From Haliscomenobacter hydrossis DSM 1100 (GTDB lineage: Bacteria; Bacteroidota; Bacteroidia; Chitinophagales; Saprospiraceae), in assembly GCF_000212735.1 (NCBI RefSeq), contig NC_015510.1, forward strand, positions 4,093,001-4,157,000: a DNA stretch of 64,000 nucleotides, read 5' to 3'. Made by a program: the position numbers and the translations under genes. How positions within the stretch are numbered: the first letter of the stretch is position 1; each line of letters begins with the position of its first letter. Of this stretch, positions 1-64,000 are shown piece after piece. The notes beneath the pieces are model-generated. The model saw only the letters and a program-made list of their open reading frames with translations. It did no database searches and was not told where the DNA came from.

Positions 1-524
1 AAGAGCAAGAATCCCAAAAGCACGCCAAAAAAGGCGAAAAAAGAATGGTAAAAGGCCATAAGAATCACCCCAAAGGTAATATTGAGAATGGCCTCAGAAA
101 AGTCAATCAGGATTTTTGGTAAACCTTTTTGCAAATTGAGGGTGTCAAAAAAACGGTTGACCAACTCTGGCGGATAAAACCGCGCCAGGGAATCCAGTTT
201 CAAACGGGGTAAACGGTACGAAAAATCAAAAGAACTGCGCACAAAGACCCGCCGCTGAATGGTCTCCATAATGGTGATCTGCATGATTTTGATGATACCG
301 GTTAGGGTAGTACCGATGGTTACTATCGCTATCAACATCCAGAGTGAGGCAGAAAAATCGCCCCCGCTAATTAGGCCAATGATGGCTTGTACCCCCAGCG
401 GTAAAATTAATCCGATTAGCCCTGCAAAGATGGAATTAAGGTAAATGTAGTAGATGTCTTTGCGGTCTAGCCGTAACAATTGGAAAAAACGCTTTAGCGG
501 ATGAATATTGGAGTTACCAGCCAT
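1..524 (-). CDS. ABC exporter, N-terminal membrane part (runs off left edge)
   Basis: This is the first ~174 residues of an ABC transporter; the rest, including any ATP-binding domain, lies beyond the left edge. Translation starts at the ATG ending at 524. A basic amphipathic start (RFFQLLRLDRKDIYYIY) leads into hydrophobic segments at roughly residues 27-47 and 56-75, then a polar cytoplasmic loop with PRLKL and YPPELVNRFFDTL, then further hydrophobic stretches near residue 150. This is the layout of a type 1 exporter membrane domain, of the kind that in Bacteroidota often works with an HlyD-type adaptor in peptide export. The substrate cannot be told. The ECF sigma factor gene follows upstream on the same strand after 39 bases. 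I am sure it is an ABC-type membrane domain; the peptide-exporter assignment is from family memory. Confidence 0.75.
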   Translation of the reverse strand, partial: MAGNSNIHPLKRFFQLLRLDRKDIYYIYLNSIFAGLIGLILPLGVQAIIGLISGGDFSASLWMLIAIVTIGTTLTGIIKIMQITIMETIQRRVFVRSSFDFSYRLPRLKLDSLARFYPPELVNRFFDTLNLQKGLPKILIDFSEAILNITFGVILMAFYHSFFAFFGVLLGFLL

Positions 525-563
525 TCACAGTTAAGTTTTCAGATTAAGATCAAAACGCTAGCA

Positions 564-1097
564 TTAACTCAAAATATCCTCAATTTGTTTAGCGGAATAC
601 ATTCCGCGCATTTGGGCTTGAAGTTTTTGCCGGGCAAAGAAAATTCTGCTTTTGATGGTACCAAGTGGAACCTCTAGTTCTTCCGCAATTTCTTCGTATT
701 TGAATCCGCGAAAGTGCATCAGAAAAGGAATACGCACCCAGTCCTCTAATTGTTCAATGACCCGGAGAATTTCTTCACTCATCAAACCCGATTCACCATG
801 GTTCATCACGGTTTGTTGACCAGAGTCGATCAAAAAATCATTGTTCGTGCTGTCATTGAGGGTTTGGCGGCGTTTGCGTTTGCGGTACTCATTGATGAAA
901 GAATTGCGCATGATGGTCATCAACCAGGCTCGCAGATTGGTTTGAGGTTCATAGCGATGCCAGTACTTAAAAGCCTTATAAGCAGTTTCTTGCACCAAAT
1001 CGCGAGCAGATTCTTCATCTTTTGTGAGGTTAAGCGCAAAAGAAAAGAGCGTTCTGCGCAGGCGGTCAAACTGAGTTGAAAATTCGATCGTTGACAT
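564..1097 (-). CDS. ECF-type RNA polymerase sigma factor
   Basis: A 177-residue sigma-70 family protein of the extracytoplasmic-function class, which directs RNA polymerase to a specific promoter set. Region 2 spans about residues 8-75, with the motifs DLVQETAYKAFKYWHRYEP and LRAWLMTIMRNSFINEYRK typical of the -10-binding helices. Region 4 spans about residues 115-165, with the helix-turn-helix EEIAEELEVPLGTIKSRIFFAR. There is no region 1 or 3. The ATG at 1097 is preceded by a clear promoter at 1141-1171. No anti-sigma factor gene adjoins it: the upstream neighbour is the divergent xerD and the downstream neighbour an ABC exporter. This makes it one of the ECF proteins without a genetically linked anti-sigma partner, and its regulon cannot be inferred here. 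Confidence 0.93.
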   Translation of the reverse strand: MSTIEFSTQFDRLRRTLFSFALNLTKDEESARDLVQETAYKAFKYWHRYEPQTNLRAWLMTIMRNSFINEYRKRKRRQTLNDSTNNDFLIDSGQQTVMNHGESGLMSEEILRVIEQLEDWVRIPFLMHFRGFKYEEIAEELEVPLGTIKSRIFFARQKLQAQMRGMYSAKQIEDILS

Positions 1098-1140
1098 GGT
1101 GATAATTTTTTGCTTTGTAAAATAATAGTATTTCTATCAA

Positions 1141-1171
1141 CAAAGATAGCTAGACAATTTATTCCGCGCAA
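1141..1171 (-). promoter_or_regulatory. Bacteroidota-type promoter for the ECF sigma gene
   Basis: On the minus strand the sequence reads TTG, a 20-base spacer, then TATCTTTG (plus-strand complement of the -7 box at 1141-1148, of the -33 TTG at 1169-1171). This matches the Bacteroidota housekeeping consensus TTTG-N19/21-TAnnTTTG. The start codon lies about 44 bases downstream. Confidence 0.7.
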
Positions 1172-1302
1172 GTATCTGTTGAATATTTTTCCAAAAAGAT
1201 TAAACAAAAAAAGACAATAGTTATAATCAAATGATAGTAAGCGTGTTGAAAAATGTGTGGTCAGCCTTAATAATTTTACGGCAATGCCTTATCTTTCGCT
1301 CC

Positions 1303-2223
1303 ATGGAAAATACCCTTTGGTTACCCTGGATTCGGGGCTTTGAAGCCTATCTGCTTTTGGAAAGGAGTCTGGCTGGCAACACCATCGAAGCCTACACCCG
1401 GGACATTGGAAAGCTGGCCGAATACCTCGGTATGCAAGAACGAAACCTGGGGCCTGCTGATGTGCGAGCAGAAGATTTGACTACCTTTTTAGCTTGGCTG
1501 AATGAACTGGGCTTGAGTGCTCCCTCGCAGGCCAGGCTACTTTCCGCCCTGAAGACTTTCTACAAATACCTGCTGCTGGAAGAGGGAATTAAAGATGATC
1601 CAACCGCCTTATTGGAAGGCCCGCGCTTGCAGCGCTCCATTCCTTCCGTCTTGAGCTACGATGACATTCAAGCCATGTTGGTAACGATTGACCTGAGTAC
1701 AGCGCAAGGACAGCGCAACCGGGCCATTTTGGAAATATTGTACGCTTGTGGTTTACGGGTGAGTGAATTGTGCGATTTACGCCTGTCCAATTTGTTCCTG
1801 GATGTGGAGTTCCTCCGTATCATAGGCAAGGGCAACAAAGAACGGATTGTGCCCATCGGTGCCGATGCCATCAAGCACCTGAATTTTTACCTGGAAGGTG
1901 CACGCAAACAGCTTCCTCAAGTAAAAAAAGGGCATGAGAATTACGTTTTTTTGAACCGCCGAGGCGCAAGGCTTAGTCGAGTCATGGTTTTTTTAATCGT
2001 AAAAGAAGCCGCAACACAAGCGGGGATTGAACAGATCGTGAGTCCGCACACCTTTCGGCATTCGTTTGCTACGCATTTGTTAGAGGGGGGTGCAGACCTC
2101 AAGGCCATTCAGGATATGCTCGGTCATGAGTCCATTTTGACCACCGAAATTTATACCCATTTGGATACGGATTACCTGCGGGAGACGATATTGAGGTTTC
2201 ATCCGCGGAATCGGAGGAATTAA
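1303..2223 (+). CDS. xerD: Tyrosine recombinase XerD
   Basis: A 306-residue site-specific tyrosine recombinase, the expected length for XerD/XerC, which resolve chromosome dimers at dif. The N-terminal SAM-like core-binding domain covers about residues 5-95 and the catalytic domain about 115-300. All catalytic residues are visible: R152 (ACGLRVSEL), K176 (GKGNKER), H249 and R252 (SPHTFRHSFATHLLE), H275 (LGHESI) and the nucleophile Y284 (IYTHL). Their spacing matches E. coli XerD with a constant offset of about four to five. The ATG at 1303 (MENTLW) is chosen because the frame upstream encodes an atypical hydrophobic extension not seen in the family. XerD rather than XerC is a judgement from the motifs; both belong to one family. 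No integron or phage context is present, so a housekeeping role is most likely. Confidence 0.9.
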   Translation: MENTLWLPWIRGFEAYLLLERSLAGNTIEAYTRDIGKLAEYLGMQERNLGPADVRAEDLTTFLAWLNELGLSAPSQARLLSALKTFYKYLLLEEGIKDDPTALLEGPRLQRSIPSVLSYDDIQAMLVTIDLSTAQGQRNRAILEILYACGLRVSELCDLRLSNLFLDVEFLRIIGKGNKERIVPIGADAIKHLNFYLEGARKQLPQVKKGHENYVFLNRRGARLSRVMVFLIVKEAATQAGIEQIVSPHTFRHSFATHLLEGGADLKAIQDMLGHESILTTEIYTHLDTDYLRETILRFHPRNRRN

Positions 2224-2327
2224 GATCGCAATTTTGTAGTCATTCATCTATTTTTTCAGCTATAAATTCCATAATTCGGCCAAAATCATTATTTTGTAAC
2301 GTTAACGAACAACTTAAAATAAACCCT

Positions 2328-3419
2328 ATGCAGACGTTAAAACTGGACTCCTCCGGGCACGCCGTAATTGTACTTCAGCACTTCCTCAAAACCATCGGTC
2401 AACCCATTTCTGTAGATGGTGAATTTGGGCCAAAAACCCTGGCTCAAGTCAAAGCCTTTCAAAGTAAACACAAGCTTAGAGCAGATGGAGTTGTAGGTCC
2501 CAAAACCTGGTCGCTCTTGTACGAGCACGGCTATGATTACGATACCCATATCTTAAATTGGCAGTCTTCATCAGGCCGAATCTTTTTACCTAAAGAAGAA
2601 TACTTTCAAGACATTCAGCCCAAAAAATCCATTTTTTTGCACCATACGGCTGGTTTTCACAATCCTGCAGGTGTTGTACATTGGTGGTCTGTAGATGACA
2701 AACGAGACCCCGCAGACCGAAAAATTAAACCTTTTCGGGTGGGTACCGCCTTCGTCATCGGGGGTATAGCCCTAAATGGCAATACCGAAATGGATGGCAA
2801 AATTTGCCGGGCTTTTATGGAATACCACTGGGCACACCACCTGGGAATGGGCGAAAGAACCTCCGGGAAAGCCTTGTCAAAACTCAATGCCAAGATAAGT
2901 AGTACCTCCATTGGTATCGAGATTTGTGCTATTGGACCCGTAAAAAAAGCCGCAGATGGCAGTTTTTTTGCTCGCTTCGCAGTTGGAAACGGTTTCAAAG
3001 ACTATCCGGTACCAGCTGATCAGGTTTGTGAATTGGAGCAACCGTTTCGCCATAACCGTTTCTATCACCGCTATTCGGCTGCACAAATTGAAGCCTGTAG
3101 AGAGCTGATCCTCAGTATGGCCTGGTTTTTTAACATCCCCATACCTGATCAAAAGTATGATGCAAGCTGGTTTGAATTCAATTCACGTGCGGCCTACGAT
3201 CCGGGGATATGGACACATACCAACGTGCGTAAAGACAAAAGTGATTGTTTCCCTCAGCCGGAGTTCATCGCGATGCTCAACAAATTACACCACGATTCCA
3301 AAACTTTTGATCCACGTAAGCTTCCCCGAGATCGAGGGATGACCGAAATGGGGTATGATGAACAACCGCGGAAAAATTATTCTGGAGATATGGAGGATTT
3401 TGATACTATGATTAGGTAA
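2328..3419 (+). CDS. Peptidoglycan-binding N-acetylmuramoyl-L-alanine amidase
   Basis: A 363-residue two-domain cell-wall protein. Residues about 1-70 are a PG_binding_1 domain with the typical signature VDGEFGPKTLAQVKAFQSKHKLRADGVVGPKTW. Residues about 95-315 are an Amidase_2 (T7-lysozyme-like, zinc) domain, which cuts the bond between MurNAc and the stem peptide. Likely zinc ligands are the histidine pair in IFLHHTAG (105/106), H297 (WTHTNV) and C307 (SDCFP), the same H-H-C set as T7 lysozyme. No signal peptide is visible, which is odd for an extracellular target and resembles phage endolysins and effector-like amidases; no holin, tail or secretion genes adjoin. A charged tail of about 45 residues follows the domain. 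Function is well supported; export route is unknown. Confidence 0.88.
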   Translation: MQTLKLDSSGHAVIVLQHFLKTIGQPISVDGEFGPKTLAQVKAFQSKHKLRADGVVGPKTWSLLYEHGYDYDTHILNWQSSSGRIFLPKEEYFQDIQPKKSIFLHHTAGFHNPAGVVHWWSVDDKRDPADRKIKPFRVGTAFVIGGIALNGNTEMDGKICRAFMEYHWAHHLGMGERTSGKALSKLNAKISSTSIGIEICAIGPVKKAADGSFFARFAVGNGFKDYPVPADQVCELEQPFRHNRFYHRYSAAQIEACRELILSMAWFFNIPIPDQKYDASWFEFNSRAAYDPGIWTHTNVRKDKSDCFPQPEFIAMLNKLHHDSKTFDPRKLPRDRGMTEMGYDEQPRKNYSGDMEDFDTMIR

Positions 3420-3610
3420 GCCAACAACGACTAGGTAAACCAGCAAATCCATTTGTGAAAATTCTGACATTTTAGATTTGCACAAAATATAAATTTAAAA
3501 AAATGACCAATATTTGTGTAGGAATACATTTATTGGCTGATTCTCCATTTTTTATTATTTTACAGCCCTGATTCACATGTTCTCATCATTTCCTAAAAAA
3601 CCAAATACTT

Positions 3611-3862
3611 ATGGAAATCATTTACATTCTTATTATCGGCGCAGTATCCGGCTGGTTGGCTGGCCAAATCATGAAAGGTGGTGGTTTTGGCCTTTTGTGG
3701 AACATCATCCTGGGTATCGTTGGCTCTTTTGTTGGCGGCTGGGTATTTAACATGTTAAACATTTCTTTGAACGTTGGTAGTGCTACGGTGAATACCATCA
3801 TTCAATCGGTCATTGGGGCAGTTGTGGTGCTTTTTGTGGCAGGGTTGTTTAGAGGAAGATAA
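3611..3862 (+). CDS. GlsB/YeaQ/YmgE family small membrane protein
   Basis: An 83-residue, almost wholly hydrophobic protein with three membrane segments (about residues 2-18, 27-48 and 60-80). The glycine-rich pattern GAVSGWLAGQIMKGGGFGLLWNIILGIVGSFVGGWVF is the hallmark of the family annotated as transglycosylase-associated or GlsB/YeaQ/YmgE stress-response membrane proteins. The exact biochemical role is unknown. These proteins are small inner-membrane components often induced by acid or envelope stress. The gene stands alone and faces the serine hydrolase gene, with a large inverted repeat (3864-3924) filling the gap between the two stop codons. Confidence 0.9.
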   Translation: MEIIYILIIGAVSGWLAGQIMKGGGFGLLWNIILGIVGSFVGGWVFNMLNISLNVGSATVNTIIQSVIGAVVVLFVAGLFRGR

Positions 3863-3863
3863 C

Positions 3864-3924
3864 GTAGGGGCGACCCTTCGTGGTCGCCCTATCCTATGGG
3901 GCGACCACAAAGGGTCGCCCCTAC
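3864..3924. repeat. 61-base inverted repeat bridging two convergent gene ends
   Basis: Left arm begins GTAGGGGCGACCCTTCGTGG and the right arm is its reverse complement with one mismatch; arms are about 26 bases with a short AT-containing loop (around 3890-3897). The left end lies one base after the TAA of the small membrane protein. The right end includes the stop codon (3921-3923) of the convergent serine hydrolase. It would form a very stable hairpin in both transcripts and could end both. No T-run follows, so it looks more like a mobile palindrome (REP or MITE type) used as a bidirectional 3' end than a classical terminator. Confidence 0.85.
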
Positions 3925-5444
3925 AGGCGTTTTGCGTGTATTTCTTCAAAAAATATGTCCTCATTCGGCACGTCAAATTGAATCCCAGTCACCTTGCGGT
4001 TGTTGTCCGTTAAAAACTGAACGGTGCCAAAGTCATACCAGGCATGGGTTTGTTTCCACTGAATCTCATACGTATCATAATGCCAGTGGCTGAGCACTGC
4101 ATCCAGCTGCGGACCATGCGGGAAATGCATTTCTAACTTATCGCCTATCAATTTCACCTCAATTGTACCATAGAGCGGGTCTGCGTATTTTCCTACCAAT
4201 GCTGTAGCGGATAAAGCCGGACTGGTATTTTTTACCCGTGCTGCTTTGCGCGTTTCTACAATGTTGCGGCGCTCGGCCTGTTGTTGCAGTTCCCCGCTGA
4301 TCCCAAGTTTACTCCAGTCTTTACGCGGCTGCCCCAGGTACTGATCCACTACATAAAAACAAAGATTGGGACTGATGCCCGTCATACTATTGGTGAGTAC
4401 CACTACGCCCAGTTTTTCTTCAGGAACCATCATCACCTGGGAATACATGCCATCGTAGCCACCGCCGTGGGATACGACCATCCGACCGCCGTGATCGGCA
4501 ATGTTCCAACCCAAACCATAACCGGCAAAATGGCGGGTCGGGAAGCGTTGTTTTTGGCCAGCGGTTACCTTGAAACTGTTGTGCATGGTCCAAAAGGTTT
4601 CCTGAGCCTGGGGGCTAAAAATGGCCTGGCCATTGTGGTTACCTTTGCTGAGTTGCAGGTTCATCCACCTGGCCATATCACTCACACTGGAAATGATGCC
4701 TCCAGCAGCCCCCATGTTGTCCCAACCCGCGTAGGGAATGGGTTCGGCTGGGCCATAAATACTTTTGTGGGGCATGGCTACATTGCTCATACCGGCCAGG
4801 GTGCTGGTGCTGGTTTGGCTCCGATCCATGCCCAGTGGTTTGAAGATGCGTTCTTTGACAAATACATCCCAAGGCTGGCCGCTGGCAGACCGAATCACTT
4901 CTCCGGCGGCAATAAACATCAGGTTGGTATAACCGTAGCCGCCTCGAAACTCGTAATCCTGGGGTAAAAAATGCGCCCGTTTGACCACCTCTTCCGCGCT
5001 GTAATTGGTTTTGTACCAAATGGCGTCGCCGCTAAAAGTGCCCAAGCCCAGGCGGTGACACAATAGGTCGCGCACGGTGGCGTGTTTGCTCACATAGGGA
5101 TCGTACAATTCAAAATAGGGCAGATATTTTTGTACAGGATCATCCCATTTGAGTTTACCTTCATCAACCAGTATCCCAATCGATGCGGAAATGAAGGCTT
5201 TGGTATTGGAGGCAATGGCGTAGAGGCTATTTTCGTCTGCCGGGGCAGTTTTTCCTTTTTCCAATACCCCGTAGCCTTTGGCCAGTACAACTTTGCCATC
5301 TTTCACCACGGCAATCGACAAGCCGGGTACATTCCAGTCTTTTTGTGCTTGTTGGAAATATTGATCCAGGGCTTGCACATCTACCTGGGCACACGCCAAC
5401 AGAGCGTGAAACAGTACAAGCAACAACAGCGAGGTTCTGCGCAT
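3921..5444 (-). CDS. Serine hydrolase (beta-lactamase / PBP-like family) with C-terminal DUF3471-like domain
   Basis: A 507-residue exported serine hydrolase of the class C beta-lactamase / D-alanyl-D-alanine-cleaving fold. A signal peptide (MRRTSLLLLVLFHALLACAQ) opens the protein. The catalytic domain covers about residues 25-365 with the SxxK motif at S79-N-T-K82, the YxN motif at Y172-T-N174 and the third motif as HGGG (VVSHGGGYDGM). Such proteins act in the periplasm on peptides or D-amino-acid substrates; real beta-lactam resistance is not implied. The last ~100 residues form a small beta-rich domain (YADPLYGTIEVKL) like DUF3471. Its stop codon lies inside the palindrome at 3864-3924. 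The M28 peptidase gene lies 26 bases upstream on the same strand, so the two are probably co-transcribed as a peptide-degrading pair. Confidence 0.9.
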   Translation of the reverse strand: MRRTSLLLLVLFHALLACAQVDVQALDQYFQQAQKDWNVPGLSIAVVKDGKVVLAKGYGVLEKGKTAPADENSLYAIASNTKAFISASIGILVDEGKLKWDDPVQKYLPYFELYDPYVSKHATVRDLLCHRLGLGTFSGDAIWYKTNYSAEEVVKRAHFLPQDYEFRGGYGYTNLMFIAAGEVIRSASGQPWDVFVKERIFKPLGMDRSQTSTSTLAGMSNVAMPHKSIYGPAEPIPYAGWDNMGAAGGIISSVSDMARWMNLQLSKGNHNGQAIFSPQAQETFWTMHNSFKVTAGQKQRFPTRHFAGYGLGWNIADHGGRMVVSHGGGYDGMYSQVMMVPEEKLGVVVLTNSMTGISPNLCFYVVDQYLGQPRKDWSKLGISGELQQQAERRNIVETRKAARVKNTSPALSATALVGKYADPLYGTIEVKLIGDKLEMHFPHGPQLDAVLSHWHYDTYEIQWKQTHAWYDFGTVQFLTDNNRKVTGIQFDVPNEDIFFEEIHAKRL

Positions 5445-5470
5445 GGTTAGTCGGTATTAAAAAGTAAAAA

Positions 5471-7102
5471 TTACTTGGTGGCAAAAATGCTCTCGGGCTT
5501 CCAGCTCGGGCGCTCCGCAGCACGGGAAACCAAATAACTGATCAAAAAATTCAGGCGTACGTAAGTGCGTCCAGCTTCAAAATTGAACGAATCGTTGAGC
5601 TCGTCGGAGGGTTTGTGGTAGTTGTTTTTGGTAAAATCCTTGATCAATCCATCCAGGTCAAAATTGGGGTCACTGGTCTTCAGGCCGTACTTGATGTGTA
5701 AGGCCGGGATGCCCTGCAACACAAAACTGTACTGATCACTGCGCACAAAACGCACCTCCGTTGGCATATGGTCTTGCATAACTTCGAGTCCGAGGTAGCC
5801 CGCCGCTTGCTGCACGGTTGCCATCAAGGTAGAATGTTCTGCGCCCAGGGGCACGATGCCCAAAAGTGGTGCCAGAATGGTGGGCATGTCCGTGTTGATA
5901 TCCGCTACAATTTTGTCTTTGGGTACTGTGGGGTTGTTGGCAAAATACGTGGAACCCAAGAGTCCCATTTCCTCTCCGGTCACCATCACAATCAATACAG
6001 AGCGTTTAGGGCGATCTTTTTTAAAGCCCTGGTAAAGCTTGGCAATTTCTAATAAGCTGGCTACTCCCGAGGCATTGTCGTGTGCGCCGTTGTAAATGGA
6101 ATCGCCGTTGACGGGTCGACCGATGCCCACATGATCCAGGTGCGCGGTATGCACCACGTATTCTTCTTTGAGTACAGGGTCTGAACCCGGAATTTTGCCG
6201 ATTACGTTGAAGGTTTCCAGGTGCTCGTACACCGTACCGGTTTGTACTCTTGCTGTGCCTGGAATGACCACGGGCGCAGTTGGGTTGTACAACAAGGCCG
6301 CCAACTCCCGGCTGCTCAATTCGGGTTTGCCCATAATTTTGCCCAAACCAGCCCAGGTCAAGGTGCCCACTACTTTGATGGAAGGGTAAGGATTGACCCC
6401 GCGGCCTTCGGCTTTTCCGTTGGGCAACACCACTCCTCTTACCGATCCTGGCCCACCTTGCGGCCCTCCAACGGTAGGCGGCGGCATGACGAATACACCC
6501 ACTGCACCATGTTGATAGGCCATGTCTACTTTGGCACGGGTGGTAGCCAGGTGGGCAGTTTCGGTGCTGCCGAATTTGTTTTCGGGTACCCGACTGAGCA
6601 CAATCACCATTTTACCTTTAACGTCCAGCCCTTTGTAATCATCGTGATTGAGCTTGGGCGCAGAGATGCCGTACCCGGCAAATACCAGGGGCGCTTCGAT
6701 CTGGTTGCTCGCCACGTTGAAATCGGCTTGTACCGTAAAATCTTTGCCGTACTCAAGATCGAGGTGTTGTTGGGGCGAATGGTAATGGATGCCATTTTGC
6801 TCCACGACCGTTTTTGCGGTGCGTACAACGACCTTTTGGCGGTAGCTACCATTTTCACCGGCGGGTTCGAGGCCCAGTTTTTTAAATTCTGCTTCGACGT
6901 ATTGCCCCGCCAATTCAAATTCTGGCGTGCCCGGCAAGCGACCCTTCATGCGGTTGTCGGCCAAATAGGCGATGTGCCCTTTGATGGCTTCTGCGGAGAC
7001 CTTGGCGAATGGTTTTTTCAGATGTTTGGGTAGTCCATTTTGTCCCCAGCAGGTGGAAACAAGGGAGCTAATCAGGACAATGGTTAGGCTACGATAAATC
7101 AT
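5471..7102 (-). CDS. Secreted M28 family metallopeptidase with PA insert
   Basis: A 543-residue exported zinc aminopeptidase. A signal peptide (MIYRSLTIVLISSLVSTCWG) is followed by an N-terminal region, a protease-associated (PA) domain at about residues 125-260 (APLVFAGYGISAPKLNHDDYKGLDVKGKMVIVL) and the M28 catalytic domain at about 300-530. Metal ligands and catalytic residues are seen in VHTAHLDHVG (His, Asp), GAHDNASGVASLLEIA (Asp), TGEEMGLLGS (catalytic Glu and metal Glu), ADINTDMP (Asp) and, near the end, NYHKPSDE (His). It likely trims N-terminal residues from peptides in the periplasm or outside the cell. It is upstream of and co-directional with the serine hydrolase. The ATG at 7102 gives a proper signal peptide. 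Confidence 0.93.
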   Translation of the reverse strand: MIYRSLTIVLISSLVSTCWGQNGLPKHLKKPFAKVSAEAIKGHIAYLADNRMKGRLPGTPEFELAGQYVEAEFKKLGLEPAGENGSYRQKVVVRTAKTVVEQNGIHYHSPQQHLDLEYGKDFTVQADFNVASNQIEAPLVFAGYGISAPKLNHDDYKGLDVKGKMVIVLSRVPENKFGSTETAHLATTRAKVDMAYQHGAVGVFVMPPPTVGGPQGGPGSVRGVVLPNGKAEGRGVNPYPSIKVVGTLTWAGLGKIMGKPELSSRELAALLYNPTAPVVIPGTARVQTGTVYEHLETFNVIGKIPGSDPVLKEEYVVHTAHLDHVGIGRPVNGDSIYNGAHDNASGVASLLEIAKLYQGFKKDRPKRSVLIVMVTGEEMGLLGSTYFANNPTVPKDKIVADINTDMPTILAPLLGIVPLGAEHSTLMATVQQAAGYLGLEVMQDHMPTEVRFVRSDQYSFVLQGIPALHIKYGLKTSDPNFDLDGLIKDFTKNNYHKPSDELNDSFNFEAGRTYVRLNFLISYLVSRAAERPSWKPESIFATK

Positions 7103-7141
7103 GTTTTATGTGGTTTTGAGCGAGGAGGAAAGGTAGGAAAA

Positions 7142-7246
7142 AATGACGAATGATTCGAATGACGAATGACGAATATAGGGCTGCCCTCAAATTCGTCATT
7201 CCTCATTCGAACTATTCCTCATTCGAACTATTCGTCATTCGAACTA
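7142..7246. repeat. Inverted repeat built of short tandem words (ATTCGAATGACGAAT type)
   Basis: The left half repeats GAATGACGAAT units (7142-7176) and the right half repeats their complement (ATTCGTCATTC, about 7190-7243), with a short non-repeated centre. The right end runs into the TAG stop (7244-7246) of the minus-strand membrane-protein gene. The same word ATTCGAATGACGA forms the repeat at 21408-21493, so this is a dispersed family rather than a chance palindrome. Confidence 0.8.
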
Positions 7247-8041
7247 GCCTTCGTTCAATACTTTTCGACCCCACAACAAAATTTGAAAACCGTAGACCCC
7301 CAGCCAAAAAAGAATACCCGCAAAAGATAGGATGCCCAGTGCCGCAAAAACCTTTACGGAGCGCAAGTTGAGGTCCCAAAACTGGTAACTGATGAAATCC
7401 GTGAGCACAAAAAAAGTATGGATACAAAAAACGTAGAAAAGCACCTGGAGGAGTTTTCGGGCATAAAACACTTTGCGCAATTCCGCTTTGTTGCGCAGGT
7501 TTTTGCGTTTTTGCACCACATAACGCCGCGCAAAGTATATGTATGCAAAAAACAGCGTCAAAAACAGCCCCTGCTCCAGTGCTCCGTAAAAAGGATTAAA
7601 AAACTGCCGTCCATAATCCGCTTTAAAATCCATGGAGGAAAAAAACATAAAAATGAAAAAAACGATTTGCCCAATAGGCAAGATAAAGTGTTTGAGGTCG
7701 CTGCGCCGCAATTGGTACTGCGGGTACATGCGCAGTTTGACGTGATAAAACAGCAAGGTGGGCAAACTAAGCGTAAAATAAATGGGGATAAAATACAAAC
7801 TGGGATAGCGCTCATAAATCCCCGCCAGCACCATCCAGTAATGCAATAAGGTGAGCGCAAAACTGATCAACAGCAGGCCGTAACAGGCGTTGGAGCGTTT
7901 TTCGCCTGAACTTTTTCCAAAAAACAAGACCCCTATTCCCAATGAATACAATACTTGCGCGGCCAATACCACCAATAAGAGGTAGTAAAAGATGGTATGT
8001 TCTCCCCGCAGGGGTAAGGGCAAATAATTGGAAAATTCCAT
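7244..8041 (-). CDS. Orphan seven-helix membrane protein
   Basis: A 265-residue integral membrane protein with about seven hydrophobic segments (beginning YYLLLVVLAAQVLYSLGIGVLFF, then near residues 50-70, 80-100, 118-135, 150-170, 200-220 and 230-255). Charged loops with many aromatic residues separate them (KLRMYPQYQLRRSDLKHF). The pattern resembles the membrane sensor half of Bacteroidota AraC-type or LytTR-type membrane regulators, but no DNA-binding domain follows: the frame stops right after the last helix, at the repeat 7142-7246. I do not recognise a precise family and assign no function. A well-formed promoter (8080-8111) precedes it and overlaps that of the divergent CoA-transferase gene. 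Confidence 0.75.
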   Translation of the reverse strand: MEFSNYLPLPLRGEHTIFYYLLLVVLAAQVLYSLGIGVLFFGKSSGEKRSNACYGLLLISFALTLLHYWMVLAGIYERYPSLYFIPIYFTLSLPTLLFYHVKLRMYPQYQLRRSDLKHFILPIGQIVFFIFMFFSSMDFKADYGRQFFNPFYGALEQGLFLTLFFAYIYFARRYVVQKRKNLRNKAELRKVFYARKLLQVLFYVFCIHTFFVLTDFISYQFWDLNLRSVKVFAALGILSFAGILFWLGVYGFQILLWGRKVLNEG

Positions 8042-8079
8042 GCAGCGCGTTTGGTACTACGAGTATGTTTGGACGTCTA

Positions 8080-8111
8080 CAAAGGTATTTCCTTTTTTGA
8101 CGCATTGCAAA
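8080..8111 (-). promoter_or_regulatory. Promoter of the orphan membrane-protein gene
   Basis: Minus strand reads TTTG (complement at 8108-8111), a 20-base spacer, then TACCTTTG (complement at 8080-8087), a full match to the Bacteroidota consensus. The start codon lies 38 bases downstream. Its -33 element lies within the spacer of the oppositely directed promoter 8096-8126. Confidence 0.75.
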
Positions 8112-8126
8112 AGTCATTTAACTTTG
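8096..8126 (+). promoter_or_regulatory. Promoter of the CoA-transferase gene
   Basis: TTTG at 8096-8099, a 19-base spacer, then TAACTTTG at 8119-8126: a full match to the Bacteroidota housekeeping consensus. The ATG follows about 71 bases later. It interlocks with the divergent promoter 8080-8111, so the two are likely to compete for polymerase. Confidence 0.75.
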
Positions 8127-8197
8127 GCAACAAATCTCATTCCAAGGCCCCCAAATGCCCACTTATTTTGGGGCTCAAACCAAGTCATCAATAAGCC

Positions 8198-9487
8198 ATG
8201 AGCTCAAAATCTTATTCACCCGTCTCTCCCCAGGAAGCAGTTTCAGTCATTCGTTCTGGCGATAAAATTTTTATTCACACCGCCGCCGCCGCCCCCCAGG
8301 TATTGGTACAAGCCCTGGCGGATCGCGGTGATGAATTGCGCGGTGTCCAAATTTATCAGTTGCACACCGAAGGCCCCGCACCTTATGCTGCCGAACAATA
8401 CGTGGATAGTTTTCACGTGCATAGCCTTTTTACCGGTGCCAATATGCGCGAGGCGGTACAAGCGGGTCGAGCCGATTTTGTACCCGTTTTTTTGAGCGAC
8501 ATTCCACGTTTGTTTCGCCGGGGTGTGATTCCGCTGGATGTGGCCATTCTGCATGTCTCTCCACCAGATGTACACGGGTATGTTACCCTCGGTGTTTCGG
8601 TAGATACATCCCTGGCTGCTGCACAATCGGCGAAAGTACTGATCGCCGAAATCAACCCCCAAATGCCGCGCACCCAGGGCGATGGCAGTATCCACATCAG
8701 CCGTTTTGATAAGGTCATTGAGGTCAATTATCCGTTGCCGACCATGATCATTCCCGAACCAAACGACATTGAACGCCGCATTGGGGAGAACATCGCCAGT
8801 ATGGTAGACAATGGCGCTACCCTACAAATGGGCATCGGGGCTATTCCAAATGCTGCACTGGCGGCCATGCGCAACCACCGCGAGTTGGGCATCCATACCG
8901 AGATGTTCTCGGATGGCATTATTCCGCTAGTGGAAAGGGGCATCATCACCAATGAACACAAGGCCAAACATCCCGGACACATTGTCACCGGTTTTTTGGT
9001 CGGCTCCCAAAAACTATACGATTTTGTCAATGATAACCCCCTGGTGCGGGTACTGGACATTGAATACGTCAACGATACTTCCATCATTCGCAAAAACCCC
9101 AAAGCAACCGCCATCAATAGCGCGATAGAGGTGGACATTACCGGGCAGGTTTGTGCGGATTCGATTGGTAGCCGCATTTTTTCCGGGGTAGGTGGTCAGA
9201 TGGACTTCATCCGGGGGGCTGCGCTTTCCAAGGGTGGAAAACCCATTATTGCGCTACCTTCCACTACCAACAAGGGCATTAGCCGCATCACTTCCATGCT
9301 CAAACCGGGAGCCGGAGTAGTAACCACCCGCGCTCACGTGCACTACATCGTTACGGAATACGGCGTTGCAGAAATGTGGGGGCGAAGTATTCAGGAGCGT
9401 GCCAAAGCCATGATCGATATTGCCCACCCCGATCATCGGGAACAGTTGATGAAAGAGACGTTTGAGATTTGGAAGATTAGGGTGTGA
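8198..9487 (+). CDS. Acetyl-CoA hydrolase/transferase family protein (4-hydroxybutyrate CoA-transferase-like)
   Basis: A 429-residue cytoplasmic CoA-transferase. The N-terminal half contains GDKIFIHTAAAAPQVLVQAL and FLSDIPRLFRRG, and the C-terminal half contains GIGAIPNAALAAM, GIHTEMFSDGIIPLVERG and a QMDFIRGAALSKGGK loop. This is the order seen in the acetyl-CoA hydrolase/transferase family, whose members swap CoA between acetyl-CoA and acids such as 4-hydroxybutyrate, butyrate or succinate. The catalytic glutamate is expected in the segment EYVNDTSIIRKNP or just before it, by family position. The exact acid substrate cannot be read from sequence. The gene is single, with its own promoter at 8096-8126, and ends just before the GMC remnant. 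Confidence 0.92.
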   Translation: MSSKSYSPVSPQEAVSVIRSGDKIFIHTAAAAPQVLVQALADRGDELRGVQIYQLHTEGPAPYAAEQYVDSFHVHSLFTGANMREAVQAGRADFVPVFLSDIPRLFRRGVIPLDVAILHVSPPDVHGYVTLGVSVDTSLAAAQSAKVLIAEINPQMPRTQGDGSIHISRFDKVIEVNYPLPTMIIPEPNDIERRIGENIASMVDNGATLQMGIGAIPNAALAAMRNHRELGIHTEMFSDGIIPLVERGIITNEHKAKHPGHIVTGFLVGSQKLYDFVNDNPLVRVLDIEYVNDTSIIRKNPKATAINSAIEVDITGQVCADSIGSRIFSGVGGQMDFIRGAALSKGGKPIIALPSTTNKGISRITSMLKPGAGVVTTRAHVHYIVTEYGVAEMWGRSIQERAKAMIDIAHPDHREQLMKETFEIWKIRV

Positions 9488-9502
9488 AGGCAATAAATCT
9501 AT

Positions 9503-9649
9503 TCACAAATTCCTTTTCTTCAACTCCCGCACCGCCCAATCCGCCGCCCTCACCGTCAGCGCCATATACGTCAACGACGGATTTTGCGTCGACTTTGAGG
9601 GCATACAAGCCCCATCGGTCACAAACACGTTCTTACAATGCACACCAGC
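9503..9649 (-). pseudogene. C-terminal remnant of a GMC oxidoreductase gene
   Basis: The minus strand encodes an uninterrupted tail, CKNVFVTDGACM then a diverged stretch, then STQNPSLTYMALT and ending LKKRNL with a TGA at 9503-9505. It matches the last ~45 residues of the intact GMC oxidoreductase (10284-11993), which ends at a TCA-complement stop in the same context. By eye about 17 of ~137 bases differ, several of them silent. No start codon or upstream domain remains: going upstream, the frame runs straight into the TAA of the MazF-like toxin gene at 9659. It is either the end of a former tandem paralogue or a duplicated gene end left by insertion of the toxin-antitoxin cassette. Confidence 0.85.
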
Positions 9650-9658
9650 TAAACTACT

Positions 9659-10000
9659 TTATAGATCCATCACGATTCTCAGGTTATCTTTCACTTTATC
9701 CTTAAGGTGTCCTGGTAAGTTACCTAGCTTTTTTAGAAGCCTTTTATTATCAATTGCCCTAACTTGATCAATCATAATGGAACTAGCTTTATTTAGCCCT
9801 GCATCTCCTTGGTTTAAATTCACGCGAAGAATATTCACGCCAGGTTTTACATTGCTCGTAATTGGGCAAACCAAAGTGGAAGGATGAGTTCCATTAAGTA
9901 GATCAGTCTGAACCACCAAAACAGGTCTGGTTTTGCCTGTTTCCGTTCCAAAGCGTGGATTAAGATCCGCCAGCCAAACCTCGTATTGTTTACCACTCAT
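9659..10000 (-). CDS. MazF/PemK family endoribonuclease toxin
   Basis: A 113-residue type II toxin of the MazF/PemK family, which cuts mRNA at short sequence motifs. The signature WLADLNPRFGTETGKTRPVLVV near the N-terminus contains the conserved loop with the catalytic arginine (KTRPVLVV). The central block has CPITSN, and the C-terminal half has SSIMIDQVRAIDNKRLLKKLG, all typical positions; length is normal. The ATG at 10000 lies inside the end of the antitoxin gene (11-base overlap), the usual coupled order of antitoxin then toxin. Its stop codon is followed directly by the GMC remnant in the same frame. The cassette sits at the 3' end of the GMC oxidoreductase gene. Confidence 0.92.
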   Translation of the reverse strand: MSGKQYEVWLADLNPRFGTETGKTRPVLVVQTDLLNGTHPSTLVCPITSNVKPGVNILRVNLNQGDAGLNKASSIMIDQVRAIDNKRLLKKLGNLPGHLKDKVKDNLRIVMDL

Positions 10001-10220
10001 CTTCTATCGCTTCAAACTCATGCAATACCGCCATAGAGTCTGCAGAAACCATAGCAGATTCTTGCAGTAGTTGCTTTTCGAGTAACAATCGATCTTGTAG
10101 CGCATTGTAATATTCGATGGCTTCATTGATGTATTTATTCCTACTCACCTGCACGTTTTCCAGGATTTTTTCCATTTCCTGAAAGACGGGGTCTTGTAAT
10201 TTTAAAGATATATTTTTCAT
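9990..10220 (-). CDS. Antitoxin partner of the MazF-type toxin
   Basis: A 76-residue, mostly helical protein beginning MKNISLKLQDPVFQEMEKIL. The beta-strand plus two-helix start is like a ribbon-helix-helix DNA-binding domain (KNISLKLQDPVFQEMEKI, then VSRNKYINEAIEYY), followed by an acidic C-terminal tail (AVLHEFEAIEDEW) expected to wrap the toxin. The ATG at 10220 is preferred to the earlier TTG in frame because a -7-like box lies at 10234-10241, between the two, so a longer form would start upstream of the transcript. RHH antitoxins normally repress their own promoter. The stop codon overlaps the toxin start. Confidence 0.85.
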   Translation of the reverse strand: MKNISLKLQDPVFQEMEKILENVQVSRNKYINEAIEYYNALQDRLLLEKQLLQESAMVSADSMAVLHEFEAIEDEW

Positions 10221-10233
10221 GCTGAGCTTTTTA

Positions 10234-10241
10234 CAAAAATA
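10234..10241 (-). promoter_or_regulatory. -7 box of the toxin-antitoxin promoter
   Basis: Minus strand TATTTTTG (TAnnTTTG) 13 bases upstream of the antitoxin ATG; no good -33 TTG is seen at the right distance. It implies a very short leader and that the cassette carries its own promoter instead of depending on the GMC gene. Confidence 0.5.
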
Positions 10242-10283
10242 AGCCACTTTTTGATATGATTCCAGTGATACCAAAAAAACACC

Positions 10284-11993
10284 TCACAAATTCCCCTTCT
10301 TCCGCTCCCGCACTGCCCAATCCACCGCCCGTGCCGTCAGCGCCATATACGTCAACGACGGATTCTGCGTCGACGTCGAGGTCATACAAGCTCCGTCCGT
10401 CACAAACACGTTTTTACAAGCATGCAATTGATTGTAGGCATTCAGCATCGAGGTCTTGGGGTCTTTGCCCATCCGCACCCCGCCCATTTCGTGGTTGGCG
10501 TGGCCGGGTACCCGCTGGGTATCGATTTTTTGGATGTTTTTAAAACCCGCCGCGTCGAGCATTTCTTCAAAGGTGTCGTAGAAGTCCTGGAGCATTTTTA
10601 GCTCATTGTCGCTAAAATCTACTGAAAAGCGCATTTGAGGCAAGCCGTATTTGTCTTTCAGTGCTGAATCCAGCCGGACAAAATTGGTTTCGCGGGGGAT
10701 CACCTCGCCCACCATACCGGCACTAATGGTCCAGGGACCCAGTTTTTTATGCAGATTGTCCTTTAGCTCCACACCCAATCCATCTCGCATAATATCGCGG
10801 GAGGAACCCACTTGCGCGGCATAGCCGCGTAGGAAGTCCGTTTCTTGTTTGTACACGTTGCGGAAGCGCGGCACGTAAGCCCCATTCGGGCGATTGCCTT
10901 CAGTGGTGCTATCCAAAAATCCATCATACTGGGCAGCGATGCGCCCCCGGTAATTGTGGAATCCGATGTATTTGCCCAGTACCCCACTGTCGTTGCCCAG
11001 GCCATTGGGGAAGCGGGTGGAGGTGGAATTCAGGAGCACCAGATTGCTGTTCATGGCACCCGCGTTCAGGAAAATGATTTTGGCATAATACTCCAGTATT
11101 TCGCGGGTTTGGGTATCAATCACGCGTACACCAACCGCCTTTTGTTTTTTCTCATCATAAATAATAGAGTGTACCAGTGAATGAGGGCGCAAGGTCATTT
11201 TGCCCGTTTTCGCCGCCCAGGGTAGGGTGGAGGAATTGGTACTGAAATAACCACCCAGGGGGCAGCCGCGTTCGCAGAGGGTGCGGTTGGCGCATTTGCC
11301 CCGGCCTTGTTGGCGGTGAATCTCGTTGACCTGGGTCAGGTTGGCGCAGCGTCCGATGATGACGTGGCGGTTGGAAAATTTTTGGGCAACCTGTTGGCTA
11401 AAGTGTTTTTCCACACAGCTCAGTTCGTGAGGGGGCAAAAACTCCCCATCGGGCAAGCTTGTCAAGCCATCGCGATTGCCACTGATGCCGGCAAATTTTT
11501 CGACGTGGCTGTACCAGGGCGCAATGTCTTGGTAACGAATGGGCCAATCCACCGCATAGCCATCTCGTGCTGGACCTTCAAAGTCGAATTCACTCCAGCG
11601 CTGGGTTTGGCGGGCCCAAAGTAATGAGCGTCCACCCACCTGATAGCCCCGAATCCAGCCAAAGGGCTTATCCTGGATGTATTCCTGCTCGCTGTCTTTG
11701 ACCAAAAAATGCGTGGTAGCTTCCGAAAAAATGTAGTGGATGTTTGTTCTGGATTTTTGGTACTCCGCCGCAATTTCATTCGGCACGGTGCCCAGGTGCT
11801 CAAACTCCCAGGGCATCTTATTGGCCGTAGGGTAATCCACGATGTGTTGTATGTCGCGGCCACGTTCTAACACCAGCGTTTTTAAGCCTTTTTCGGTCAA
11901 TTCTTTGGCGGCCCAACCACCACTGATACCCGTTCCGACGACGATGGCGTCGAAGCTGCGTTTCTTTGCGCTGTCCAGGTTAAGGTTTGACAT
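10284..11993 (-). CDS. GMC family FAD-dependent oxidoreductase
   Basis: A 569-residue glucose-methanol-choline oxidoreductase. The FAD-binding Rossmann motif is at residues about 14-40 (FDAIVVGTGISGGWAAKELT, then LVLERGRD). A substrate region includes CANRTLCERGCPLGGYFSTN, and the GMC C-terminal domain holds PGHANHEMGGVRMG and NVFVTDGACMTSTSTQNPSLTYMALTARA, where the catalytic His and Asn are expected. The closest type by pattern is bacterial sugar or sugar-acid dehydrogenases, which often pair with a small twin-arginine-exported subunit. No such subunit gene is adjacent and no signal peptide is visible. The 3' end is directly followed by the toxin-antitoxin cassette and then by a second, diverged copy of its last ~140 bases. 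Confidence 0.92.
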   Translation of the reverse strand: MSNLNLDSAKKRSFDAIVVGTGISGGWAAKELTEKGLKTLVLERGRDIQHIVDYPTANKMPWEFEHLGTVPNEIAAEYQKSRTNIHYIFSEATTHFLVKDSEQEYIQDKPFGWIRGYQVGGRSLLWARQTQRWSEFDFEGPARDGYAVDWPIRYQDIAPWYSHVEKFAGISGNRDGLTSLPDGEFLPPHELSCVEKHFSQQVAQKFSNRHVIIGRCANLTQVNEIHRQQGRGKCANRTLCERGCPLGGYFSTNSSTLPWAAKTGKMTLRPHSLVHSIIYDEKKQKAVGVRVIDTQTREILEYYAKIIFLNAGAMNSNLVLLNSTSTRFPNGLGNDSGVLGKYIGFHNYRGRIAAQYDGFLDSTTEGNRPNGAYVPRFRNVYKQETDFLRGYAAQVGSSRDIMRDGLGVELKDNLHKKLGPWTISAGMVGEVIPRETNFVRLDSALKDKYGLPQMRFSVDFSDNELKMLQDFYDTFEEMLDAAGFKNIQKIDTQRVPGHANHEMGGVRMGKDPKTSMLNAYNQLHACKNVFVTDGACMTSTSTQNPSLTYMALTARAVDWAVRERKKGNL

Positions 11994-12228
11994 CTGTGCA
12001 GGATATTTTTTTGCGGCAAATTACAAATTAACGCTAGTGCAACGCCTAAAAATATAATTCTGTTGAGCCAAAATCCGACCAAACTCCATTCCAATGCACT
12101 ACACACATTCCGCTTTCTATATGCGAAAAAATGGCAAAATCATCTAAGTCTTTGTTTCTCAGTCACCCCTTATGTTTCTTAATTGTAAAAAAAGATAATT
12201 TTCGCTTCTTTAAGCGAGATAGACATTA

Positions 12229-12236
12229 TACCTTTG
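12229..12236 (+). promoter_or_regulatory. -7 box of the ATP synthase operon promoter
   Basis: TACCTTTG matches TAnnTTTG and lies 47 bases before the atpB start. No TTTG is seen at the canonical -33 distance. The region between the GMC start (11993) and this point is otherwise A+T-rich and shows no gene. Confidence 0.5.
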
Positions 12237-12282
12237 CACCGATTTAAGCGAAAGCATAATTCACTCTTAAAGACAAACCAAG

Positions 12283-13521
12283 GTGAAAGTGAGCAATAAG
12301 CCGATCATCAGAATAGCTTTGACGTTGTTTATCAGTATTTTGGGCTTTAATTCTGCCTGGGCCAACGAAGAAGGCCATGGCGAAGAGAACCCCGGTAAGT
12401 ACGATCCGGTAGGCACAGTAATGAACCACATTTCTGATGCGAATGAATTCCACGTATGGGAAGGGGTGCATGTTCCCCTGCCTTGTTTTGTTTATGCCCC
12501 TGAAACGGGTTGGTCTTTCTTCTCTTCCGGCGTATTTGAGCACGGCCACAAAGCCGTCGACCGCTACGTGATCAACCATGGTCGCGTCAACCGCATTGCC
12601 GATGCTTCTTTCCCCATGGGCGAAGTACACATCGAAGGTGTACACGGCAAAAAGGAAATGATGCTGGTGAAGGGCAAAGAAAAAGAAGTGGAAGTTTTTT
12701 ATGCGCACCACGACGGAAAAGAATACAAACTCGATAAGCCAAGTACACTGGACGGTGGCATGATGGGCGGAGGAATTACTTCCTTCTACGATTTTTCCAT
12801 TACCAAGAATGTCTTTACCATGATGCTGGCGGCTTTGTTGCTGATCGTGGTTTTTACGGCAGTACGCAATGGCTACCGCAAAAATGAAGGCAAGGCCCCA
12901 AGCGGCATCCAATCCTTCTTCGAACCTTTCTTTGTGTTCATCCGCGATGAAGTAGCAAAACCCATGATTGGCCAAAAACACTACGAGCGTTTTATGCCTT
13001 TTATCATGACCTTGTTCTTCTTCATCCTCTTTTGCAATTTATTGGGTTTGATGCCTTTTTTCCCAGGTGGTTCCAACGTAACGGGCAACCTGGCAGTAAC
13101 CATGGTTTTGGCAGTTTTTGCCTTCATCGTTACCAATGTGAATGGCAACAGCCACTACTGGCAGCACATTTTCTGGATGCCAGGCATTCCTGCCTGGGTC
13201 AAAACCATCCTTACGCCAGTGGAAGTACTCGGCTTGTTCATCAAGCCCTTCTCCCTGATGATTCGTCTTTTTGCCAATATATCTGCTGGTCACATCATCA
13301 TTTTGAGTTTGATCGGTTTGATTTTTGTGTTTGGTGAAAACGGCACCAACTTCGGTGGGGGTGTCGTCGGCGCAATTGTAGGTGGCGCGTTTACAGCGTT
13401 TATGAACCTGATCGAATTGTTGGTGGCGTTCTTGCAAGCCTTTGTGTTTGCGATGCTGACAGCTTCTTATATCGGAGCTGCAGTGGAGGAAGGTCACCAT
13501 GACGAGGCGCATCACGCATAA
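12283..13521 (+). CDS. atpB: F-type ATP synthase subunit a
   Basis: A 412-residue subunit a, forming the proton half-channels of F0 in the inner membrane. It starts with GTG (12283) and a signal-like segment (IIRIALTLFISILGFNSAWA), then a long periplasmic extension rich in His, Gly and Glu up to about residue 175. Such an extension is usual in Bacteroidota subunit a but absent in E. coli. The membrane core follows, with KPFSLMIRLFANISAGHII containing the essential arginine (MIRLFAN) in the penultimate helix and a final block LIELLVAFLQAFVFAMLTASYIGAA. It ends in a His-rich tail (EEGHHDEAHHA). First gene of the atp operon. The GTG start is the only good one because it sets the signal segment. 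Confidence 0.95.
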   Translation: MKVSNKPIIRIALTLFISILGFNSAWANEEGHGEENPGKYDPVGTVMNHISDANEFHVWEGVHVPLPCFVYAPETGWSFFSSGVFEHGHKAVDRYVINHGRVNRIADASFPMGEVHIEGVHGKKEMMLVKGKEKEVEVFYAHHDGKEYKLDKPSTLDGGMMGGGITSFYDFSITKNVFTMMLAALLLIVVFTAVRNGYRKNEGKAPSGIQSFFEPFFVFIRDEVAKPMIGQKHYERFMPFIMTLFFFILFCNLLGLMPFFPGGSNVTGNLAVTMVLAVFAFIVTNVNGNSHYWQHIFWMPGIPAWVKTILTPVEVLGLFIKPFSLMIRLFANISAGHIIILSLIGLIFVFGENGTNFGGGVVGAIVGGAFTAFMNLIELLVAFLQAFVFAMLTASYIGAAVEEGHHDEAHHA

Positions 13522-13523
13522 AT

Positions 13524-13543
13524 CCCACGAATGAATTCGTGGG
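13524..13543 (+). repeat. atpB-atpE intercistronic hairpin
   Basis: CCCACGAAT, two bases, then ATTCGTGGG: a perfect 9-base-pair stem two bases after the atpB stop. It has no T-run and lies inside an operon, so an mRNA-processing or 3'-stabilising role is more likely than termination. Confidence 0.75.
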
Positions 13544-13560
13544 TTGATTCGAACTTTTAA

Positions 13561-13776
<216 letters not shown>

Positions 13777-13810
13777 TACCTACCCGTAGTTCAAGAACTA
13801 CACACCACTG

Positions 13811-13901
13811 GAATGCCGGACAGCAGCGGTTGGCTCGCAGTCCGGCATTAATCCGGCAAGTAACCCATTGTGGTACAAGTTCCACGAGGAACATGTACCA
13901 A
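13811..13901 (+). repeat. Two hairpins in the atpE-atpF gap
   Basis: First stem: AATGCCGGAC at about 13811-13820 pairs with GTCCGGCATT at about 13841-13850 (perfect 10 base pairs with an 18-20-base loop). Second stem: TGGTACAAGTTCC at about 13870 pairs with GGAACATGTACCA ending near 13900 (13 positions, one mismatch, 4-base loop). No T-run follows either. Confidence 0.75.
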
Positions 13902-13966
13902 CCCTAACAAGGAAAGTCATCTTTTTAATATATCCGCCGTTAAATCGGCGCTACAAAGCATAAAAC

Positions 13967-14488
13967 ATGACGCAGTTTGTTTTTTTTGGCGGCTTTTCAG
14001 TCATGCAACCCGATCCCGGTCTGATTTTTTGGACTTCGGTGATCTTCCTTTTGATCTGGTTTGTGTTGGGTCGTACGGCTTTTGGCCCGATCCAAAATGC
14101 GTTAAAAAAGCGGGATGCCGATATCCAACATGCCTTGGATGAAGCCAAACGTGCCCGTGAAGAAATTGGCAAAATGCAATCGCAGAATGAACTTTTGTTG
14201 AGAGAAGCGCAGGAACAACGCACTGCGATCTTGAAAGAAGCAAAAGAGATTCGCGAAGCAACCATCAAACGTGCCGAAGAGGAAGCGAAGGCAAAAGTGA
14301 AAGCGATGCTTGCTGAAGCCAAAACCGACATCGAGCACATGAGTTTGGAACTCAAAACCAGCATCAAAAATGAATTGGGCAATATGGCCTTGGACATTGC
14401 CGAGAAGCTGGTGCGTAAAGAGCTGAAAAGCAATACCGAGAATGTGGAGTTAGCACAGAAACTGGTACAAGAGATCAAATTTAATTAG
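13967..14488 (+). CDS. atpF: F-type ATP synthase subunit b
   Basis: A 173-residue subunit b, the peripheral stalk that holds the F1 head against rotation. A single membrane helix (PDPGLIFWTSVIFLLIWFVL) near the N-terminus is followed by a long charged helix forming a coiled coil (residues about 45-165, KKRDADIQHALDEAKRAREE). The first ATG at 13967 is taken; a second ATG twelve codons in (MQPDPG) would give a form closer to the usual N-terminus and is nearly as likely. It lies between atpE and atpH, in standard order. Confidence 0.93.
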   Translation: MTQFVFFGGFSVMQPDPGLIFWTSVIFLLIWFVLGRTAFGPIQNALKKRDADIQHALDEAKRAREEIGKMQSQNELLLREAQEQRTAILKEAKEIREATIKRAEEEAKAKVKAMLAEAKTDIEHMSLELKTSIKNELGNMALDIAEKLVRKELKSNTENVELAQKLVQEIKFN

Positions 14489-14523
14489 TCGAGGTAAAGG
14501 TTGGGGTTAGCCCGGCAAAAGAC

Positions 14524-14540
14524 CATGAGCGCAGCTCGTG
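14524..14540 (+). repeat. atpF-atpH intercistronic hairpin
   Basis: CATGAGC, three bases, GCTCGTG: a 7-position stem with one mismatch in the 104-base gap. It is followed by a C+A-rich stretch of CACACC-type words (14555-14590) just before the atpH start. The stem is weaker than those in the other atp gaps. Confidence 0.5.
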
Positions 14541-14592
14541 CAAAAATGCCGCAGTCACACCCACACTTTCACACCTCACACCCACACCTCTT

Positions 14593-15162
14593 ATGTCGGT
14601 AAATAGAATTGCATCTCGCTACGCCAAATCACTGATTGATTTGGCCGTAGAGCAAAATAACCTGGAGAAAATTCACCAGGATGTGGAGCATTTGCGTCGG
14701 ATGATCAAGAGCAGCAAGGATTTTGTCAACTTCTTGCGTAGCCCAGTGATCCAATATTCGCGCAAGAAAAAAGCCCTAGAGGCTTTGCTCCAAGACAAAT
14801 TTGAGGACTTGACCTTTAAATTTGTCGACTTACTGGCGGCCAAAAAACGGGAGGCTTATTTGCCGGAAATTGCCGATGAGTTCATCATCCAATACCGGAC
14901 CTTGAATAAAATTTCTCAAGCGATCATCATTACCGCAGGAGAAATCACCCCTGAATTGGAAGCCCAGATCAAGAATAAGCTGCAACAAGCGGCGGTTGGA
15001 TTCGCCAATGTAGAAGTGGTGACCAAAATTGACCCCAGCTTGATTGGTGGTTTTATCCTTGAATTTGAAGGCCACGTTTACGACGTAAGCGTGAAATACG
15101 AATTGGATCAAATGCGGAAGGAGTTCAAAGGCAACTTGTTTGAATCCGCGATTGGAAGATAA
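14593..15162 (+). CDS. atpH: F-type ATP synthase subunit delta
   Basis: A 189-residue OSCP/delta subunit that caps the F1 head and joins it to the b stalk. The N-terminal helical domain (residues about 5-105) begins VNRIASRYAKSLIDLAVEQNNLEKIHQDVEHL, the typical start of the family. The C-terminal part has the conserved block VEVVTKIDPSLIGGFILEFEGHVYDVSVKYELDQMRKEF. Length is normal. The gene follows atpF and precedes a strong intercistronic hairpin (15179-15236). Confidence 0.95.
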   Translation: MSVNRIASRYAKSLIDLAVEQNNLEKIHQDVEHLRRMIKSSKDFVNFLRSPVIQYSRKKKALEALLQDKFEDLTFKFVDLLAAKKREAYLPEIADEFIIQYRTLNKISQAIIITAGEITPELEAQIKNKLQQAAVGFANVEVVTKIDPSLIGGFILEFEGHVYDVSVKYELDQMRKEFKGNLFESAIGR

Positions 15163-15178
15163 ATCTTTAGAGCCATCA

Positions 15179-15236
15179 GCTATCAGCTATCAGCGATGAG
15201 CCGTCAGCTGATAGCTCATCGCTGATAGCTGATAGC
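15179..15236 (+). repeat. atpH-atpA intercistronic inverted repeat of tandem words
   Basis: Left arm 15179-15201 and right arm 15214-15236 are perfect 23-base complements built from the word GCTATCA repeated, ending in GCGATGAGC; loop of 12 bases. This is the strongest hairpin in the atp operon. It lacks a T-run and sits 45 bases before atpA. It is of the same design (short words folded back) as the repeats at 7142, 21408, 35631 and 42429. Confidence 0.85.
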
Positions 15237-15281
15237 TTATCATTTAAATAACTCACCGGTGAGGTGCAAATTCGATAAACA

Positions 15282-16886
15282 ATGGTTGACGTTAGACCAG
15301 AAGAAATTTCTCAGATACTCAAGCAGCAGATCTCTGGATTTGGATCTGCTTCCGAATTGGAGGAGTTTGGTACCGTATTGCAAGTTGGAGACGGTATCGC
15401 TCGTGTTTATGGTCTGAATAGTGCTCAGGCCGGTGAATTGGTAGAATTCGAATCGGGCGTACAAGCCATCGTGTTGAACCTGGAAGAAGACAACGTAGGG
15501 GTTGTATTGATGGGTGACGGCGATGGAATCAAGGAAGGTTCACGCGTAAAACGCACCAGCCGCATTGCTTCGATTGAAGTAGGCGAAGGGTTCGTAGGCC
15601 GCGTAGTTAACCCACTCGGTCACCCAATCGACGGTCGTGGACCAATCACAGGAGCAAAATACGAAATGCCATTGGAGCGCAAAGCGCCAGGGGTAATCTT
15701 CCGTCAGCCCGTAAACGAACCACTACAAACGGGTATCAAGGCCATCGACGCCATGATTCCAATCGGTCGTGGTCAACGCGAATTGATCATTGGTGACCGC
15801 CAAACGGGTAAAACCGCCATCGCACTGGACACCATCATCAACCAACGCGAATTTTACGATCGTGGTGAGCCTGTGTTCTGTATTTATGTAGCTTCTGGCC
15901 AGAAGGCTTCTACGGTTGCCAACGTGGCCAAGACCCTGGAAGACGCTGGTGCCATGGCTTATACCGTCATCGTTGCCGCTTCGGCTGCTGATCCGGCTCC
16001 ATTGCAGTTCTACGCGCCATTTGCCGGTGCTTGTATCGGCGAATTTTTCCGCGATACCGGTCGTCCAGCGCTGATCATTTACGATGACCTTTCCAAGCAG
16101 GCTGTAGCCTACCGCGAAGTATCGCTGTTGTTGCGTCGCCCTCCAGGTCGTGAGGCTTATCCTGGTGACGTATTCTACCTGCACAGCCGTTTGTTGGAGC
16201 GTGCCGCCAAAATCATCGCCAACGATGGGATTGCCCGCAACATGAACGACCTGCCTGATTCACTCAAAAACGCAAAAGACGCCAACGGCCAACCCCTTGT
16301 AAAAGGTGGTGGTTCTTTGACGGCCCTGCCGATCATCGAAACACAAGCTGCGGACGTATCTGCATACATTCCGACCAACGTAATTTCGATTACCGACGGT
16401 CAGATCTTCCTCGAAACCAACTTGTTCAACGCGGGTATCCGCCCAGCCATCAACGTAGGTATCTCCGTGAGCCGGGTAGGTGGTAACGCGCAGATCAAGT
16501 CGATGAAAAAAGTTTCGGGTACCTTGAAACTCGACCAGGCGCAATACCGCGAATTGGAGGCCTTTGCGAAGTTTGGTTCCGACTTGGATCCAGCTACCCT
16601 GGCTATCCTGGAAAAAGGCAAGCGCAACGTAGAAATTTTGAAACAACCACAGTACTCTCCAGTATCAGTTGAGAAGCAAGTTGCCATCATCTATTTGGGA
16701 ACCAATGGTTTGTTGAAAGACGTTCCTGCGGAAAAGGTTCGGGAGTTTGAAGACATCTTCTTGCTGACCATGGAGCAGCGTTTCCCAGAAATTTTGGCCA
16801 ACTTCAAAGCGGGCAAACTGGAAAACGAAGACCTGGCTAAAGTAAAAGCATTGTCTGCGGAGTTGTCCAACCAATTCAAGAAGTAA
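15282..16886 (+). CDS. atpA: F-type ATP synthase subunit alpha
   Basis: A 534-residue subunit alpha, the regulatory nucleotide-binding subunit of F1. The beta-barrel N-terminal domain (residues about 25-95) is followed by the nucleotide-binding domain with the P-loop [13 protein letters not shown] and the Walker B strand [11 protein letters not shown]. The conserved arginine-finger region is in [15 protein letters not shown]. Length is slightly above the 500-515 usual, due to a short insertion around residues 325-340 ([18 protein letters not shown]). It pairs with subunit beta, whose gene is not in this operon. The ATG at 15282 gives the standard N-terminal helix ([17 protein letters not shown]). 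Confidence 0.97.
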
Positions 16887-16892
16887 TCCACC

Positions 16893-17786
16893 ATGGGTGC
16901 AAACTTAAAAGAGGTACGCGAACGGATCAAGTCGGTGATCAATACGCAGCAGATCACCAAAGCCATGAAAATGGTTTCGGCGGCAAAGCTGCGCAAAGCC
17001 CAGACTGCGGTTCAACAATTGCGGCCTTATGCCAATAAACTGAACGCGATGCTGCGCAACATCCTCTCCAACCTGGAGGGCGATGCCAGCTCGATCTACG
17101 GCCAGGAGCGCCCGGTAGAGCGCGCTTGTATGGTAGTTGTGACTTCCAACCGCGGACTTTGTGGTGCGTTCAACTCGAACATTTGCAAGGCAGCGGCTTT
17201 AGCCATAGAGACCAAGTATGCGGGCGTACGCGCCAAAGGCAATCTGGAAATCCTCTGCATCGGCAAACGCGGCGCTGAATACTTCAAAAAGCGTTACACC
17301 GATTGTAAAGTGATCACCGATCACGTGATGTTGTTCGAAGACTTGAGCTTCGACAACGTACAAAAGGTGTCCAGCAAACTGATGGAGGCTTTCGCCAGCA
17401 AGCAATACGACGCCATTGACATCGCTTATGGCCGCTTCCGCAATGCGGCAGTGCAATACGCCGAAGTTGAACAGTGGTTGCCGGTGGAAAAACTCGACAC
17501 GGAAGGTGTTGGTGGCAAACGTGCCGACTACATCTTTGAACCGACCAAGGAAAACCTGCTCGAATACCTGGTGCCGAGCATCCTGAAGACCCAGTTCCAA
17601 AAATGCCTCCTGGATACCAATGCTTCTGAGCACGGTGCCCGGATGACGGCCATGGACAAGGCTTCAGAAAATGCCAACGAAATCCTCCGCGATTTGCGCA
17701 TCAACTACAACAAAGCCCGCCAGGAAGCGATCACCAAAGAAATTTTGGAGATTGTGGGCGGTGCGGCGGCACTGTCGTCAGATTAA
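16893..17786 (+). CDS. atpG: F-type ATP synthase subunit gamma
   Basis: A 297-residue gamma subunit, the central rotating shaft of F1. The N-terminal helix (LKEVRERIKSVINTQQITKAMKMVSAAKLRKAQ) and the C-terminal helix (EHGARMTAMDKASENANEILRDLRINYNKARQEAITKEILEIVGGAAAL) are the conserved coiled-coil pair, with the Rossmann-like domain between (VVVTSNRGLCGAFNSNI). It begins six bases after the atpA stop, so is translationally close to it. The operon ends here with a terminator at 17818-17851; atpD and atpC do not follow. Confidence 0.96.
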   Translation: MGANLKEVRERIKSVINTQQITKAMKMVSAAKLRKAQTAVQQLRPYANKLNAMLRNILSNLEGDASSIYGQERPVERACMVVVTSNRGLCGAFNSNICKAAALAIETKYAGVRAKGNLEILCIGKRGAEYFKKRYTDCKVITDHVMLFEDLSFDNVQKVSSKLMEAFASKQYDAIDIAYGRFRNAAVQYAEVEQWLPVEKLDTEGVGGKRADYIFEPTKENLLEYLVPSILKTQFQKCLLDTNASEHGARMTAMDKASENANEILRDLRINYNKARQEAITKEILEIVGGAAALSSD

Positions 17787-17817
17787 CAAAGTATACAAAC
17801 AAAACGAAAGATAGGAA

Positions 17818-17851
17818 GGGGTGTGGCGCTGAGGTGCTGCGCCCCTTTTTG
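17818..17851 (+). terminator. Rho-independent terminator of the atp operon
   Basis: GGGGTGTGGC pairs with GCTGCGCCCC (10 pairs counting G-U pairs), loop of about 8 bases, followed directly by TTTTTG. It lies 31 bases after the atpG stop and just before the end of the convergent NADAR gene. Confidence 0.85.
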
Positions 17852-17860
17852 TTTGTTTTA

Positions 17861-18421
17861 TTACCGACCCCGCAACACATCCCGTGCCGCCATCAATACC
17901 CACCCCAACAAATTCAGCCCTTCCCACTGATCTGGATGCTGCGCTTTGGGGTCATCGGCACTCAAACCAATCCCCCAGATTTTATCAAATGGACTGGCTT
18001 CTACAAGGACTCGATTCTGCGTATTCAGCAAAAACGTTTTGAGGGCTTCGTGTTGCCCAAACTTGTGGACATTGCCCTGGGTCACTAGGTCAACACACTT
18101 TTCCTGCCACAAACCGAGGTCAAAATTTTGCACCCCACGTCCCAGTTTTTTAGCTTCTGCGGGTGTTTTTGCCACTAAAATTTTTTCTGAAGTTTCGTAA
18201 TCCCCAAAGAGCTGGGCTTTTTGGGTCATCATCCAATGCTCCGCAGTAAGGTAGGTAATGTCTCCTACCACAAAAGGGTGGCCTTCCCACCACTGGCTAA
18301 GGCAAGTTGCAGTAATTTGGCCATCTTTGCTGGGCTGGTGCCCCCAGAAGTAGAGGTATTGGAGGAGAGTGTCTTGTTTTTCCTGGGTGAGGAGCCAATC
18401 GAGGTTATAGTTTGCTTTCAT
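17861..18421 (-). CDS. NADAR family protein (YbiA-like N-glycosidase)
   Basis: A 186-residue NADAR-family protein. Members hydrolyse N-glycosidic bonds of riboflavin-pathway intermediates (YbiA type) or remove ADP-ribose from modified guanines in DNA (NADAR antitoxin type). The diagnostic blocks are YLYFWGH near the start, LSQWWEGHPFVV, TYLTAEHWMMTQKAQLFGD, AKKLGRGVQNFD and the end NLLGWVLMAARDVL. The Glu in AEHWMM and the W/D in the last third sit where the active-site residues of the family are. It lies nine bases downstream of a PP2C-like phosphatase gene on the same strand, so the two are probably one operon. No ADP-ribosyltransferase toxin gene adjoins, so a guanine-repair role remains open. 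Confidence 0.88.
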   Translation of the reverse strand: MKANYNLDWLLTQEKQDTLLQYLYFWGHQPSKDGQITATCLSQWWEGHPFVVGDITYLTAEHWMMTQKAQLFGDYETSEKILVAKTPAEAKKLGRGVQNFDLGLWQEKCVDLVTQGNVHKFGQHEALKTFLLNTQNRVLVEASPFDKIWGIGLSADDPKAQHPDQWEGLNLLGWVLMAARDVLRGR

Positions 18422-18430
18422 GGTTTTTAT

Positions 18431-19165
18431 TTATTCATTGATCAATCGAACTATGGCCACATCATCCGCAGGCTTCAGCCCATATTCCTTCTCCAACAAG
18501 CGCAGTTTTTTATCCAGCATATTGTTCTGTTGAACAAAATTGCGGTCTTCCAACAGGTATTGAACGGGATCAGGAGCACTTGTATACACCTGATCATCAA
18601 ATGGCATGAAAGTAAAAATCCCGTCGCTGCAAATGCTGAGATTGGTAAAACCGGAAATTGATAGCCGTTGTTTTTGTGCTAAAAACCACTGTTCAAAATC
18701 TTCCTCCAGGTGATAGCCCAGGTAGTCGGGCTGATTGTTTTGTTCAAACCAATGGAGTACTCCATCTTGTTGAACAACCCCATCTCCCACCACCAACACT
18801 TCTCCCTGATTTTGGACCCCATCCCAAATCAACAACACCAGGGTGCTCAGTAGGTCGTATTTGTCCAGCAGGAGCAGGTGTTTGATTTGGTTCAACTCGT
18901 TGAATAAACGCTGGGTGATGGCTTTGAGTTCCAATACCAAGTTGGTTTCGGTAGCCTGTTTTAAGGAGAGATGACTTCTTTCCAGGGCAATTTTGTGCAA
19001 GATTTTGCCACAAAGCGCGGAAGCAAAGAAACTTTCTCGCCCCATCGTGCAGCCATCCAATACAGCAAAAAGCCAACGTTGTGTACCGAGCGATGCACAT
19101 ACTGTATAATCCTCACAATGGTTTACGTGGTGTTGGCCGATACAGAGGGTTTGGAACATTTTCAT
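18431..19165 (-). CDS. PP2C-like serine/threonine phosphatase
   Basis: A 244-residue protein with the scattered metal-binding motifs of the PP2C family: NHCEDYTVCAS (first Asp), LFAVLDGCTMGRESFFAS (the DG motif), DLLSTLVLLIWDG, VLVVGDGVVQQDG, SICSDGIFTFM (DG near the end) and ADDVAIVRLI (final Asp). It is compact compared with the 240-300 residues usual and has no membrane or regulatory domain. It would dephosphorylate a protein in the cytoplasm. The downstream neighbour is the NADAR gene (nine-base gap). The partner kinase is not in the window. Confidence 0.82.
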   Translation of the reverse strand: MKMFQTLCIGQHHVNHCEDYTVCASLGTQRWLFAVLDGCTMGRESFFASALCGKILHKIALERSHLSLKQATETNLVLELKAITQRLFNELNQIKHLLLLDKYDLLSTLVLLIWDGVQNQGEVLVVGDGVVQQDGVLHWFEQNNQPDYLGYHLEEDFEQWFLAQKQRLSISGFTNLSICSDGIFTFMPFDDQVYTSAPDPVQYLLEDRNFVQQNNMLDKKLRLLEKEYGLKPADDVAIVRLINE

Positions 19166-19221
19166 GTCCCAATTTCCATTTTTTCAACGAAAGTTCAATC
19201 TATCTTCGGTAACTAACCATT

Positions 19222-19254
19222 AAAAAAGCCCACAAATCAACGAGATCTGCGGGC
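19222..19254 (-). terminator. Rho-independent terminator of the desaturase gene
   Basis: On the minus strand GCCCGCAGATC pairs with GATTTGTGGGC (11 pairs, two of them G-T) around a 5-base loop TCGTT, followed by TTTTTTA. It lies about 49 bases after the desaturase stop and before the PP2C gene. Confidence 0.88.
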
Positions 19255-19302
19255 CAATTTTATCAAGATGCACCCACCCAAGGCGGGTGCTGAACGGTTA
19301 AG

Positions 19303-20373
19303 TTACGCCACTCCCAGGTACTTCATACGCCGGAAATGCGAGCCCAGGGCTTCACCCATCGACTCATAACATTTGTAATCGATTCCGTGTTGGGCACACA
19401 CATTTTGCACGATCAGGTGCAATTTTGGGTAATGCACGTGGCTGATGTTGGGGAAAAGGTGGTGCTCTACCTGAAAGTTCAATCCGCCACAAATCCAACT
19501 CACGATTTTATTCTTCGGTGCAAAATTGGCCGTGGTACACAACTGGTGAATCGCCCATTCATTTTCGATGCTCAGGTCGTGCTCAGTAGCGTCTTCAAAC
19601 TCGGTGATTTCCACCACGTGCGCCAATTGGAACACCATCGCCAAGACCAACCCACAAGCCATAGAGGCAATCAGGTAGCCAAATAGAAAGACGAAAATAC
19701 TGGGCACAAACATGATGGGAATGACCAGGTAAATGGTCACATACAGTGCTTTGGACAACCAGAATACCAGGTGCTCTTTGATGTCGAACGCATTGATCCG
19801 GGTGCCTTTCACTTCTTTGCTGAAGTACTTCTCAAAATCATTCATGTACACCCAACCCAGATAAGAAACCGCGTACAACACCATACAATAAAGGTGCTGA
19901 AAGCGATGAATCCCCATCTTGTGCTGGGTAGGCGCCAGGCGCAAAAGTTTGGTTTGAATGATATCGGCGTCTACACCATCAATGTTGGTGAAGGTATGGT
20001 GGACAATGTTGTGTTTTGTCTTCCAAAAAAAGGCATTGGCCCCCAGGAAATTGAAGGTGTAACCCAAAATGCTGTTGACCGCGTTGTTGTTGGAATAACT
20101 GCTGTGGCAGGCATCGTGGCAAACGTTGAAGCCCAGCAAGGCCCAGTTGAATCCAAACAAGAGACACAGGAATACCCCCAGTACAATGGATTCAGGCGTA
20201 AAAAATACCAATTGGACGTACAGGTAAATCCAGGAGGAAAAAAGAATGATCGTTTTTAAATACAGGCGAAAATCTCCCTTGGGACTGATTTGTTTTTCGC
20301 TAAAGTATTTCTGGACTTCTTCGCGTAGAATGGCATAAAATTTCCCCGAAGGGCTAAACGTGACTTTATTCAT
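19303..20373 (-). CDS. Membrane fatty-acid / acyl-CoA desaturase
   Basis: A 356-residue integral-membrane diiron desaturase that inserts a cis double bond into acyl chains. Three histidine boxes are clear: HDACHSSYS, HNIVHHTF and, near the C-terminus, QVEHHLFPNISH; the Q-x-x-H-H third box is the form found in front-end or linoleoyl-type desaturases. Hydrophobic pairs flank the boxes (IILFSSWIYLYVQLVFF; PIMFVPSIFVFLFGYLIASMACGLVLAMVF). No cytochrome b5 domain is fused. Two earlier in-frame starts exist (TTG at 20469, ATG at 20427), but a consensus promoter at 20439-20470 would place the transcript start near 20432, so the ATG at 20373 (MNKVTFSPSGKF) with a leader of about 60 bases is the best choice. 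Confidence 0.92.
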   Translation of the reverse strand: MNKVTFSPSGKFYAILREEVQKYFSEKQISPKGDFRLYLKTIILFSSWIYLYVQLVFFTPESIVLGVFLCLLFGFNWALLGFNVCHDACHSSYSNNNAVNSILGYTFNFLGANAFFWKTKHNIVHHTFTNIDGVDADIIQTKLLRLAPTQHKMGIHRFQHLYCMVLYAVSYLGWVYMNDFEKYFSKEVKGTRINAFDIKEHLVFWLSKALYVTIYLVIPIMFVPSIFVFLFGYLIASMACGLVLAMVFQLAHVVEITEFEDATEHDLSIENEWAIHQLCTTANFAPKNKIVSWICGGLNFQVEHHLFPNISHVHYPKLHLIVQNVCAQHGIDYKCYESMGEALGSHFRRMKYLGVA

Positions 20374-20438
20374 TGAATTGAAACAGATGTGATGACTAAA
20401 TGGTTTCTCGAACTGGGCTTTAGACATAAAACGAAAAT

Positions 20439-20470
20439 CAAAAGTAAATACATCCTGGGGCTTATTCAAA
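20439..20470 (-). promoter_or_regulatory. Promoter of the desaturase gene
   Basis: Minus strand TTTG (complement at 20467-20470), 20-base spacer, TACTTTTG (complement at 20439-20446). This is a full consensus match. It overlaps a longer in-frame extension of the gene and so decides the start codon. Confidence 0.72.
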
Positions 20471-20504
20471 AAATCTGATCATTTCTAGATAAAAATGACA
20501 AAAG

Positions 20505-21380
20505 TCACTTCCTTTCAGCCAGTTGAGTAATCTTGCGTTGTAAATCTTCGGGCGGAAAAAACAAGCTCAACTCCACCCGCCGATTGCGGGATTGCCCTTC
20601 CGAGGTTTCGTTGGAGGTGATGGGGTCAAACTCACCGCGCCCCCCCGAGATCACGCGGTTGGCACCCAGATCGTGGGTGTCGATGAGGCTGCGCACTACC
20701 GTGGCGGCACGCAAGGAGGTAAAGTCCCAACTATCTAGATTTTTCCGGGAAGCAGCCTGATTGTCGGTATGCCCAAGTACTTGAATCAATAACACCGGAT
20801 TGGCATTCAACAAGGTTCCGATTGCTTTCAAGGCAGCTTGCCCATTGGGTTCAATACGGTTGCTCACGCCAGATTTGAACAACAACGATTCGGTGAGGGC
20901 CAGCACAATTTTCCCGTTTCTTACTTCTACCGAATATTGCGCTACTGGAAATTTGGCCAGCGAATCCTGAAATTCTTTGGCAATTTGTTGCAGGGTTTCT
21001 AGCTCCTGCTTCAATGCCCCCCGAATGGCGGCAATTTGATTTTCCAAACTAAGGATTTGATCGTTTTTGGCTTTCAGCGCGTCACCCAGAGAGGATTGTT
21101 TGGTCAGGGCCTGGTTTTGGGCCTTGTCCAGCTCTTCTTCCAATTCATCCAGCCGTTTGAGGTACTTGTCCTGGGTGGCCAACAATGCAGTATTTTCTCC
21201 CTTACGTTCGGCAATTTGCAGCTGCATGCGGGTGATCTCGTCCCGACTGTTGCGCAGTTGTTCGTTCAGGGTGCCAATTTCCGTTTTGTAGGATTGTTCC
21301 ATGGCCAGGACATTTTTATTGGAAACGCCGCAAGCGGAAAGCAAGAACAAGGCTGCGCCCAAGAGTATTGTATATCGCAT
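20505..21380 (-). CDS. OmpA-family lipoprotein with coiled-coil stalk
   Basis: A 291-residue outer-membrane-linked lipoprotein. The signal peptide ends in a lipobox (FLLSAC), giving a lipidated Cys17. Residues about 25-140 form a continuous coiled coil (EQSYKTEIGTLNEQLRNSRDEITRMQLQIAERKGE and onward). The C-terminal OmpA-like domain binds peptidoglycan; its key residues are retained in VLGHTDNQAASRKNLD (Asp) and QSRNRRVELSL (Arg). It would tether the outer membrane to the wall. It is the last of three same-strand envelope genes, separated from the middle one by an inverted repeat (21408-21493). Confidence 0.92.
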   Translation of the reverse strand: MRYTILLGAALFLLSACGVSNKNVLAMEQSYKTEIGTLNEQLRNSRDEITRMQLQIAERKGENTALLATQDKYLKRLDELEEELDKAQNQALTKQSSLGDALKAKNDQILSLENQIAAIRGALKQELETLQQIAKEFQDSLAKFPVAQYSVEVRNGKIVLALTESLLFKSGVSNRIEPNGQAALKAIGTLLNANPVLLIQVLGHTDNQAASRKNLDSWDFTSLRAATVVRSLIDTHDLGANRVISGGRGEFDPITSNETSEGQSRNRRVELSLFFPPEDLQRKITQLAERK

Positions 21381-21407
21381 TGGATTGAGTCATTAAAAAG
21401 AAGAATT

Positions 21408-21493
21408 AATGACGAATAATTCGAATGACGAGTGATGAATAATGCCATACGCTGGCGGTTATTCGTCACTCGTCATTCGAATTATTCGTCATT
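21408..21493. repeat. Inverted repeat with ~35-base arms (ATTCGAATGACGA family)
   Basis: The left arm begins AATGACGAATAATTCGAATG and continues through GACGAGTGATGAATAA; the right arm is its complement with one mismatch, with a short loop around ATGCCATACGCTGGCGG. Its right end lies four bases before the stop of the coiled-coil gene at 21498. It shares the word ATTCGAATGACGA with the repeat at 7142-7246. Confidence 0.88.
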
Positions 21494-21497
21494 CCAA

Positions 21498-22424
21498 TTA
21501 CTGCAGCCGGAAACTCGAAGCGCCCAGCATCCCAATATCTGTAAACACCGAAACGCGGTAAAATCCATCCCGCAGTTTCTCCTCCAACTCGTGGCTAAAG
21601 CTCAAGCGCTGAGTAGCAGTGATGTTGACATCTTTGGCTTTAACCGCCATCAAGTCCATCGCCGCACCGTTGACAACCACCTTTGACTGGATATTAGAGC
21701 CTTGAATGGGCACACCTTTATCATCAGTAATGACCAAAAACAATGGGCGCAAGCCCTGGTATTCCTGTGGGACATCCACCAGATCAAATGACACTTTGAC
21801 CCGGCGAGCCTTGCCCGAAGAGGCTGTGGCCTTGGGTTTGCGGGCTTCCACTTCCACCTGAAAACCAGAGGCTTTGAAGTTTGCCAAAGTCAAGCGTTTC
21901 AACTCACCTTGCATGGTTTTGTTGAGGTTGCCCAAGGAGGTGTTTTCAGTGCGTACGGTACTGAGGTCGCGCTCCAACTGGCCAGTACGTTCCTTCAAAG
22001 ATTCATTTTCGGCGCGTAAATCGCCGATCACATTTTCCAGTTCGGCTTTTTCGGCCAACAACTGCTGGATTTCTCCTTTCAGGCCATTGACTTCCCCCAG
22101 CCGATTGCTTTTGCTGGCTTTGATTTCGGCGTCTTTGCGGGTCAGGGTACTTTGCGCATTCGCCAGAGAGCCTTGCAAACTTTCATTTTCACTCGCCAGG
22201 GATTGATAGGCGCTTTCCAGGCTGTCTACCTGAGCCGCCAGTTCCTCCTTGAGTTCATTGAGGCCGCCCAACTCCTGGCTCATGACCTGGTTCTCTGATT
22301 GCAGGGTGGCTTTGGCTTTCTGTTGCGAAACGCCCCAGCCAGCCGCACCAATTGCGCCAAGCCCCAGAAGAATGGCCAAGATGATTAAGATTCGCTTTGA
22401 ATTGTTGTTTTGTTCGTTTTCCAT
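21498..22424 (-). CDS. Membrane-anchored coiled-coil protein
   Basis: A 308-residue protein of unknown family. A short cytoplasmic start (MENEQNNNSKR) precedes one membrane helix (ILIILAILLGLGAIGAAGWGV), then an extracytoplasmic coiled coil to about residue 185 with heptad-like Leu and Glu (LNELKEELAAQVDSLESAYQ). The last ~120 residues form a beta-rich region (ARRVKVSFDLVDVPQEYQGLRPLFLVITDDKG) ending in FYRVSVFTDIGMLGASSFRLQ. Position between an OmpA lipoprotein and a TPR/propeller protein suggests an envelope-scaffold or gliding-type role; that is inference from context. Inverted repeats flank it on both sides (21408-21493 and 22455-22616). Confidence 0.8.
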   Translation of the reverse strand: MENEQNNNSKRILIILAILLGLGAIGAAGWGVSQQKAKATLQSENQVMSQELGGLNELKEELAAQVDSLESAYQSLASENESLQGSLANAQSTLTRKDAEIKASKSNRLGEVNGLKGEIQQLLAEKAELENVIGDLRAENESLKERTGQLERDLSTVRTENTSLGNLNKTMQGELKRLTLANFKASGFQVEVEARKPKATASSGKARRVKVSFDLVDVPQEYQGLRPLFLVITDDKGVPIQGSNIQSKVVVNGAAMDLMAVKAKDVNITATQRLSFSHELEEKLRDGFYRVSVFTDIGMLGASSFRLQ

Positions 22425-22454
22425 GGTTGTTGTTCTCGTTTGCTCGTAGTCATT

Positions 22455-22616
22455 AGACTTGTTACGACGGGAGCGCTTGAGATCAAAAATAAGGGATTTT
22501 TTTCCTGATTGAGGCTTATTTTTGAGTGCGTAGCAGCGCTACGGACGAGAAAATAAACGAAAAGCAGGGAAAAAAGGCCATTTTTGAGCCAAGCAGTCTC
22601 CCGTTGCAATAAGTCT
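22455..22616. repeat. ~160-base inverted-repeat element, member of the TAGCAGCGCTA set
   Basis: Terminal inverted repeats begin AGACTTGTTACGACGGGAG on the left and AGACTTATTGCAACGGGAG on the complementary right end, continuing inward with CAAAAAT and TTTTTTCC blocks. The centre holds GTAGCAGCGCTAC. The element fills the gap between the coiled-coil gene start and the stop codon of the TPR/propeller gene, ending about two bases before that stop. The central TAGCAGCGCTA resembles the centres of the 46021 and 50891 elements, but most of the rest of the sequence differs. Confidence 0.78.
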
Positions 22617-22617
22617 G

Positions 22618-24729
22618 TTACTTTTTTTCCTCCAGCCAGGTCAAAATGTCGGGGTACATTTTGCTCAGGCCCCCAGCGGTCTCGCGGCTGAGCCGGATGC
22701 CATTGAGGTAAGATACGAGCTCAAAGGTAGCAAAACCCGCTTGGTTGCTGAATTTTCCCAAGGCAGTTTTTGCATCAACATAGGTATTAAATCGGCCAAT
22801 GGTGTACAAATAGCCCCCATTCGACAGAGATTTTTCAGACATGGTATATTTGTCCTGGCTGAGCAGTGGATTTTGCAGTACACCACTGCTTTGTCCAATT
22901 TGGATGCGAAAAACCAGGCCACTTTCCTCAGTATAGCCGCTTAGCCAGGGTTCGGTAGTACTGGTGAGGGGCATTTCGGTGACACTGCTGAGTTGGAAAT
23001 TCAGGGTTTTAAAGTTGCTGGTAAAATCTGGCGGCGGCGGCACACTGCGCAATTGCAGGGCAACAGGAGAAACACCTTTACCAATCAGATAATTGGCCAT
23101 GTTTTCGGCACTTTTTATCCCTCCGTATAAACGCGAACTCACGGCCAATTCCTGGCGCGATGCTGCTGTAATGAGCAGGTTAAGCTGCGGATATTTTTTC
23201 ATAACCGCTACCAACTCGTCCAATTGTTTCAACTCTGCACCCTGCATCCATTGCCCGTCCTGATTGAAATAAAAAGGTTTGAGGGCAATGCTGGTGCCAC
23301 GGGGTGCCACTTCTACGGCCACGGGTTCAGCCAGACTGCCATCGGGATTGGTGCGTTGCCTGGGTGGCGGCGGGGTTTGTACATACACTGGCGCTGGAGC
23401 GGTAATGGGTGCGGCCATCTCGTGCAGGTAATCGAAAAAATAAGCCGCGTAGATGTCGCGTTCGCCCATACCATCTTTGCGGGAAGAGGCAAAGTAAGCA
23501 GTATAACCATCGCGCGAAAGGCGAAAATGGGTATCGTCGGAAGCAGAGTTGACCGGTATTCCAATGTTGTCAGGATTGGTCCAACGGTTGATTTGGGGAA
23601 TCAGTAAACAGCGGAATACGTCAAAACCACCAATGCTGTGATCAGGTCGATTGGAGCTGAAATACAAGACTTGTCCATTGCGGGACAGGAAAGGAGTGGT
23701 TTCGTCAAAGGTAGAGTTGATGTCAGGTCCCAGATTGATGGGCGCACTCCAACGGCCACGGATAAACACCGTTTTGTACAAATCGAGACCCCCATAACCT
23801 CCTGGGCGTTGACTGGCAAAAATGACCATTGAATCGCCAATAAACTGGGCGGAACTCAATCCTGCCGTGGCCTCCACTGGTCCCAGGAACGGATCAGAAG
23901 ACAAAGTGCGGCTGCCTACCCGGAAGGTATCAATCAAAATTTCGCCTTGGGTATAAGAACTGCCTTTGAAATAAAATAGCGCCTTGCCATTGGCATTAAA
24001 ATCGAGCAACACCTCGTGCTTAGGGCTATTGAGCAAATGGTGCATGGCCTGTGGCGGTGTCCAGATGCCCTTGTTCACTTGTGAGGTAAAAATGTCACTG
24101 TAGTGACGCCCCATCACTTCGTCCGGTTGCCCAAAATTATTGCGTGCACCGCCTACATTGCCTGGCCGTACGGCAGAAAAGTAGATGCGGTCGGTGAAAT
24201 TAGGGCTCATAATCGGGGCATATTCATCGTACGGGGTATTGACCGTCGTTCCAAGATTCTCCACAATGGCTCGTGGGGTTTTGTATTGCAAGGCTAGCCC
24301 TGTAGCACAGCGCCGAATGTCTTCGCGCACCGTCGTGCGGTTGGCATGGCTGCCAGGAATGGCTTTCAGGTATAGCTTGTAGTATTCAATGGCCCGGTTA
24401 AACTCGTGTTGATCGTGGTAAATTTTGCCCAGGTAAAGCCAGGTTTCTGGAAAAGGGGACTTCTCTGTTTCCAAAATATTGCGCAGCATCGGCTCTGCCT
24501 CCTTCAGCTGGTTGAGGTGATAATAACACAGGGCAAGCAAGAGTTTGGTCTCCTTGTCTTCCTGGCGGGTTTTTTTGATGCTGATCAGCACACTTTGAGC
24601 CGCCTGGTATTTATTGAGGTAATAAAAGTCAGTGGCCCGCTTTTTTTTGTCGGACAATGTTTCCTGTGCGAAGAGTACCAGGGTGCAAAAAATGAACAAA
24701 AGTGTACATGCGAGGTAGCGCTGCTGCAT
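22618..24729 (-). CDS. TPR and WD40-like propeller protein with degenerate OmpA-like domain (PorE/SprE-like)
   Basis: A 703-residue exported protein. The signal peptide is MQQRYLACTLLFIFCTLVLFAQ. Tetratricopeptide repeats cover about residues 25-145 (YYLNKYQAAQSVLI, LAL then CYYHLNQLKEAEPML, YLGKIYHDQHEFNRAIEYYK). PD40/WD40-like strands follow at about 160-420 (YAPIMSPNFTDRIYFSAVR, PFLSRNGQVLYFSSNRP, RLSRDGYTAYFASSR). A region near 480-570 (LKPFYFNQDGQWMQGAELKQLDELVAVMKKYP) has the shape of an OmpA domain but lacks the peptidoglycan-binding Asp and Arg. Domain order is like PorE/SprE-type proteins of gliding and type IX secretion, but the similarity is from memory. The ATG at 24729 is used rather than the TTG two codons earlier. 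Confidence 0.82.
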   Translation of the reverse strand: MQQRYLACTLLFIFCTLVLFAQETLSDKKKRATDFYYLNKYQAAQSVLISIKKTRQEDKETKLLLALCYYHLNQLKEAEPMLRNILETEKSPFPETWLYLGKIYHDQHEFNRAIEYYKLYLKAIPGSHANRTTVREDIRRCATGLALQYKTPRAIVENLGTTVNTPYDEYAPIMSPNFTDRIYFSAVRPGNVGGARNNFGQPDEVMGRHYSDIFTSQVNKGIWTPPQAMHHLLNSPKHEVLLDFNANGKALFYFKGSSYTQGEILIDTFRVGSRTLSSDPFLGPVEATAGLSSAQFIGDSMVIFASQRPGGYGGLDLYKTVFIRGRWSAPINLGPDINSTFDETTPFLSRNGQVLYFSSNRPDHSIGGFDVFRCLLIPQINRWTNPDNIGIPVNSASDDTHFRLSRDGYTAYFASSRKDGMGERDIYAAYFFDYLHEMAAPITAPAPVYVQTPPPPRQRTNPDGSLAEPVAVEVAPRGTSIALKPFYFNQDGQWMQGAELKQLDELVAVMKKYPQLNLLITAASRQELAVSSRLYGGIKSAENMANYLIGKGVSPVALQLRSVPPPPDFTSNFKTLNFQLSSVTEMPLTSTTEPWLSGYTEESGLVFRIQIGQSSGVLQNPLLSQDKYTMSEKSLSNGGYLYTIGRFNTYVDAKTALGKFSNQAGFATFELVSYLNGIRLSRETAGGLSKMYPDILTWLEEKK

Positions 24730-24883
24730 GGTCAATCGGTTTTGACGTTAAAAACGTTGATGGAATAGGTGTTATTTTAATATGGGACGCAAGGAATGAG
24801 GTGAAGATACACAGAGTGGGGGAGTTGAACGTGTAGGTACATGGAAAATTTCTCCCTTCGACCAGCACAGTAACCGCTCTGCA

Positions 24884-25501
24884 TTAACGCTTCAACAGTT
24901 TAAATGCCATTTCACGACCCTGTCCTTGAAACATGGCCAGGTTGATCCAAAACCAGGCAAATTGCTCCATTAGCTGGAATTTATCGTTGCCGCCAACGTC
25001 GTAACAATCGGCAAAGCCAGCATCTTTGGCCAGTTGGATAGCCACTTCTTTGCCTTTTTCGCTACTACCCGCTACAAACATATCGATGGCCTGCCCCTGG
25101 TATTCGGTGTTCTCCATGTTGTTGTAGCCCGTGGTATTGAAAGATTTGACCACGTCCTGCGTGGCCGTATGGGCTAAAATGGCGTCACTGGTATTACTAA
25201 ACCCGGCTGGTCCTCGCCCCATGATGATGTTCATGGCGTCGATGATGACTTTACCAGTCGTGTCGCCCAGTGATTGACACACTTCTACCACGGCCGTGGC
25301 GGGAGTGGCCAGTAGGATTACTTCGGCTTGTTGTACTGCACTTGCGATGGCGTGTACCGTGGTATTGGGGTTATTGAGCAATGCTTTGCCTTTAAAATTG
25401 TCAATATCTTTAACCCCCAGAAGGATCGTGTGCCCACATTGTGCCCATTTGGTGGCCAGTGCACCGCCTACATTTCCGGTACCGATGATTGCTATTTTCA
25501 T
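24884..25501 (-). CDS. NADPH-dependent F420 reductase-like oxidoreductase
   Basis: A 205-residue Rossmann-fold protein. It begins MKIAIIGTGNVGGALATKWAQCGHTILLGVKD, with the GxGxxG dinucleotide-binding motif at residues 7-12, and continues with LATPATAVVEVC and KVIIDAMNII. This is the NAD(P)-binding family annotated as F420 reductase-like or NADP oxidoreductase, members of which are often reduced to the cofactor-binding domain plus a few helices. Bacteroidota do not make F420, so that specific reaction is unlikely and the true substrate is unknown. It is cytoplasmic, with no signal. The erythromycin-esterase-like gene lies 34 bases upstream on the same strand, so the two could be co-transcribed. 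Confidence 0.85.
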   Translation of the reverse strand: MKIAIIGTGNVGGALATKWAQCGHTILLGVKDIDNFKGKALLNNPNTTVHAIASAVQQAEVILLATPATAVVEVCQSLGDTTGKVIIDAMNIIMGRGPAGFSNTSDAILAHTATQDVVKSFNTTGYNNMENTEYQGQAIDMFVAGSSEKGKEVAIQLAKDAGFADCYDVGGNDKFQLMEQFAWFWINLAMFQGQGREMAFKLLKR

Positions 25502-25535
25502 TTTGGTTGTGTTTGATCTAAAAATTTAAACCAGG

Positions 25536-26813
25536 CTATTCAAAATACTTTGGTCCTTTCACCTTCTTTACTACAATGAGTGCATCAAAACGTTTGCTTG
25601 GCGTCATCTGAATTTTTCCTCCATTTTCCAGTTCAAAAGCGGGAATTGCTTTGAATAGCCAATCTTTGCCTTTGCCGGGTTTTTGCCCACGCAATTCCAA
25701 AAAATTGATGTCTTTAGGCAGGCGGCTGAAATGGGCACCGATTCCTCCGATGCTATCGTCCTTAAACGGCTTTACTTCGCGCAACATGTGGTGAAACAGT
25801 TCTCCTCCGGTGGCATAAAGGCCAATGTTGTACACCTGAGCGCCAAAACGTTCGAAGATGTAGTTCCCTTGAAGTTTTTCAATGGGTTTGCCAAAAATGT
25901 CAACCGCAATTGTTTCCGTAGCAATGTGCGCATTGTGCGCCCAGTAAATGATTTTTTTGTTGGGGTAAGCCACATCGGCCAGCCACATCAGGTTTTCGGC
26001 CATGATACGGTCGCGCAGAACAAACTGTTGCTGGAGGCTCATGGCGCGGTAGTTGAGCGACCAATATTCCAGATAGTTTTCGAGGGCGCGGCGCACAAAA
26101 GGAACCAATAAGGGCTTTTGAGGATAATCTTCACGCAGACGGGATTCGTTGTTTTCCAAAAAGTCCATCACCCGACTGATCACCCGCTCATTGGTGCGGA
26201 TGGCTTGCATGAGTTGGGTACTGTCGGGCTTAAGGCCGTACAACAAGAAGGTATTCATAAAATTGTACTCCACATCGCGCGACAAATCGGCATCATATTT
26301 CCGTAAAAAATCGATTAGGAAATTGTTGAAATAATTGGACGAAGCCTGACAATCGGGTCCAGCCAATACCAATGGATCAGCGCTGGCAGCCTGCGCCTTG
26401 GCGTATTCAAACAAGGGCAACATTTCCTCGTTGCGAAAATTGCCAAAAACACTGTTGTACATCAAGGCCTTGGCGTCTTGCTCTCCTTGGTTGAGCCAGG
26501 CTAAATTGATGTCGCCAAAGCCCCCCTCGATGACCAATACATCAAAGTCCATTTCCTGGTGTAAAAACTCTACCAGTCGGGATTTAAGCTGGTAAAATTC
26601 GGCGGCACCGTGTGAGCTTTCCCCAATTTGCACCAGCCGCACGTCCTTGAGTTTGTCCTTCAAAAAAGCGAGGTCGCTGTAATCATCTCCTTGCAAACGG
26701 GCAATGGGGATGGCGTTTTTTTTCAGCCAGGAAAACTCCTGATTGGCGCGTTGGCAGGAGATTTGGGGTAGAACGAAGATGGTCAGTAGTAAGGAAGAGA
26801 GGAGTAGGCGCAT
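25536..26813 (-). CDS. Erythromycin esterase family protein (predicted lipoprotein)
   Basis: A 425-residue exported protein of the erythromycin-esterase (EreA/EreB-like) fold. Signal peptide MRLLLSSLLLTIFVLPQISC with a lipobox-like Cys20. Family motifs: RLVQIGESSHGAAEFYQLKSRLVEFLH (the active-site His region), DVLVIEGGFGDINLAWL (conserved Glu) and IIYWAHNAHIATETIA (second conserved His). Many members are general hydrolases and do not act on macrolides, so resistance should not be assumed. The start codon faces the divergent Uma2-family gene across 58 bases. Confidence 0.9.
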   Translation of the reverse strand: MRLLLSSLLLTIFVLPQISCQRANQEFSWLKKNAIPIARLQGDDYSDLAFLKDKLKDVRLVQIGESSHGAAEFYQLKSRLVEFLHQEMDFDVLVIEGGFGDINLAWLNQGEQDAKALMYNSVFGNFRNEEMLPLFEYAKAQAASADPLVLAGPDCQASSNYFNNFLIDFLRKYDADLSRDVEYNFMNTFLLYGLKPDSTQLMQAIRTNERVISRVMDFLENNESRLREDYPQKPLLVPFVRRALENYLEYWSLNYRAMSLQQQFVLRDRIMAENLMWLADVAYPNKKIIYWAHNAHIATETIAVDIFGKPIEKLQGNYIFERFGAQVYNIGLYATGGELFHHMLREVKPFKDDSIGGIGAHFSRLPKDINFLELRGQKPGKGKDWLFKAIPAFELENGGKIQMTPSKRFDALIVVKKVKGPKYFE

Positions 26814-26871
26814 AGATACATGGGTTAAATCGTTTCGAAAAATAATCTAAATTGTGTAAAAAAGTAAAAAA

Positions 26872-27495
26872 ATGCCTGTTCGCAGAATGGAAAGCTGGAA
26901 GCTGGATGTGAATTTGCCCTTCAGCAATTTAGAATTGTGCACGACTGCGTCAATGTCGGTCGCGGATTTCGAGTCATTTTGCACCGAAAATCCTGACCTT
27001 CGCCTTGAGTACAGCGCTGATGGAAGGGTGCTGATTTTGCCTTTGGCGGATTTTGAAACGGGCTACCGCAAGGGGGAGGCCTTGGCTGAATTGGTCAACT
27101 ACGCCAGGCAATCTAAGAATGGACAGACTTTTAGTGCTTCTACTGGATTTACTTTGACTGATGGTTCTATAAGATGCGCAGATGCTTCCTGGATTAGTAC
27201 AGAAAGAATAGTTGCACTTCCCAAAAAAGAACACAAGAAATTTGCAGCCATTGTACCTGATTTTATCATTGTGCTGCGCTCACATTTGGATAGTTTTGAC
27301 GCACTCAAACGCAAAATGGAGGATGTTTGGATGGCAAATGGTGTACGCCTGGCTTGGCTGATTGACCCTATCAAGCAAAACGCCTATGTCTATCGGCAGG
27401 GTGGGAGTACAGCAATGGTTCCAGATTTTGCAGGGAAATTGAGTGGGGAAGGGGTGTTGCTTGGATTTGAATTGGATTTGGGGTTGTTGAAATAG
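26872..27495 (+). CDS. Uma2 family (DUF820) PD-(D/E)XK nuclease-like protein
   Basis: A 207-residue Uma2/DUF820 protein. The family has a restriction-endonuclease-like fold; the active-site residues are seen in CADASWIS (Asp, after the DGSIR strand), PDFIIVLRS and the conserved SFDALKRKMEDVWMANGVRLAWLIDP block. Members occur in many copies in some bacteria, and their natural target is not established. It precedes the A+T-rich stretch at 27.5-31.3 kb, but its codon use looks like the surrounding core genes. The ATG at 26872 is used; a second Met five codons in is possible. Confidence 0.88.
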   Translation: MPVRRMESWKLDVNLPFSNLELCTTASMSVADFESFCTENPDLRLEYSADGRVLILPLADFETGYRKGEALAELVNYARQSKNGQTFSASTGFTLTDGSIRCADASWISTERIVALPKKEHKKFAAIVPDFIIVLRSHLDSFDALKRKMEDVWMANGVRLAWLIDPIKQNAYVYRQGGSTAMVPDFAGKLSGEGVLLGFELDLGLLK

Positions 27496-27876
27496 ATATT
27501 CGCCTTAGCACCACTCAAGGTACTAGGGCGATATGTTGCTGGGAATGTTTAATTTTTTACGAAATGGTGACCTTTTTTTTGCTGATTGTAACCTTTTTTA
27601 AAAAAAAACGTAAAATAAAAAGGAGAGTTTAGTACTTACGGATTTAGGTTTTGTGCAAATCCTTTTGCCAAGCTCAGCAAAATTTAGGTTCTCAAAATTT
27701 AGGTGCACAAAGTTTAAAAAAGTAGTTACAAAGCTTCTCTTTTGCGAAATTTCGCAAAAGCCATAATCTTGAACCTCTATACATGTTTAGGCATGGAGAT
27801 AAAGCTAAAACATCTCTCATAAAATGAACTGTACAAGAGATTGATTCAACCAATATTCAAATCTAAAAATAAGCAT
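27496..27876. other. 381-base A+T-rich gap with a perfect palindrome
   Basis: No reading frame of weight lies here. The stretch opens with long T and A runs (27560-27625), has three related words (GATTTAGG, AATTTAGG, AATTTAGG near 27640-27700), and contains a perfect 22-base palindrome at 27739-27760 (CTTTTGCGAAA and its complement). The leader of the TPR gene follows. It marks the boundary between the core genes to the left and the A+T-rich genes to the right. Confidence 0.6.
27739..27760. promoter_or_regulatory. Perfect 22-base palindrome upstream of the TPR gene
   Basis: CTTTTGCGAAATTTCGCAAAAG equals its own reverse complement at all 22 positions, with no loop. A palindrome without a loop fits a dimeric protein-binding site better than an RNA hairpin. 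It lies about 117 bases before the ATG at 27877. Confidence 0.5.
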
Positions 27877-28962
27877 ATGGGACTGTTTGATAATCTCTTT
27901 GGAAGGAAAACCAATTCTGAAAAAATAAACATATTGGGTAGGGAATACGAAGCCAACCCAGATGCAATGTTATATTCTCAGCTTGGTTTAGACAAATATC
28001 AATTACAAGACTATGTTGGTTCTGTGATAGAATTTACTAAGGCTATAAATGCACAACCCAGTAATCAAAATTTTTATTTAATGAGAGGAACAGCCTATGA
28101 GGATTTGGGGGACGACGATTCAGCAGAAAAAGACTTTTGCAAAACATTAGAAATGATGCCGAATGAAAGTATAGCTGCATATCGTTTAGGTATGGTCTAT
28201 TATAGAAAAAAAAATCTAGATAATGCTATCAAATGGCTGAAAATAGCTTTTAGTAATTCAAGCGATTTGAATCTTGGCATGCTGAAAAACAATATCATTT
28301 TTGTTCATAAAAAAGTAATTGCAGGAAATTTAGGTAATTTTTTAATCCAGCAAAAAAAATATGAAGAAGGCATTCAATATTTAGATTACGCAATTAAACT
28401 TGACTCTAATTATGCTAATCCTTATATGAACAAAGGGATAGCGTTAGCTGCTATTGGGCAAAGAGAAGAAGGTACAAAATACATAAAAAAGGCCGCAGAG
28501 CTTGGCGAAACAAAAGCTCCTGCTGCATTGCATATATTAAATGGGATACTCAGTGGAGGTGTAAATTCGCACCAACCAAATCCCTTAAACATAGTTGATG
28601 ATCCTGAAATGAATAGGATGCATAAGCTTCCAAATCTTATAGAAGATTTTGCAAATGATATTTATAATAACTATTTAATAATGGCAGAACAACAAGGGAT
28701 CATGTCTCTTGATCAGTTGATTAAACTAATTGCTTACTATTCTATTGATTTACTTATTGAATACCGTAATACCCCTATAAACATATTGCCTTCATCCATA
28801 GTAGAAAACGTAAAACTGCAAGTACTCCAGGCTGCTCAAATCAATTTTGATATTTTTAACAAGCCAGAAGTAAAAAACATGCTTTTTGATATGATTGACA
28901 AAAAAATATGGGACGAAGATATTGTTCAAGAAACTCATTCTTATATGCTGAGATTCGAGTAA
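27877..28962 (+). CDS. Tetratricopeptide repeat protein
   Basis: A 361-residue cytoplasmic protein starting MGLFDNLFGRKTNSEKIN (the ATG at 27877 is preferred to a TTG twelve codons upstream). TPR units run from about residue 20 to 225: LYSQLGLDKYQLQDYVGSVIEF, FYLMRGTAYEDLGDDDSAEKDF, AYRLGMVYYRKKNLDNAIKWL, NFLIQQKKYEEGIQYLDYAI and PYMNKGIALAAIGQREEGTKYI. The last ~120 residues are helical with no known motif. The first residues resemble proteins starting with GLFDxLFGK in other bacteria, often of unknown role. The gene is A+T-rich, unlike the flanking core genes, and stands first in the accessory stretch. Repeat class is certain; function is not. Confidence 0.85.
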   Translation: MGLFDNLFGRKTNSEKINILGREYEANPDAMLYSQLGLDKYQLQDYVGSVIEFTKAINAQPSNQNFYLMRGTAYEDLGDDDSAEKDFCKTLEMMPNESIAAYRLGMVYYRKKNLDNAIKWLKIAFSNSSDLNLGMLKNNIIFVHKKVIAGNLGNFLIQQKKYEEGIQYLDYAIKLDSNYANPYMNKGIALAAIGQREEGTKYIKKAAELGETKAPAALHILNGILSGGVNSHQPNPLNIVDDPEMNRMHKLPNLIEDFANDIYNNYLIMAEQQGIMSLDQLIKLIAYYSIDLLIEYRNTPINILPSSIVENVKLQVLQAAQINFDIFNKPEVKNMLFDMIDKKIWDEDIVQETHSYMLRFE

Positions 28963-29082
28963 AGCCTTTAATAGTATCCGAATATTTCACATGAAAGTTA
29001 GCTTGCTAATGTCGTATTTCCACATTTTCTTGTGCAATGGAAGAGTTCGTGTGAACTACATTATTAACATCCTACAAAATAC

Positions 29083-30087
29083 ATGTTTATGATTTTTATT
29101 TCCTATAGCCTTGGATGCCGTAATTGTCTGCATGGAGATGGAATGCGGCATATGTATTCGATCATCGATGAAGATGAAATTACTTATAGAAACAAGACTG
29201 AGTTTGAAGTATTGAGGCTAATTGAAAAATGGAGAACAGAAGATAAAAAAAATTGTAGTTTTTGTGGATCAGACAATGTAGAGATTCTTGATGTGGAAGT
29301 GAATGACCACCCCCTTTATGACTATGAGAAATTGGTGGAGCGGTGCTTTGAAGAGGATGAATATATGCTTCAAATAGACATTGAAAAACAAGATAATCAG
29401 ACAGATATGAACCTTGGTGGAAGCCCAAAGCTCGAACGCAGTTTCCTCAAGTCAGCTATCGTCGAGATAGTAAAGACCGTGAGGGCCAGTCCAAGTGGTT
29501 ATTTCACGCCACACCACAATGGAAGCTTTTTTATTTGCGTAACAGGAGCGAGTGATGTTAGAAATGACAAAAACATAACACGAGTTGAACGTTTTTGGAG
29601 TGCTGGACTTACACAAGAAGAAATTTTAAAGTCAATAAATCCAATAGCAATGCAAATCGGAGTGAAGATTGAAAGCATTGATTTTAATTCAAACCTTTTT
29701 CTCCAAAATTTCAAATTGGGTTTTACTTTTAAATCTTCTGACCATATTCGTTATCAAAATGGTAGGCTCATATCTGGACCTCATGGAAGCGCAAAACGTG
29801 CTGTTAAGGTTGAGCCGAATATTAGTGGAAGAGAAGGCTTTTTAGTTACAATTTATAATCTCGATGGTAATCACCCTATGTGGCAAAATAACGTACAAAT
29901 GGCACCCAAGCAAATGAGAATAGTAGTTCAAAGCATTAACCAAATTGTTTTACGTGGATTTGGATTTGATGAATTTGGTAATTCGTTTGAGGACTACGGC
30001 CTAACTGTCAAGTTAAATAATAATGTGCTAGAAAATTGCATTCTACATTTACATGATAGAGATATTGACATTGAGTATTTACCTTAA
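29083..30087 (+). CDS. Hypothetical protein with N-terminal cysteine pairs
   Basis: A 334-residue protein I do not recognise. Two cysteine pairs near the N-terminus (CRNC at about 12-15 and CSFC at about 58-61) could form a zinc ribbon. An acidic stretch follows (LVERCFEEDEYMLQIDIEKQ). The remainder is mixed alpha/beta with LIIMG-poor, Asn- and Phe-rich composition (IESIDFNSNLFLQNFKLGF). No signal peptide, membrane helix or nuclease motif is visible. It is A+T-rich like its neighbours. No co-transcribed partner can be argued: gaps are 120 and 272 bases. The ATG at 29083 is followed by a second one two codons later. Confidence 0.65.
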   Translation: MFMIFISYSLGCRNCLHGDGMRHMYSIIDEDEITYRNKTEFEVLRLIEKWRTEDKKNCSFCGSDNVEILDVEVNDHPLYDYEKLVERCFEEDEYMLQIDIEKQDNQTDMNLGGSPKLERSFLKSAIVEIVKTVRASPSGYFTPHHNGSFFICVTGASDVRNDKNITRVERFWSAGLTQEEILKSINPIAMQIGVKIESIDFNSNLFLQNFKLGFTFKSSDHIRYQNGRLISGPHGSAKRAVKVEPNISGREGFLVTIYNLDGNHPMWQNNVQMAPKQMRIVVQSINQIVLRGFGFDEFGNSFEDYGLTVKLNNNVLENCILHLHDRDIDIEYLP

Positions 30088-30359
30088 TCAAAAGTGGACC
30101 TGAACTACTGCGGGGATGTTGTAGTGCAAACTCCACATATCACTTCTTCCAAATCCCTGCTAGTTCAAGTCTTACCCATCAACTTTAAAGGTGTAATACG
30201 GGTTCAATTTCTCGACTTGAGAGTAAGGACAGGGAAAGATTTGTAAATTTGAGAAAACTGCAAGCGTAAAAAATCAAATGACCAGTTTGGGGAGTTTGAG
30301 ATGAAGGCTTCTTTAAATTTGGGTAATAATATTTTTTAATTAATTACATTTTAATAGTT

Positions 30360-31307
30360 ATGATACAACTAATTGGTAGTTTTTCGGTTATTGTCGCGTG
30401 TATTTTATTAATCGGCACTATCTATATTATCAATCTCACCCTTCCAAAAGGAAAAAGGAAAGAAAAACTAGCCAGGCCCTTTTCATCGCTTCTCAACGCA
30501 ATTTATTCTGATAATGTAAAACTATCAATTTTTGTCACAATTCTCGTTTCATTTTTGTTAATGATTCTTTGGAATGCTTTTGGGAGAACTTTGGCATTAA
30601 AAGTAATTGGAGAGGGCGTTTTCATTGAAGCTTTTGGCATGTTTTTCGATGCCCTAATTTTAGTCTTATTATTCAATTTCATAGCATCAAAGGGTGAGCG
30701 AAATACTTTAATTAAAAGATATTTTGAAGAAATAGAAGACTTTAGATATTGGAAAGCTTCTGAAGCAAAGTTTCGAATTAGAGGAAATATTTTAAGATTA
30801 AATAAATTAAATATATCGAAATTCGACTTAGCATTCCTTGATTTAAGTGGTTTGGAGCTACCTGATGTGAACTTCAATGACTCAACATTAACAGATACGG
30901 ATTTTTCATTTACGAATCTTAGCGATGCACAGTTTGTTGGAATTTTTTGTTCAGGTTCAATTTTTAATGATAAGCGGACCTTTTTGAATCGAGCAAATTT
31001 TTCGGAAGCCCATATCCAGCATTCATATTTTATAAGAACATATTTACGTGCTGCTAATTTTTCAGAAGCAAACTTAACTAAGGTTAATTTTGAGGAGGCT
31101 GATTTAAGAGGAGCAATTTTCAAGGAAGCATCTATATACGATTCAAATTTCGATCGAGCTAGAGTCGATGAAAGTTTTTTAGAAAGGTTGAAGCAATCAA
31201 ATATCACTGGTGATTTTGTTCATGATATGTATGAGATTGAAAAAGTACCTGTAAGGGGTTACCCGGAAAATTTCGATTTTTTTTTGAGGAAAAAAGCAGT
31301 GATATAG
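30360..31307 (+). CDS. Membrane-anchored pentapeptide-repeat protein
   Basis: A 315-residue protein. Two or three membrane segments open it (LIGSFSVIVACILLIGTIYII; IFVTILVSFLLMILWNAFG; MFFDALILVLLFNFIA). From about residue 150 to 285 it has pentapeptide repeats of the A(D/N)LxX form, folded as a right-handed beta-helix: LSGLELPDVNFNDSTLTDTDF, LRAANFSEANLTKVNFEEADL, GAIFKEASIYDSNFDRARVDE. Some members of the family bind gyrase, but membrane-anchored forms have no established role. The gene is A+T-rich. It is convergent with the DUF4411 gene across 67 bases. Confidence 0.88.
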   Translation: MIQLIGSFSVIVACILLIGTIYIINLTLPKGKRKEKLARPFSSLLNAIYSDNVKLSIFVTILVSFLLMILWNAFGRTLALKVIGEGVFIEAFGMFFDALILVLLFNFIASKGERNTLIKRYFEEIEDFRYWKASEAKFRIRGNILRLNKLNISKFDLAFLDLSGLELPDVNFNDSTLTDTDFSFTNLSDAQFVGIFCSGSIFNDKRTFLNRANFSEAHIQHSYFIRTYLRAANFSEANLTKVNFEEADLRGAIFKEASIYDSNFDRARVDESFLERLKQSNITGDFVHDMYEIEKVPVRGYPENFDFFLRKKAVI

Positions 31308-31374
31308 TAAGATTAATCCTAGGTTATTTAAATTTGAGTAGTGCTAGGGATTAGGAGGAAGTGGGAGACGTAGT

Positions 31375-31884
31375 TTATCCAGTCAATCTACTCTCAAATC
31401 TCAGACCAATCTCCTCAATAAACTGAAAGTCATTTATACAACGAATGCCCATGTTGTCACAAACGTTTGGGATTCTTATTGTTTTAACACTTGGCACCAA
31501 TGGCCTTTCCTCTTTGGTAACAACGACTGCTTGCTCCTTCATAGCATGAGCTACAATCCAAGGGTCAGCCAATGAGCGATTTTTCTTGTTGTCAACCAAA
31601 TATTTATGCAGTTCATTCTCGGCGTACATGGTGGACAGGCATCTGGTTACCTCGCCATCAATTTGAAGGATTGGAATGTCACTGTTCGCTAGCCATTTAG
31701 AAAGATCATCTTCAGTCTTGATGATTTCATCATACACTGCTTTAGGAATGAAAATTAGGCCCCTTTGCCCAAGAAGATTTAAATTATCCCAGTAACCAGG
31801 GCATAGCCTTGGCGAGTAGTATTTTTGCCAAGCCTGAATAAGCACATTGGCATCCAAACAATACCTTGTGGGTGTTGCACTCAT
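31375..31884 (-). CDS. DUF4411 (PIN-like) protein, putative ribonuclease
   Basis: A 169-residue DUF4411 protein, a PIN-fold family. The acidic active-site residues are in YCLDANVLIQAW (first Asp), VYDEIIKTEDD (Glu) and SLADPWIVAHAM (Asp), with a final VVVTKEE strand. PIN domains cut RNA. The start codon overlaps the stop of the ImmA/IrrE gene by four bases (ATGA), so translation is coupled. This family is commonly encoded just after an XRE/ImmA protein and the pair is often treated as toxin-antitoxin-like; which member neutralises which is not shown by the sequence. Confidence 0.87.
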   Translation of the reverse strand: MSATPTRYCLDANVLIQAWQKYYSPRLCPGYWDNLNLLGQRGLIFIPKAVYDEIIKTEDDLSKWLANSDIPILQIDGEVTRCLSTMYAENELHKYLVDNKKNRSLADPWIVAHAMKEQAVVVTKEERPLVPSVKTIRIPNVCDNMGIRCINDFQFIEEIGLRFESRLTG

Positions 31885-33050
31885 AGGTTCATTCGAGATT
31901 CAAGGCTGGAGAATTTATTCGTTTTTACGTTGAGCAATAAACTTGCTAGCGTTGGCTCTATTAAACCTCCACGAAAAGCATCCAAAACCATTTGAGTGAA
32001 CAACTTCCCGTTTTTCTGTAGTTGCAGCATGTAATAATTAGGCCCGCCTTCACTTGTCTTTTGTTTTTCCATTTTTTCCTCCTCCTTCTTTTTAAATTCA
32101 AGGAAATCTAATTCAATTTCATTTTTTAACTTATGATAATGAATTGTCGAAATCAACTGAAGGTTTAATGCTCTGACGGCTAGAGCGATGGAACTCACAC
32201 CTAATTTTTTGGCTACATTAAAAACGCTTTTGGAAGTAGCCAAAAGCTTTCTATCGATATTATTCATTAGCGCTGAAGGCATCAAAGCATTGGCCGCAAC
32301 TTCATTGCAAAACAATTCAACGGGATGCAATTTATCTTTATGACCAGTGCTAATTTCAGTCTCATTTGAGATGCCAGATTCGGCAATCCAAATGTGAGCC
32401 AATTCATGTACAAGCGTAAACAATTGAGCAGCAGCCCAATCATCTGAGTTGATAAAAATGAATGGCGCGTAGACATCAGCAATTACAAAGCCTTGAATTT
32501 CCTCCGAATCCAACTTTAAACGAGAATGAATGAAGCTAGTCCTGGAAACAAATATCCCATTAGCTTCGGCTTTATCAATCCAGTCCTTAATTACATTGCC
32601 AGTGTACTGAGCATGGTTGATTTTTAAAACCTTAATGATGTCATCCGCAACTTCCCGAGGGTCGGTGTTGATGGTATAGCGCCCAACGAAGGGCAATGGT
32701 TCTCCCAAATTTTCTTGAAGCATTTCACTGATCCATTCTTGCTTCTGTTGCATTTCCCTAATGATGAAAGCAGAAGCAGTACCGAGCGGTCTAGCATCTT
32801 TTTTCCGGAAGTCTTGGAGCGGTAAAAAATCATTCGGAATGTCAGGTAAGAAAAACATGGCGAATGGTCGGCGATACGCCTTAGCCAAGTTTTCTGCTTG
32901 ATGGATGGTTGGGAGGCTAATACCTTCTTCCCACTCTTGCAGTTTTTCAGCAGAGACACTAACTTTAGATGCAGCAACATCGGCAGACATGTGTGCTGTT
33001 TCTCTAGCCCATTTAAGGACTTTTGGCGTTATGTATGCTCGATCTGCCAT
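31881..33050 (-). CDS. XRE-family regulator with ImmA/IrrE metallopeptidase domain
   Basis: A 389-residue fusion of an N-terminal helix-turn-helix (residues about 5-60, VLKWARETAHMSADVAASKVSVSAEKLQEWEEG) and an ImmA/IrrE zinc-peptidase domain (about 160-300). The HExxH motif is HELAH in LFTLVHELAHIWI, with a downstream acidic ligand in ELFCNEVAANALMP. ImmA-type enzymes cut partner repressors in mobile elements or stress responses. The ATG at 33050 (MADRAYITP) is chosen over an upstream TTG because a consensus promoter at 33064-33094 would begin transcription after that TTG. The PIN-like gene follows with a four-base overlap. Confidence 0.88.
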   Translation of the reverse strand: MADRAYITPKVLKWARETAHMSADVAASKVSVSAEKLQEWEEGISLPTIHQAENLAKAYRRPFAMFFLPDIPNDFLPLQDFRKKDARPLGTASAFIIREMQQKQEWISEMLQENLGEPLPFVGRYTINTDPREVADDIIKVLKINHAQYTGNVIKDWIDKAEANGIFVSRTSFIHSRLKLDSEEIQGFVIADVYAPFIFINSDDWAAAQLFTLVHELAHIWIAESGISNETEISTGHKDKLHPVELFCNEVAANALMPSALMNNIDRKLLATSKSVFNVAKKLGVSSIALAVRALNLQLISTIHYHKLKNEIELDFLEFKKKEEEKMEKQKTSEGGPNYYMLQLQKNGKLFTQMVLDAFRGGLIEPTLASLLLNVKTNKFSSLESRMNL

Positions 33051-33063
33051 AAAAGGATTTGTA

Positions 33064-33094
33064 CAAAAATAATACGCTATCAAAATTACAACAA
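33064..33094 (-). promoter_or_regulatory. Promoter of the ImmA-DUF4411 operon
   Basis: Minus strand TTG (complement at 33092-33094), 20-base spacer, TATTTTTG (complement at 33064-33071). The ATG at 33050 is 13 bases downstream, giving a very short leader. Confidence 0.7.
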
Positions 33095-33163
33095 CATTTT
33101 ATCAAAAAAATATCATTTTTGACACATAATTTTTTTATTCACCAACTTCACCCAAAACTAGAA

Positions 33164-33194
33164 AAGGGGTCAACAGCCCTGCCGTCAACCCCTT
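33164..33194 (-). terminator. Rho-independent terminator of lon
   Basis: Minus strand AAGGGGTTGAC pairs with GTTGACCCCTT (11 positions including two G-T pairs) around a 9-base loop, followed by TTC. It lies about 25 bases after the lon stop. Confidence 0.75.
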
Positions 33195-33218
33195 CTCTTA
33201 TATGCTCAAACGTATTTC

Positions 33219-35621
33219 TCAAGAAATCGCCCGCGCCAGCACCTCCTGCATATTCCCCACATAGTGAAACTTCAGCCCGGTGATATAGTCCGTATTGATG
33301 TCTTCCACGTGGCGGCGGTTTTCTTTGCAAAGGATGATCTCCTTCATGCCCGCCCGCTTGGCAGCGAGAATTTTTTCTTTGATGCCCCCTACTGGCAATA
33401 CCTTACCACGCAGGGTAATTTCGCCCGTCATGGCCAAAAATGGCCGCACGGGTTTTCCCGTAAAAATGGAGGCCAATGATGTCAACATCGTTACACCTGC
33501 TGAAGGCCCATCTTTGGGGATTGCACCTTCCGGGATGTGGACGTGGACGTCGCTTTTTTCAATTTTATCGGTATCTACTCCCAATTCTTCGGCGTGGGCT
33601 TTGATGAAACTCATGGCTGTGGTAGCAGATTCCTTCATCACTTCACCCAGGTTTCCGGTGAGGATCATGCGGCCACTGCCTTTACTTACACTGGATTCCA
33701 CAAAGAGGATTTCCCCGCCCATTTGGGTCCAGGCTAAGCCTACTGCTACCCCTGGTGAAGGTACTTCTTTGTACATCTCGGGTGCATACGGCGTGATGCC
33801 CAAAACGCTGGCCACTTCCGCTTCGTCGATGTTGGCGTTGGGGGTTTCGTCCATCGCTACCTGCTTGGCTACGTGGCGCATTACTGCTGCAATTTGGCGG
33901 TTGAGCGAACGTACGCCCGATTCACGGGTATACTCTTGCACCATTTTCCGCAAGGCTTTTTTGCCAAACTTGACCTGACTGGCCTTGAGGCCGTGCTCTT
34001 TCAACTGATCGGGAATCAGGTGGCGCTTGGCAATTTCAACCTTTTCTTCCATAGAATAGCCGCCGATCTCGATGATTTCCATCCGGTCGAGGAGGGCGGG
34101 TTGAATGGTGCTCAAGCCATTTGCGGTAGCAATGAACAAGACCTTGCTGAGGTCGTAATCCACTTCCAGGTAATTGTCGTGAAAATGGTCGTTTTGAGTA
34201 GGATCCAATACTTCCAACAAGGCTGAACTCGGATCACCCCGAAAATCGCGGCCCACTTTATCGATCTCGTCGAGCAAAAACACGGGATTACCACTGCCTG
34301 CTTTTTTCATCGATTGGATGATGCGGCCAGGCAAGGCGCCGATATACGTTTTGCGGTGTCCGCGGATTTCACTTTCGTCGTGCAAGCCTCCCAGCGACAT
34401 TTGTACAAACTCCCGATCCAGCGCCGTAGCAATCGACCTTCCCAAAGAGGTTTTACCTACCCCGGGAGGGCCCACCAAACACAAGATTGGCGCTTTCATG
34501 TCGCCTTTGAGTTTCAGCACGGCCAAGTGTTCCAGGATGCGTTCTTTGACTTTTTCCAGGCCAAAATGGTCGTGGTCGAGTACTTTTTTGACCCGTTTGA
34601 GGTCAAAATTGTCTTCGGAGTATTGCTGCCAGGGCAGGTCGATCATCAATTCCAGATAGTTCATCTGGATGGAGTATTCCGCCACCTGGGGGTTCATGCG
34701 GCGCAACTTGGTCAGCTCCCGATCAAAATGTTTGGCGGAAGCTTCCGACCATAATTTGGCCTTGGCTCTTGACTCCAGGGTGCTTACTTCTTCTTCCTGA
34801 GGGTTTTGCCCCAACTCTTCCTGGATCGTCTTGAGTTGTTGGCTCAGGAAATAATCCCGTTGTTGTTTTTCGAGGTCACCCCGTACGCGGGTTTCAATTT
34901 TATCCTTCAGTTCCAGCAATTGCAGCTGGGTCCCCATTTCGTGAATCACCAGTGAAGCCTTCTGGCTCAGGTCGTCGTATTCCAGAATTTGCTGCTTCAC
35001 CTCTACCTTGGAATTCATATTGGAAGAGATAAAATTGAGCAAAAAGGAATTGTCCTGGATGCTGCGCAGCATGGCAATGGCCTCTTGAGGAATATTGGGC
35101 GAAAGCTCTACGATGCGCTGCGATAAGTCCATGATGGTGGAAATCTGCGCTTCGAACTCAATATTGTCAATATTCTCTGGATGCGGCAAAACCCGAATAG
35201 AACCCTCCATGTACGGCGTTTCGCGAAGCATATTGCCCAACTCAAAACGCTTTTGTCCACGCAAAATGGCGGTTGTGGTGCCATCGGGCATGCGCAGGAT
35301 CTTGATGATCTGGGCAACCGTACCAATGGGGTATAAATCTTCGGCGCCAGGATTTTCAATCTTCACGTCCTTTTGAGACAAGACTCCAATCAGCTTAGCT
35401 GATTCGTATGCTTCATTGATGGCGCGGATTGACTTATCGCGGCCAACCGTAATGGGAATGACTACTCCAGGAAATAATACAGTGTTCTTTAATGCCAATA
35501 TCGGCAAAAAACCAGGATATTGATCGTCGGCGATGGTATCCTGTCCCTCGTCCATGGAAAGCATGGGGAGGAAGTCACTGTCGTCGTCTAATTCTCGATT
35601 AACCAATAGCGCGTCGAACAT
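33219..35621 (-). CDS. lon: ATP-dependent protease Lon
   Basis: An 800-residue Lon protease, a cytoplasmic hexamer that unfolds and degrades damaged and regulatory proteins. The N-terminal LON domain (about residues 38-235) has [19 protein letters not shown]; the AAA+ domain (about 345-590) has the P-loop [15 protein letters not shown] and Walker [12 protein letters not shown]; the proteolytic domain (about 600-795) holds the catalytic Ser in [11 protein letters not shown] and Lys in [15 protein letters not shown]. Length and order are standard. An acidic N-terminal extension ([20 protein letters not shown]) precedes the LON domain. The gene follows secA on the same strand, with a word-repeat palindrome between them (35631-35743). 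Confidence 0.97.
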
Positions 35622-35630
35622 AATTTTATT

Positions 35631-35743
35631 AAGTGAAAAGTGAAAAGCGAAAAGCGAAAAGTGAAAAGCGAATAACGAAAAGCGAATAACAATAAGGAAG
35701 AAATGCTATTCGCTATTCGTTTTTAGCTATTCACTTTTCACTT
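35631..35743. repeat. Inverted repeat of tandem AAGTGAAAAGCGA words between secA and lon
   Basis: The left half (35631-35690) is a run of imperfect AAAAGCGA / AAAAGTGA / GCGAATAAC words. The right half (about 35705-35743) repeats their complement (GCTATTCGC, CACTTTTCACTT). The right end overlaps the last secA codons: the final GGG AAG TGA is part of the arm. The left end reaches ten bases short of the lon start codon, so the element lies in the lon leader. Confidence 0.8.
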
Positions 35744-38700
35744 CCCGTGACATTGTTTGTACTTCTTGCCACTGCCGCAAGGGCAGGGGTCGTTGCGGCC
35801 AATTTTTGGATCGCGACGAATTGGGGACACCTTTTCTCGTGGGGCGTTGGTCGACTCGGCTGCAACACGGCGGCGCGGATCTTCGTTTTCGACCCGATTG
35901 GTTTGGGTGCGTGAAACCTCCAGGGCCCGTTGTTCGCGGGCTTGTTCCAGGGTGGTTCCGTCGGAGAACACCAGGGTTCCTTTTGACAAATAGCTGGTCA
36001 CCAATTGGTTGACTTCCATGAACATGTCCTGGAACAAATCGTAGCCCTTGAGTTTGTATTCTACCAGTGGGTCTTTTTGGGCAAAAGAAACGGCTTGCAC
36101 CGATTCCTTCAGTTCATCCATGTTGCGGAGGTGCTCCTTCCATTTTTCGTCGATGATGGCCAGGGTTACCGTACGTTCAATATCGCGAATGATGGTTTTT
36201 CCATTGGACTCTACCGCGTCTTTGAGGTCGGCGGTTACGGTGTAGGGGTGCGTGCTACCATCCGTAAACGGAATCACGATGCGCTTGTAGATGTGGCCCT
36301 GGTTGTGGTACACCTCCTGTATTTGCGGCAGCAATACATCGATGATTTGGTCGGATTTACGGTGGTAAAAGGTATTGAACTGGTTGAAAAAAGCAGCTAC
36401 CACCTCGTGTTGTGGTGCATCGCGGAAGAATCCGGCATCCAATTCAGGGTCAATTCCTAAAAAGCTGATGGATTCCCGACGGAAGGTGTCAAAGTTACCC
36501 GCCTGGCGGTGCAGCGAGATCAGGTTTTCCACCATCGATTCGAAGCTGGTATTGAGGTCTACGGAAAGGCGTTCCCCATAAAGGGCGTTGTCGCGTTTTT
36601 TGTAGATGTTCTCCCGCTGAACGTTCATGACATCATCGTATTCCAGCAGACGCTTACGGATGCCAAAGTTGTTTTCTTCTACTTTTTTCTGGGCTCGTTC
36701 GATGGATTTGGTGACCATGCTGTGCTGAATCACATCACCTTCTTTGTGGCCCATACGGTCCATCAAACCAGCAATGCGCTCTGATTGGAACAGGCGCATG
36801 AGGTTGTCTTCCAAAGACACATAAAACTGCGAAGTACCTGGATCACCCTGGCGTCCGGCACGACCCCGCAACTGGCGGTCTACCCGGCGAGATTCGTGGC
36901 GCTCGGTACCGATGATGGCCAAACCACCCGCAGCTTTCACTTCGTTGTTGATCTTGATGTCCGTACCCCGTCCGGCCATGTTGGTGGCGATGGTTACTTT
37001 ACCGGGGCGGCCTGCTTCGGCCACAATTTCTGCTTCCCGCTGGTGTTGCTTGGCGTTGAGCACGTTGTGGTCGATGTTGCGCATGCGGAGCAGACGGCTT
37101 AATTTTTCAGAGATATCAACCGAAGTTGTACCTACCAGCACGGGGCGACCCGCGTTGCTGAGGCTCACAATTTCGTCGATCACTGCATCATATTTTTCTT
37201 TGGCCGACTTGAACACCAAATCATCCATGTCTTTACGCGTCATGGGGCGATTGGTCGGGATGACGGTTACTTCCAGTTTGTAGATGTCCCACAATTCTTT
37301 GGCTTCGGTTTCGGCAGTACCGGTCATACCGGCCAACTTGTGGTACATGCGGAAGAAGTTCTGGAGGGTAACCGTGGCATAGGTTTGGGTAATTTCTCCA
37401 ACTTTTACGTTCTCCTTTGCTTCCAGCGCCTGGTGCAAACCATCGGAGTAACGCCGGCCTTCCATCATCCGGCCAGTTTGTTCATCTACAATCTTGACCT
37501 CACCTTCCATGACGACATAGTCTTCGTCAATTTCGAAGATGGTGTAAGCCTTGAGCAACTGGCTGATGGCGTGCAAACGCCGCGATTTGATGCCAAAATC
37601 CTGAGAAAGTTTGGTTTTTGCCTCGTTTTTCTCTTCCTTGGTCATTTCGGTATTGCGGTCGATTTCCATCAACTCGGTAGCCAGGTCAGGCAGAATATAG
37701 AAGCTAGGATCGGAACTGCCCTGGGTCATGTATTCTACCCCTTTGTCGGTCAGTTCTACCTGTCGGTTTTTCTCATCGATGGTGAAGTACAACTCTGCGT
37801 CCACTAAATGCATGTGTTTGGATTGCTCCTGCATGTAGTGGTTTTCGGTTCTTTGTAAATGTACTTTGACTCCTTCTTCACCGAGGAATTTGATCAAAGG
37901 CCGGGATTTGGGCAATGCGCGGTAAGAGCGCAGTAAAGCCATACCCGATTGACCTTCTTCTACCCCAATTTTGCCTTCATTATACAGTTTCCGCGCCTGA
38001 GCCAGGTAATCGGTAGCCAACTTGCGCTGCATGTTGATGAGGCGTTCAACGTCAGGTTTGAGGTCTACATAATCCTGGTCTTCGGTGGTATAACCTACTG
38101 GGCCAGAAATGATCAAAGGTGTACGCGCATCGTCGATCAATACAGAGTCAACCTCATCCACGATGGCGTAGTGGTGTTTGCCCTGTACTTTTTCTTCAAC
38201 GGAGCGCACCATGTTGTCACGCAGATAGTCGAAACCAAATTCGTTGTTGGTACCAAAAGTAATGTCACAGCGGTAAGCAGCGATGCGCTCGTCCGAATGC
38301 GGCTGGTATTTATCGATACAGTCTACGGTAAGGAACAAGAACTCATAAATGGGCCCTACCCACTCGGAGTCACGACGAGCCAGGTAATCGTTGACCGTTA
38401 CAATGTGAACGCCTTGACCACCTACACCATTCAGGTAAGCGGGTAGTGTAGCCACCAGGGTTTTACCTTCCCCTGTGGCCATTTCCGCGATCTTACCTTC
38501 GTGTAGAACCATACCCCCGATGAGCTGTACATCGTAGTGTACCATGTCCCAGGTGATTTCACCGCCGGCGGCAACCCACTGGTTTTTCCAGATGGCTTTA
38601 TCCCCTTCGATGCTGATGTAACGTTTACCTTTGGCCGCCAGATTGCGGTCGTGTTCGGTGGCGGTTACCTCCAGGGTGGAATTTTCTTTGAAACGGCGAG

Positions 38701-39064
38701 CCGCTTCCCTACACACGGCAAAAGCTTCGGGGAGAATTTCTTTCAGGGTTAATTCGAGCTGTTTATCGCGGTCCTTGTGGGCCTCGTCGATTTCATTGAA
38801 AAGTTGCTCTTTTCTGATGAGGTCTTCCTCCTGAGCAGCATCATCATGCAAGCCCTGGATTTCTTCGTCAATGGCGGATAGCTGTTGGGCTATATAGGCG
38901 CGAAACTCCAAAGTTTTATTGCGCAGCTCGTCATTGCTGATCTGGCGAAGTTGCTCACCGATGTTGTTGATCTCCTCCACTAGAGGTCCGAGACCCTTCA
39001 CATCTCGCTCGTGCTTGGTGCCGCCGAGGATCTTGGTTAGTGCTTTTCCAATAGTACCAAACAT
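35738..39064 (-). CDS. secA: Preprotein translocase ATPase SecA
   Basis: A 1108-residue SecA, the motor that drives unfolded proteins through SecYEG. Conserved parts include the Walker A motif [20 protein letters not shown], the [20 protein letters not shown] helicase motif, [38 protein letters not shown], and [10 protein letters not shown]. The C-terminal zinc-binding tail [15 protein letters not shown], which binds SecB or lipids, ends the protein. The protein is longer than the E. coli form (901) because of insertions, including an acidic one near residues 60-95, as is common in Bacteroidota. A -7-like box lies at 39122-39129. Its 3' end overlaps the repeat at 35631-35743. Confidence 0.97.
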
Positions 39065-39121
39065 GTTGGGTAATTTGAAAGTTAAGAGCTTTCTATACTA
39101 GATTACAGCTCATAATTGTCC

Positions 39122-39129
39122 CAAAGATA
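39122..39129 (-). promoter_or_regulatory. -7 box upstream of secA
   Basis: Minus strand TATCTTTG (TAnnTTTG) about 57 bases before the secA start. No TTG lies at the expected -33 distance, so support is partial. The surrounding 281-base gap (39065-39345) holds no gene; at 39139-39162 it has a GAATGATGGATGGCGAATAA stretch resembling half of a word-repeat element. Confidence 0.4.
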
Positions 39130-39345
39130 AGGCAGAATAGCGAATGATGGATGGCGAATAATACGTGCTGTAAAGTGTATGCTAAAAAACAGGACTATTT
39201 TCCATTGATCATTTTGATGCTTATCGCACTTTTTCTTTAGGAGTGTATTTTTTATCGCCCAATTTTGTACCAAATTTGCAGAAAATTGAATACTGAGCCA
39301 TTTTGGCAGGAATGGCCTGCTTTTAACGACAAGAACGATAGCATC

Positions 39346-40095
39346 ATGAAAGGAAGTTTTTTTTTAGCCGTTTTTATTTTATTTGGCAGTTTACTGTTCA
39401 CCTGTACCCGACAAAATGACACTTCTATCGATATTCGGAACTACTATTTTCCGCTCAAGGAATTGACGGAAGGTATGGTTTACGAGTACGATTTTGTTGG
39501 AAATGATTCCATTGCACCCGATTATTGGTATTATCGCTCCTTGATTCAGGATGGCAAAACCTACCTGACCAGTACCCTGTATCGCCCTGGAGATCTCAGC
39601 CCTCAAATTCATGCCCGGGAGATTATGGTGAGGAATGGGATGCTGCTGGATGAAATATTTTTTTACGAGAAAGATACCAGTGGCAGGCCAGAGCAGCTAC
39701 AAGTTCCGGTAAAAATTGTGGCGGGCAATGTATATCCATTTTACGTGCAAAATCCAGGTGGTGTTTTTTTGCTGCGCATAGAATGGAAATCGGCGTTGGA
39801 CACGCTGGAAAAAACGGTGCTAATCAAAAATCGGCGTTTTGCAGGCATGACCACCTTTGAATTCGAAGGTAAAAAACATCCTGCGGTTAAATTTGCCCTC
39901 AAGGAAGCTATTGAAGTAAACAAAAACGGATTGTTTGCTCCTGCGCCTTATCCTGGTGATGAAACTTTTATCAAAGGCATAGGCAAGGTGCATTACCGCA
40001 AATTTGTGGGCAATCAAATCGTAGAGTACAAGTTGGCTAAACGTTATCCGATGTCCGAGCTGGAGAAGAAATTCAAAAGTATGCAGCAACAATAA
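39346..40095 (+). CDS. Predicted lipoprotein of unknown function
   Basis: A 249-residue exported protein. The signal peptide MKGSFFLAVFILFGSLLFTC ends in a lipobox with Cys20. The rest is beta-rich, with repeated strand-like blocks (YFPLKELTEGMVYEYDF, DYWYYRSLIQDGKTYLTSTLY, GGVFLLRIEWKSALDTLEKTV, GMTTFEFEGKKHPAVKFAL), and a short C-terminal helix (ELEKKFKSMQQQ). No domain is recognised. The ATG at 39346 is chosen because the upstream extension (an earlier ATG at 39265) has no signal-peptide character and 27 extra residues. It stands alone, convergent with proB. Confidence 0.82.
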   Translation: MKGSFFLAVFILFGSLLFTCTRQNDTSIDIRNYYFPLKELTEGMVYEYDFVGNDSIAPDYWYYRSLIQDGKTYLTSTLYRPGDLSPQIHAREIMVRNGMLLDEIFFYEKDTSGRPEQLQVPVKIVAGNVYPFYVQNPGGVFLLRIEWKSALDTLEKTVLIKNRRFAGMTTFEFEGKKHPAVKFALKEAIEVNKNGLFAPAPYPGDETFIKGIGKVHYRKFVGNQIVEYKLAKRYPMSELEKKFKSMQQQ

Positions 40096-40116
40096 GTGTA
40101 TGCCCTAGCACTTAGG

Positions 40117-41196
40117 TCATCCAATCAGCAGATAATCATAGTGCACCAATGCTTTTTTGCCTTTTTGCCCCAGGTACTTTCGTGCGGTAAGAGAGCTGTA
40201 TTGGGCCATACCTATGCCTAGCTCCTCCGTGCCGCAATAGATGGCCACAATATCACCCCGTTCAAATTCCCCCTCAATGGCGGTAACACCTACGGGGAGC
40301 AAACTCGACACCCGCTCCTCGGCACGTAGGGCTTGGGCAGCGCCTGCATTGATGATGATTTTCCCCTTGGGGTCAGCACCTTGATAAGCCAGGCGTTTTT
40401 TGAGATTAGAGGTCTTTTTTTGGCTGGGAAAAAGGGTGTATTCGCCAGTTTGTTGCCAGATTTCGTGCAGGATATGGTCTTTTTTGCCGTTGGCAATGAT
40501 GGTATCTACGCCTAAAACGGCTGCTTTACGGGCAATCCGGTATTTGGTATTCATCCCTCCCCGACCAAAAGAAGAGGTAGAAGGCAAAATAAAGCGCTGG
40601 AATTGCGCATCGTTGGGGTCAATCTGACGAATCAGTTGGCTGTTGGGATCGTTGGGGTGTCCATCGTAAATCCCGGCCACATTGCTCAAAATGACCAGCG
40701 CATCAGAATTGACTGCGGCGGCTACCAAACCTGCCAACTCGTCGTTGTCGGTGAACATCAATTCTGTAACCGCCACGGCATCATTTTCATTGATGATGGG
40801 TACAATTTCATCGCGGAGCAAACCTTGTAAGCAGGATTTCATGTTGAGGTAATGTTCGCGGTCGCGAAAATCCTCTTTGGTGACCAGCAGTTGCGCAATA
40901 TGGGTGCCATGCGCTTCAAAAAGCTGCTGGTAAATCTGCATCAACCGTGGCTGCCCCACCGAAGCCCAAACCTGCCGGCGCAAAACGGGGTTGACGTGAC
41001 TCAATTGCGGCAAAGCAGATCGCCCCATGGCTACTGCTCCCGAAGAAACGAGTACAACCTCGGCGCCACGGCTGCGCAACCACGCAACCTGGTCAACCAA
41101 ATGAACAATGCGTGCAACATCCGGACGACTTTGATCGTCGGTCAGCACATTAGAACCGATTTTGATGACAATACGGTGATACGTTGAAAGTGACAT
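40117..41196 (-). CDS. proB: Glutamate 5-kinase
   Basis: A 359-residue glutamate 5-kinase, which makes gamma-glutamyl phosphate in the first step of proline synthesis. The amino-acid-kinase domain (residues about 5-255) has VIKIGSNVLTDD, VVLVSSGAVAMGRSAL, IINENDAVAV and FGRGGMNTKYRIARKAAVLGVDTIIANG. A C-terminal PUA domain (about 270-355, GKIIINAGAAQALRAEERVSSLLPVGVTAIEGEFERGD) is present, as in full-length ProB. Proline feedback is expected at the kinase domain. proA (glutamate-semialdehyde dehydrogenase) is not adjacent and must lie elsewhere. Confidence 0.95.
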   Translation of the reverse strand: MSLSTYHRIVIKIGSNVLTDDQSRPDVARIVHLVDQVAWLRSRGAEVVLVSSGAVAMGRSALPQLSHVNPVLRRQVWASVGQPRLMQIYQQLFEAHGTHIAQLLVTKEDFRDREHYLNMKSCLQGLLRDEIVPIINENDAVAVTELMFTDNDELAGLVAAAVNSDALVILSNVAGIYDGHPNDPNSQLIRQIDPNDAQFQRFILPSTSSFGRGGMNTKYRIARKAAVLGVDTIIANGKKDHILHEIWQQTGEYTLFPSQKKTSNLKKRLAYQGADPKGKIIINAGAAQALRAEERVSSLLPVGVTAIEGEFERGDIVAIYCGTEELGIGMAQYSSLTARKYLGQKGKKALVHYDYLLIG

Positions 41197-41251
41197 GGTT
41201 TGTTACCTGTTGCGGTCTTATTGGTAGGCGCGGCGAAGGTAAGGCGTTTTT

Positions 41252-42421
41252 TTACGCTTGTTCCTGATTTGCTTTAATTAAACGAATGGAGAAAGTAGTC
41301 CCCTTGCCTTCTTCCGAACGTTTGACAAATAATTTTCCGGAGTGGTATTCCTCGATGATGCGTTTGGACAGGGAAAGCCCCAAACCCCAACCGCGTTTTT
41401 TGGTGGTATAGCCAGGCTGAAACACCGTTTTGAATTTTGAGCTGGGAATACCTTTACCCGTATCGGTCACATCGATGTTGACCATATGTTCTTCCTCCGT
41501 GACATCAACCTGGATATTTCCCTGTCCATCCATGGAGTCGAGGGCGTTGCGCAACAAGTTCTCGATCACCCAGTCAAACAAGGGTGGATTGAGCCGTACA
41601 CCCAATGTTTTGCTATCAGGATCTGGAAAAATGAATTTTACCTTACGTGAAGCCCGACGTTGCATGTAGGCACGGCATTTTTCCAGTTCGGCATAAATAT
41701 TGACGGGTTCCAGGGAGGGAATGGAGCCAATTTTGGAAAAACGATCGGCAATAAGTTCCAGGCGGCTTACATCGGTGCGCAGTTCATCTACTATTTCAAT
41801 GACCTCTTCATCGTCTTCTTTGATGGCGCGCAGGTTTTCCAACCAGGCTACAATACCGCTGATGGGCGTACCCAATTGGTGAGCAGTTTCTTTGGCCATG
41901 CCCACCCACACCCGGTTTTGTTCGCTGCGGCGCGCTGAACTGAAACCAACATAACCCAAGCCGACAAAAGCAGCAATGAGCACCAATTGAATCAGGGGGA
42001 AATACCGCAATTGACGCAAGAGCGTAGATTCCTGGTAAAAGATTTTATTGCCTGCACTGCTAATGGGTTCGAACCCACCTTTTTCCAATTTTTGAATGAC
42101 GTCTTGCAGAAACTTTTCATCCTTGGTTTGTTCTGCTCCAAAATTTTTGGCATCCACGATCTTGTTCTGCTCATCGATAATGATGACCGGGATGGTGGTA
42201 TTGCGCTCCAGAATTTGTAATTGCAGGGATAAATCTTCAAACTCGCTCGTCGGGTTGTTGATTTGCTCTAGTGCCAATACGTAGTTTTCTACACGATATC
42301 GTTCACCATCAGCTAGTTGCTGGGAGAGGTAATCCGTATAATAAACCGAGATAAGCAGTATGACTACACCGACTGCTGCCAGATAAATTTTCCACCGCGA
42401 TTTTCGGCTATAAATGTCCAT
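41252..42421 (-). CDS. Membrane sensor histidine kinase
   Basis: A 389-residue two-component sensor. An N-terminal membrane helix (IYLAAVGVVILLISVYY), an extracytoplasmic sensor region of about 100 residues, and a second helix (FPLIQLVLIAAFVGLGYVGF) precede the kinase core. The phospho-accepting His is in MAKETAHQLGTPISGIVAWLENL; the ATP-binding domain has VIENLLRNALDSM (N box), VDVTDTGKGIP (G1) and GWGLGLSLSKRIIEEYHSG (G2). No response-regulator gene adjoins, so its partner is unknown. A word-repeat palindrome (42429-42494) lies between its start and the upstream DUF3089 gene. Confidence 0.93.
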   Translation of the reverse strand: MDIYSRKSRWKIYLAAVGVVILLISVYYTDYLSQQLADGERYRVENYVLALEQINNPTSEFEDLSLQLQILERNTTIPVIIIDEQNKIVDAKNFGAEQTKDEKFLQDVIQKLEKGGFEPISSAGNKIFYQESTLLRQLRYFPLIQLVLIAAFVGLGYVGFSSARRSEQNRVWVGMAKETAHQLGTPISGIVAWLENLRAIKEDDEEVIEIVDELRTDVSRLELIADRFSKIGSIPSLEPVNIYAELEKCRAYMQRRASRKVKFIFPDPDSKTLGVRLNPPLFDWVIENLLRNALDSMDGQGNIQVDVTEEEHMVNIDVTDTGKGIPSSKFKTVFQPGYTTKKRGWGLGLSLSKRIIEEYHSGKLFVKRSEEGKGTTFSIRLIKANQEQA

Positions 42422-42428
42422 AGAAAAA

Positions 42429-42494
42429 GGTTCGTGGGTTCGAGAGTTCGTGGGTTCGGAGCGCTGAACCCTCGAACCTTCGAACCCACGAACC
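42429..42494. repeat. Inverted repeat of GGTTCG words
   Basis: GGTTCGTGGGTTCGA on the left (from 42429) pairs with TCGAACCCACGAACC on the right (to 42494), 15 perfect positions, with inner GGGTTC/GAACCC pairs and the centre GGAGCGCT. It ends eight bases before the stop of the DUF3089 gene and starts seven bases upstream of the sensor-kinase ATG. Confidence 0.83.
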
Positions 42495-42502
42495 CTACTT
42501 GA

Positions 42503-43519
42503 TCATCTTTTCCAAAAATACCCCACTCGAGCCAGCGCATTCTCCCGAACATTGGCATAAAAGAGATTAAAATCTCCAATATGGTAGTTGGGATTGTTGT
42601 AAAGGAAGCTACCCGGAAATTTGGGTTTGTTGACCCATAACAATCCATCGTAGACCTGAGCGTCGCATACTTTTGGGATAACTTTGTTGAAACTGCGCAA
42701 AACCGCGCCTTTGTTCAGTTCACGGGAGGCATAGAGGGTATCAGTTGACCAGTTTAACGGATTTGTACTGACAATATTGTTTCCCTTTTCGTGAATCTCG
42801 GGGTAGTGTCCCCGCAAGTAAGTACGCCAGGAACAAAAGCAGCCAGTTTGTTCGGGACGATCGCAGGGAGGGATGTTTTCCAGGTAATTCTTTTCCACCG
42901 GCATGCCCACCAAATAGGCCACTACCAGGCGATTGCGCAGGTTGGTGCTGTCAAAAAACTCCTTGAGCAATCGTCGGGTATGGGTAGTCCCTTGGCTATG
43001 TGATGCAATGATGATGGGGCGCCCCCCATTGTAGTTGTCCAGATAATATTGGAAAGCCCGGCGCACATCGCTGTAAGCCAGGTCAAAAACCCGTTTTTGC
43101 AGTTCGGGTTCTTTAAGCCAATATGCGCTGATGTGCGCCTGGCGGTAACGTGGCGCGTATACCCGGCCAACGCCATTAAAAATGCTCGACTGAAAACGGA
43201 TGGCACTGTCGTCCACCTTTTTGTTCATTTTTGCGTTCTGTACATCGGCATTCCAGGGTTCTCCATCTTCCCGCTGCTGAGTATAAATGGTGGGGTGTAC
43301 AAAAAACACATCTACTTCGCCGTCTTTTTGGCGATCTTCCATCCCTTTGGGGACAACGTCGGCGGCATCTGTCTGATCAGGGAGGGCTGCCCAGGTAGCA
43401 GTCTGTGCATAGTCTGGTGCAGCAGGAACCGAGGAATTGCTGACCAGGGCTTCGCGCTGGGGAGTGCAGGCAAGGTAGTTAAGCGTCAATATTAGGATAA
43501 TGCAGTGAATAACTCTCAT
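42503..43519 (-). CDS. DUF3089 alpha/beta-hydrolase, predicted lipoprotein
   Basis: A 338-residue DUF3089 protein with alpha/beta-hydrolase features: VDVFFVHPTIYTQ near the start, the nucleophile elbow IIASHSQGTTH (G-x-S-x-G variant, Ser in HSQG), and a late block DGLLWVNKPKFPG. A lipoprotein-type signal (IILILTLNYLAC) follows the ATG at 43519; the earlier in-frame start at 43558 would overlap the DUF5615 gene and lengthen the basic region without need. Substrate unknown. It lies between the sensor kinase and the DUF433/DUF5615 pair, all on the minus strand. Confidence 0.85.
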   Translation of the reverse strand: MRVIHCIILILTLNYLACTPQREALVSNSSVPAAPDYAQTATWAALPDQTDAADVVPKGMEDRQKDGEVDVFFVHPTIYTQQREDGEPWNADVQNAKMNKKVDDSAIRFQSSIFNGVGRVYAPRYRQAHISAYWLKEPELQKRVFDLAYSDVRRAFQYYLDNYNGGRPIIIASHSQGTTHTRRLLKEFFDSTNLRNRLVVAYLVGMPVEKNYLENIPPCDRPEQTGCFCSWRTYLRGHYPEIHEKGNNIVSTNPLNWSTDTLYASRELNKGAVLRSFNKVIPKVCDAQVYDGLLWVNKPKFPGSFLYNNPNYHIGDFNLFYANVRENALARVGYFWKR

Positions 43520-43538
43520 ATCTTCGAGATGTCTTGAT

Positions 43539-43874
43539 TTAAAAAATCTCCAAAACATGGTAATCCTCCGCTAAATACAGTGCTTTAATGTCTTCAAAAC
43601 GTTCAGTAAGAATCCGCGCTATTTGAGTTGTAGATTGATTGCCGATTTGAAGTAAAACAACTTTGGGCGGGGCACCTAGTTGGATGCTCAGGTTTAAGAA
43701 GTCCTCATCATTTGTAACGATGATACAGTCATTTTTCTCTCCCCAATCCCAAATATCTCTATCAATTGCTGGAATTGGGAGTCCTGTGCGATTAACGTGC
43801 AGACATTCTGGATAGATTTCGGCAAGCTTTTTTACCAAACGGTAAGATAGATTTGCATCAAATAGTATCTTCAT
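43539..43874 (-). CDS. DUF5615 PIN-like protein
   Basis: A 111-residue protein of the DUF5615 (Mut7-C-like PIN) family, probably an RNA-cutting enzyme. The motif MKILFDANLSYRLVKKL carries the first active-site Asp, and the second acidic block is IIVTNDEDFLNL, followed by PPKVVLLQIGN. It is typically the toxin of a pair with a DUF433 protein. The start at 43874 lies just after the stop of DUF433 (one-base gap), so the genes are coupled. The upstream alternative (MQLLN, 43889) overlaps DUF433 and is less likely. Confidence 0.88.
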   Translation of the reverse strand: MKILFDANLSYRLVKKLAEIYPECLHVNRTGLPIPAIDRDIWDWGEKNDCIIVTNDEDFLNLSIQLGAPPKVVLLQIGNQSTTQIARILTERFEDIKALYLAEDYHVLEIF

Positions 43875-43875
43875 A

Positions 43876-44106
43876 TTAAGCAGCTGCAATCATTTTGACA
43901 AATCTTTCCCTTTGTGCAGCAAAAGCCAATGCAGCTTGAATTTTACTCATATCCAACTCGGGAAAGTCCTCAATAATCTCATCAAAACTCATTCCTGAGG
44001 CCAACCACATGAGGATATCTACCACTGCTATTCTTGTACCAATGATACATGGTTTCCCAAATCTAATCGTTGGGTCAATTGATATTAAAACTTGGAAATT
44101 TGACAT
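43876..44106 (-). CDS. DUF433 protein, antitoxin-like
   Basis: A 76-residue DUF433 protein. The family signature ISIDPTIRFGKPCIIGTRIAVVDILMWLASGMSFDEIIEDFPELDMSKIQAAL is complete and contains a winged-helix-like DNA-binding fold. It is the usual first gene of a DUF433-DUF5615 pair, which behaves like an antitoxin-toxin module by gene order. A -7-like box lies at 44136-44143. Confidence 0.9.
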   Translation of the reverse strand: MSNFQVLISIDPTIRFGKPCIIGTRIAVVDILMWLASGMSFDEIIEDFPELDMSKIQAALAFAAQRERFVKMIAAA

Positions 44107-44135
44107 TTAATTTGAATTATTTTGTGAAAAATAAA

Positions 44136-44143
44136 CAAATCTA
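44136..44143 (-). promoter_or_regulatory. -7 box upstream of the DUF433 gene
   Basis: Minus strand TAGATTTG (TAnnTTTG) about 30 bases before the DUF433 ATG. No TTG is seen 19-21 bases upstream of it; the -33 element is weak or absent. Confidence 0.45.
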
Positions 44144-44242
44144 ATTTCTGGAGCAACCTTTTATAGGAAAAAAACTGTTTCCCATTTATTTTTACCTTCT
44201 TAAAGATGTTATTCCTCTATCATTCACCAACCCGATACAACC

Positions 44243-46015
44243 TTGGCAACAGAACAACCCAAAAGTAAGTTCAATTTCTACCTGCTTCGCCGGGTTATGG
44301 CTCAGGCCAAACCCTACCAGGGCGTGTTAATTGCTTCAGCCATCATGGCGATAGTGCTGGCGCCGCTGGGTACCTTGCGCCCCTGGCTGGTGCAGGTCAT
44401 GGTGGATGAACACATTTTTAAGCTCGATATTAAAGGGCTGGGAACGATGGCGTTGATTTTTTTGGTATCCTTGCTTTTTCACGCCTTCTTGCAATACGTG
44501 TTTCAATATGCCACCAGTTGGTTGGGGCAGTGTGTAGTGCGCGACCTCCGGGTAGGCATTTTTCAGCACATCACCAGTTTGCGCTTGCGCTACTTTGATC
44601 GCACTCCCGTGGGTAACTCGATCACCCGTACCATCAGCGATATGGAAACCATCAATACGGTGTTTTCACAAGGAGTGATCACCATGATTGCCGATATCCT
44701 GACCCTGGTATTCGTTTTGGGGATCATGTTTTACACGAGTTGGAAATTGACCCTGGCTTGTTTGCTCACCTTGCCTTTTTTGATGGCTACGAGTTATTTT
44801 TTCCAAAAAAATGTAAAACGTTCTTTTCAGGATGTACGCACCCAGGTGGCGCGGATGAATTCTTTTTTACAAGAACGCATTACGGGCATGCGCATCGTGC
44901 AAATTTTCAATGCTGAACAACAGGAAGGGGCTAAATTCCGCGAGGTCAACCGCGATTATACCAAGGCCAACCTCGATTCGGTATTTTATTACGCCGTGTT
45001 TTATGCCGTGGTGGAAATTATTGCTGCTGCTACCCTTGGCCTGATGATTTGGTGGGGCGCACGTGGCGTCATTGCCGACGAAGTCACGATGGGTTCCCTG
45101 GTGGCTTTCCCCATTTACCTCAATATGCTTTTCAACCCGATCCGCACCCTGGCCGATCGTTTCAATACCCTGCAAATGGGTTTGGTTGCCGCCGACCGGG
45201 TTTTTGCGCTACTGGATGATCCAGAAAATTTGGAACAAAACGGCAGTTTTAAACCCGATAAACTTCAAGGCGAGGTCGACTTTGACCGGGTATGGTTTGC
45301 CTACAACGAAGAGGATTTCGTGTTGAAAGATGTCAGTTTTCACATCAATCCGGGCGAGACGCTGGCTATTGTGGGGGCTACAGGCTCCGGTAAATCGACC
45401 ATCATCAATATCCTCAATCGCTTTTACGACATTCAAAAAGGGGCTATAAAAGTAGACGGGGTCGACATTCGCGAGTACGATTTGTTCGCCCTGCGCCGCA
45501 GGGTAGCGCTGGTTTTGCAGGATGTATTCCTCTTTGCAGGAACCGTGCTCGAAAACATCACCCTGCGCGACGATACCATCACCCGCGAACAGGTCATCAA
45601 CGCGGCCAAAATGATCGGTGCCCACGCATTCATCGAAAGGCTACCGGGAGGTTACGATTATCAGGTGATGGAACGGGGGGCAACGTTGTCGATGGGGCAA
45701 CGGCAGTTGATTTCCTTTGTACGCGCCCTGGTTTTTGAACCAGATATTTTGATCCTGGATGAAGCAACGTCTTCCATTGACCCCGAATCGGAATCGGTGA
45801 TTCAATTTGCCATTGAAACCATGATCGCCAAACGCACCTCGATCATCATTGCCCACCGCCTCTCAACCATTCGGCACGCTGACAATATCCTGGTGCTGCA
45901 CAAAGGCGAAGTCCAGGAGTACGGCCCACACGAGGAGTTGCTGCGCAATGAAAACGGGCATTACAAACAGTTGTACGAGATGCAGTTTTTGCAGGTTGGA
46001 GTGCTGGAGGAATAA
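44243..46015 (+). CDS. ABC exporter, fused membrane and ATP-binding domains (MsbA/BmrA-like)
   Basis: A 590-residue half-transporter that works as a homo- or heterodimer. Six membrane helices occupy residues about 20-320, then the ATP-binding domain has the P-loop IVGATGSGKSTIINIL, Q-loop VLQDVFLFAG, signature TLSMGQRQLISFVRAL and Walker B ILILDEATSSIDPESE, with the switch His in IIAHRLSTI. The signature is LSMGQ instead of LSGGQ. Substrates of this class range from lipids to drugs. Start is TTG (44243), the only fitting start codon, since the frame upstream shows no ATG and the first Met in frame falls inside the first helix region. A 160-base repeat follows the stop. Confidence 0.93.
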   Translation: MATEQPKSKFNFYLLRRVMAQAKPYQGVLIASAIMAIVLAPLGTLRPWLVQVMVDEHIFKLDIKGLGTMALIFLVSLLFHAFLQYVFQYATSWLGQCVVRDLRVGIFQHITSLRLRYFDRTPVGNSITRTISDMETINTVFSQGVITMIADILTLVFVLGIMFYTSWKLTLACLLTLPFLMATSYFFQKNVKRSFQDVRTQVARMNSFLQERITGMRIVQIFNAEQQEGAKFREVNRDYTKANLDSVFYYAVFYAVVEIIAAATLGLMIWWGARGVIADEVTMGSLVAFPIYLNMLFNPIRTLADRFNTLQMGLVAADRVFALLDDPENLEQNGSFKPDKLQGEVDFDRVWFAYNEEDFVLKDVSFHINPGETLAIVGATGSGKSTIINILNRFYDIQKGAIKVDGVDIREYDLFALRRRVALVLQDVFLFAGTVLENITLRDDTITREQVINAAKMIGAHAFIERLPGGYDYQVMERGATLSMGQRQLISFVRALVFEPDILILDEATSSIDPESESVIQFAIETMIAKRTSIIIAHRLSTIRHADNILVLHKGEVQEYGPHEELLRNENGHYKQLYEMQFLQVGVLEE

Positions 46016-46020
46016 ACCTA

Positions 46021-46180
46021 GAGCATGTTTACATATTTTTGTTTTAAGCGAAAATGAGGCCGATTTGAGTTAAATGAGGCACGAAAAGCGGAGTTTAGCA
46101 GCGCTAAATGAGCATTTTCGGAACGAAACTCAACTCAAATCGGGCCATTTGCAGCAAAACAAAAAAAATTAAACATGCTC
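46021..46180. repeat. ~160-base inverted-repeat element (TAGCAGCGCTA set)
   Basis: Terminal repeats GAGCATGTTTA (left) and TAAACATGCTC (right), continuing inward with TTTTGTTTT and CCGATTTGAGTT blocks that also pair. The centre holds CGAAAAGCGGAGTTTAGCAG and CGCTAAATGAGCATTTTCGG. It lies between the ABC exporter stop and the orphan helical protein; the right terminal repeat supplies that protein's last codons (GAG CAT GTT TAA). About 47 bases of the centre also occur, in reverse complement, at about 50967-51015. Confidence 0.85.
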
Positions 46181-47617
46181 TTTGAACCTAAAACTTAAAA
46201 CTTCCTCCAACCACTGCTTATTTCCCAACGGCTGCAACACCTGCACATCCCGATCCAATTGTCCCTTGAATCCGGCCACATCCCGGATATCCGCACTGGC
46301 GTACCGCAACAGGCACAAGCGCTGGAGGATGTGCAAAAAATTGAGGCTCGACTTTTTTTGATAGTCCGACAATTGCCGGTTGCGTTGCACAAAGCGACGG
46401 GTCGCATTCATCAGTGACAATAAAGCCTCCGTTTCCGCCAACAGGAAATAACTCTTCAACTGGATCAACTTTGCCGAAAGGTGGTAAAAAGCATCGGTAA
46501 ACTCCACATTGTGCAACATGCGCAAAGCTGAGGGATAGTCTTTTTTTTCAAAATACAAGTTGGCCAGGTTGTAGGTATACACGTTCTGGTGTAAGTCCGG
46601 CGCCAGATAATGTTGGTAATCCTGAATGAACTGCTCTGTCCAGACATAATCCCCCGTGCGGATGCCTGCCGTAATGATGTTGGTAAAGGTCCATTGGGTC
46701 AGGGTACCATTTTTGAAGATAATGGACTCATCCAGCAGCAATTTGTACAGGTAAAGAATTTCCTGGTAATAATGCGTTTCGCCAGAGTTGATGCGCAATA
46801 CGGCAAAATTGAGCACGTAAGTGTACAATAGGCGCAGCTCGTGTTGGGGAATGACCTTTAAATGTTGTTGCAACAACTGCTTCAGCTCCAGGTATGCGGC
46901 TTGGCCAGTTTGCTGGGTAAACATATCATAAGCGGCCAGATAAACTTGCAGTGCTGGAAATCTCGCCAACTCCTCTACGTTTAGGCGATACCACGCAATG
47001 ATGTCCTCAATAAACGCACAGTGGTAATCGGCATTAACGGCGGTATTCCGGCTGGCCATGTCGCAGGCAATTTTCATTTTTTCCAGCTGGTAAAAACGAT
47101 CGAGGGCATCACTGCGCGATTGAAGGTGCGGCGTGTATGCCCGTTTTTCCTGGCTCATCAGGTGTTGATCTTGTAACTCTTGCAATTGGTATTCTGCAAA
47201 CCAATAATTGCCATCACGCCAGGCTTGGGCTGCTTGAACCTGGGTGTAACGTTCCAATTGCAGGACGCAGGGTTCTAGCCATTCGTGGTCTAACAAACTG
47301 CGGATGAGCAATTGTTTTTGCAGTCTAGTTTCCCGGGCGTAGCGGGCTTGCGCCAAAAAATCATACAGCAAATACAGCAGATCAGAAATTAGGTTATTGA
47401 ATTTTAACTCGTTGTACACCTCAGGTGCAAAACCAAGGCTGTAAATTTCCTTTTTATCAATGGGTTTTCGGGCTTTGAGTTGTTGCTCAATGGCGTCTAT
47501 CAGCAACCTCAGGTTTTTGTTTTGGTTAAAAAAAGAAGAATGGACATACAAAACAAATTGCTTTCGTTCTTTTGCATTGAAATTTTGGTACAATTCCAGG
47601 AAGCGGTTCTTTTTCAA
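46169..47617 (-). CDS. Helical-repeat protein of unknown function
   Basis: A 482-residue protein with no recognised domain and no signal peptide. It is almost entirely helical, with Leu/Gln-rich segments resembling TPR-like repeats (FAVLRINSGETHYYQEILYLYK, VYTYNLANLYFEKKDYPSAL). It begins MKKNRFLELYQNFNAKERKQ from a TTG codon (47617); the upstream frame has a stop, so this is the only start. Its last three codons and stop lie in the terminal repeat of the 46021-46180 element. A -7-like box (TACTTTTG complement at 47652-47659) precedes it. Confidence 0.75.
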   Translation of the reverse strand: MKKNRFLELYQNFNAKERKQFVLYVHSSFFNQNKNLRLLIDAIEQQLKARKPIDKKEIYSLGFAPEVYNELKFNNLISDLLYLLYDFLAQARYARETRLQKQLLIRSLLDHEWLEPCVLQLERYTQVQAAQAWRDGNYWFAEYQLQELQDQHLMSQEKRAYTPHLQSRSDALDRFYQLEKMKIACDMASRNTAVNADYHCAFIEDIIAWYRLNVEELARFPALQVYLAAYDMFTQQTGQAAYLELKQLLQQHLKVIPQHELRLLYTYVLNFAVLRINSGETHYYQEILYLYKLLLDESIIFKNGTLTQWTFTNIITAGIRTGDYVWTEQFIQDYQHYLAPDLHQNVYTYNLANLYFEKKDYPSALRMLHNVEFTDAFYHLSAKLIQLKSYFLLAETEALLSLMNATRRFVQRNRQLSDYQKKSSLNFLHILQRLCLLRYASADIRDVAGFKGQLDRDVQVLQPLGNKQWLEEVLSFRFKEHV

Positions 47618-47651
47618 AATTCTATAATTTTATTGATAAAAAACTGATTAA

Positions 47652-47659
47652 CAAAAGTA
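47652..47659 (-). promoter_or_regulatory. -7 box upstream of the helical-repeat gene
   Basis: Minus strand TACTTTTG, 35 bases before the start codon; no TTG at the right -33 distance. It faces the opposite-strand box at 47732-47739 in the 144-base divergent gap. Confidence 0.5.
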
Positions 47660-47731
47660 TAATTTTATTTCACTGTATTTTAATTTCTATAAATTCATTT
47701 TTTTGTCCTTTACTAACCCTTCCCAGACCCC

Positions 47732-47739
47732 TACTTTTG
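47732..47739 (+). promoter_or_regulatory. -7 box upstream of the cohesin/dockerin gene
   Basis: TACTTTTG, matching TAnnTTTG, 22 bases before the ATG at 47762. A TTTG occurs at 47702-47705, but the 26-base spacer is longer than usual. Confidence 0.55.
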
Positions 47740-47761
47740 TAAGAACAAAAAGAAAAATCTC

Positions 47762-50236
47762 ATGCAACGTTTTTATGCATTCTTCACTTTCCTGGCTTTG
47801 TGGTCAGTGCAATTGAGCGCACAAAGCGCCAATTGCCTCAACATCTACCTGGCTCAAGCCGATGCCAGTGGTTCTGATACGCTGGTGCTCGACGTACGGG
47901 TACGCGATTTTAACGGAGTTGTAGGATTACAGTACACCAGCAAGTGGGATACTGCCGTGCTGGACTTCATTGGGGTGTCAAATTTTGGCCTGCCTGAATT
48001 GCGCAGCAGTAACTTTAGCTTGGGGTCTCCCAACCTGAACAAGGGCTTGCTCAGCCTTTCTTGGTTCAAACTCGACAGCACCTACCGGCAGGACGGTGCA
48101 AGACTGTATAGCCTGAAATTTTTCATCAAAAATAAAGTGGCAACGGCTACCAGTATTCAATTTGCCGATGAACCTGTGCCAAGTGAGGTGACATACAATG
48201 GCACTCGGGCCTTATCCATACCGGGTTTGATCGGCCTGAAGGTGAATTTAAAAAGCACCAACTCTTCTGATCCACTACACATTACCCGCATCTGCTCCGC
48301 GATGAGCACTTGTCTGGATTCTTTGGCCAGTGCTTTTGTGGAAGCCAGTGGAGGAACAGCACCTTATCGGTACTTATGGCTGGGGAAGACCCAAAACTTT
48401 CAGGAAAGAGCGATTACGGGAGCAAAACCAGGGCCCTATTTGCTTTGGGTTATCGATGCCAAGCAGGATACAGCATTGGCCTTGGTAGGCGTGTCTAAAG
48501 CCAGTCAACCGGGTTTTGGCATTTACGTCAATATATCGATCGCTTGCGACGATACCAGCAAACAAAAAGCCACGATCACTGCGGCCAATCTAGCCTTGCC
48601 GGGCACGTTTAGTTTTGCCTGGAGCAATGGCCAGCGTGATGAAAATGTGGCAGTAAGTTCGATCAGGGTGTCAAAAGATAGCATCTATAGTTTGACCGTA
48701 ACGGATGCCAGCGGATGTAAAGTCACCTTGCCCAATTTATCGGCAGCGATATGCTACAACGATACCAATCCTGTTGATACCATTCCTCAGGATACCATTA
48801 TGTACCCAGGTGCCAATTTGAGCGTGGAAAATACCATTGCCAAATCAGGTGAAGTTTTTTGTGCCGACGTAGTGGCGAGCAATATTCCGTCCTTGAGTGG
48901 ATTGCAGTTTGCCCTGCGTTGGGATACCAGCATGTTGACTTTCCACAGTGTAAAATACCCCAAACCGGAAGTAATTGACCCCAACACCCTGGGTTTGAAC
49001 AAGGCAGCCAAGGGAGAACTGCGCTTTGTCAAGGTGTATTCTCCCTTTGCCGCAGCCTTTGCCTACGAAAAACTCTTTGAGGTCTGCTTTTCCAGTAAAT
49101 CCAGTGGAGACTCTACCCAAATTGTTTTTGCCCCCGACATCTTGCCAACGCTGGCCATAGATGCGCAACAAAACATCATTCCCCTGAATACCTATGCCGG
49201 ATCGGCGCTTGTATTCCCGGCTATTTGGCCCGGCGATGCCGACCGAAATGGCACCGTAGATCAGTTTGATTTATTGCCCATTGGGTTGGCCTATGGCACC
49301 AGTGGAACCACGCGCAGCAATCCACAAATTACCTGGGAAGCCCAAAGTACCCAGAAATGGGGCAAAACCCTGGTCAATAGTAACATTGATCTGGCCTTTG
49401 TTGACGCAGATGGAAATGGGCTCATTGATGCGGCGGATACTTCGGCCATGGCCCGCAACTGGCAACGCAAACACAATGACGGTTTGCCAAAGCTCAATCA
49501 ACCCGAAATTCGTACGGGCGGCGCATCCTTGTTCATTAATGCCGATACGGTGCTGAGTGGGCCCGGACAGTGGTTTCCACTGGAATTGGGTACTCCTGAT
49601 CAAGCGGCGGAGAATGTATACGGTTTGGCCTTTAGCGTTGTGTACAACCCCAACGAAGTAAAAGAAAATGAGCTGAAGTTTAGTCCGGAAACTTCCTGGT
49701 TGGGCACCTTGGGGCAAGACTTGCTTGCTTTCCAACGCCACAACCCGACGGCAGGCCGCATTGATGTAGCTCTAGTCCGCAGCGACGGCCGCAATGTTAG
49801 TGGTTCGGGCCGCATTGGGAAAGTGAAAATCACGATTGAAGACGTTATTTTGAACCTGCGTGATGGCGAAAATCCCAAAATTCAACTAGGCATTGAAAAC
49901 GTGCGCCTGATCAACAACGCCGATCACCTCGTTCCTATAACGCCCCTGTCGAGTACGCCCAGTGCCAAAAAACAAGTCAGCACTTCGGCATACAATCCTT
50001 ATCTGGATGCACGGATTCGGGTGTACCCTCAGCCAGCCACCGATTTGCTGTACCTCGACTATGGCGATTTACAACTGCGCAGTGTTCAATTGCTGCAATT
50101 GGACGGCAAGGCGCTGAGTGGAATACTGGCCCCACAACGTAGCCTGAGTTTGGCGGGAGTCCCTGCGGGGGTATACCTGCTCAAGGTGGTGGCCGAAAGT
50201 GGTGTAGCCATGAAAAAAGTGCTGGTTACCCGCTGA
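47762..50236 (+). CDS. Secreted cohesin/dockerin-like protein with T9SS sorting domain
   Basis: An 824-residue exported surface protein. A signal peptide (RFYAFFTFLALWSVQLSAQ) opens it. Three cohesin-like modules are visible by their Asp-x-x-G-x-x-G-x-Q patterns (LVLDVRVRDFNGVVGLQYTS; FCADVVASNIPSLSGLQFAL; ENVYGLAFSVVYNP). A pair of dockerin-type calcium loops, GDADRNGTVDQFD and VDADGNGLIDAAD, lies at about residues 495-570. The C-terminal ~80 residues (ARIRVYPQPATDLLYLDY ... GVPAGVYLLKVVAESGVAMKKVLVTR) are a type A T9SS sorting domain, so the protein should cross the outer membrane by the type IX system and be anchored or released. Role: probably extracellular scaffolding or polysaccharide work; not proven. 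Confidence 0.88.
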   Translation: MQRFYAFFTFLALWSVQLSAQSANCLNIYLAQADASGSDTLVLDVRVRDFNGVVGLQYTSKWDTAVLDFIGVSNFGLPELRSSNFSLGSPNLNKGLLSLSWFKLDSTYRQDGARLYSLKFFIKNKVATATSIQFADEPVPSEVTYNGTRALSIPGLIGLKVNLKSTNSSDPLHITRICSAMSTCLDSLASAFVEASGGTAPYRYLWLGKTQNFQERAITGAKPGPYLLWVIDAKQDTALALVGVSKASQPGFGIYVNISIACDDTSKQKATITAANLALPGTFSFAWSNGQRDENVAVSSIRVSKDSIYSLTVTDASGCKVTLPNLSAAICYNDTNPVDTIPQDTIMYPGANLSVENTIAKSGEVFCADVVASNIPSLSGLQFALRWDTSMLTFHSVKYPKPEVIDPNTLGLNKAAKGELRFVKVYSPFAAAFAYEKLFEVCFSSKSSGDSTQIVFAPDILPTLAIDAQQNIIPLNTYAGSALVFPAIWPGDADRNGTVDQFDLLPIGLAYGTSGTTRSNPQITWEAQSTQKWGKTLVNSNIDLAFVDADGNGLIDAADTSAMARNWQRKHNDGLPKLNQPEIRTGGASLFINADTVLSGPGQWFPLELGTPDQAAENVYGLAFSVVYNPNEVKENELKFSPETSWLGTLGQDLLAFQRHNPTAGRIDVALVRSDGRNVSGSGRIGKVKITIEDVILNLRDGENPKIQLGIENVRLINNADHLVPITPLSSTPSAKKQVSTSAYNPYLDARIRVYPQPATDLLYLDYGDLQLRSVQLLQLDGKALSGILAPQRSLSLAGVPAGVYLLKVVAESGVAMKKVLVTR

Positions 50237-50283
50237 TCTGGTGTCCTCGGTATTATTGTCCTAACAATTTAGCTTAACGTGTT

Positions 50284-50862
50284 ATGAAAACATCCATCAT
50301 CTTCATATTTTCTTTATTGCTGTGCGGCGTAGTGTTCGGACAGTTGGATTCTAGCAAAGTCATTTCGGGCAGACTACAGTGTCTAAACGGATGGCCTTTA
50401 GCTGGACAAATCGTAGTATTAACGGATACCCTGAGCGGGCAAAAAATCGAACAAAACCTCGACTCATCCGGAGTGTTTTTGTTCCAAAACGTCCCAATTG
50501 GCCGTACTTACCAATTGAGTCTGAAAAACGAATTTCCAGAAATTGATACATTACGCGCCATCTCGGTGCTCGATCTGGTAAAAATTAGCCATCATATACT
50601 TGGTATACGCAGTTTGGATATTGCCGCTCAAATTGCAGCCGATCTCAATGAATCTTTTGGCGTGACTACATTTGATTTGGTAGTGCTGACGCAGTTTTTG
50701 CAAGGCAAGCGCAGTGCTATTGGCATCAAAAAATCTTTGATACTGCTCAACGGAACCACTGCATATTCCCATAACATCATTCCAAACTTCAGCAGTAGCC
50801 TCTGGGGGCTACATTTCGTTTATGTCATCAAAGGTGATGTAGATGGATCAGGTTGTCCCTGA
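50284..50862 (+). CDS. Short secreted dockerin-like protein (possibly truncated)
   Basis: A 192-residue exported protein with signal peptide MKTSIIFIFSLLLCGVVFG. Residues about 28-90 look like a carboxypeptidase-regulatory-type beta domain (GWPLAGQIVVLTDTLSG). The part after it has two dockerin-like helix pairs (ISVLDLVKISHHILGI; VTTFDLVVLTQFLQG). Proteins of this type usually continue past the GDVDGSG segment and end in a T9SS sorting domain, but here the frame stops after VIKGDVDGSGCP. This looks like a 3' truncation; a 195-base repeat element lies 28 bases downstream. The gene is just after the larger cohesin/dockerin gene and may be its partner. Confidence 0.75.
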   Translation: MKTSIIFIFSLLLCGVVFGQLDSSKVISGRLQCLNGWPLAGQIVVLTDTLSGQKIEQNLDSSGVFLFQNVPIGRTYQLSLKNEFPEIDTLRAISVLDLVKISHHILGIRSLDIAAQIAADLNESFGVTTFDLVVLTQFLQGKRSAIGIKKSLILLNGTTAYSHNIIPNFSSSLWGLHFVYVIKGDVDGSGCP

Positions 50863-50890
50863 TTGATTAAGCCTAATTGAGCGTATGTTT

Positions 50891-51087
50891 TGAGCCTGTT
50901 TCTCGTGGAGTGTATTTGGGATTCTACTTCGCGCTGCAAATGACAAGAATTTACTCCAACTTCGTTCCGAAAATGCTCATTTAGCGCTGCTAAACTCCGC
51001 TTTTCGTACCTCTTTGGAGCAAATTCTTGCTCATTTTCGCTGCAAACCAGAATCTCAAATACACTCCTAGTTGGAGCAGGCTCATTT
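50891..51087. repeat. ~195-base inverted-repeat element (TAGCAGCGCTA set)
   Basis: The ends TGAGCCTGTTTCTCGTGGAG and, complementary, TGAGCCTGCTCCAACTAGGA begin arms that continue through GTGTATTTGGGATTCT. An inner pair (GCAAATGACAAGAATTTACTCC and its complement) forms a second stem. The centre holds CCGAAAATGCTCATTTAGCG then CTGCTAAACTCCGCTTTTCG, which is the reverse complement of the core of the 46021 element. The right end lies about five bases before the stop of the CAP-domain gene. Confidence 0.85.
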
Positions 51088-51092
51088 TTTAT

Positions 51093-51662
51093 TTACTGGC
51101 ATTTTTTCGCCTCGCCCGCCGGGTCTTTTTCTCTGCCGAACCAAACCACGGCATAGTTCCCATACAAGCCTACGCCGCAAGCGTTCCAGGTCAGTTTTTT
51201 CCACATGCTGCGATTGATCATCATGTTGTTGTGGCCAGCGCTCCTTTTCCATCCGGCAATGGCCTCATTGGCATTGGCGCCATTGCTTTGCCAATAAGAA
51301 ATTTCGAATCCTTCGCCAGGATAAGAACTCAGTTCTTTGGGTTTTTTCCACATACACTCAGCCTGGGCGTGATCGTCAGTATAGCAGCAGGGCGTCCAGG
51401 TACCCTGGTCTGACCAACTGTGCAAATTGCAGTTGCCCTTCACGGGCTGGTTGATTTCCAAGTCTTTGGCATGAGCCTGAGCTACCACGGTCATCGAAGC
51501 CGACAAAGGGATGCGGGGCAGTTTATACTGCTTGCGGTAAGCATTCAGCTGTTCGTATATTTTGTATTCTTCTGCCGAAAGACATACGGCGGCGGGGCTT
51601 GTTTTTTTTGCGCCAAAAGCCACGGATAAGGCTACGGCAACGTAGAGCAGCAGGGTTTGCAT
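51093..51662 (-). CDS. Secreted CAP-domain (SCP/PR1) protein
   Basis: A 189-residue exported CAP-superfamily protein. Signal peptide MQTLLLYVAVALSVAFGA. The domain has LNAYRKQYKLPRIPLSASMTVVAQAHAKDLEIN, the buried-His block CNLHSWSDQGTW, and the end NACGVGLYGNYAVVWFGREKD, which contains the conserved VVWFG strand. Six cysteines suggest disulphides. CAP proteins have many roles and the sequence does not tell which. The repeat 50891-51087 lies just beyond its stop. Confidence 0.9.
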   Translation of the reverse strand: MQTLLLYVAVALSVAFGAKKTSPAAVCLSAEEYKIYEQLNAYRKQYKLPRIPLSASMTVVAQAHAKDLEINQPVKGNCNLHSWSDQGTWTPCCYTDDHAQAECMWKKPKELSSYPGEGFEISYWQSNGANANEAIAGWKRSAGHNNMMINRSMWKKLTWNACGVGLYGNYAVVWFGREKDPAGEAKKCQ

Positions 51663-51701
51663 GGATTGTTTTTTTCTTTCCCTAACGCGTTCTCCTAGGA
51701 A

Positions 51702-52604
51702 TTAATTATTCACGGGATCAACTACCCCATGCAGGGGCATCTCTGCCGGGCGGGTACGTTTCCAGCGGCGGTGGGTCCACAGCCAGTATTCGGGGCGCTC
51801 TTGAATGACTTTTTCCAGCACCCGGGTATGTGCTTCTGAAATTTCTCCAACCTGGGTTTGGTGTGGTTCGGCGCAAACGAGCTCAGCATTGACCTCCAGG
51901 TAGCCGCGTTTTAAGCGCTTGACTTTAAGAAAAATTACCGGACAATCGTATTGCAGTGCGTAGCGTTCAGCGCCCAGAAAGACAGGGGTTTCCTGGTTGA
52001 GAAACATCGTCCAGTAGGCATTGTGCGGATTGGAGGGCGCTTGATCGGTGCCAAAAATGGTGGCAATGGTGCGTTGGTGGTTTTCGGCGTAAAAGGTTTT
52101 GACATTCCGCGTTGGCACCATTTCCATACCAAACCGACTGCGCGATTGTTGGAGTTTCTCGTTGAGAAATTTATTTTTTAAGGGGTGGTAAATGGCCACA
52201 CCCGTATGAGGAATTTGCATACAGATCGCCATCGCGGCCAATTCCCAATTGCAATAGTGGCCCCCGGCGATGATCACCTGCTTGCCTTCTTTCGCAAAAC
52301 GATCGAATACCTCAATGTCATTCACCCGGCAACGCTCCAATAGCTCCTCTTTGGACATCGAAAACAAGCGGACCGTCTCGACGATCAGGTCAAAAAAGAA
52401 ACGGTAAAACTCATCAGCAATGGCTCGGATTTCCTGCTCGTTTTTGTCAGGAAAAGAATTGCGCAGGTTGTTCAAGACCACTTTGGTACGATAGCCGAAT
52501 CCACGGTACAATACCCAATACAAAAAATCAGCAAGTTTGTGCAAAACCCCTAATGGCAATCGCGATAGGGGAAGTAAGATGAGATAATACAAGATTCGGC
52601 TCAT
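51702..52604 (-). CDS. Lipid A biosynthesis acyltransferase (LpxL/HtrB-type)
   Basis: A 300-residue inner-membrane acyltransferase that adds a secondary acyl chain to lipid A. A single N-terminal helix region (ILYYLILLPLSRLPLGVL), then the HX4E catalytic motif in GGHYCNWELAAMAI (His and Glu), GTDQAPSNP (the family block in place of DQxxGxxG), PVFLGAERYALQYDCPVI and a late WLWTHRRWKRTRP that ends the family. Length is normal. A -7-like box is 20 bases upstream of the start (52624-52631). Confidence 0.92.
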   Translation of the reverse strand: MSRILYYLILLPLSRLPLGVLHKLADFLYWVLYRGFGYRTKVVLNNLRNSFPDKNEQEIRAIADEFYRFFFDLIVETVRLFSMSKEELLERCRVNDIEVFDRFAKEGKQVIIAGGHYCNWELAAMAICMQIPHTGVAIYHPLKNKFLNEKLQQSRSRFGMEMVPTRNVKTFYAENHQRTIATIFGTDQAPSNPHNAYWTMFLNQETPVFLGAERYALQYDCPVIFLKVKRLKRGYLEVNAELVCAEPHQTQVGEISEAHTRVLEKVIQERPEYWLWTHRRWKRTRPAEMPLHGVVDPVNN

Positions 52605-52623
52605 ACAATGAGTTGTTTCCCGG

Positions 52624-52631
52624 CAAAAATA
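52624..52631 (-). promoter_or_regulatory. -7 box upstream of the acyltransferase gene
   Basis: Minus strand TATTTTTG, matching TAnnTTTG, 20 bases before the ATG. No TTG at the canonical -33 distance. Confidence 0.5.
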
Positions 52632-52683
52632 GCCTTAATTGCCAATTTTCACTACGATGTCTTCAGGAATGGCATAGATTTAT

Positions 52684-53241
52684 CTACTTCTTCGCCACGA
52701 CATCCTTTGCCGAATCAATATAAGGCCGCCAGTACTTACTCGCTGTAATGTTGTCTACTATCACTCCGCGTGAGGTAGTGCTGTGCACAACTTTGACGTC
52801 TTTGCCATCATTAGACACCACCAGCGAAACGTGGAATATCGGCTCGGAAGCACTGCGCCGGTAAAAAATCAAGTCGCCCGGTTTTACTTTGGTCACATCA
52901 ATGGATTTGCCTTGCAGGGCTTGATCGCGAGAACTCGAGGAAATTTTAATGCCATATTTGCTCATCACGTAGGAAGTAAAACCAGAACAATCAAAGCCCG
53001 TATCCGGAGTTTTACCCGCGTAATGGTAATTCTCTCCCACTTGTGTTTGGGCAAAAGTAACGATGTCTTTACGCAGCAACATTTCTTTGCTGGAAGTCGT
53101 GGGCGGCACCGGACCGTAATTGTTGTTGGGTTCCGCAGTAGGGTCTTTGGGGCGATCTGTGGTCAAATCCCGAAATATTTCACAACGTACCGCCAACCAG
53201 ACCAACAGCAGTAAAAACAATAACCGTTTGGTTTTGAACAT
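52684..53241 (-). CDS. NlpC/P60 family peptidase (C40), exported
   Basis: A 185-residue exported peptidoglycan-cutting cysteine peptidase of the NlpC/P60 family. Signal segment TKRLLFLLLLVWLAVRC may be a lipobox. The catalytic triad parts are DTGFDCSGFTSYVMSKYG (Cys), PIFHVSLVVSNDGKDVKVVHS (His) and the following polar position. These enzymes cut within peptide stems. The ATG at 53241 (MFKTKRLLF) is preferred, because it puts the signal peptide at the N-terminus; a 12-residue longer form from 53277 is possible. Confidence 0.9.
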   Translation of the reverse strand: MFKTKRLLFLLLLVWLAVRCEIFRDLTTDRPKDPTAEPNNNYGPVPPTTSSKEMLLRKDIVTFAQTQVGENYHYAGKTPDTGFDCSGFTSYVMSKYGIKISSSSRDQALQGKSIDVTKVKPGDLIFYRRSASEPIFHVSLVVSNDGKDVKVVHSTTSRGVIVDNITASKYWRPYIDSAKDVVAKK

Positions 53242-53356
53242 TACGATGCGGAATTTGGTAGGTCGTTGTGTTGGCATATTTTTTTTTTAGGCAACTAAAA
53301 ACTCAAGTTTAAAACAGCAGAATTAGGGTAATTATTTTCCAAATTTTGCAGCCTGC

Positions 53357-54046
53357 TCAAAAAATGCGTTGAAAATGGGTGTCGAGGTGTTCGCGCATGG
53401 CCACGCGAAAGGCATCCGGATTGCCGTTTTTGAGGATCTCAACCAGGTCGCGGTGGGAAACACCCCGCTTGGAAACGATGGATTTGTTGAGGATACCACT
53501 TTCATGTACGTACTTGAAAACGGGCAAAAGGATGTGTTGAAAGCGGTTCAAGGTCTCGTTGCCCGTAATTTCATATAGTTTGCCATGAAAACGAACTTCC
53601 TGCTTGATGTCAAAAAGCAGCCCTCCCGTATTTTCAGGTTCGGAGGCAACAATTTTTTCCAACTCCTCAATGTCGGCGGCTTTTATCCGCAAAAAAATGA
53701 GGTCAGCCATGCCAATTTCCAGGGCCATGCGCAATTCAAAAATATCCTTCAGCTTTTCCTTTTCCATCAAGGACGGGAAAATGGTACGTTCAAAAAGCGA
53801 AATGGCATCGGGGTGGGTTACCACCATTCCCTTTTTTTTCCGCGATTCCACCAGGCCCATCATGCGCAAGCGCAGCAACGCTTCCCGGATTACAGTACGG
53901 CTCACGCCCAGCATTTCGGTCAGTTCCAGTTCCGTGGGCAGTGCGTCGCCTACTTTAAATCTATTTTCAATCAGGTAATCGATCAGCTCTTTTTCAACTT
54001 TATCCGCAAGTGAAGTGGTATCAATGGGTGCAAGTTTTTTTTTCAT
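53357..54046 (-). CDS. FadR/GntR-family transcriptional regulator
   Basis: A 229-residue regulator. The N-terminal winged helix (residues about 12-75) has GDALPTELELTEMLGVSRTVIREALLRLRMMGLVESRKKKGMVV. The C-terminal FCD effector domain (about 95-225) has metal-binding-type His residues in EVRFHGKLYEITGN, GVSHRDLVEIL and REHLDTHF. It is the last gene of the sialic acid cluster (58 bases from the sialidase), so its ligand is likely sialic acid or a breakdown product, as with E. coli NanR, also a GntR protein; inferred from position. A 15-base word shared with the ends of the 46021 element lies just upstream (54056-54073). Confidence 0.93.
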   Translation of the reverse strand: MKKKLAPIDTTSLADKVEKELIDYLIENRFKVGDALPTELELTEMLGVSRTVIREALLRLRMMGLVESRKKKGMVVTHPDAISLFERTIFPSLMEKEKLKDIFELRMALEIGMADLIFLRIKAADIEELEKIVASEPENTGGLLFDIKQEVRFHGKLYEITGNETLNRFQHILLPVFKYVHESGILNKSIVSKRGVSHRDLVEILKNGNPDAFRVAMREHLDTHFQRIF

Positions 54047-54055
54047 TGTGTCCTT

Positions 54056-54073
54056 TTAAACATGCTCTAGGGG
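54056..54073. repeat. Isolated copy of the TAAACATGCTC terminal word
   Basis: TAAACATGCTCTAGG here is the reverse complement of the left edge of the 46021 element including its flanking CCTA. No second end is found nearby, so it may be a remnant or chance. It lies between the sialidase and the regulator, ten bases upstream of the regulator ATG. Confidence 0.4.
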
Positions 54074-54104
54074 GTAAAAATACACCGTGCGCTGAACTTT
54101 AGCA

Positions 54105-55667
54105 TTAGTTCTTCAAAATATCCTTTAGTGGGATGCGTACAAAATAGAGTTCACGAACCCCTTCGTACAACAAACCAATGGTGTTTTTGTCAATCATGCT
54201 CAGGCAGGAATAACCATATCCTTTGCGCTCGTCTAGCAACAAATGGTAAGCTTCGGGCCAAGTTTGCCCTTCGTCCAAACTGAGTTTGATGCTCATGTTT
54301 TTGCGCTCTTTGGCATCATGGGGGTTTGAAAAAGCCAAAACATCGCGCGGATCACCCATTTTTTTTGAGGCAACCCGAATGATGCTGGCCATACAGATGG
54401 GTTCAATCAAGGCAGAACGAGACGAGGGGTGTTCCGTCCAGGTTTGACCCAAATCTTTGGTGGTGGCTACACTGCGTGACCCGCCACGGTTGTCGCGCAT
54501 GTTGAGCATCAGGGATCCATCGCTGAGTTCTACCAATTGTGCTTCGGTGGTATTGGATTTTGCGCCAGTACCCGCTTGCCAAGTTTGGCCCCGGTCCTTG
54601 CTGTAAATGAGGGTCGAATGCGGCATGGCATCGGCATCTTTGTATTGCGCCGGAAAAACCAGGGTGCCATCCCGCAGGGTAATGCCCATGCCCGGGCCTT
54701 GAAAAAAGAGCCGCCAAGCCGGATTTTTGACTTGTGGAGTGATGTTGATGGGCTTGGACCAGGTTTGACCATCGTCTTCACTTTTGACCAAAACGAATTG
54801 CCCGGTTTCGTCAGCACTCAATCCAGGTCCCGAACCAAACCAACCCCGGTTGCCGTGACTCCAGAGTGCGGCCACCCAAATGGTTCCGGTTTGCTCATCC
54901 ACCAAAATGGAAGGATCACCAATACCATCGTTGGCTCCCGGCCCCATGTCCATAATGATTTTCATGGGCTCCCAGGTTTGTCCGCCATCTTTGCTGCGGT
55001 TGATGGCCACGTCGATGTTGGCGGGCAAATCGCGGTCGTTTTCGTAACGCACATCGTACACGGCAATCAAAGTGCCCTGCTTGGTGGTCACCAATCCGGG
55101 GATGCGGTAAGTATGGACTTGTTCCTGGTTGCGCTGCCGCAGTGCCCAACCGATGTATTTGGGGTTTGCGGTGTTGGCGATTTTGGCAGCAACACTCCCG
55201 TACTTACTGAGTTGCACTTTTTCAACCTGGATGTCAATTTTGTGTTGCACATTGGCTTCGGCTGTTAATTTACAGGACAGCCAAAGGAAGTTTTCCCCCG
55301 CAGTAAGCGGGGCGTTGCAGGGTATACTCAGGATTTTTTGTTCGGCTTTAACGGAAGCTGCCAGTACTGCTCCTTCCATTTCGGGGTTGCTCCCGGAGAC
55401 AAACACCTCCATGCGCTCAATGTCGCGGAGGTCGGTTTCTGCTCCGATTTTGAGGTGCAACGATGCTAAACTTTGCCCTCCCTGTCCCTGGGGCATTCGA
55501 ATGGATATTTTGGCTAAAGCATTCTGCTCTTGTCCTTTCAGAATTGGATTTTGGGTGTAAAAAGCCCAAACATCGCCTTGAAAACCCTGGGGTGCATCAA
55601 CCACGTTTTGCTTTTGAATGCAGCAGGATAGGGTAAAAAAAAGGAAAATGATGCTAATATTTTTCAT
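54105..55667 (-). CDS. Exo-alpha-sialidase with five Asp-boxes
   Basis: A 520-residue exported sialidase (neuraminidase), which cuts terminal sialic acids from glycans. The signal segment MKNISIIFLFFTLSCC may end in a lipobox. An N-terminal beta domain (about residues 30-165) is typical of Bacteroidota sialidases. The six-bladed propeller carries the RIP motif YRIPGLVTTK, the acidic AVYDVRYENDRD, and five Asp-boxes of form S-x-D-x-G-x-T-W: SKDGGQTW, SEDDGQTW, SKDRGQTW, TKDLGQTW, SLDEGQTW. It lies 25 bases downstream of the epimerase-transporter fusion in the same operon. Linkage specificity cannot be told. Confidence 0.95.
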   Translation of the reverse strand: MKNISIIFLFFTLSCCIQKQNVVDAPQGFQGDVWAFYTQNPILKGQEQNALAKISIRMPQGQGGQSLASLHLKIGAETDLRDIERMEVFVSGSNPEMEGAVLAASVKAEQKILSIPCNAPLTAGENFLWLSCKLTAEANVQHKIDIQVEKVQLSKYGSVAAKIANTANPKYIGWALRQRNQEQVHTYRIPGLVTTKQGTLIAVYDVRYENDRDLPANIDVAINRSKDGGQTWEPMKIIMDMGPGANDGIGDPSILVDEQTGTIWVAALWSHGNRGWFGSGPGLSADETGQFVLVKSEDDGQTWSKPINITPQVKNPAWRLFFQGPGMGITLRDGTLVFPAQYKDADAMPHSTLIYSKDRGQTWQAGTGAKSNTTEAQLVELSDGSLMLNMRDNRGGSRSVATTKDLGQTWTEHPSSRSALIEPICMASIIRVASKKMGDPRDVLAFSNPHDAKERKNMSIKLSLDEGQTWPEAYHLLLDERKGYGYSCLSMIDKNTIGLLYEGVRELYFVRIPLKDILKN

Positions 55668-55692
55668 GCTTGATTGCTCTTTTAATGGATTT

Positions 55693-58353
55693 TTAAATGG
55701 TGTACACGGTCAGTCCAGCTAAATCTTTTGGTGGGCTTGGCCACAGCAAGCTGAACACATACCCAAAAGCCACACAGGCGGCCAATCCGGTAAAGGCGTA
55801 CAGCAAAAAATTGATCGAAGTGTATTGTGTGATCCAGTATTGGATCAAACCACTAAGCAGCAGCCCCAACAAAGCTCCCCGTGCATTTGCTTTTGGAAAA
55901 AACAGCCCCAGCACAAACAAGCCACCCAGTCCACCCGTAAACAAGCCGAGGATGGTATTGAATTGATCCCACAACGAGGAGATGCCCCAATGCGCCATCA
56001 ACAAGGCCAGCCCGGTTCCCACTACCCCAATCCATAAGGTCAGGGTTTTTGCCAGTTTTAAATACCGTTGTTCGGTTTTGTGCGGATAAAATTTTCGGTA
56101 AAAATCGGTCGTGAGTGCCGTGGTAACCGAATTCATACTGCTGCTGAGGGTCGACATGGCGGCGGCAAACACCGCGGCGATCACGAGCCCGGTCAAACCC
56201 GCTGGCAACTCGCTGACGATGTACCAGGGAAAAATGGCATCCTGACTTTGCAGTTGATAATTGTGCTTTTCGGGAAAGGATTGGTAAAAAAGGTACAAGA
56301 GCGAACCGATCGAAAAAAAGATCAAAGCGGAAGGCAGCGCCATCCATGCTCCGAGTTGTAAACTTTTTCTGGATCCCGCTTCATCTTTGGTGGTCAGGTA
56401 TTTTTGCACCACCGATTGATCCGCCCCATAGGTGATGACATTGATGGCTAACCCGCCAATCAGCACCACCCACAGCGTGGGCTCCGAAAAATTAAAAGCG
56501 CTGTTGACAATTTGTAGCTTGTGGTTGTCTTGTAAAATCTGCCATTGTTCAGCCGGCGTATGGGGTACTTGGAAAGGGATCATGATGAGGCACAACAATG
56601 CACCTCCCAGCAAAACCACCACCTGTGCCACATCGGTCCAGATGACGGCTTCAATACCGCCTTTCATGGTGTAAAAAATGGTAATCAGGCCCATCAGGAG
56701 GATGCACAGATTGACATCGATACCCGCAACCAGGGTCAAGGCCAGGCTAGGCAACAACAGCACAATGGCCAAACGCCCCAATTGCAGTAGCACATACAGC
56801 AGCGAGGCCAAGGCCCGAATGGTGTAATCAAAACGTTTTTCGAGGTATTCGTAAGCGGAAGTGATTTGCAACCTGCGGTAAAAAGGAATAAAATATTGCG
56901 TAATCACTGGGATGATCATGATGATGGTCATCTGCAAAAAAAAGTAGTTCCAGTTGGTGGCGTAGGTTTTGGCCGGGATCGACATAAACGTAATGGCGCT
57001 GAGTTGGGTGCCATAAATGCTCAAGCCTGCGGCCCAGCCCGGGATACGTTGCCCACCGCGAAAGTAGTCGTCGGTACTGGTTTGGTTTTTGGCCGTATAC
57101 AAACCAATGCCCACCATCAACAAAAGGTAAATGGACAATACCGCGTAGTCCAGCCAGGAGAAATAACTTTGTTTGGCAATGCTGCCCGCTAGGATTTGGG
57201 TGGTACGTACCCCTGGACGAACTTCTCCGCTGGGGATAAAAATATCCTCGCCCCATTTTACGGCTGCTGTAGTGACGGGGGCATAAGGGAGTTCTCCAAC
57301 TTTGGTCCAGGCTTTGGTCACGGTGTTGAACAACAAAACATCTTTGTTGAAGCCAGGGTGGGCATCCAGCAGGGCTTCTTTATGGGTTTGTAAACTTGCC
57401 TTTTCCAGTGCGGAATTCCTGCGGGCCAAAGCCGCGTTCAGCTGTTCAATTTGGGTGAAAACTGTTCCTCGATCTCCACCAAAGAGCAAAATGGAAGTAG
57501 CCCCTTGTGCTACCCCCATTGCTGCCGAAAGGGTAATCGACGTATCTGCCGAGGTACGGATAGGGCTGAGCGTAATCCACTGGCTCTTTTTGGGGTCGTA
57601 TTGATACACGCTGTTGTGCAAGGTGCTGATGCCGGAGGTTTGACGGGTACGGCCCCCCAGTAAGTACAGGCAAGGATATTCTCCATTGGATTGGCTTACG
57701 AGCACGGTATGGGAAAGCGCCTGGGGTGCAGGCGGAAGCATGTCCCAACGGGGCTGAGCAGCACTTAGGTCAAGGCAAAGTACTTGTTTGCTTGCTCCCT
57801 CGCTGTTTTCACCCCCAACAACGTATACCTTATTGCCGATCTGACTGGCCGCCAAATTGCTAAGGGGGAAAGGTAAATCGGGGTAATTCTGGAACTCGAC
57901 CTTTCGAGCAGCCGCGTTCCAGCGCAGGAGAAAAACACTTTTTATGGGGCCACGTTCATTTTCTCCACCGATACAAAGTATCCCTCTGGGTGTGCTGACC
58001 GCAGCACCATACGCACAGGCTTGGTTCAGTTGAAAAGCTTGGGGGATAAGGCTCAATCCTGGTGCTTTTTCATAAACGTATACCGTGGCATGGTACTTTT
58101 TTTGTGCACCTTTCCAGGGAGTACCGTCGGGAAAATTGGCCCCTCCCGCTACCATCAGTACCTCTTCACTAATGCCCACAAATGCGCCAGCTACACCAAT
58201 GGAAGGGACTGGTAATTGCCCGGCGGCATACCAATTGATCATCGTTGTGCGGTTTTTTTGGGCGGATAAAGCCAGTGGATGAATACACCCCATCCAGAGG
58301 ACAAAGCACACACTCCAGGTGAACAGGGAAGCAAATTTTGGTGCGTTTTTCAT
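55693..58353 (-). CDS. N-acetylneuraminate epimerase-like kelch domain fused to sodium:solute symporter
   Basis: An 886-residue fusion. A signal-like segment (FASLFTWSVCFVLWMG) leads into a kelch beta-propeller (about residues 40-400) with GVAGAFVGISEEVLMVAGGANFPDG, KVYVVGGENSEG and CLYLLGGRTRQTSG, the pattern of NanM-type mutarotases that convert alpha to beta sialic acid. From about residue 408 a sodium:solute symporter (SSS) follows with about 13 membrane segments, starting WLDYAVLSIYLLLMVGIGLY and DDYFRGGQRIPGWAAGLSI. The propeller would lie in the periplasm and hand the anomer to the transporter. The ATG at 58353 overlaps the stop of the lyase gene (ATGA). Epimerase function is inferred from family and neighbours. 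Confidence 0.92.
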   Translation of the reverse strand: MKNAPKFASLFTWSVCFVLWMGCIHPLALSAQKNRTTMINWYAAGQLPVPSIGVAGAFVGISEEVLMVAGGANFPDGTPWKGAQKKYHATVYVYEKAPGLSLIPQAFQLNQACAYGAAVSTPRGILCIGGENERGPIKSVFLLRWNAAARKVEFQNYPDLPFPLSNLAASQIGNKVYVVGGENSEGASKQVLCLDLSAAQPRWDMLPPAPQALSHTVLVSQSNGEYPCLYLLGGRTRQTSGISTLHNSVYQYDPKKSQWITLSPIRTSADTSITLSAAMGVAQGATSILLFGGDRGTVFTQIEQLNAALARRNSALEKASLQTHKEALLDAHPGFNKDVLLFNTVTKAWTKVGELPYAPVTTAAVKWGEDIFIPSGEVRPGVRTTQILAGSIAKQSYFSWLDYAVLSIYLLLMVGIGLYTAKNQTSTDDYFRGGQRIPGWAAGLSIYGTQLSAITFMSIPAKTYATNWNYFFLQMTIIMIIPVITQYFIPFYRRLQITSAYEYLEKRFDYTIRALASLLYVLLQLGRLAIVLLLPSLALTLVAGIDVNLCILLMGLITIFYTMKGGIEAVIWTDVAQVVVLLGGALLCLIMIPFQVPHTPAEQWQILQDNHKLQIVNSAFNFSEPTLWVVLIGGLAINVITYGADQSVVQKYLTTKDEAGSRKSLQLGAWMALPSALIFFSIGSLLYLFYQSFPEKHNYQLQSQDAIFPWYIVSELPAGLTGLVIAAVFAAAMSTLSSSMNSVTTALTTDFYRKFYPHKTEQRYLKLAKTLTLWIGVVGTGLALLMAHWGISSLWDQFNTILGLFTGGLGGLFVLGLFFPKANARGALLGLLLSGLIQYWITQYTSINFLLYAFTGLAACVAFGYVFSLLWPSPPKDLAGLTVYTI

Positions 58354-59273
58354 AAAAAAGCGTAATTGGGCTTGATCCACTCAAAAAAACCAATGCTTTC
58401 TACTTCTTTCAAAAAGGTCTGGTACACATTTTCCGTCATGCGAGGGATAGGCAAACGGAAATGCCCACAATCAATGCCGCGGGCGCGCATAAAAGCTTTG
58501 CCGACCCGAATGCCTCCATATTTGCCCAGCAAGCGGACAATTTCGATTGATTGGTGCTGGTATTCCAGGGCTTTTTCTAAATCGTTTTTTTCAAAACAAT
58601 CCATCAGCGCGTGGTAAATTGGTGCAGCGTAGTTGAAGGTGCTACCCACTGCGCCCTTGGCTCCCATCGCCAGGGCAGACAGCATGACTTCATCACGTCC
58701 CCACAACAAATCGTAACGCTGGTTTTGAAACTGTACACACTGCGCATAATCCATCAGATCTTCCTGGGTGTACTTGATGCCCGCAAAATTGGGGATGCGA
58801 TTGGCCACTGCTTCCAACAAAGGCAACATCGGCATATTGACGCCCGACAATACCGGAATGTGGTAGTAATAAAAAGGTAAATCGGGTGCCGCTGCTGCCA
58901 CTTCGGCACAACAATCGGCTAAAATTTCCGGACTACCGGGTTTGAAATAATAGGGTGCAACAAAGGATATTCCGGCATAGCCCAAATCGCTGGCCTTGCG
59001 CGCCAGGTGTTTGCATTCCTCCAGGGAAGTACCACCCACCAGCATAATTTTGTTAAATGTTGTAGCCGCCCAGGCTTGCATGACCTGGATTTTTTCCTCA
59101 AAAGTCAACGAGGGTCCCTCCCCGGTAGAGCCACATACAAAAACGGCGTTGACCTGGTCTTGCTGCAAAAGTTCAGCATAGGCGGGTATAACTCCGAGGT
59201 TTAACCGACCATCGTCGTGCATGGGGGTAAAAGGGGCCGCAACCAAACCGCTGATTTTTTTAATCTCGCTCAT
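58350..59273 (-). CDS. nanA: N-acetylneuraminate lyase
   Basis: A 307-residue class I aldolase of the DHDPS/NAL family. It splits N-acetylneuraminate into N-acetylmannosamine and pyruvate in the cytoplasm. Markers: VCGSTGEGPSLTFEEK (GSTGE at residues 48-52, carboxylate-binding), the catalytic Tyr137 in FYYYHIPVLSG and the Schiff-base Lys167 in FAGIKYTQED. The positions fit E. coli NanA (Tyr137, Lys165) closely. It is distinguished from DapA by the YHIP motif and by its neighbours. It overlaps the fusion gene by four bases and lies 78 bases after susD. Confidence 0.94.
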   Translation of the reverse strand: MSEIKKISGLVAAPFTPMHDDGRLNLGVIPAYAELLQQDQVNAVFVCGSTGEGPSLTFEEKIQVMQAWAATTFNKIMLVGGTSLEECKHLARKASDLGYAGISFVAPYYFKPGSPEILADCCAEVAAAAPDLPFYYYHIPVLSGVNMPMLPLLEAVANRIPNFAGIKYTQEDLMDYAQCVQFQNQRYDLLWGRDEVMLSALAMGAKGAVGSTFNYAAPIYHALMDCFEKNDLEKALEYQHQSIEIVRLLGKYGGIRVGKAFMRARGIDCGHFRLPIPRMTENVYQTFLKEVESIGFFEWIKPNYAFL

Positions 59274-59351
59274 TTTTTATTGAGGTTAAAAGCTGGTGGG
59301 GTAAACCACAAAAATTTACCCCCCAACGAAACTTTATAAAAAGATACTTCT

Positions 59352-60872
59352 TTAATAACCAGGTGTTTGTCCTAACTTTGGATCAGCATTGAGCATTCCC
59401 ACCGTAATGGGCAACAAAAACTTGTATTCCTGACCCGGCGCAATAAAACTCGGTTTGATGTTGGCCAAAACGTAGGCATTGCCTGCCCGACGCAGCGCCC
59501 ACCATCGTTTGCCTTCGCCAATGAACTCCCTAAGATACTCATCCAAAATGGCATTGAGGTTATCCTGTTGCGTGCCATTGCTGAAAGCCGGTGGATTGGT
59601 GTAGGCCCGCTGGCGAATCAGGTTGATTTCTGCGGATGGGTCTTCGTTGAGTTTGGTTTTCGCTTCGGCCAATAACAACAGTACATCAGCAAAGCGATAC
59701 ACCGGAAAATCATTGTCGTATAGCTGCGCACCTGCGTCTACTCTGCCGATGAACTTGGTCAGCATCACACCTGCAATTGAATAGGGCGCGGCATTGCGGT
59801 ACATCACCCGGAAAGTGACCCGGGCTCTTTTGTCGTTGGCATCGTTGAGCCTGGCGATCATGGCGGCAGACAAGCCTACCCGACTGGCACCTCCCACAAA
59901 AGGATAAACACTGGAAACCGCAGCAGGCGTTGCCGGGGGCGCATCAAAAATGAGCGTACCAGCCTGGGTGGTATTGACCAGGAAGTTGCCGTATATGCCC
60001 ATAGTCGCTTCATTTTTTTCGTAACTGATCGAAAAAATGTGCTCCTTGTTGTTGCTCTCCTTGGTGGGGTCAAAAACATCGGCGTAGTTGGCCTGCAAGC
60101 CCAGTGTAGAAATGGCTTTCACTTCTTCCAATGCCGTTTTGGCTTTGTTCAAATCCGCCGTTCCTCCATTAAAATGGGTCGCTGACCAGATGTACACATC
60201 GCCAGTCAGCGTCAGCGTAGCAGGCCGATTCCAGTATACCCGTTTTGCACTGAAGGTATTGGTGCTGCCAAACAAAGCCAGAGATTGAGCCAAATCGCTT
60301 TTGATTTGGCTCATAATGGCTTCGGGAGTGGCGCGTTCGCGGTACAAATCGGGTAAGGCATTTACTTGCGATATGGTCTCCGTTGTCAGGGGTACGGCAC
60401 CCCAGGTTTTGAGCAGGGTGTAGTACACGTAAGCCCGGAGTCCGTACATCTCAGCCAATGCCTGATTGCGGCGGGTTTCCTCAATCGGGGCTTGCGGGAA
60501 AAGGGCAATTACGGTATTGATCCGGTCCAATAAACTGTAAAAACCCGCCCAGTTGCCCGCCGGAGCATTGCTGGAACTGATGTTGTGGGTATAATACTGC
60601 TTGGGAGTCGGGTCTTCCGATTCGGTAAAGAGGCCGTCTACCCAGATATCAGAGCGCATTTCGCCCAAGGTAAATAGGGTTCCGTGGAAACTGCGGAAGG
60701 AGCTGTACACGCCGTAGTACAATGTGTAGGCCGCGTTGGCATCGCTGAGCACCAGGTTTTTGTTCAGTGCATTTTGCGGCGTGACTTCCTCCAATTGTTC
60801 CTGACAGGCAGTACTCAATCCAATGATTAGGGTCAGGAGACCGATTTTAAAAAGCGGTATGGTCGATTTCAT
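59352..60872 (-). CDS. SusD/RagB-family outer-membrane glycan-binding lipoprotein
   Basis: A 506-residue lipoprotein. The signal peptide ends with the lipobox LSTAC (lipidated Cys). The N-terminal helical TPR-like part (EVTPQNALNKNLVLSDANAAYTLYYGVYSSF, LLDRINTVIALFPQAPIEETRRNQALAEMYGLRAYVYYTLLKTWGAVPL) and the C-terminal RagB/SusD part (FPVYRFADVLLLLAEAKTKL, FIGEGKRWWALRRAGNAYV) are typical. Lying upstream of a sialic acid gene set, it likely helps capture sialylated or sialic-acid-containing ligands for the SusC pore. The ATG at 60872 (MKSTIPLF) is preferred to an earlier one at 60893, as it gives a cleaner signal peptide. Confidence 0.94.
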   Translation of the reverse strand: MKSTIPLFKIGLLTLIIGLSTACQEQLEEVTPQNALNKNLVLSDANAAYTLYYGVYSSFRSFHGTLFTLGEMRSDIWVDGLFTESEDPTPKQYYTHNISSSNAPAGNWAGFYSLLDRINTVIALFPQAPIEETRRNQALAEMYGLRAYVYYTLLKTWGAVPLTTETISQVNALPDLYRERATPEAIMSQIKSDLAQSLALFGSTNTFSAKRVYWNRPATLTLTGDVYIWSATHFNGGTADLNKAKTALEEVKAISTLGLQANYADVFDPTKESNNKEHIFSISYEKNEATMGIYGNFLVNTTQAGTLIFDAPPATPAAVSSVYPFVGGASRVGLSAAMIARLNDANDKRARVTFRVMYRNAAPYSIAGVMLTKFIGRVDAGAQLYDNDFPVYRFADVLLLLAEAKTKLNEDPSAEINLIRQRAYTNPPAFSNGTQQDNLNAILDEYLREFIGEGKRWWALRRAGNAYVLANIKPSFIAPGQEYKFLLPITVGMLNADPKLGQTPGY

Positions 60873-60899
60873 GGCTTTTTTTGAATTTGGCATTTGTGG

Positions 60900-63800
60900 T
60901 TACAAACTGAGGTTTACACCCAGGGTAGCTACCCGTGGCAGTGGGAAGCGACCCACATCATTGCCCCCTACTTCGGGGAAAGTACCTTTGTAGCGAGAGA
61001 GATAGGCCAGATTTGATCCGGAAGCATACACCCGCAAGCCCCTGATTTTGTTTTTCAGGGTGTTTTCCAAAAAGGAACTGGGCAATTCATAGCTGAGGGT
61101 GATTTCCCGAATGGCTACGTAATCTCCTTTTTGGTAAAAATTCCCGGGAGCCGGGTTGGTTTGGCTGGTGCCGCCGCCCGCATCGGTGAAGTAGTTGCGG
61201 CCGTAGTTGGCCCAGTAATAACGGGGTAAAGTGCCCGTGGGATTGTCAGGATGCCAGGTATTGGTTACGTCGATTGGCCCGTTTTGCGAACCTTGTACTT
61301 GTGACATGCCACGTAGGTACGCTTGATTCAGGATCACAAAACCCAGGGAATAATCAAATTGCCCGTACAAGCTAAAACCTTTCCAGTTGATCACCGTATT
61401 GAATCCTCCCTGAATGCTGGGTGTACTGCGGCCAACAAACGTAAAATCCCGGAAATCCAGCGTGTCGTTTACGTCAACATCGTTCCAGCGGGCATCACCC
61501 AAAATTTTTGCTCTTTTGTTGGGTGAAGGCAGGAAGGAGTTAAAAAAACTGGCTCGCGCATCCAAATCGCCTTGTGAGGTGTAAATGCCATTGTAAGTAG
61601 GTGCCCATATTTCATCCAAACCTACCCGTAGGCCTTCTTGTAATCCGGATACTTGAACGATCTTGCCCTGGGCTGGGTCCCAGACCCGAATGGTGCTCTG
61701 GCGGTTGCGTTCCAGGCCGTTATTGGGAAGATCCACTACGAAGTTTTTGACCTGAAACATGTTTGCGCCAAGTTCAATGGATAAACCTCCAGGTTTGTCT
61801 GGCCGAATGACTTGTGCGCGCAATTCCAACTCGATACCTTTGTTCTGCAACTGACCAAGGTTAGTGGTAAAGGAACTGTATCCCGTCCAGGCAGGGATGC
61901 TCAGCCCTGCAATTTTATCATACACGTTGCGGATGAAATAATCGGCAATGACGGTGATGCGGTTGTCAAACAAACCCAGATCCAAACCGAAATTCAGGGT
62001 ATTGGCGCGTTCCCATTTCAAAGCGGTATTGAACAAGGCACCCGAAGCAAACCCGGGATTGCCCGCGTAAGTACCTACATTGCCGTACACGGCGGTGGTT
62101 GCAAAGTCACCCAGAGGATCCAGACTCCCGTTTTCGCCCCAACTGATGCGGGGCTTGAGGGTGCGGATGTACTTGTCGAGTCCAGATTGGGTGAAGAAGT
62201 TTTCGCGGTGCAGGTTCCAGCCCAGCGATACCCCTGGGAAAATGCCGTAGCGATTTTCAGTTAACTTGGAAGTGCCATCGTAGCGCAAGTTGACGGTGGC
62301 CAAAAAGCGAGTATCAAAATCGTAATTGATCCGACCAATGGCGGATGCCAGGCGGTTCCAGGAGGAAAAAGAAGAACTTGGCACGCCCACTGCCGTGGAA
62401 GCGGCATTCAGGTAGGTGATGAAATCGGTAGCCGCACCGTTGGCCGCAGCGCTGTAATCGTAGGTTTTAAAGTCGTAGAATTCTCCCCCACCCAATACGG
62501 AAAGGGCATGTTTGTCAAAAGTTTTGTCATACTGCAAAAATCCGTTGTAGGTGTATTGGTAAACCCGCTGGTTGCCGAATGAAGAGGCTCTGGTACTGTT
62601 GATGGCTCCACCTGTTCCATTTTGGAATTGTTTGGTAAAACTCTCCGCCGTACTGTAACGCATGAAACCGGAGCCCGATGCCAAAAATTTTAGCGAAGGC
62701 AAGATGGAATACTCCAGGTTGATGCCTCCGGAAAAACGCTGTTCTTCATTGCGGTTGATGAACTTGTCTTGCAGGTATTCGGGATTACCCAAAGTGCCGC
62801 CATCTACCCCGGGTAGGATTTCGCCCGTAATGTCGTGCGAAAGGCGTACGGTTGGAGCAATGCCCACAAAACGCTGCATCAAACCACCGCCCACGCCGCC
62901 ACCGCCGTCAGCAGTGAGGTAGGAAGGCGTATTTTTATCGCTGTAGCCCGATGCGTTGAGGCTGATTTTAAGGTCTTTGTTAACATTGAGGCCGCCGTTA
63001 AAGTTAAAACTCAAACGTTTGAGTGAGGAACCCACTACCATTCCTACATCTTGCAGGGCGCCCAAACCCAGGGCAAAACTTCCCATGTCATTGGCCCCTG
63101 AAAAATTGATGTAATGGTCTTCCAGTTTGCTTTGTTGTAAAATCAAATCCTCCAATTCCTGTTGCGATACTGAGCGGAAAAGGATGCTGTCAATTTTATT
63201 GGGATTGAAAGGATTTTTGTCTACCAAAAGGCTCCATTCAGGATTGCTCAACAATTGCCGATTGCTACCGGATACCAGTTGGGTGGAATAGCGGCCATTG
63301 GCAGCGGTCCAACCTGAATTCACCCCCCAGCCCCAGGCACCAGTCAGCTGGTTTTTGGTACTCGTCGTATCTCCATCGCGCCCGGCTTTGCCCAACTCGT
63401 AGCGACTTCCGATGCCCCGACGGTTCCACAGGATGTAGTCGCGGGCACTCATGTAGTCGATGGGGCTGCGGCGTACGTAGTTGGTGGCGTTTTTGTAGCT
63501 ATAGTTTACCTGGGTACGGCCTTTTTTACCTTTTTTGGTGGTGATCAGTACTACCCCATTCGATGCTCGGGCACCGTAGATCGCCGTTGAGGCTGCGTCT
63601 TTCAGCAAGTCGATGGTTTCTACGTCGGCCATATTGATGCCATACAAAGAAGGTACAATGACCCCATCCAATACAATCAATGGACTTCCGGAGCCGTTAA
63701 AATTGGTACCTCCCCGGAAACTGATGGTCGGGGTAGCGCCGGGCTGTCCGGTATTTTGTTGCACCCGCAAACCCGTTACCGTTCCCTGTAACACTGTGCC

Positions 63801-64000
63801 AACATTGGTGCGTGGTGCCGATTTCAGGGCTTCCGCACCTACGGTTGAGACCGATCCTGATAAGGTTCTCCGAGATTGTTTGCCATAACCCACCACGACA
63901 ACTTCATCGAGATTACCCGCCAGTTCCATCCGCACATTAATCGGGGTAGCGCTCTCGGCATTTATTTCCAAGGTTTTGTAACCCACAAAGCTGAATACCA
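60900..64000 (-). CDS. SusC/RagA-family TonB-dependent outer-membrane transporter (runs off right edge)
   Basis: The last ~1030 residues of a SusC-type TonB-linked porin; the N-terminus lies beyond the right edge. The visible part begins inside the carboxypeptidase-like N-terminal domain (VFSFVGYKTLEI), followed by the plug (EVVVVGYGKQSRRTLSGSVS, DVETIDLLKDAASTAIYGARASNGVVLITTKKG) and the 22-strand barrel, ending in GRFPLPRVATLGVNLSL. Partner of the susD just downstream (27-base gap). Together they import oligosaccharides, here probably sialylated glycans or free sialic acid, using TonB energy. The barrel length is standard for the family. Confidence 0.95.
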   Translation of the reverse strand, partial: VFSFVGYKTLEINAESATPINVRMELAGNLDEVVVVGYGKQSRRTLSGSVSTVGAEALKSAPRTNVGTVLQGTVTGLRVQQNTGQPGATPTISFRGGTNFNGSGSPLIVLDGVIVPSLYGINMADVETIDLLKDAASTAIYGARASNGVVLITTKKGKKGRTQVNYSYKNATNYVRRSPIDYMSARDYILWNRRGIGSRYELGKAGRDGDTTSTKNQLTGAWGWGVNSGWTAANGRYSTQLVSGSNRQLLSNPEWSLLVDKNPFNPNKIDSILFRSVSQQELEDLILQQSKLEDHYINFSGANDMGSFALGLGALQDVGMVVGSSLKRLSFNFNGGLNVNKDLKISLNASGYSDKNTPSYLTADGGGGVGGGLMQRFVGIAPTVRLSHDITGEILPGVDGGTLGNPEYLQDKFINRNEEQRFSGGINLEYSILPSLKFLASGSGFMRYSTAESFTKQFQNGTGGAINSTRASSFGNQRVYQYTYNGFLQYDKTFDKHALSVLGGGEFYDFKTYDYSAAANGAATDFITYLNAASTAVGVPSSSFSSWNRLASAIGRINYDFDTRFLATVNLRYDGTSKLTENRYGIFPGVSLGWNLHRENFFTQSGLDKYIRTLKPRISWGENGSLDPLGDFATTAVYGNVGTYAGNPGFASGALFNTALKWERANTLNFGLDLGLFDNRITVIADYFIRNVYDKIAGLSIPAWTGYSSFTTNLGQLQNKGIELELRAQVIRPDKPGGLSIELGANMFQVKNFVVDLPNNGLERNRQSTIRVWDPAQGKIVQVSGLQEGLRVGLDEIWAPTYNGIYTSQGDLDARASFFNSFLPSPNKRAKILGDARWNDVDVNDTLDFRDFTFVGRSTPSIQGGFNTVINWKGFSLYGQFDYSLGFVILNQAYLRGMSQVQGSQNGPIDVTNTWHPDNPTGTLPRYYWANYGRNYFTDAGGGTSQTNPAPGNFYQKGDYVAIREITLSYELPSSFLENTLKNKIRGLRVYASGSNLAYLSRYKGTFPEVGGNDVGRFPLPRVATLGVNLSL

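Follow-up and report, generated by a model that had tools for sequence, protein, structure and literature searches.

A large family of mobile hairpins of about 160 bases in Bacteroidota and some Halomonas relatives, with a core fold seemingly kept despite paired changes in arms and ends

A stretch of 64,000 nucleotides of the Haliscomenobacter hydrossis DSM 1100 genome (the window) contains a common core twice, in opposite orientation, each time enclosed by long self-complementary arms; the question it raises is what such an arrangement is kept for. We find that these sequences belong to a large family of mobile hairpins of about 160 bases, found in various Bacteroidota and some Halomonas relatives, in which the core fold is kept although the arms and ends vary, each change matched on the other side, as if evolution protected the folded single strand. 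Both the oppositely oriented core and the self-complementary arms, as reported in the preliminary description, are seen at elements 1 and 2 (Table 1), each of which forms one long hairpin. However, the outer arms are not completely different as was claimed: the elements show 79% complementarity to each other over 121 nt and represent two sub-types of one 162-nt element, with ends that follow a common GAGYNTGTTY-like rule. The interval given for the second copy (50891-51087) does hold element 2, but it also takes in a terminator-like host hairpin, in whose loop element 2 sits. A third window copy, diverged, had been overlooked. In the tip, the pair at columns 76-88 of alignment A1 exchanges T-A for G-C among copies.

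Table 1. Hairpin elements in the window and their parts (positions are those of the window).
Feature	Positions	Strand	Evidence
Element 1, 162 nt, sub-type A ends (AGAGCATG...CATGCTCT)	46020-46181	+	Model R1, 171.6 bits, E 1.9e-40; alignment A1
Element 1, left terminal arm	46020-46045	+	Inverted repeat I3, 88% complementary
Element 1, right terminal arm	46156-46181	+	Inverted repeat I3
Element 1, middle box, 5' side GAGGCA	46076-46081	+	A1 columns 57-62, mostly invariant or >=90%; AGGC kept in A4
Element 1, middle box, 3' side GAACGAA	46121-46127	+	A1 columns 102-108, >=90%; AACG kept in A4
Element 1, tip: GGAG, stem TTTAGC, loop AGC, stem GCTAAA, TGA	46090-46111	+	A1 columns 71-92
Element 2, 161 nt, sub-type C ends (GGAGTGTA...TACACTCC)	50907-51067	-	Model R1, 157 bits, E 8.2e-37
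Terminator-like host hairpin split by element 2	50892-51083	.	Arms 50892-50898 and 51077-51083
Element 3, diverged, family D ends (AGACTTGTTACGACGGG...)	22455-22616	+	R1, E 2.8e-10; R2, E 6.7e-13 (C1:4115455-4115616); fold -73.3 kcal/mol

The genome-wide core search that the preliminary description had proposed returned many copies: the first 20 bases of the core have 50 matches in the genome at up to three mismatches and 46 at up to two (none with the reversed pattern as control), which rules out that there are only two. We aligned 49 close full-length copies; these contain every one of the 46 core matches at up to two mismatches, and we found no autonomous element in which a gene divides the core. 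Model R2 gave 119 matches in the H. hydrossis DSM 1100 genome, at about 117 distinct places, and 41 of the 68 further places were fetched and aligned. We examined 90 copies, of which 87 have a length of 156-164 nt and 88 lie outside ORFs (gene calls around the copies are ORF heuristics, not annotation); like MITEs, the elements are short, non-coding and present in many dispersed copies. A degenerate copy (L041) was left out of the 49, three copies with tip inserts (L035, L056, and L057) were left out of A1, and three chance half-matches (L055, L058, and L059) were left out of the counts; A5 omits three second matches, five Halomonadaceae rows, L099, and L199, and A3, which contains a wrong-strand row (L010), underlies none of the counts. 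Rfam release 15 gave no match at gathering score over the element in the window region 45900-51200 and seven other loci; the best overlap, at the L183 element, was with MIR2863, which scored 33.4 bits where 94 are required.

The copies are oriented randomly relative to genes (24 tandem to 23), so we reject the reading as a cis-regulatory 5'-UTR element. The idea of a bidirectional terminator at convergent genes arose from the two window copies; it is rejected as well, with placement between convergent ORFs in only 7 of 49 and 10 of 88 copies. The third candidate, a conserved promoter of the element's own, was rejected by eye: TAnnTTTG, which we take to be a Bacteroidota-like promoter motif, is found in sub-type A ends and is absent from B or C.

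Each element folds into a single long, imperfect hairpin whose purine-rich internal loops are conserved, and the arms are highly variable yet still paired, both in H. hydrossis and across Bacteroidota. Covariation of the arms, which the preliminary description had suggested testing, is strong: two-sided changes occur at 41 of 61 pairs in the 46 copies of A1 (a structure predicted from A1 itself). Counts by nearest neighbour are, in general, not independent. In 54 diverse matches, there are 933 two-sided cells against a shuffle mean of 267.5, 91.8% of the cells are paired against 61.0% when shuffled, and the pairing score is 0.725 against at most 0.144 when slid; the 41 further own-genome copies have 86.2% of cells paired against 60.6%, and alignments A4 and A7, being fitted to the model, lean towards it. 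The asymmetric internal loops are among the best-conserved parts of the elements, and total length is nearly constant across families with unrelated ends. There is strong support for one strand being kept folded in a long hairpin, its conserved purine-rich internal loops lying at constant positions; the earlier proposal that the core carries the function, with arms kept for pairing, fits the copy number and the arm covariation well.

Which strand folds can be read from counts of G·U against A·C, made after removal of mostly-G·U pairs. G·U prevails clearly in A1 (62 to 17 cells; columns 26 to 7, p=0.0013) and A4 (169 to 53 cells; columns 36 to 11), and weakly in A7 (67 to 51 cells; columns 24 to 10; 107 to 53 before two mostly-U·G pairs were removed). 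Because one strand has more G·U than A·C, a single folded strand seems to be what selection acts on, with a clear signal in two alignments and a weak one in the third. The excess is seen even beside oppositely read neighbours (13 to 4); this, together with the random orientation, means that simple read-through transcription does not account for the strand bias.

Insertion of the elements as precise units is strongly supported. One relative (G001) has the host hairpin of element 2 without the element, with both flanks aligned (L156); in a second (G002, L158), the hairpin again lacks the element, with the left flank aligned and the contig ending soon after. Identical 3-mers flank 23 of 49 copies (22 of them TNA), against a shuffled mean of 7.9 and a maximum of 17 in 2000 shuffles; the other 26, window elements 1 and 2 included, are without them. 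A tRNA-Ile gene interrupted by a copy could be detected only once the flanks of the copy were joined. The target-site duplication, the empty site, and the terminal inverted repeats are those of a MITE, and the contrast with MITEs drawn in the preliminary description fails, the ends being conserved within each sub-type, the main type IS5-like, and short target duplications frequent; the element is a MITE with internal structure conserved too.

The genome also carries four identical copies of an 871-bp insertion sequence with an IS5-family transposase (NF033580) and ends GAGTATGTTC, flanked by TAA/TAA once and by TTA/TTA three times. The ends of sub-types A-C, the commonest type, are similar, not identical, to its ends; IS5-like ends with TNA target duplications are strongly supported for the common sub-types. 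Other copies in H. hydrossis have the same core within unrelated terminal repeats (families D to J), which strongly supports that several unrelated terminal repeats enclose one core. A partner was found for the TNA/GAG type only: no insertion sequence with D, E, F, G or H ends was found in 503 kb of own sequence, and no transposase-like ORF was seen by eye in four long end-motif pairs (L012, L014, L046, and L024). Insertion sequences with TAGACTTG, TATACCCC, GGCAAGGG or GGGACGG ends, and their transposases, would be the candidates for a change of vehicle.

The elements occur in 21 of 60 relatives and 13 of 395 genomes of the phylum, own genome included in both. Some individual copies, it is strongly supported, hold their fold in place across species divergence; the cases are few, because of 40 congener loci only 2 have an orthologous copy in H. 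hydrossis. One such pair (L019/L121) differs at 2 of 162 sites, which form one compensated pair, and its flanks differ at 53 of 400 and 55 of 400; the other (L024/L134) differs at 16 of 161 sites against flanks of 39 of 400 and 87 of 321, and is not better kept than one flank. In five Halomonadaceae genomes, related hairpins of 119-120 nt (as matched by the model) occupy the space between efp and epmA, with EF-P and EpmA confirmed on either side in all five records; the Halomonadaceae range is that of these five named genomes. Their 11 varying pairs comprise six that are compensated, three G·U, and two broken.

Our reading of these sequence comparisons is a superfamily of structured-RNA MITEs with a core that would outlive changes of its terminal repeats. 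We think it rather probable that they form one superfamily of non-autonomous, MITE-like mobile hairpins, with a folded strand that is selected, movement by insertion sequences, and a core held within changing ends. Transposases of resident insertion sequences would move the double-stranded DNA via its last 10-25 bp; between jumps, selection would act on the folded single strand, most likely as RNA, the probable reason being recognition of the looped core by a protein or an RNase. The terminal repeats would at the same time be the base of the hairpin, so that a change in one arm is matched by the partner arm; because the arms follow each other in this way, the core could come under new transposases with its fold intact. 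If the core does outlive such changes, not every MITE is a dying remnant of a single transposon; and with many copies, compensated orthologues, a strand signal, and one core in several ends, whether the folded strand is the selected object is directly testable.

The nearest known element is ERIC, an intergenic palindromic repeat that likewise forms one long hairpin (fold computed here); its E. coli copies have the same GGAG-stem-loop-stem-TGA tip and GAG/CGAA boxes at like spacing. The degenerate tip has 44 matches in 848,790 strand-bases (41 strict elements, one variant, ERIC, and one other), and family E has TATACCC..GGGTATA-like termini where the E. coli ERIC copies end in CATACTC / GAGTATA; most family D and E copies have 5'-TA-3' termini, and sub-types A-C instead have TNA and GAG-like ends. 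That one old superfamily embraces both this family and the enterobacterial ERIC repeats is a tentative reading that we hold with some doubt: the resemblance was first noticed by recall and tested afterwards, and the homology tests were negative, with model R2 reaching only E 0.07-0.1 in 1.3 kb, core model R3 not listing ERIC in 49 kb of E. coli, plain alignment not significant (at best 25 of 500 shuffles score as high), and profiles of families D, E, and H not significant. In addition, ERIC is about 127 to 130 nt long against 156-164 nt for most of the elements, and the main element type, unlike ERIC, has GAG-like ends and TNA duplications. According to a review (PMC2229807), ERIC-type bacterial palindromic repeats were described in 1990-91, and their movement by transposases was without experimental support. 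It is unlikely that a single structured RNA core, pre-dating the split of Bacteroidota and Gammaproteobacteria or spread across it, survives by swapping terminal repeats and transposases, with ERIC as its enterobacterial branch; DNA transposons would then be exchangeable vehicles for an element that is itself an RNA parasite or symbiont.

Single-stranded DNA hairpins recognised by an enzyme are known from REP/TnpAREP and integron attC sites, and the folded strand might be such a DNA hairpin, with no RNA role. The strand bias is independent of neighbouring transcription, as this would have it, and no conserved promoter was seen by eye or found in a sigma-70 scan around one Halomonas copy; but the TNA duplications, and inverted ends that resemble those of an insertion sequence with a DDE-type transposase, point to double-stranded transposition, and old copies conserved in place are unexpected for a pure mobility signal, so we consider a DNA hairpin quite improbable. 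Already disfavoured, and very improbable, are ordinary IS5-type MITEs with a hairpin that is a by-product of inverted-repeat origin, arms matched by template-switch correction, and no selection on the folded strand: they would agree with the IS5-like ends, the TNA duplications, the mini hairpins of 20-59 nt that carry the element ends (L075 resembles an internal deletion), and the weak G·U excess of A7, but arm correction would wipe out the asymmetric internal loops, which are instead well conserved, G·U should equal A·C, which it does not in A1 and A4, and total length is near-fixed across families with unrelated ends.

The elements share with IS5-family MITEs ends similar to those of the genome's IS5-family element and the same TNA duplication, and differ in the structured conserved interior, the strand-biased pairing, and the presence of that interior within other ends. 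Our literature search, with preprints and most subscription journals outside it, found no description of this hairpin family. The tables of PMC2267715 give bcr1 as a short intergenic stem-loop repeat with a predicted common secondary structure, as here; cross-genus compensated arms and alternative ends may set the elements apart from it. The elements are also palindromic and intergenic like REP/REPIN repeats, which have a GTAG/CGTC tag and a RAYT transposase; the elements, however, far exceed those repeats in length, and their ends are inverted and flanked by target duplications.

The two inverted elements that a preliminary description had claimed for the window are both present at full length, and a further copy, element 3, was overlooked there (see the table). 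All belong to a family of mobile hairpins of about 160 nt in H. hydrossis DSM 1100, a Saprospirales member. The claim that the elements are "completely different" outside the core fails, since elements 1 and 2 are 79% complementary over 121 nt. The core itself is indeed repeated: its first 20 bases match 50 places in the genome (8,771,651 bases) at up to three mismatches, and the reversed control matches none there. We excised and aligned 49 full copies; the 46 of them without tip inserts make up alignment A1. Model R1 (built on 46 copies, elements 1 and 2 among them) recovers all 49 full copies and weaker places, and model R2 (built on 54 matches, 50 of them from other genomes) has 119 matches in this genome at E <= 0.001 among 150 candidates scored; two are second-strand matches, leaving about 117 distinct places. 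We examined 90 copies, the 49 close ones plus 41 of the other 68: 87 measure 156-164 nt, the remaining three (180-181 nt) carry tip inserts, and 88 lie outside ORFs by a simple ORF rule. Only at loci L035, L056, and L057 is an extra short hairpin, TCCCGACAAGCCGGGACAGAAC, inserted at the tip. Loci L069, L073, L074, L075, and L080 hold mini hairpins (20-59 nt) that share the GAGC..GCTC ends; the one at L075 resembles an internal deletion of sub-type B.

Elements in the window, parts of the hairpin, and termini of 41 diverged copies in the same genome
Feature	Window position	Strand	Size or copies	Sequence or remark
Element 1	46020-46181	+		full-length match to R1
Element 2	50907-51067	-		full-length match to R1
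Element 3	22455-22616	+		much diverged, type D ends
Outer stem			~25 bp	
Outer box				GCGAAAA vs ATTTGCAGC, in close copies
Inner stem, after outer box			~22 bp	
Middle box				GAGGCA vs GAACGAA
Stem between middle box and tip			8 bp	
Tip				GGAG-stem-loop-stem-TGA
Terminus			19 copies	TAGACTTG
Terminus			13 copies	TATACCCC
Terminus			2 copies	GTACCAG
Terminus			2 copies	GGCAAGGG, near CTAG
Terminus			3 copies	GGGACGG-like, adjoins TTA
Terminus			1 copy	TGCATTAAC, adjoins CTAG
Terminus			1 copy	AGAAGCTG, similar to main type

In A1 the element is a single long hairpin. Comparison between genera shows the tip and the middle box (AGGC / AACG) mostly retained and the outer box often lost; as RNA, the boxes might contain sheared G-A pairs. 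A1 was aligned without structure, and its structure was then predicted from A1 itself; the arm covariation raised in the preliminary description is borne out, with 41 of 61 pairs having at least one copy changed on both sides and the pair kept. Between nearest neighbours in A1, changes from a standard pair comprise 120 double compensations, 48 G·U, 14 A·C, and 35 others (8, 21, 2, and 9 in the 10 reciprocal nearest pairs). Two further alignments agree, both biased towards the model because they were fitted to it: in A4 (54 matches) 91.8% of cells are paired vs 61.0% in shuffles, with 933 vs 267.5 two-sided cells and a score of 0.725 vs at most 0.144 when slid, and in A7 (41 further copies from the same genome) 86.2% are paired vs 60.6%, with 656 vs 218.4 two-sided cells.

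A G·U on the core strand reads as A·C on the opposite strand. With predominantly G·U pairs set aside, we counted 62 G·U vs 17 A·C cells in A1 (26 vs 7 columns, p = 0.0013), 169 vs 53 cells in A4 (36 vs 11 columns), and a smaller excess, 67 vs 51 cells, in A7 (24 vs 10 columns). The excess in A1 is present in all gene contexts (13 vs 4 where the neighbours read the opposite way). Selection therefore seems, from these sequence comparisons, to act on one folded single strand of the element; double-strand cruciforms or neutral correction of the arms would not produce such a bias. A simple untranslated-region role is disfavoured because gene orientation is random.

Identical 3-mers flank 23 of the 49 copies, 22 of them TNA (shuffled mean 7.9, maximum 17 in 2000), and are absent from elements 1 and 2. 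TNA is the target of an IS5 subgroup, and four identical copies of an 871-bp element encode an IS5-family transposase (NF033580); its ends are GAGTATGTTC, it is flanked by TAA/TAA or TTA/TTA, and its last 27 bases look, by eye, like those of sub-type A. One copy (L025:2439-2600; C1:3278475-3278636) splits a tRNA-Ile(gat) gene, which ARAGORN detects only with the flanks joined. Element 2 splits a terminator-like hairpin that is still present without the element in congener G001, and likewise in G002, where the contig stops shortly after; in G004 (L157, G004:C247, about 6150-6300) the same hairpin holds a different palindromic insert of some 120 nt, unrelated to the element, making it a possible insertion hot spot. 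In the congeners the left flank of element 1 is on separate contigs, which leaves element 2, of these two, as the one whose empty site could be read. Diverged copies with other termini still preserve the middle box, the tip, and the overall length. In 503 kb of sequence from this genome we saw no insertion sequence with ends of type D, E, F, G, or H, which makes a change of transposase an inference.

Of 40 congener loci fetched (8 G004, 12 G002, 10 G001, 10 G003), two share both flanks with copies in our genome, and one has a single flank in common at different spacing. L019 and L121 are identical at all but 2 of 162 sites, which together exchange an A-T pair for T-A (flank differences 53/400 and 55/400). 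L024 and L134 differ at 16 of 161, including compensated stem changes (T-A to G-C, T-A to C-G), the copy being no better conserved than one of its flanks (39/400, vs 87/321 for the other). Each of five Halomonadaceae records (L175, L177, L200, L203, L240; Halomonas, Billgrantia) has the element in the interval from efp to epmA, oriented opposite to the two genes; their 11 varying pairs are 6 compensated, 3 G·U, and 2 broken. A sixth record has a copy at another place. Separately, arrays resembling 7-base-period repeats are common to our genome and a congener (L045:814-936, L051:3693-3817, L036:1771-1888, L123:1-93).

Of 60 genomes sampled as relatives, R1 has matches in 21, and of 395 phylum members sampled evenly, R2 has matches in 13 (both counting our own; seven candidates scored per genome for R2). 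In a named collection the tip pattern occurs in at least 117 stretches; the 80 loci among the matches listed, 78 of which R1 also matches at E <= 0.01, come from Saprospiraceae, Lewinella, Snuella, Emticicia, Spirosoma, Microscilla, Halomonas, Billgrantia, and others. Across 11 of those genomes R2 gives from 2 to 146 matches each (2 to 8 in the five Halomonadaceae). This patchy distribution, with several copies per genome, is consistent with a mobile element.

No Rfam family reaches its gathering score over element 1, element 2, or the elements at seven further loci. A degenerate tip search of 848,790 strand-bases returned 41 strict elements, one variant, ERIC, and one other. ERIC, for which orientation-dependent effects on mRNA stability have been reported (PMC2229807), is the nearest known system in architecture; homology is unsupported by models, alignment, or profiles, so we do not file the element as ERIC. 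We file it as MITE-class with a conserved structured interior. DNA transposases would mobilise it through its ends (supported for types A-C, presumed for the rest), and selection would keep the core strand folded, probably as RNA, the choice of strand being the supported part and RNA what we infer. In the window, a lone GAGCATGTTTAAAA end motif without a partner (54054-54067, reverse strand) adjoins the start of a GntR-like ORF, and similar lone end motifs precede some genes elsewhere.
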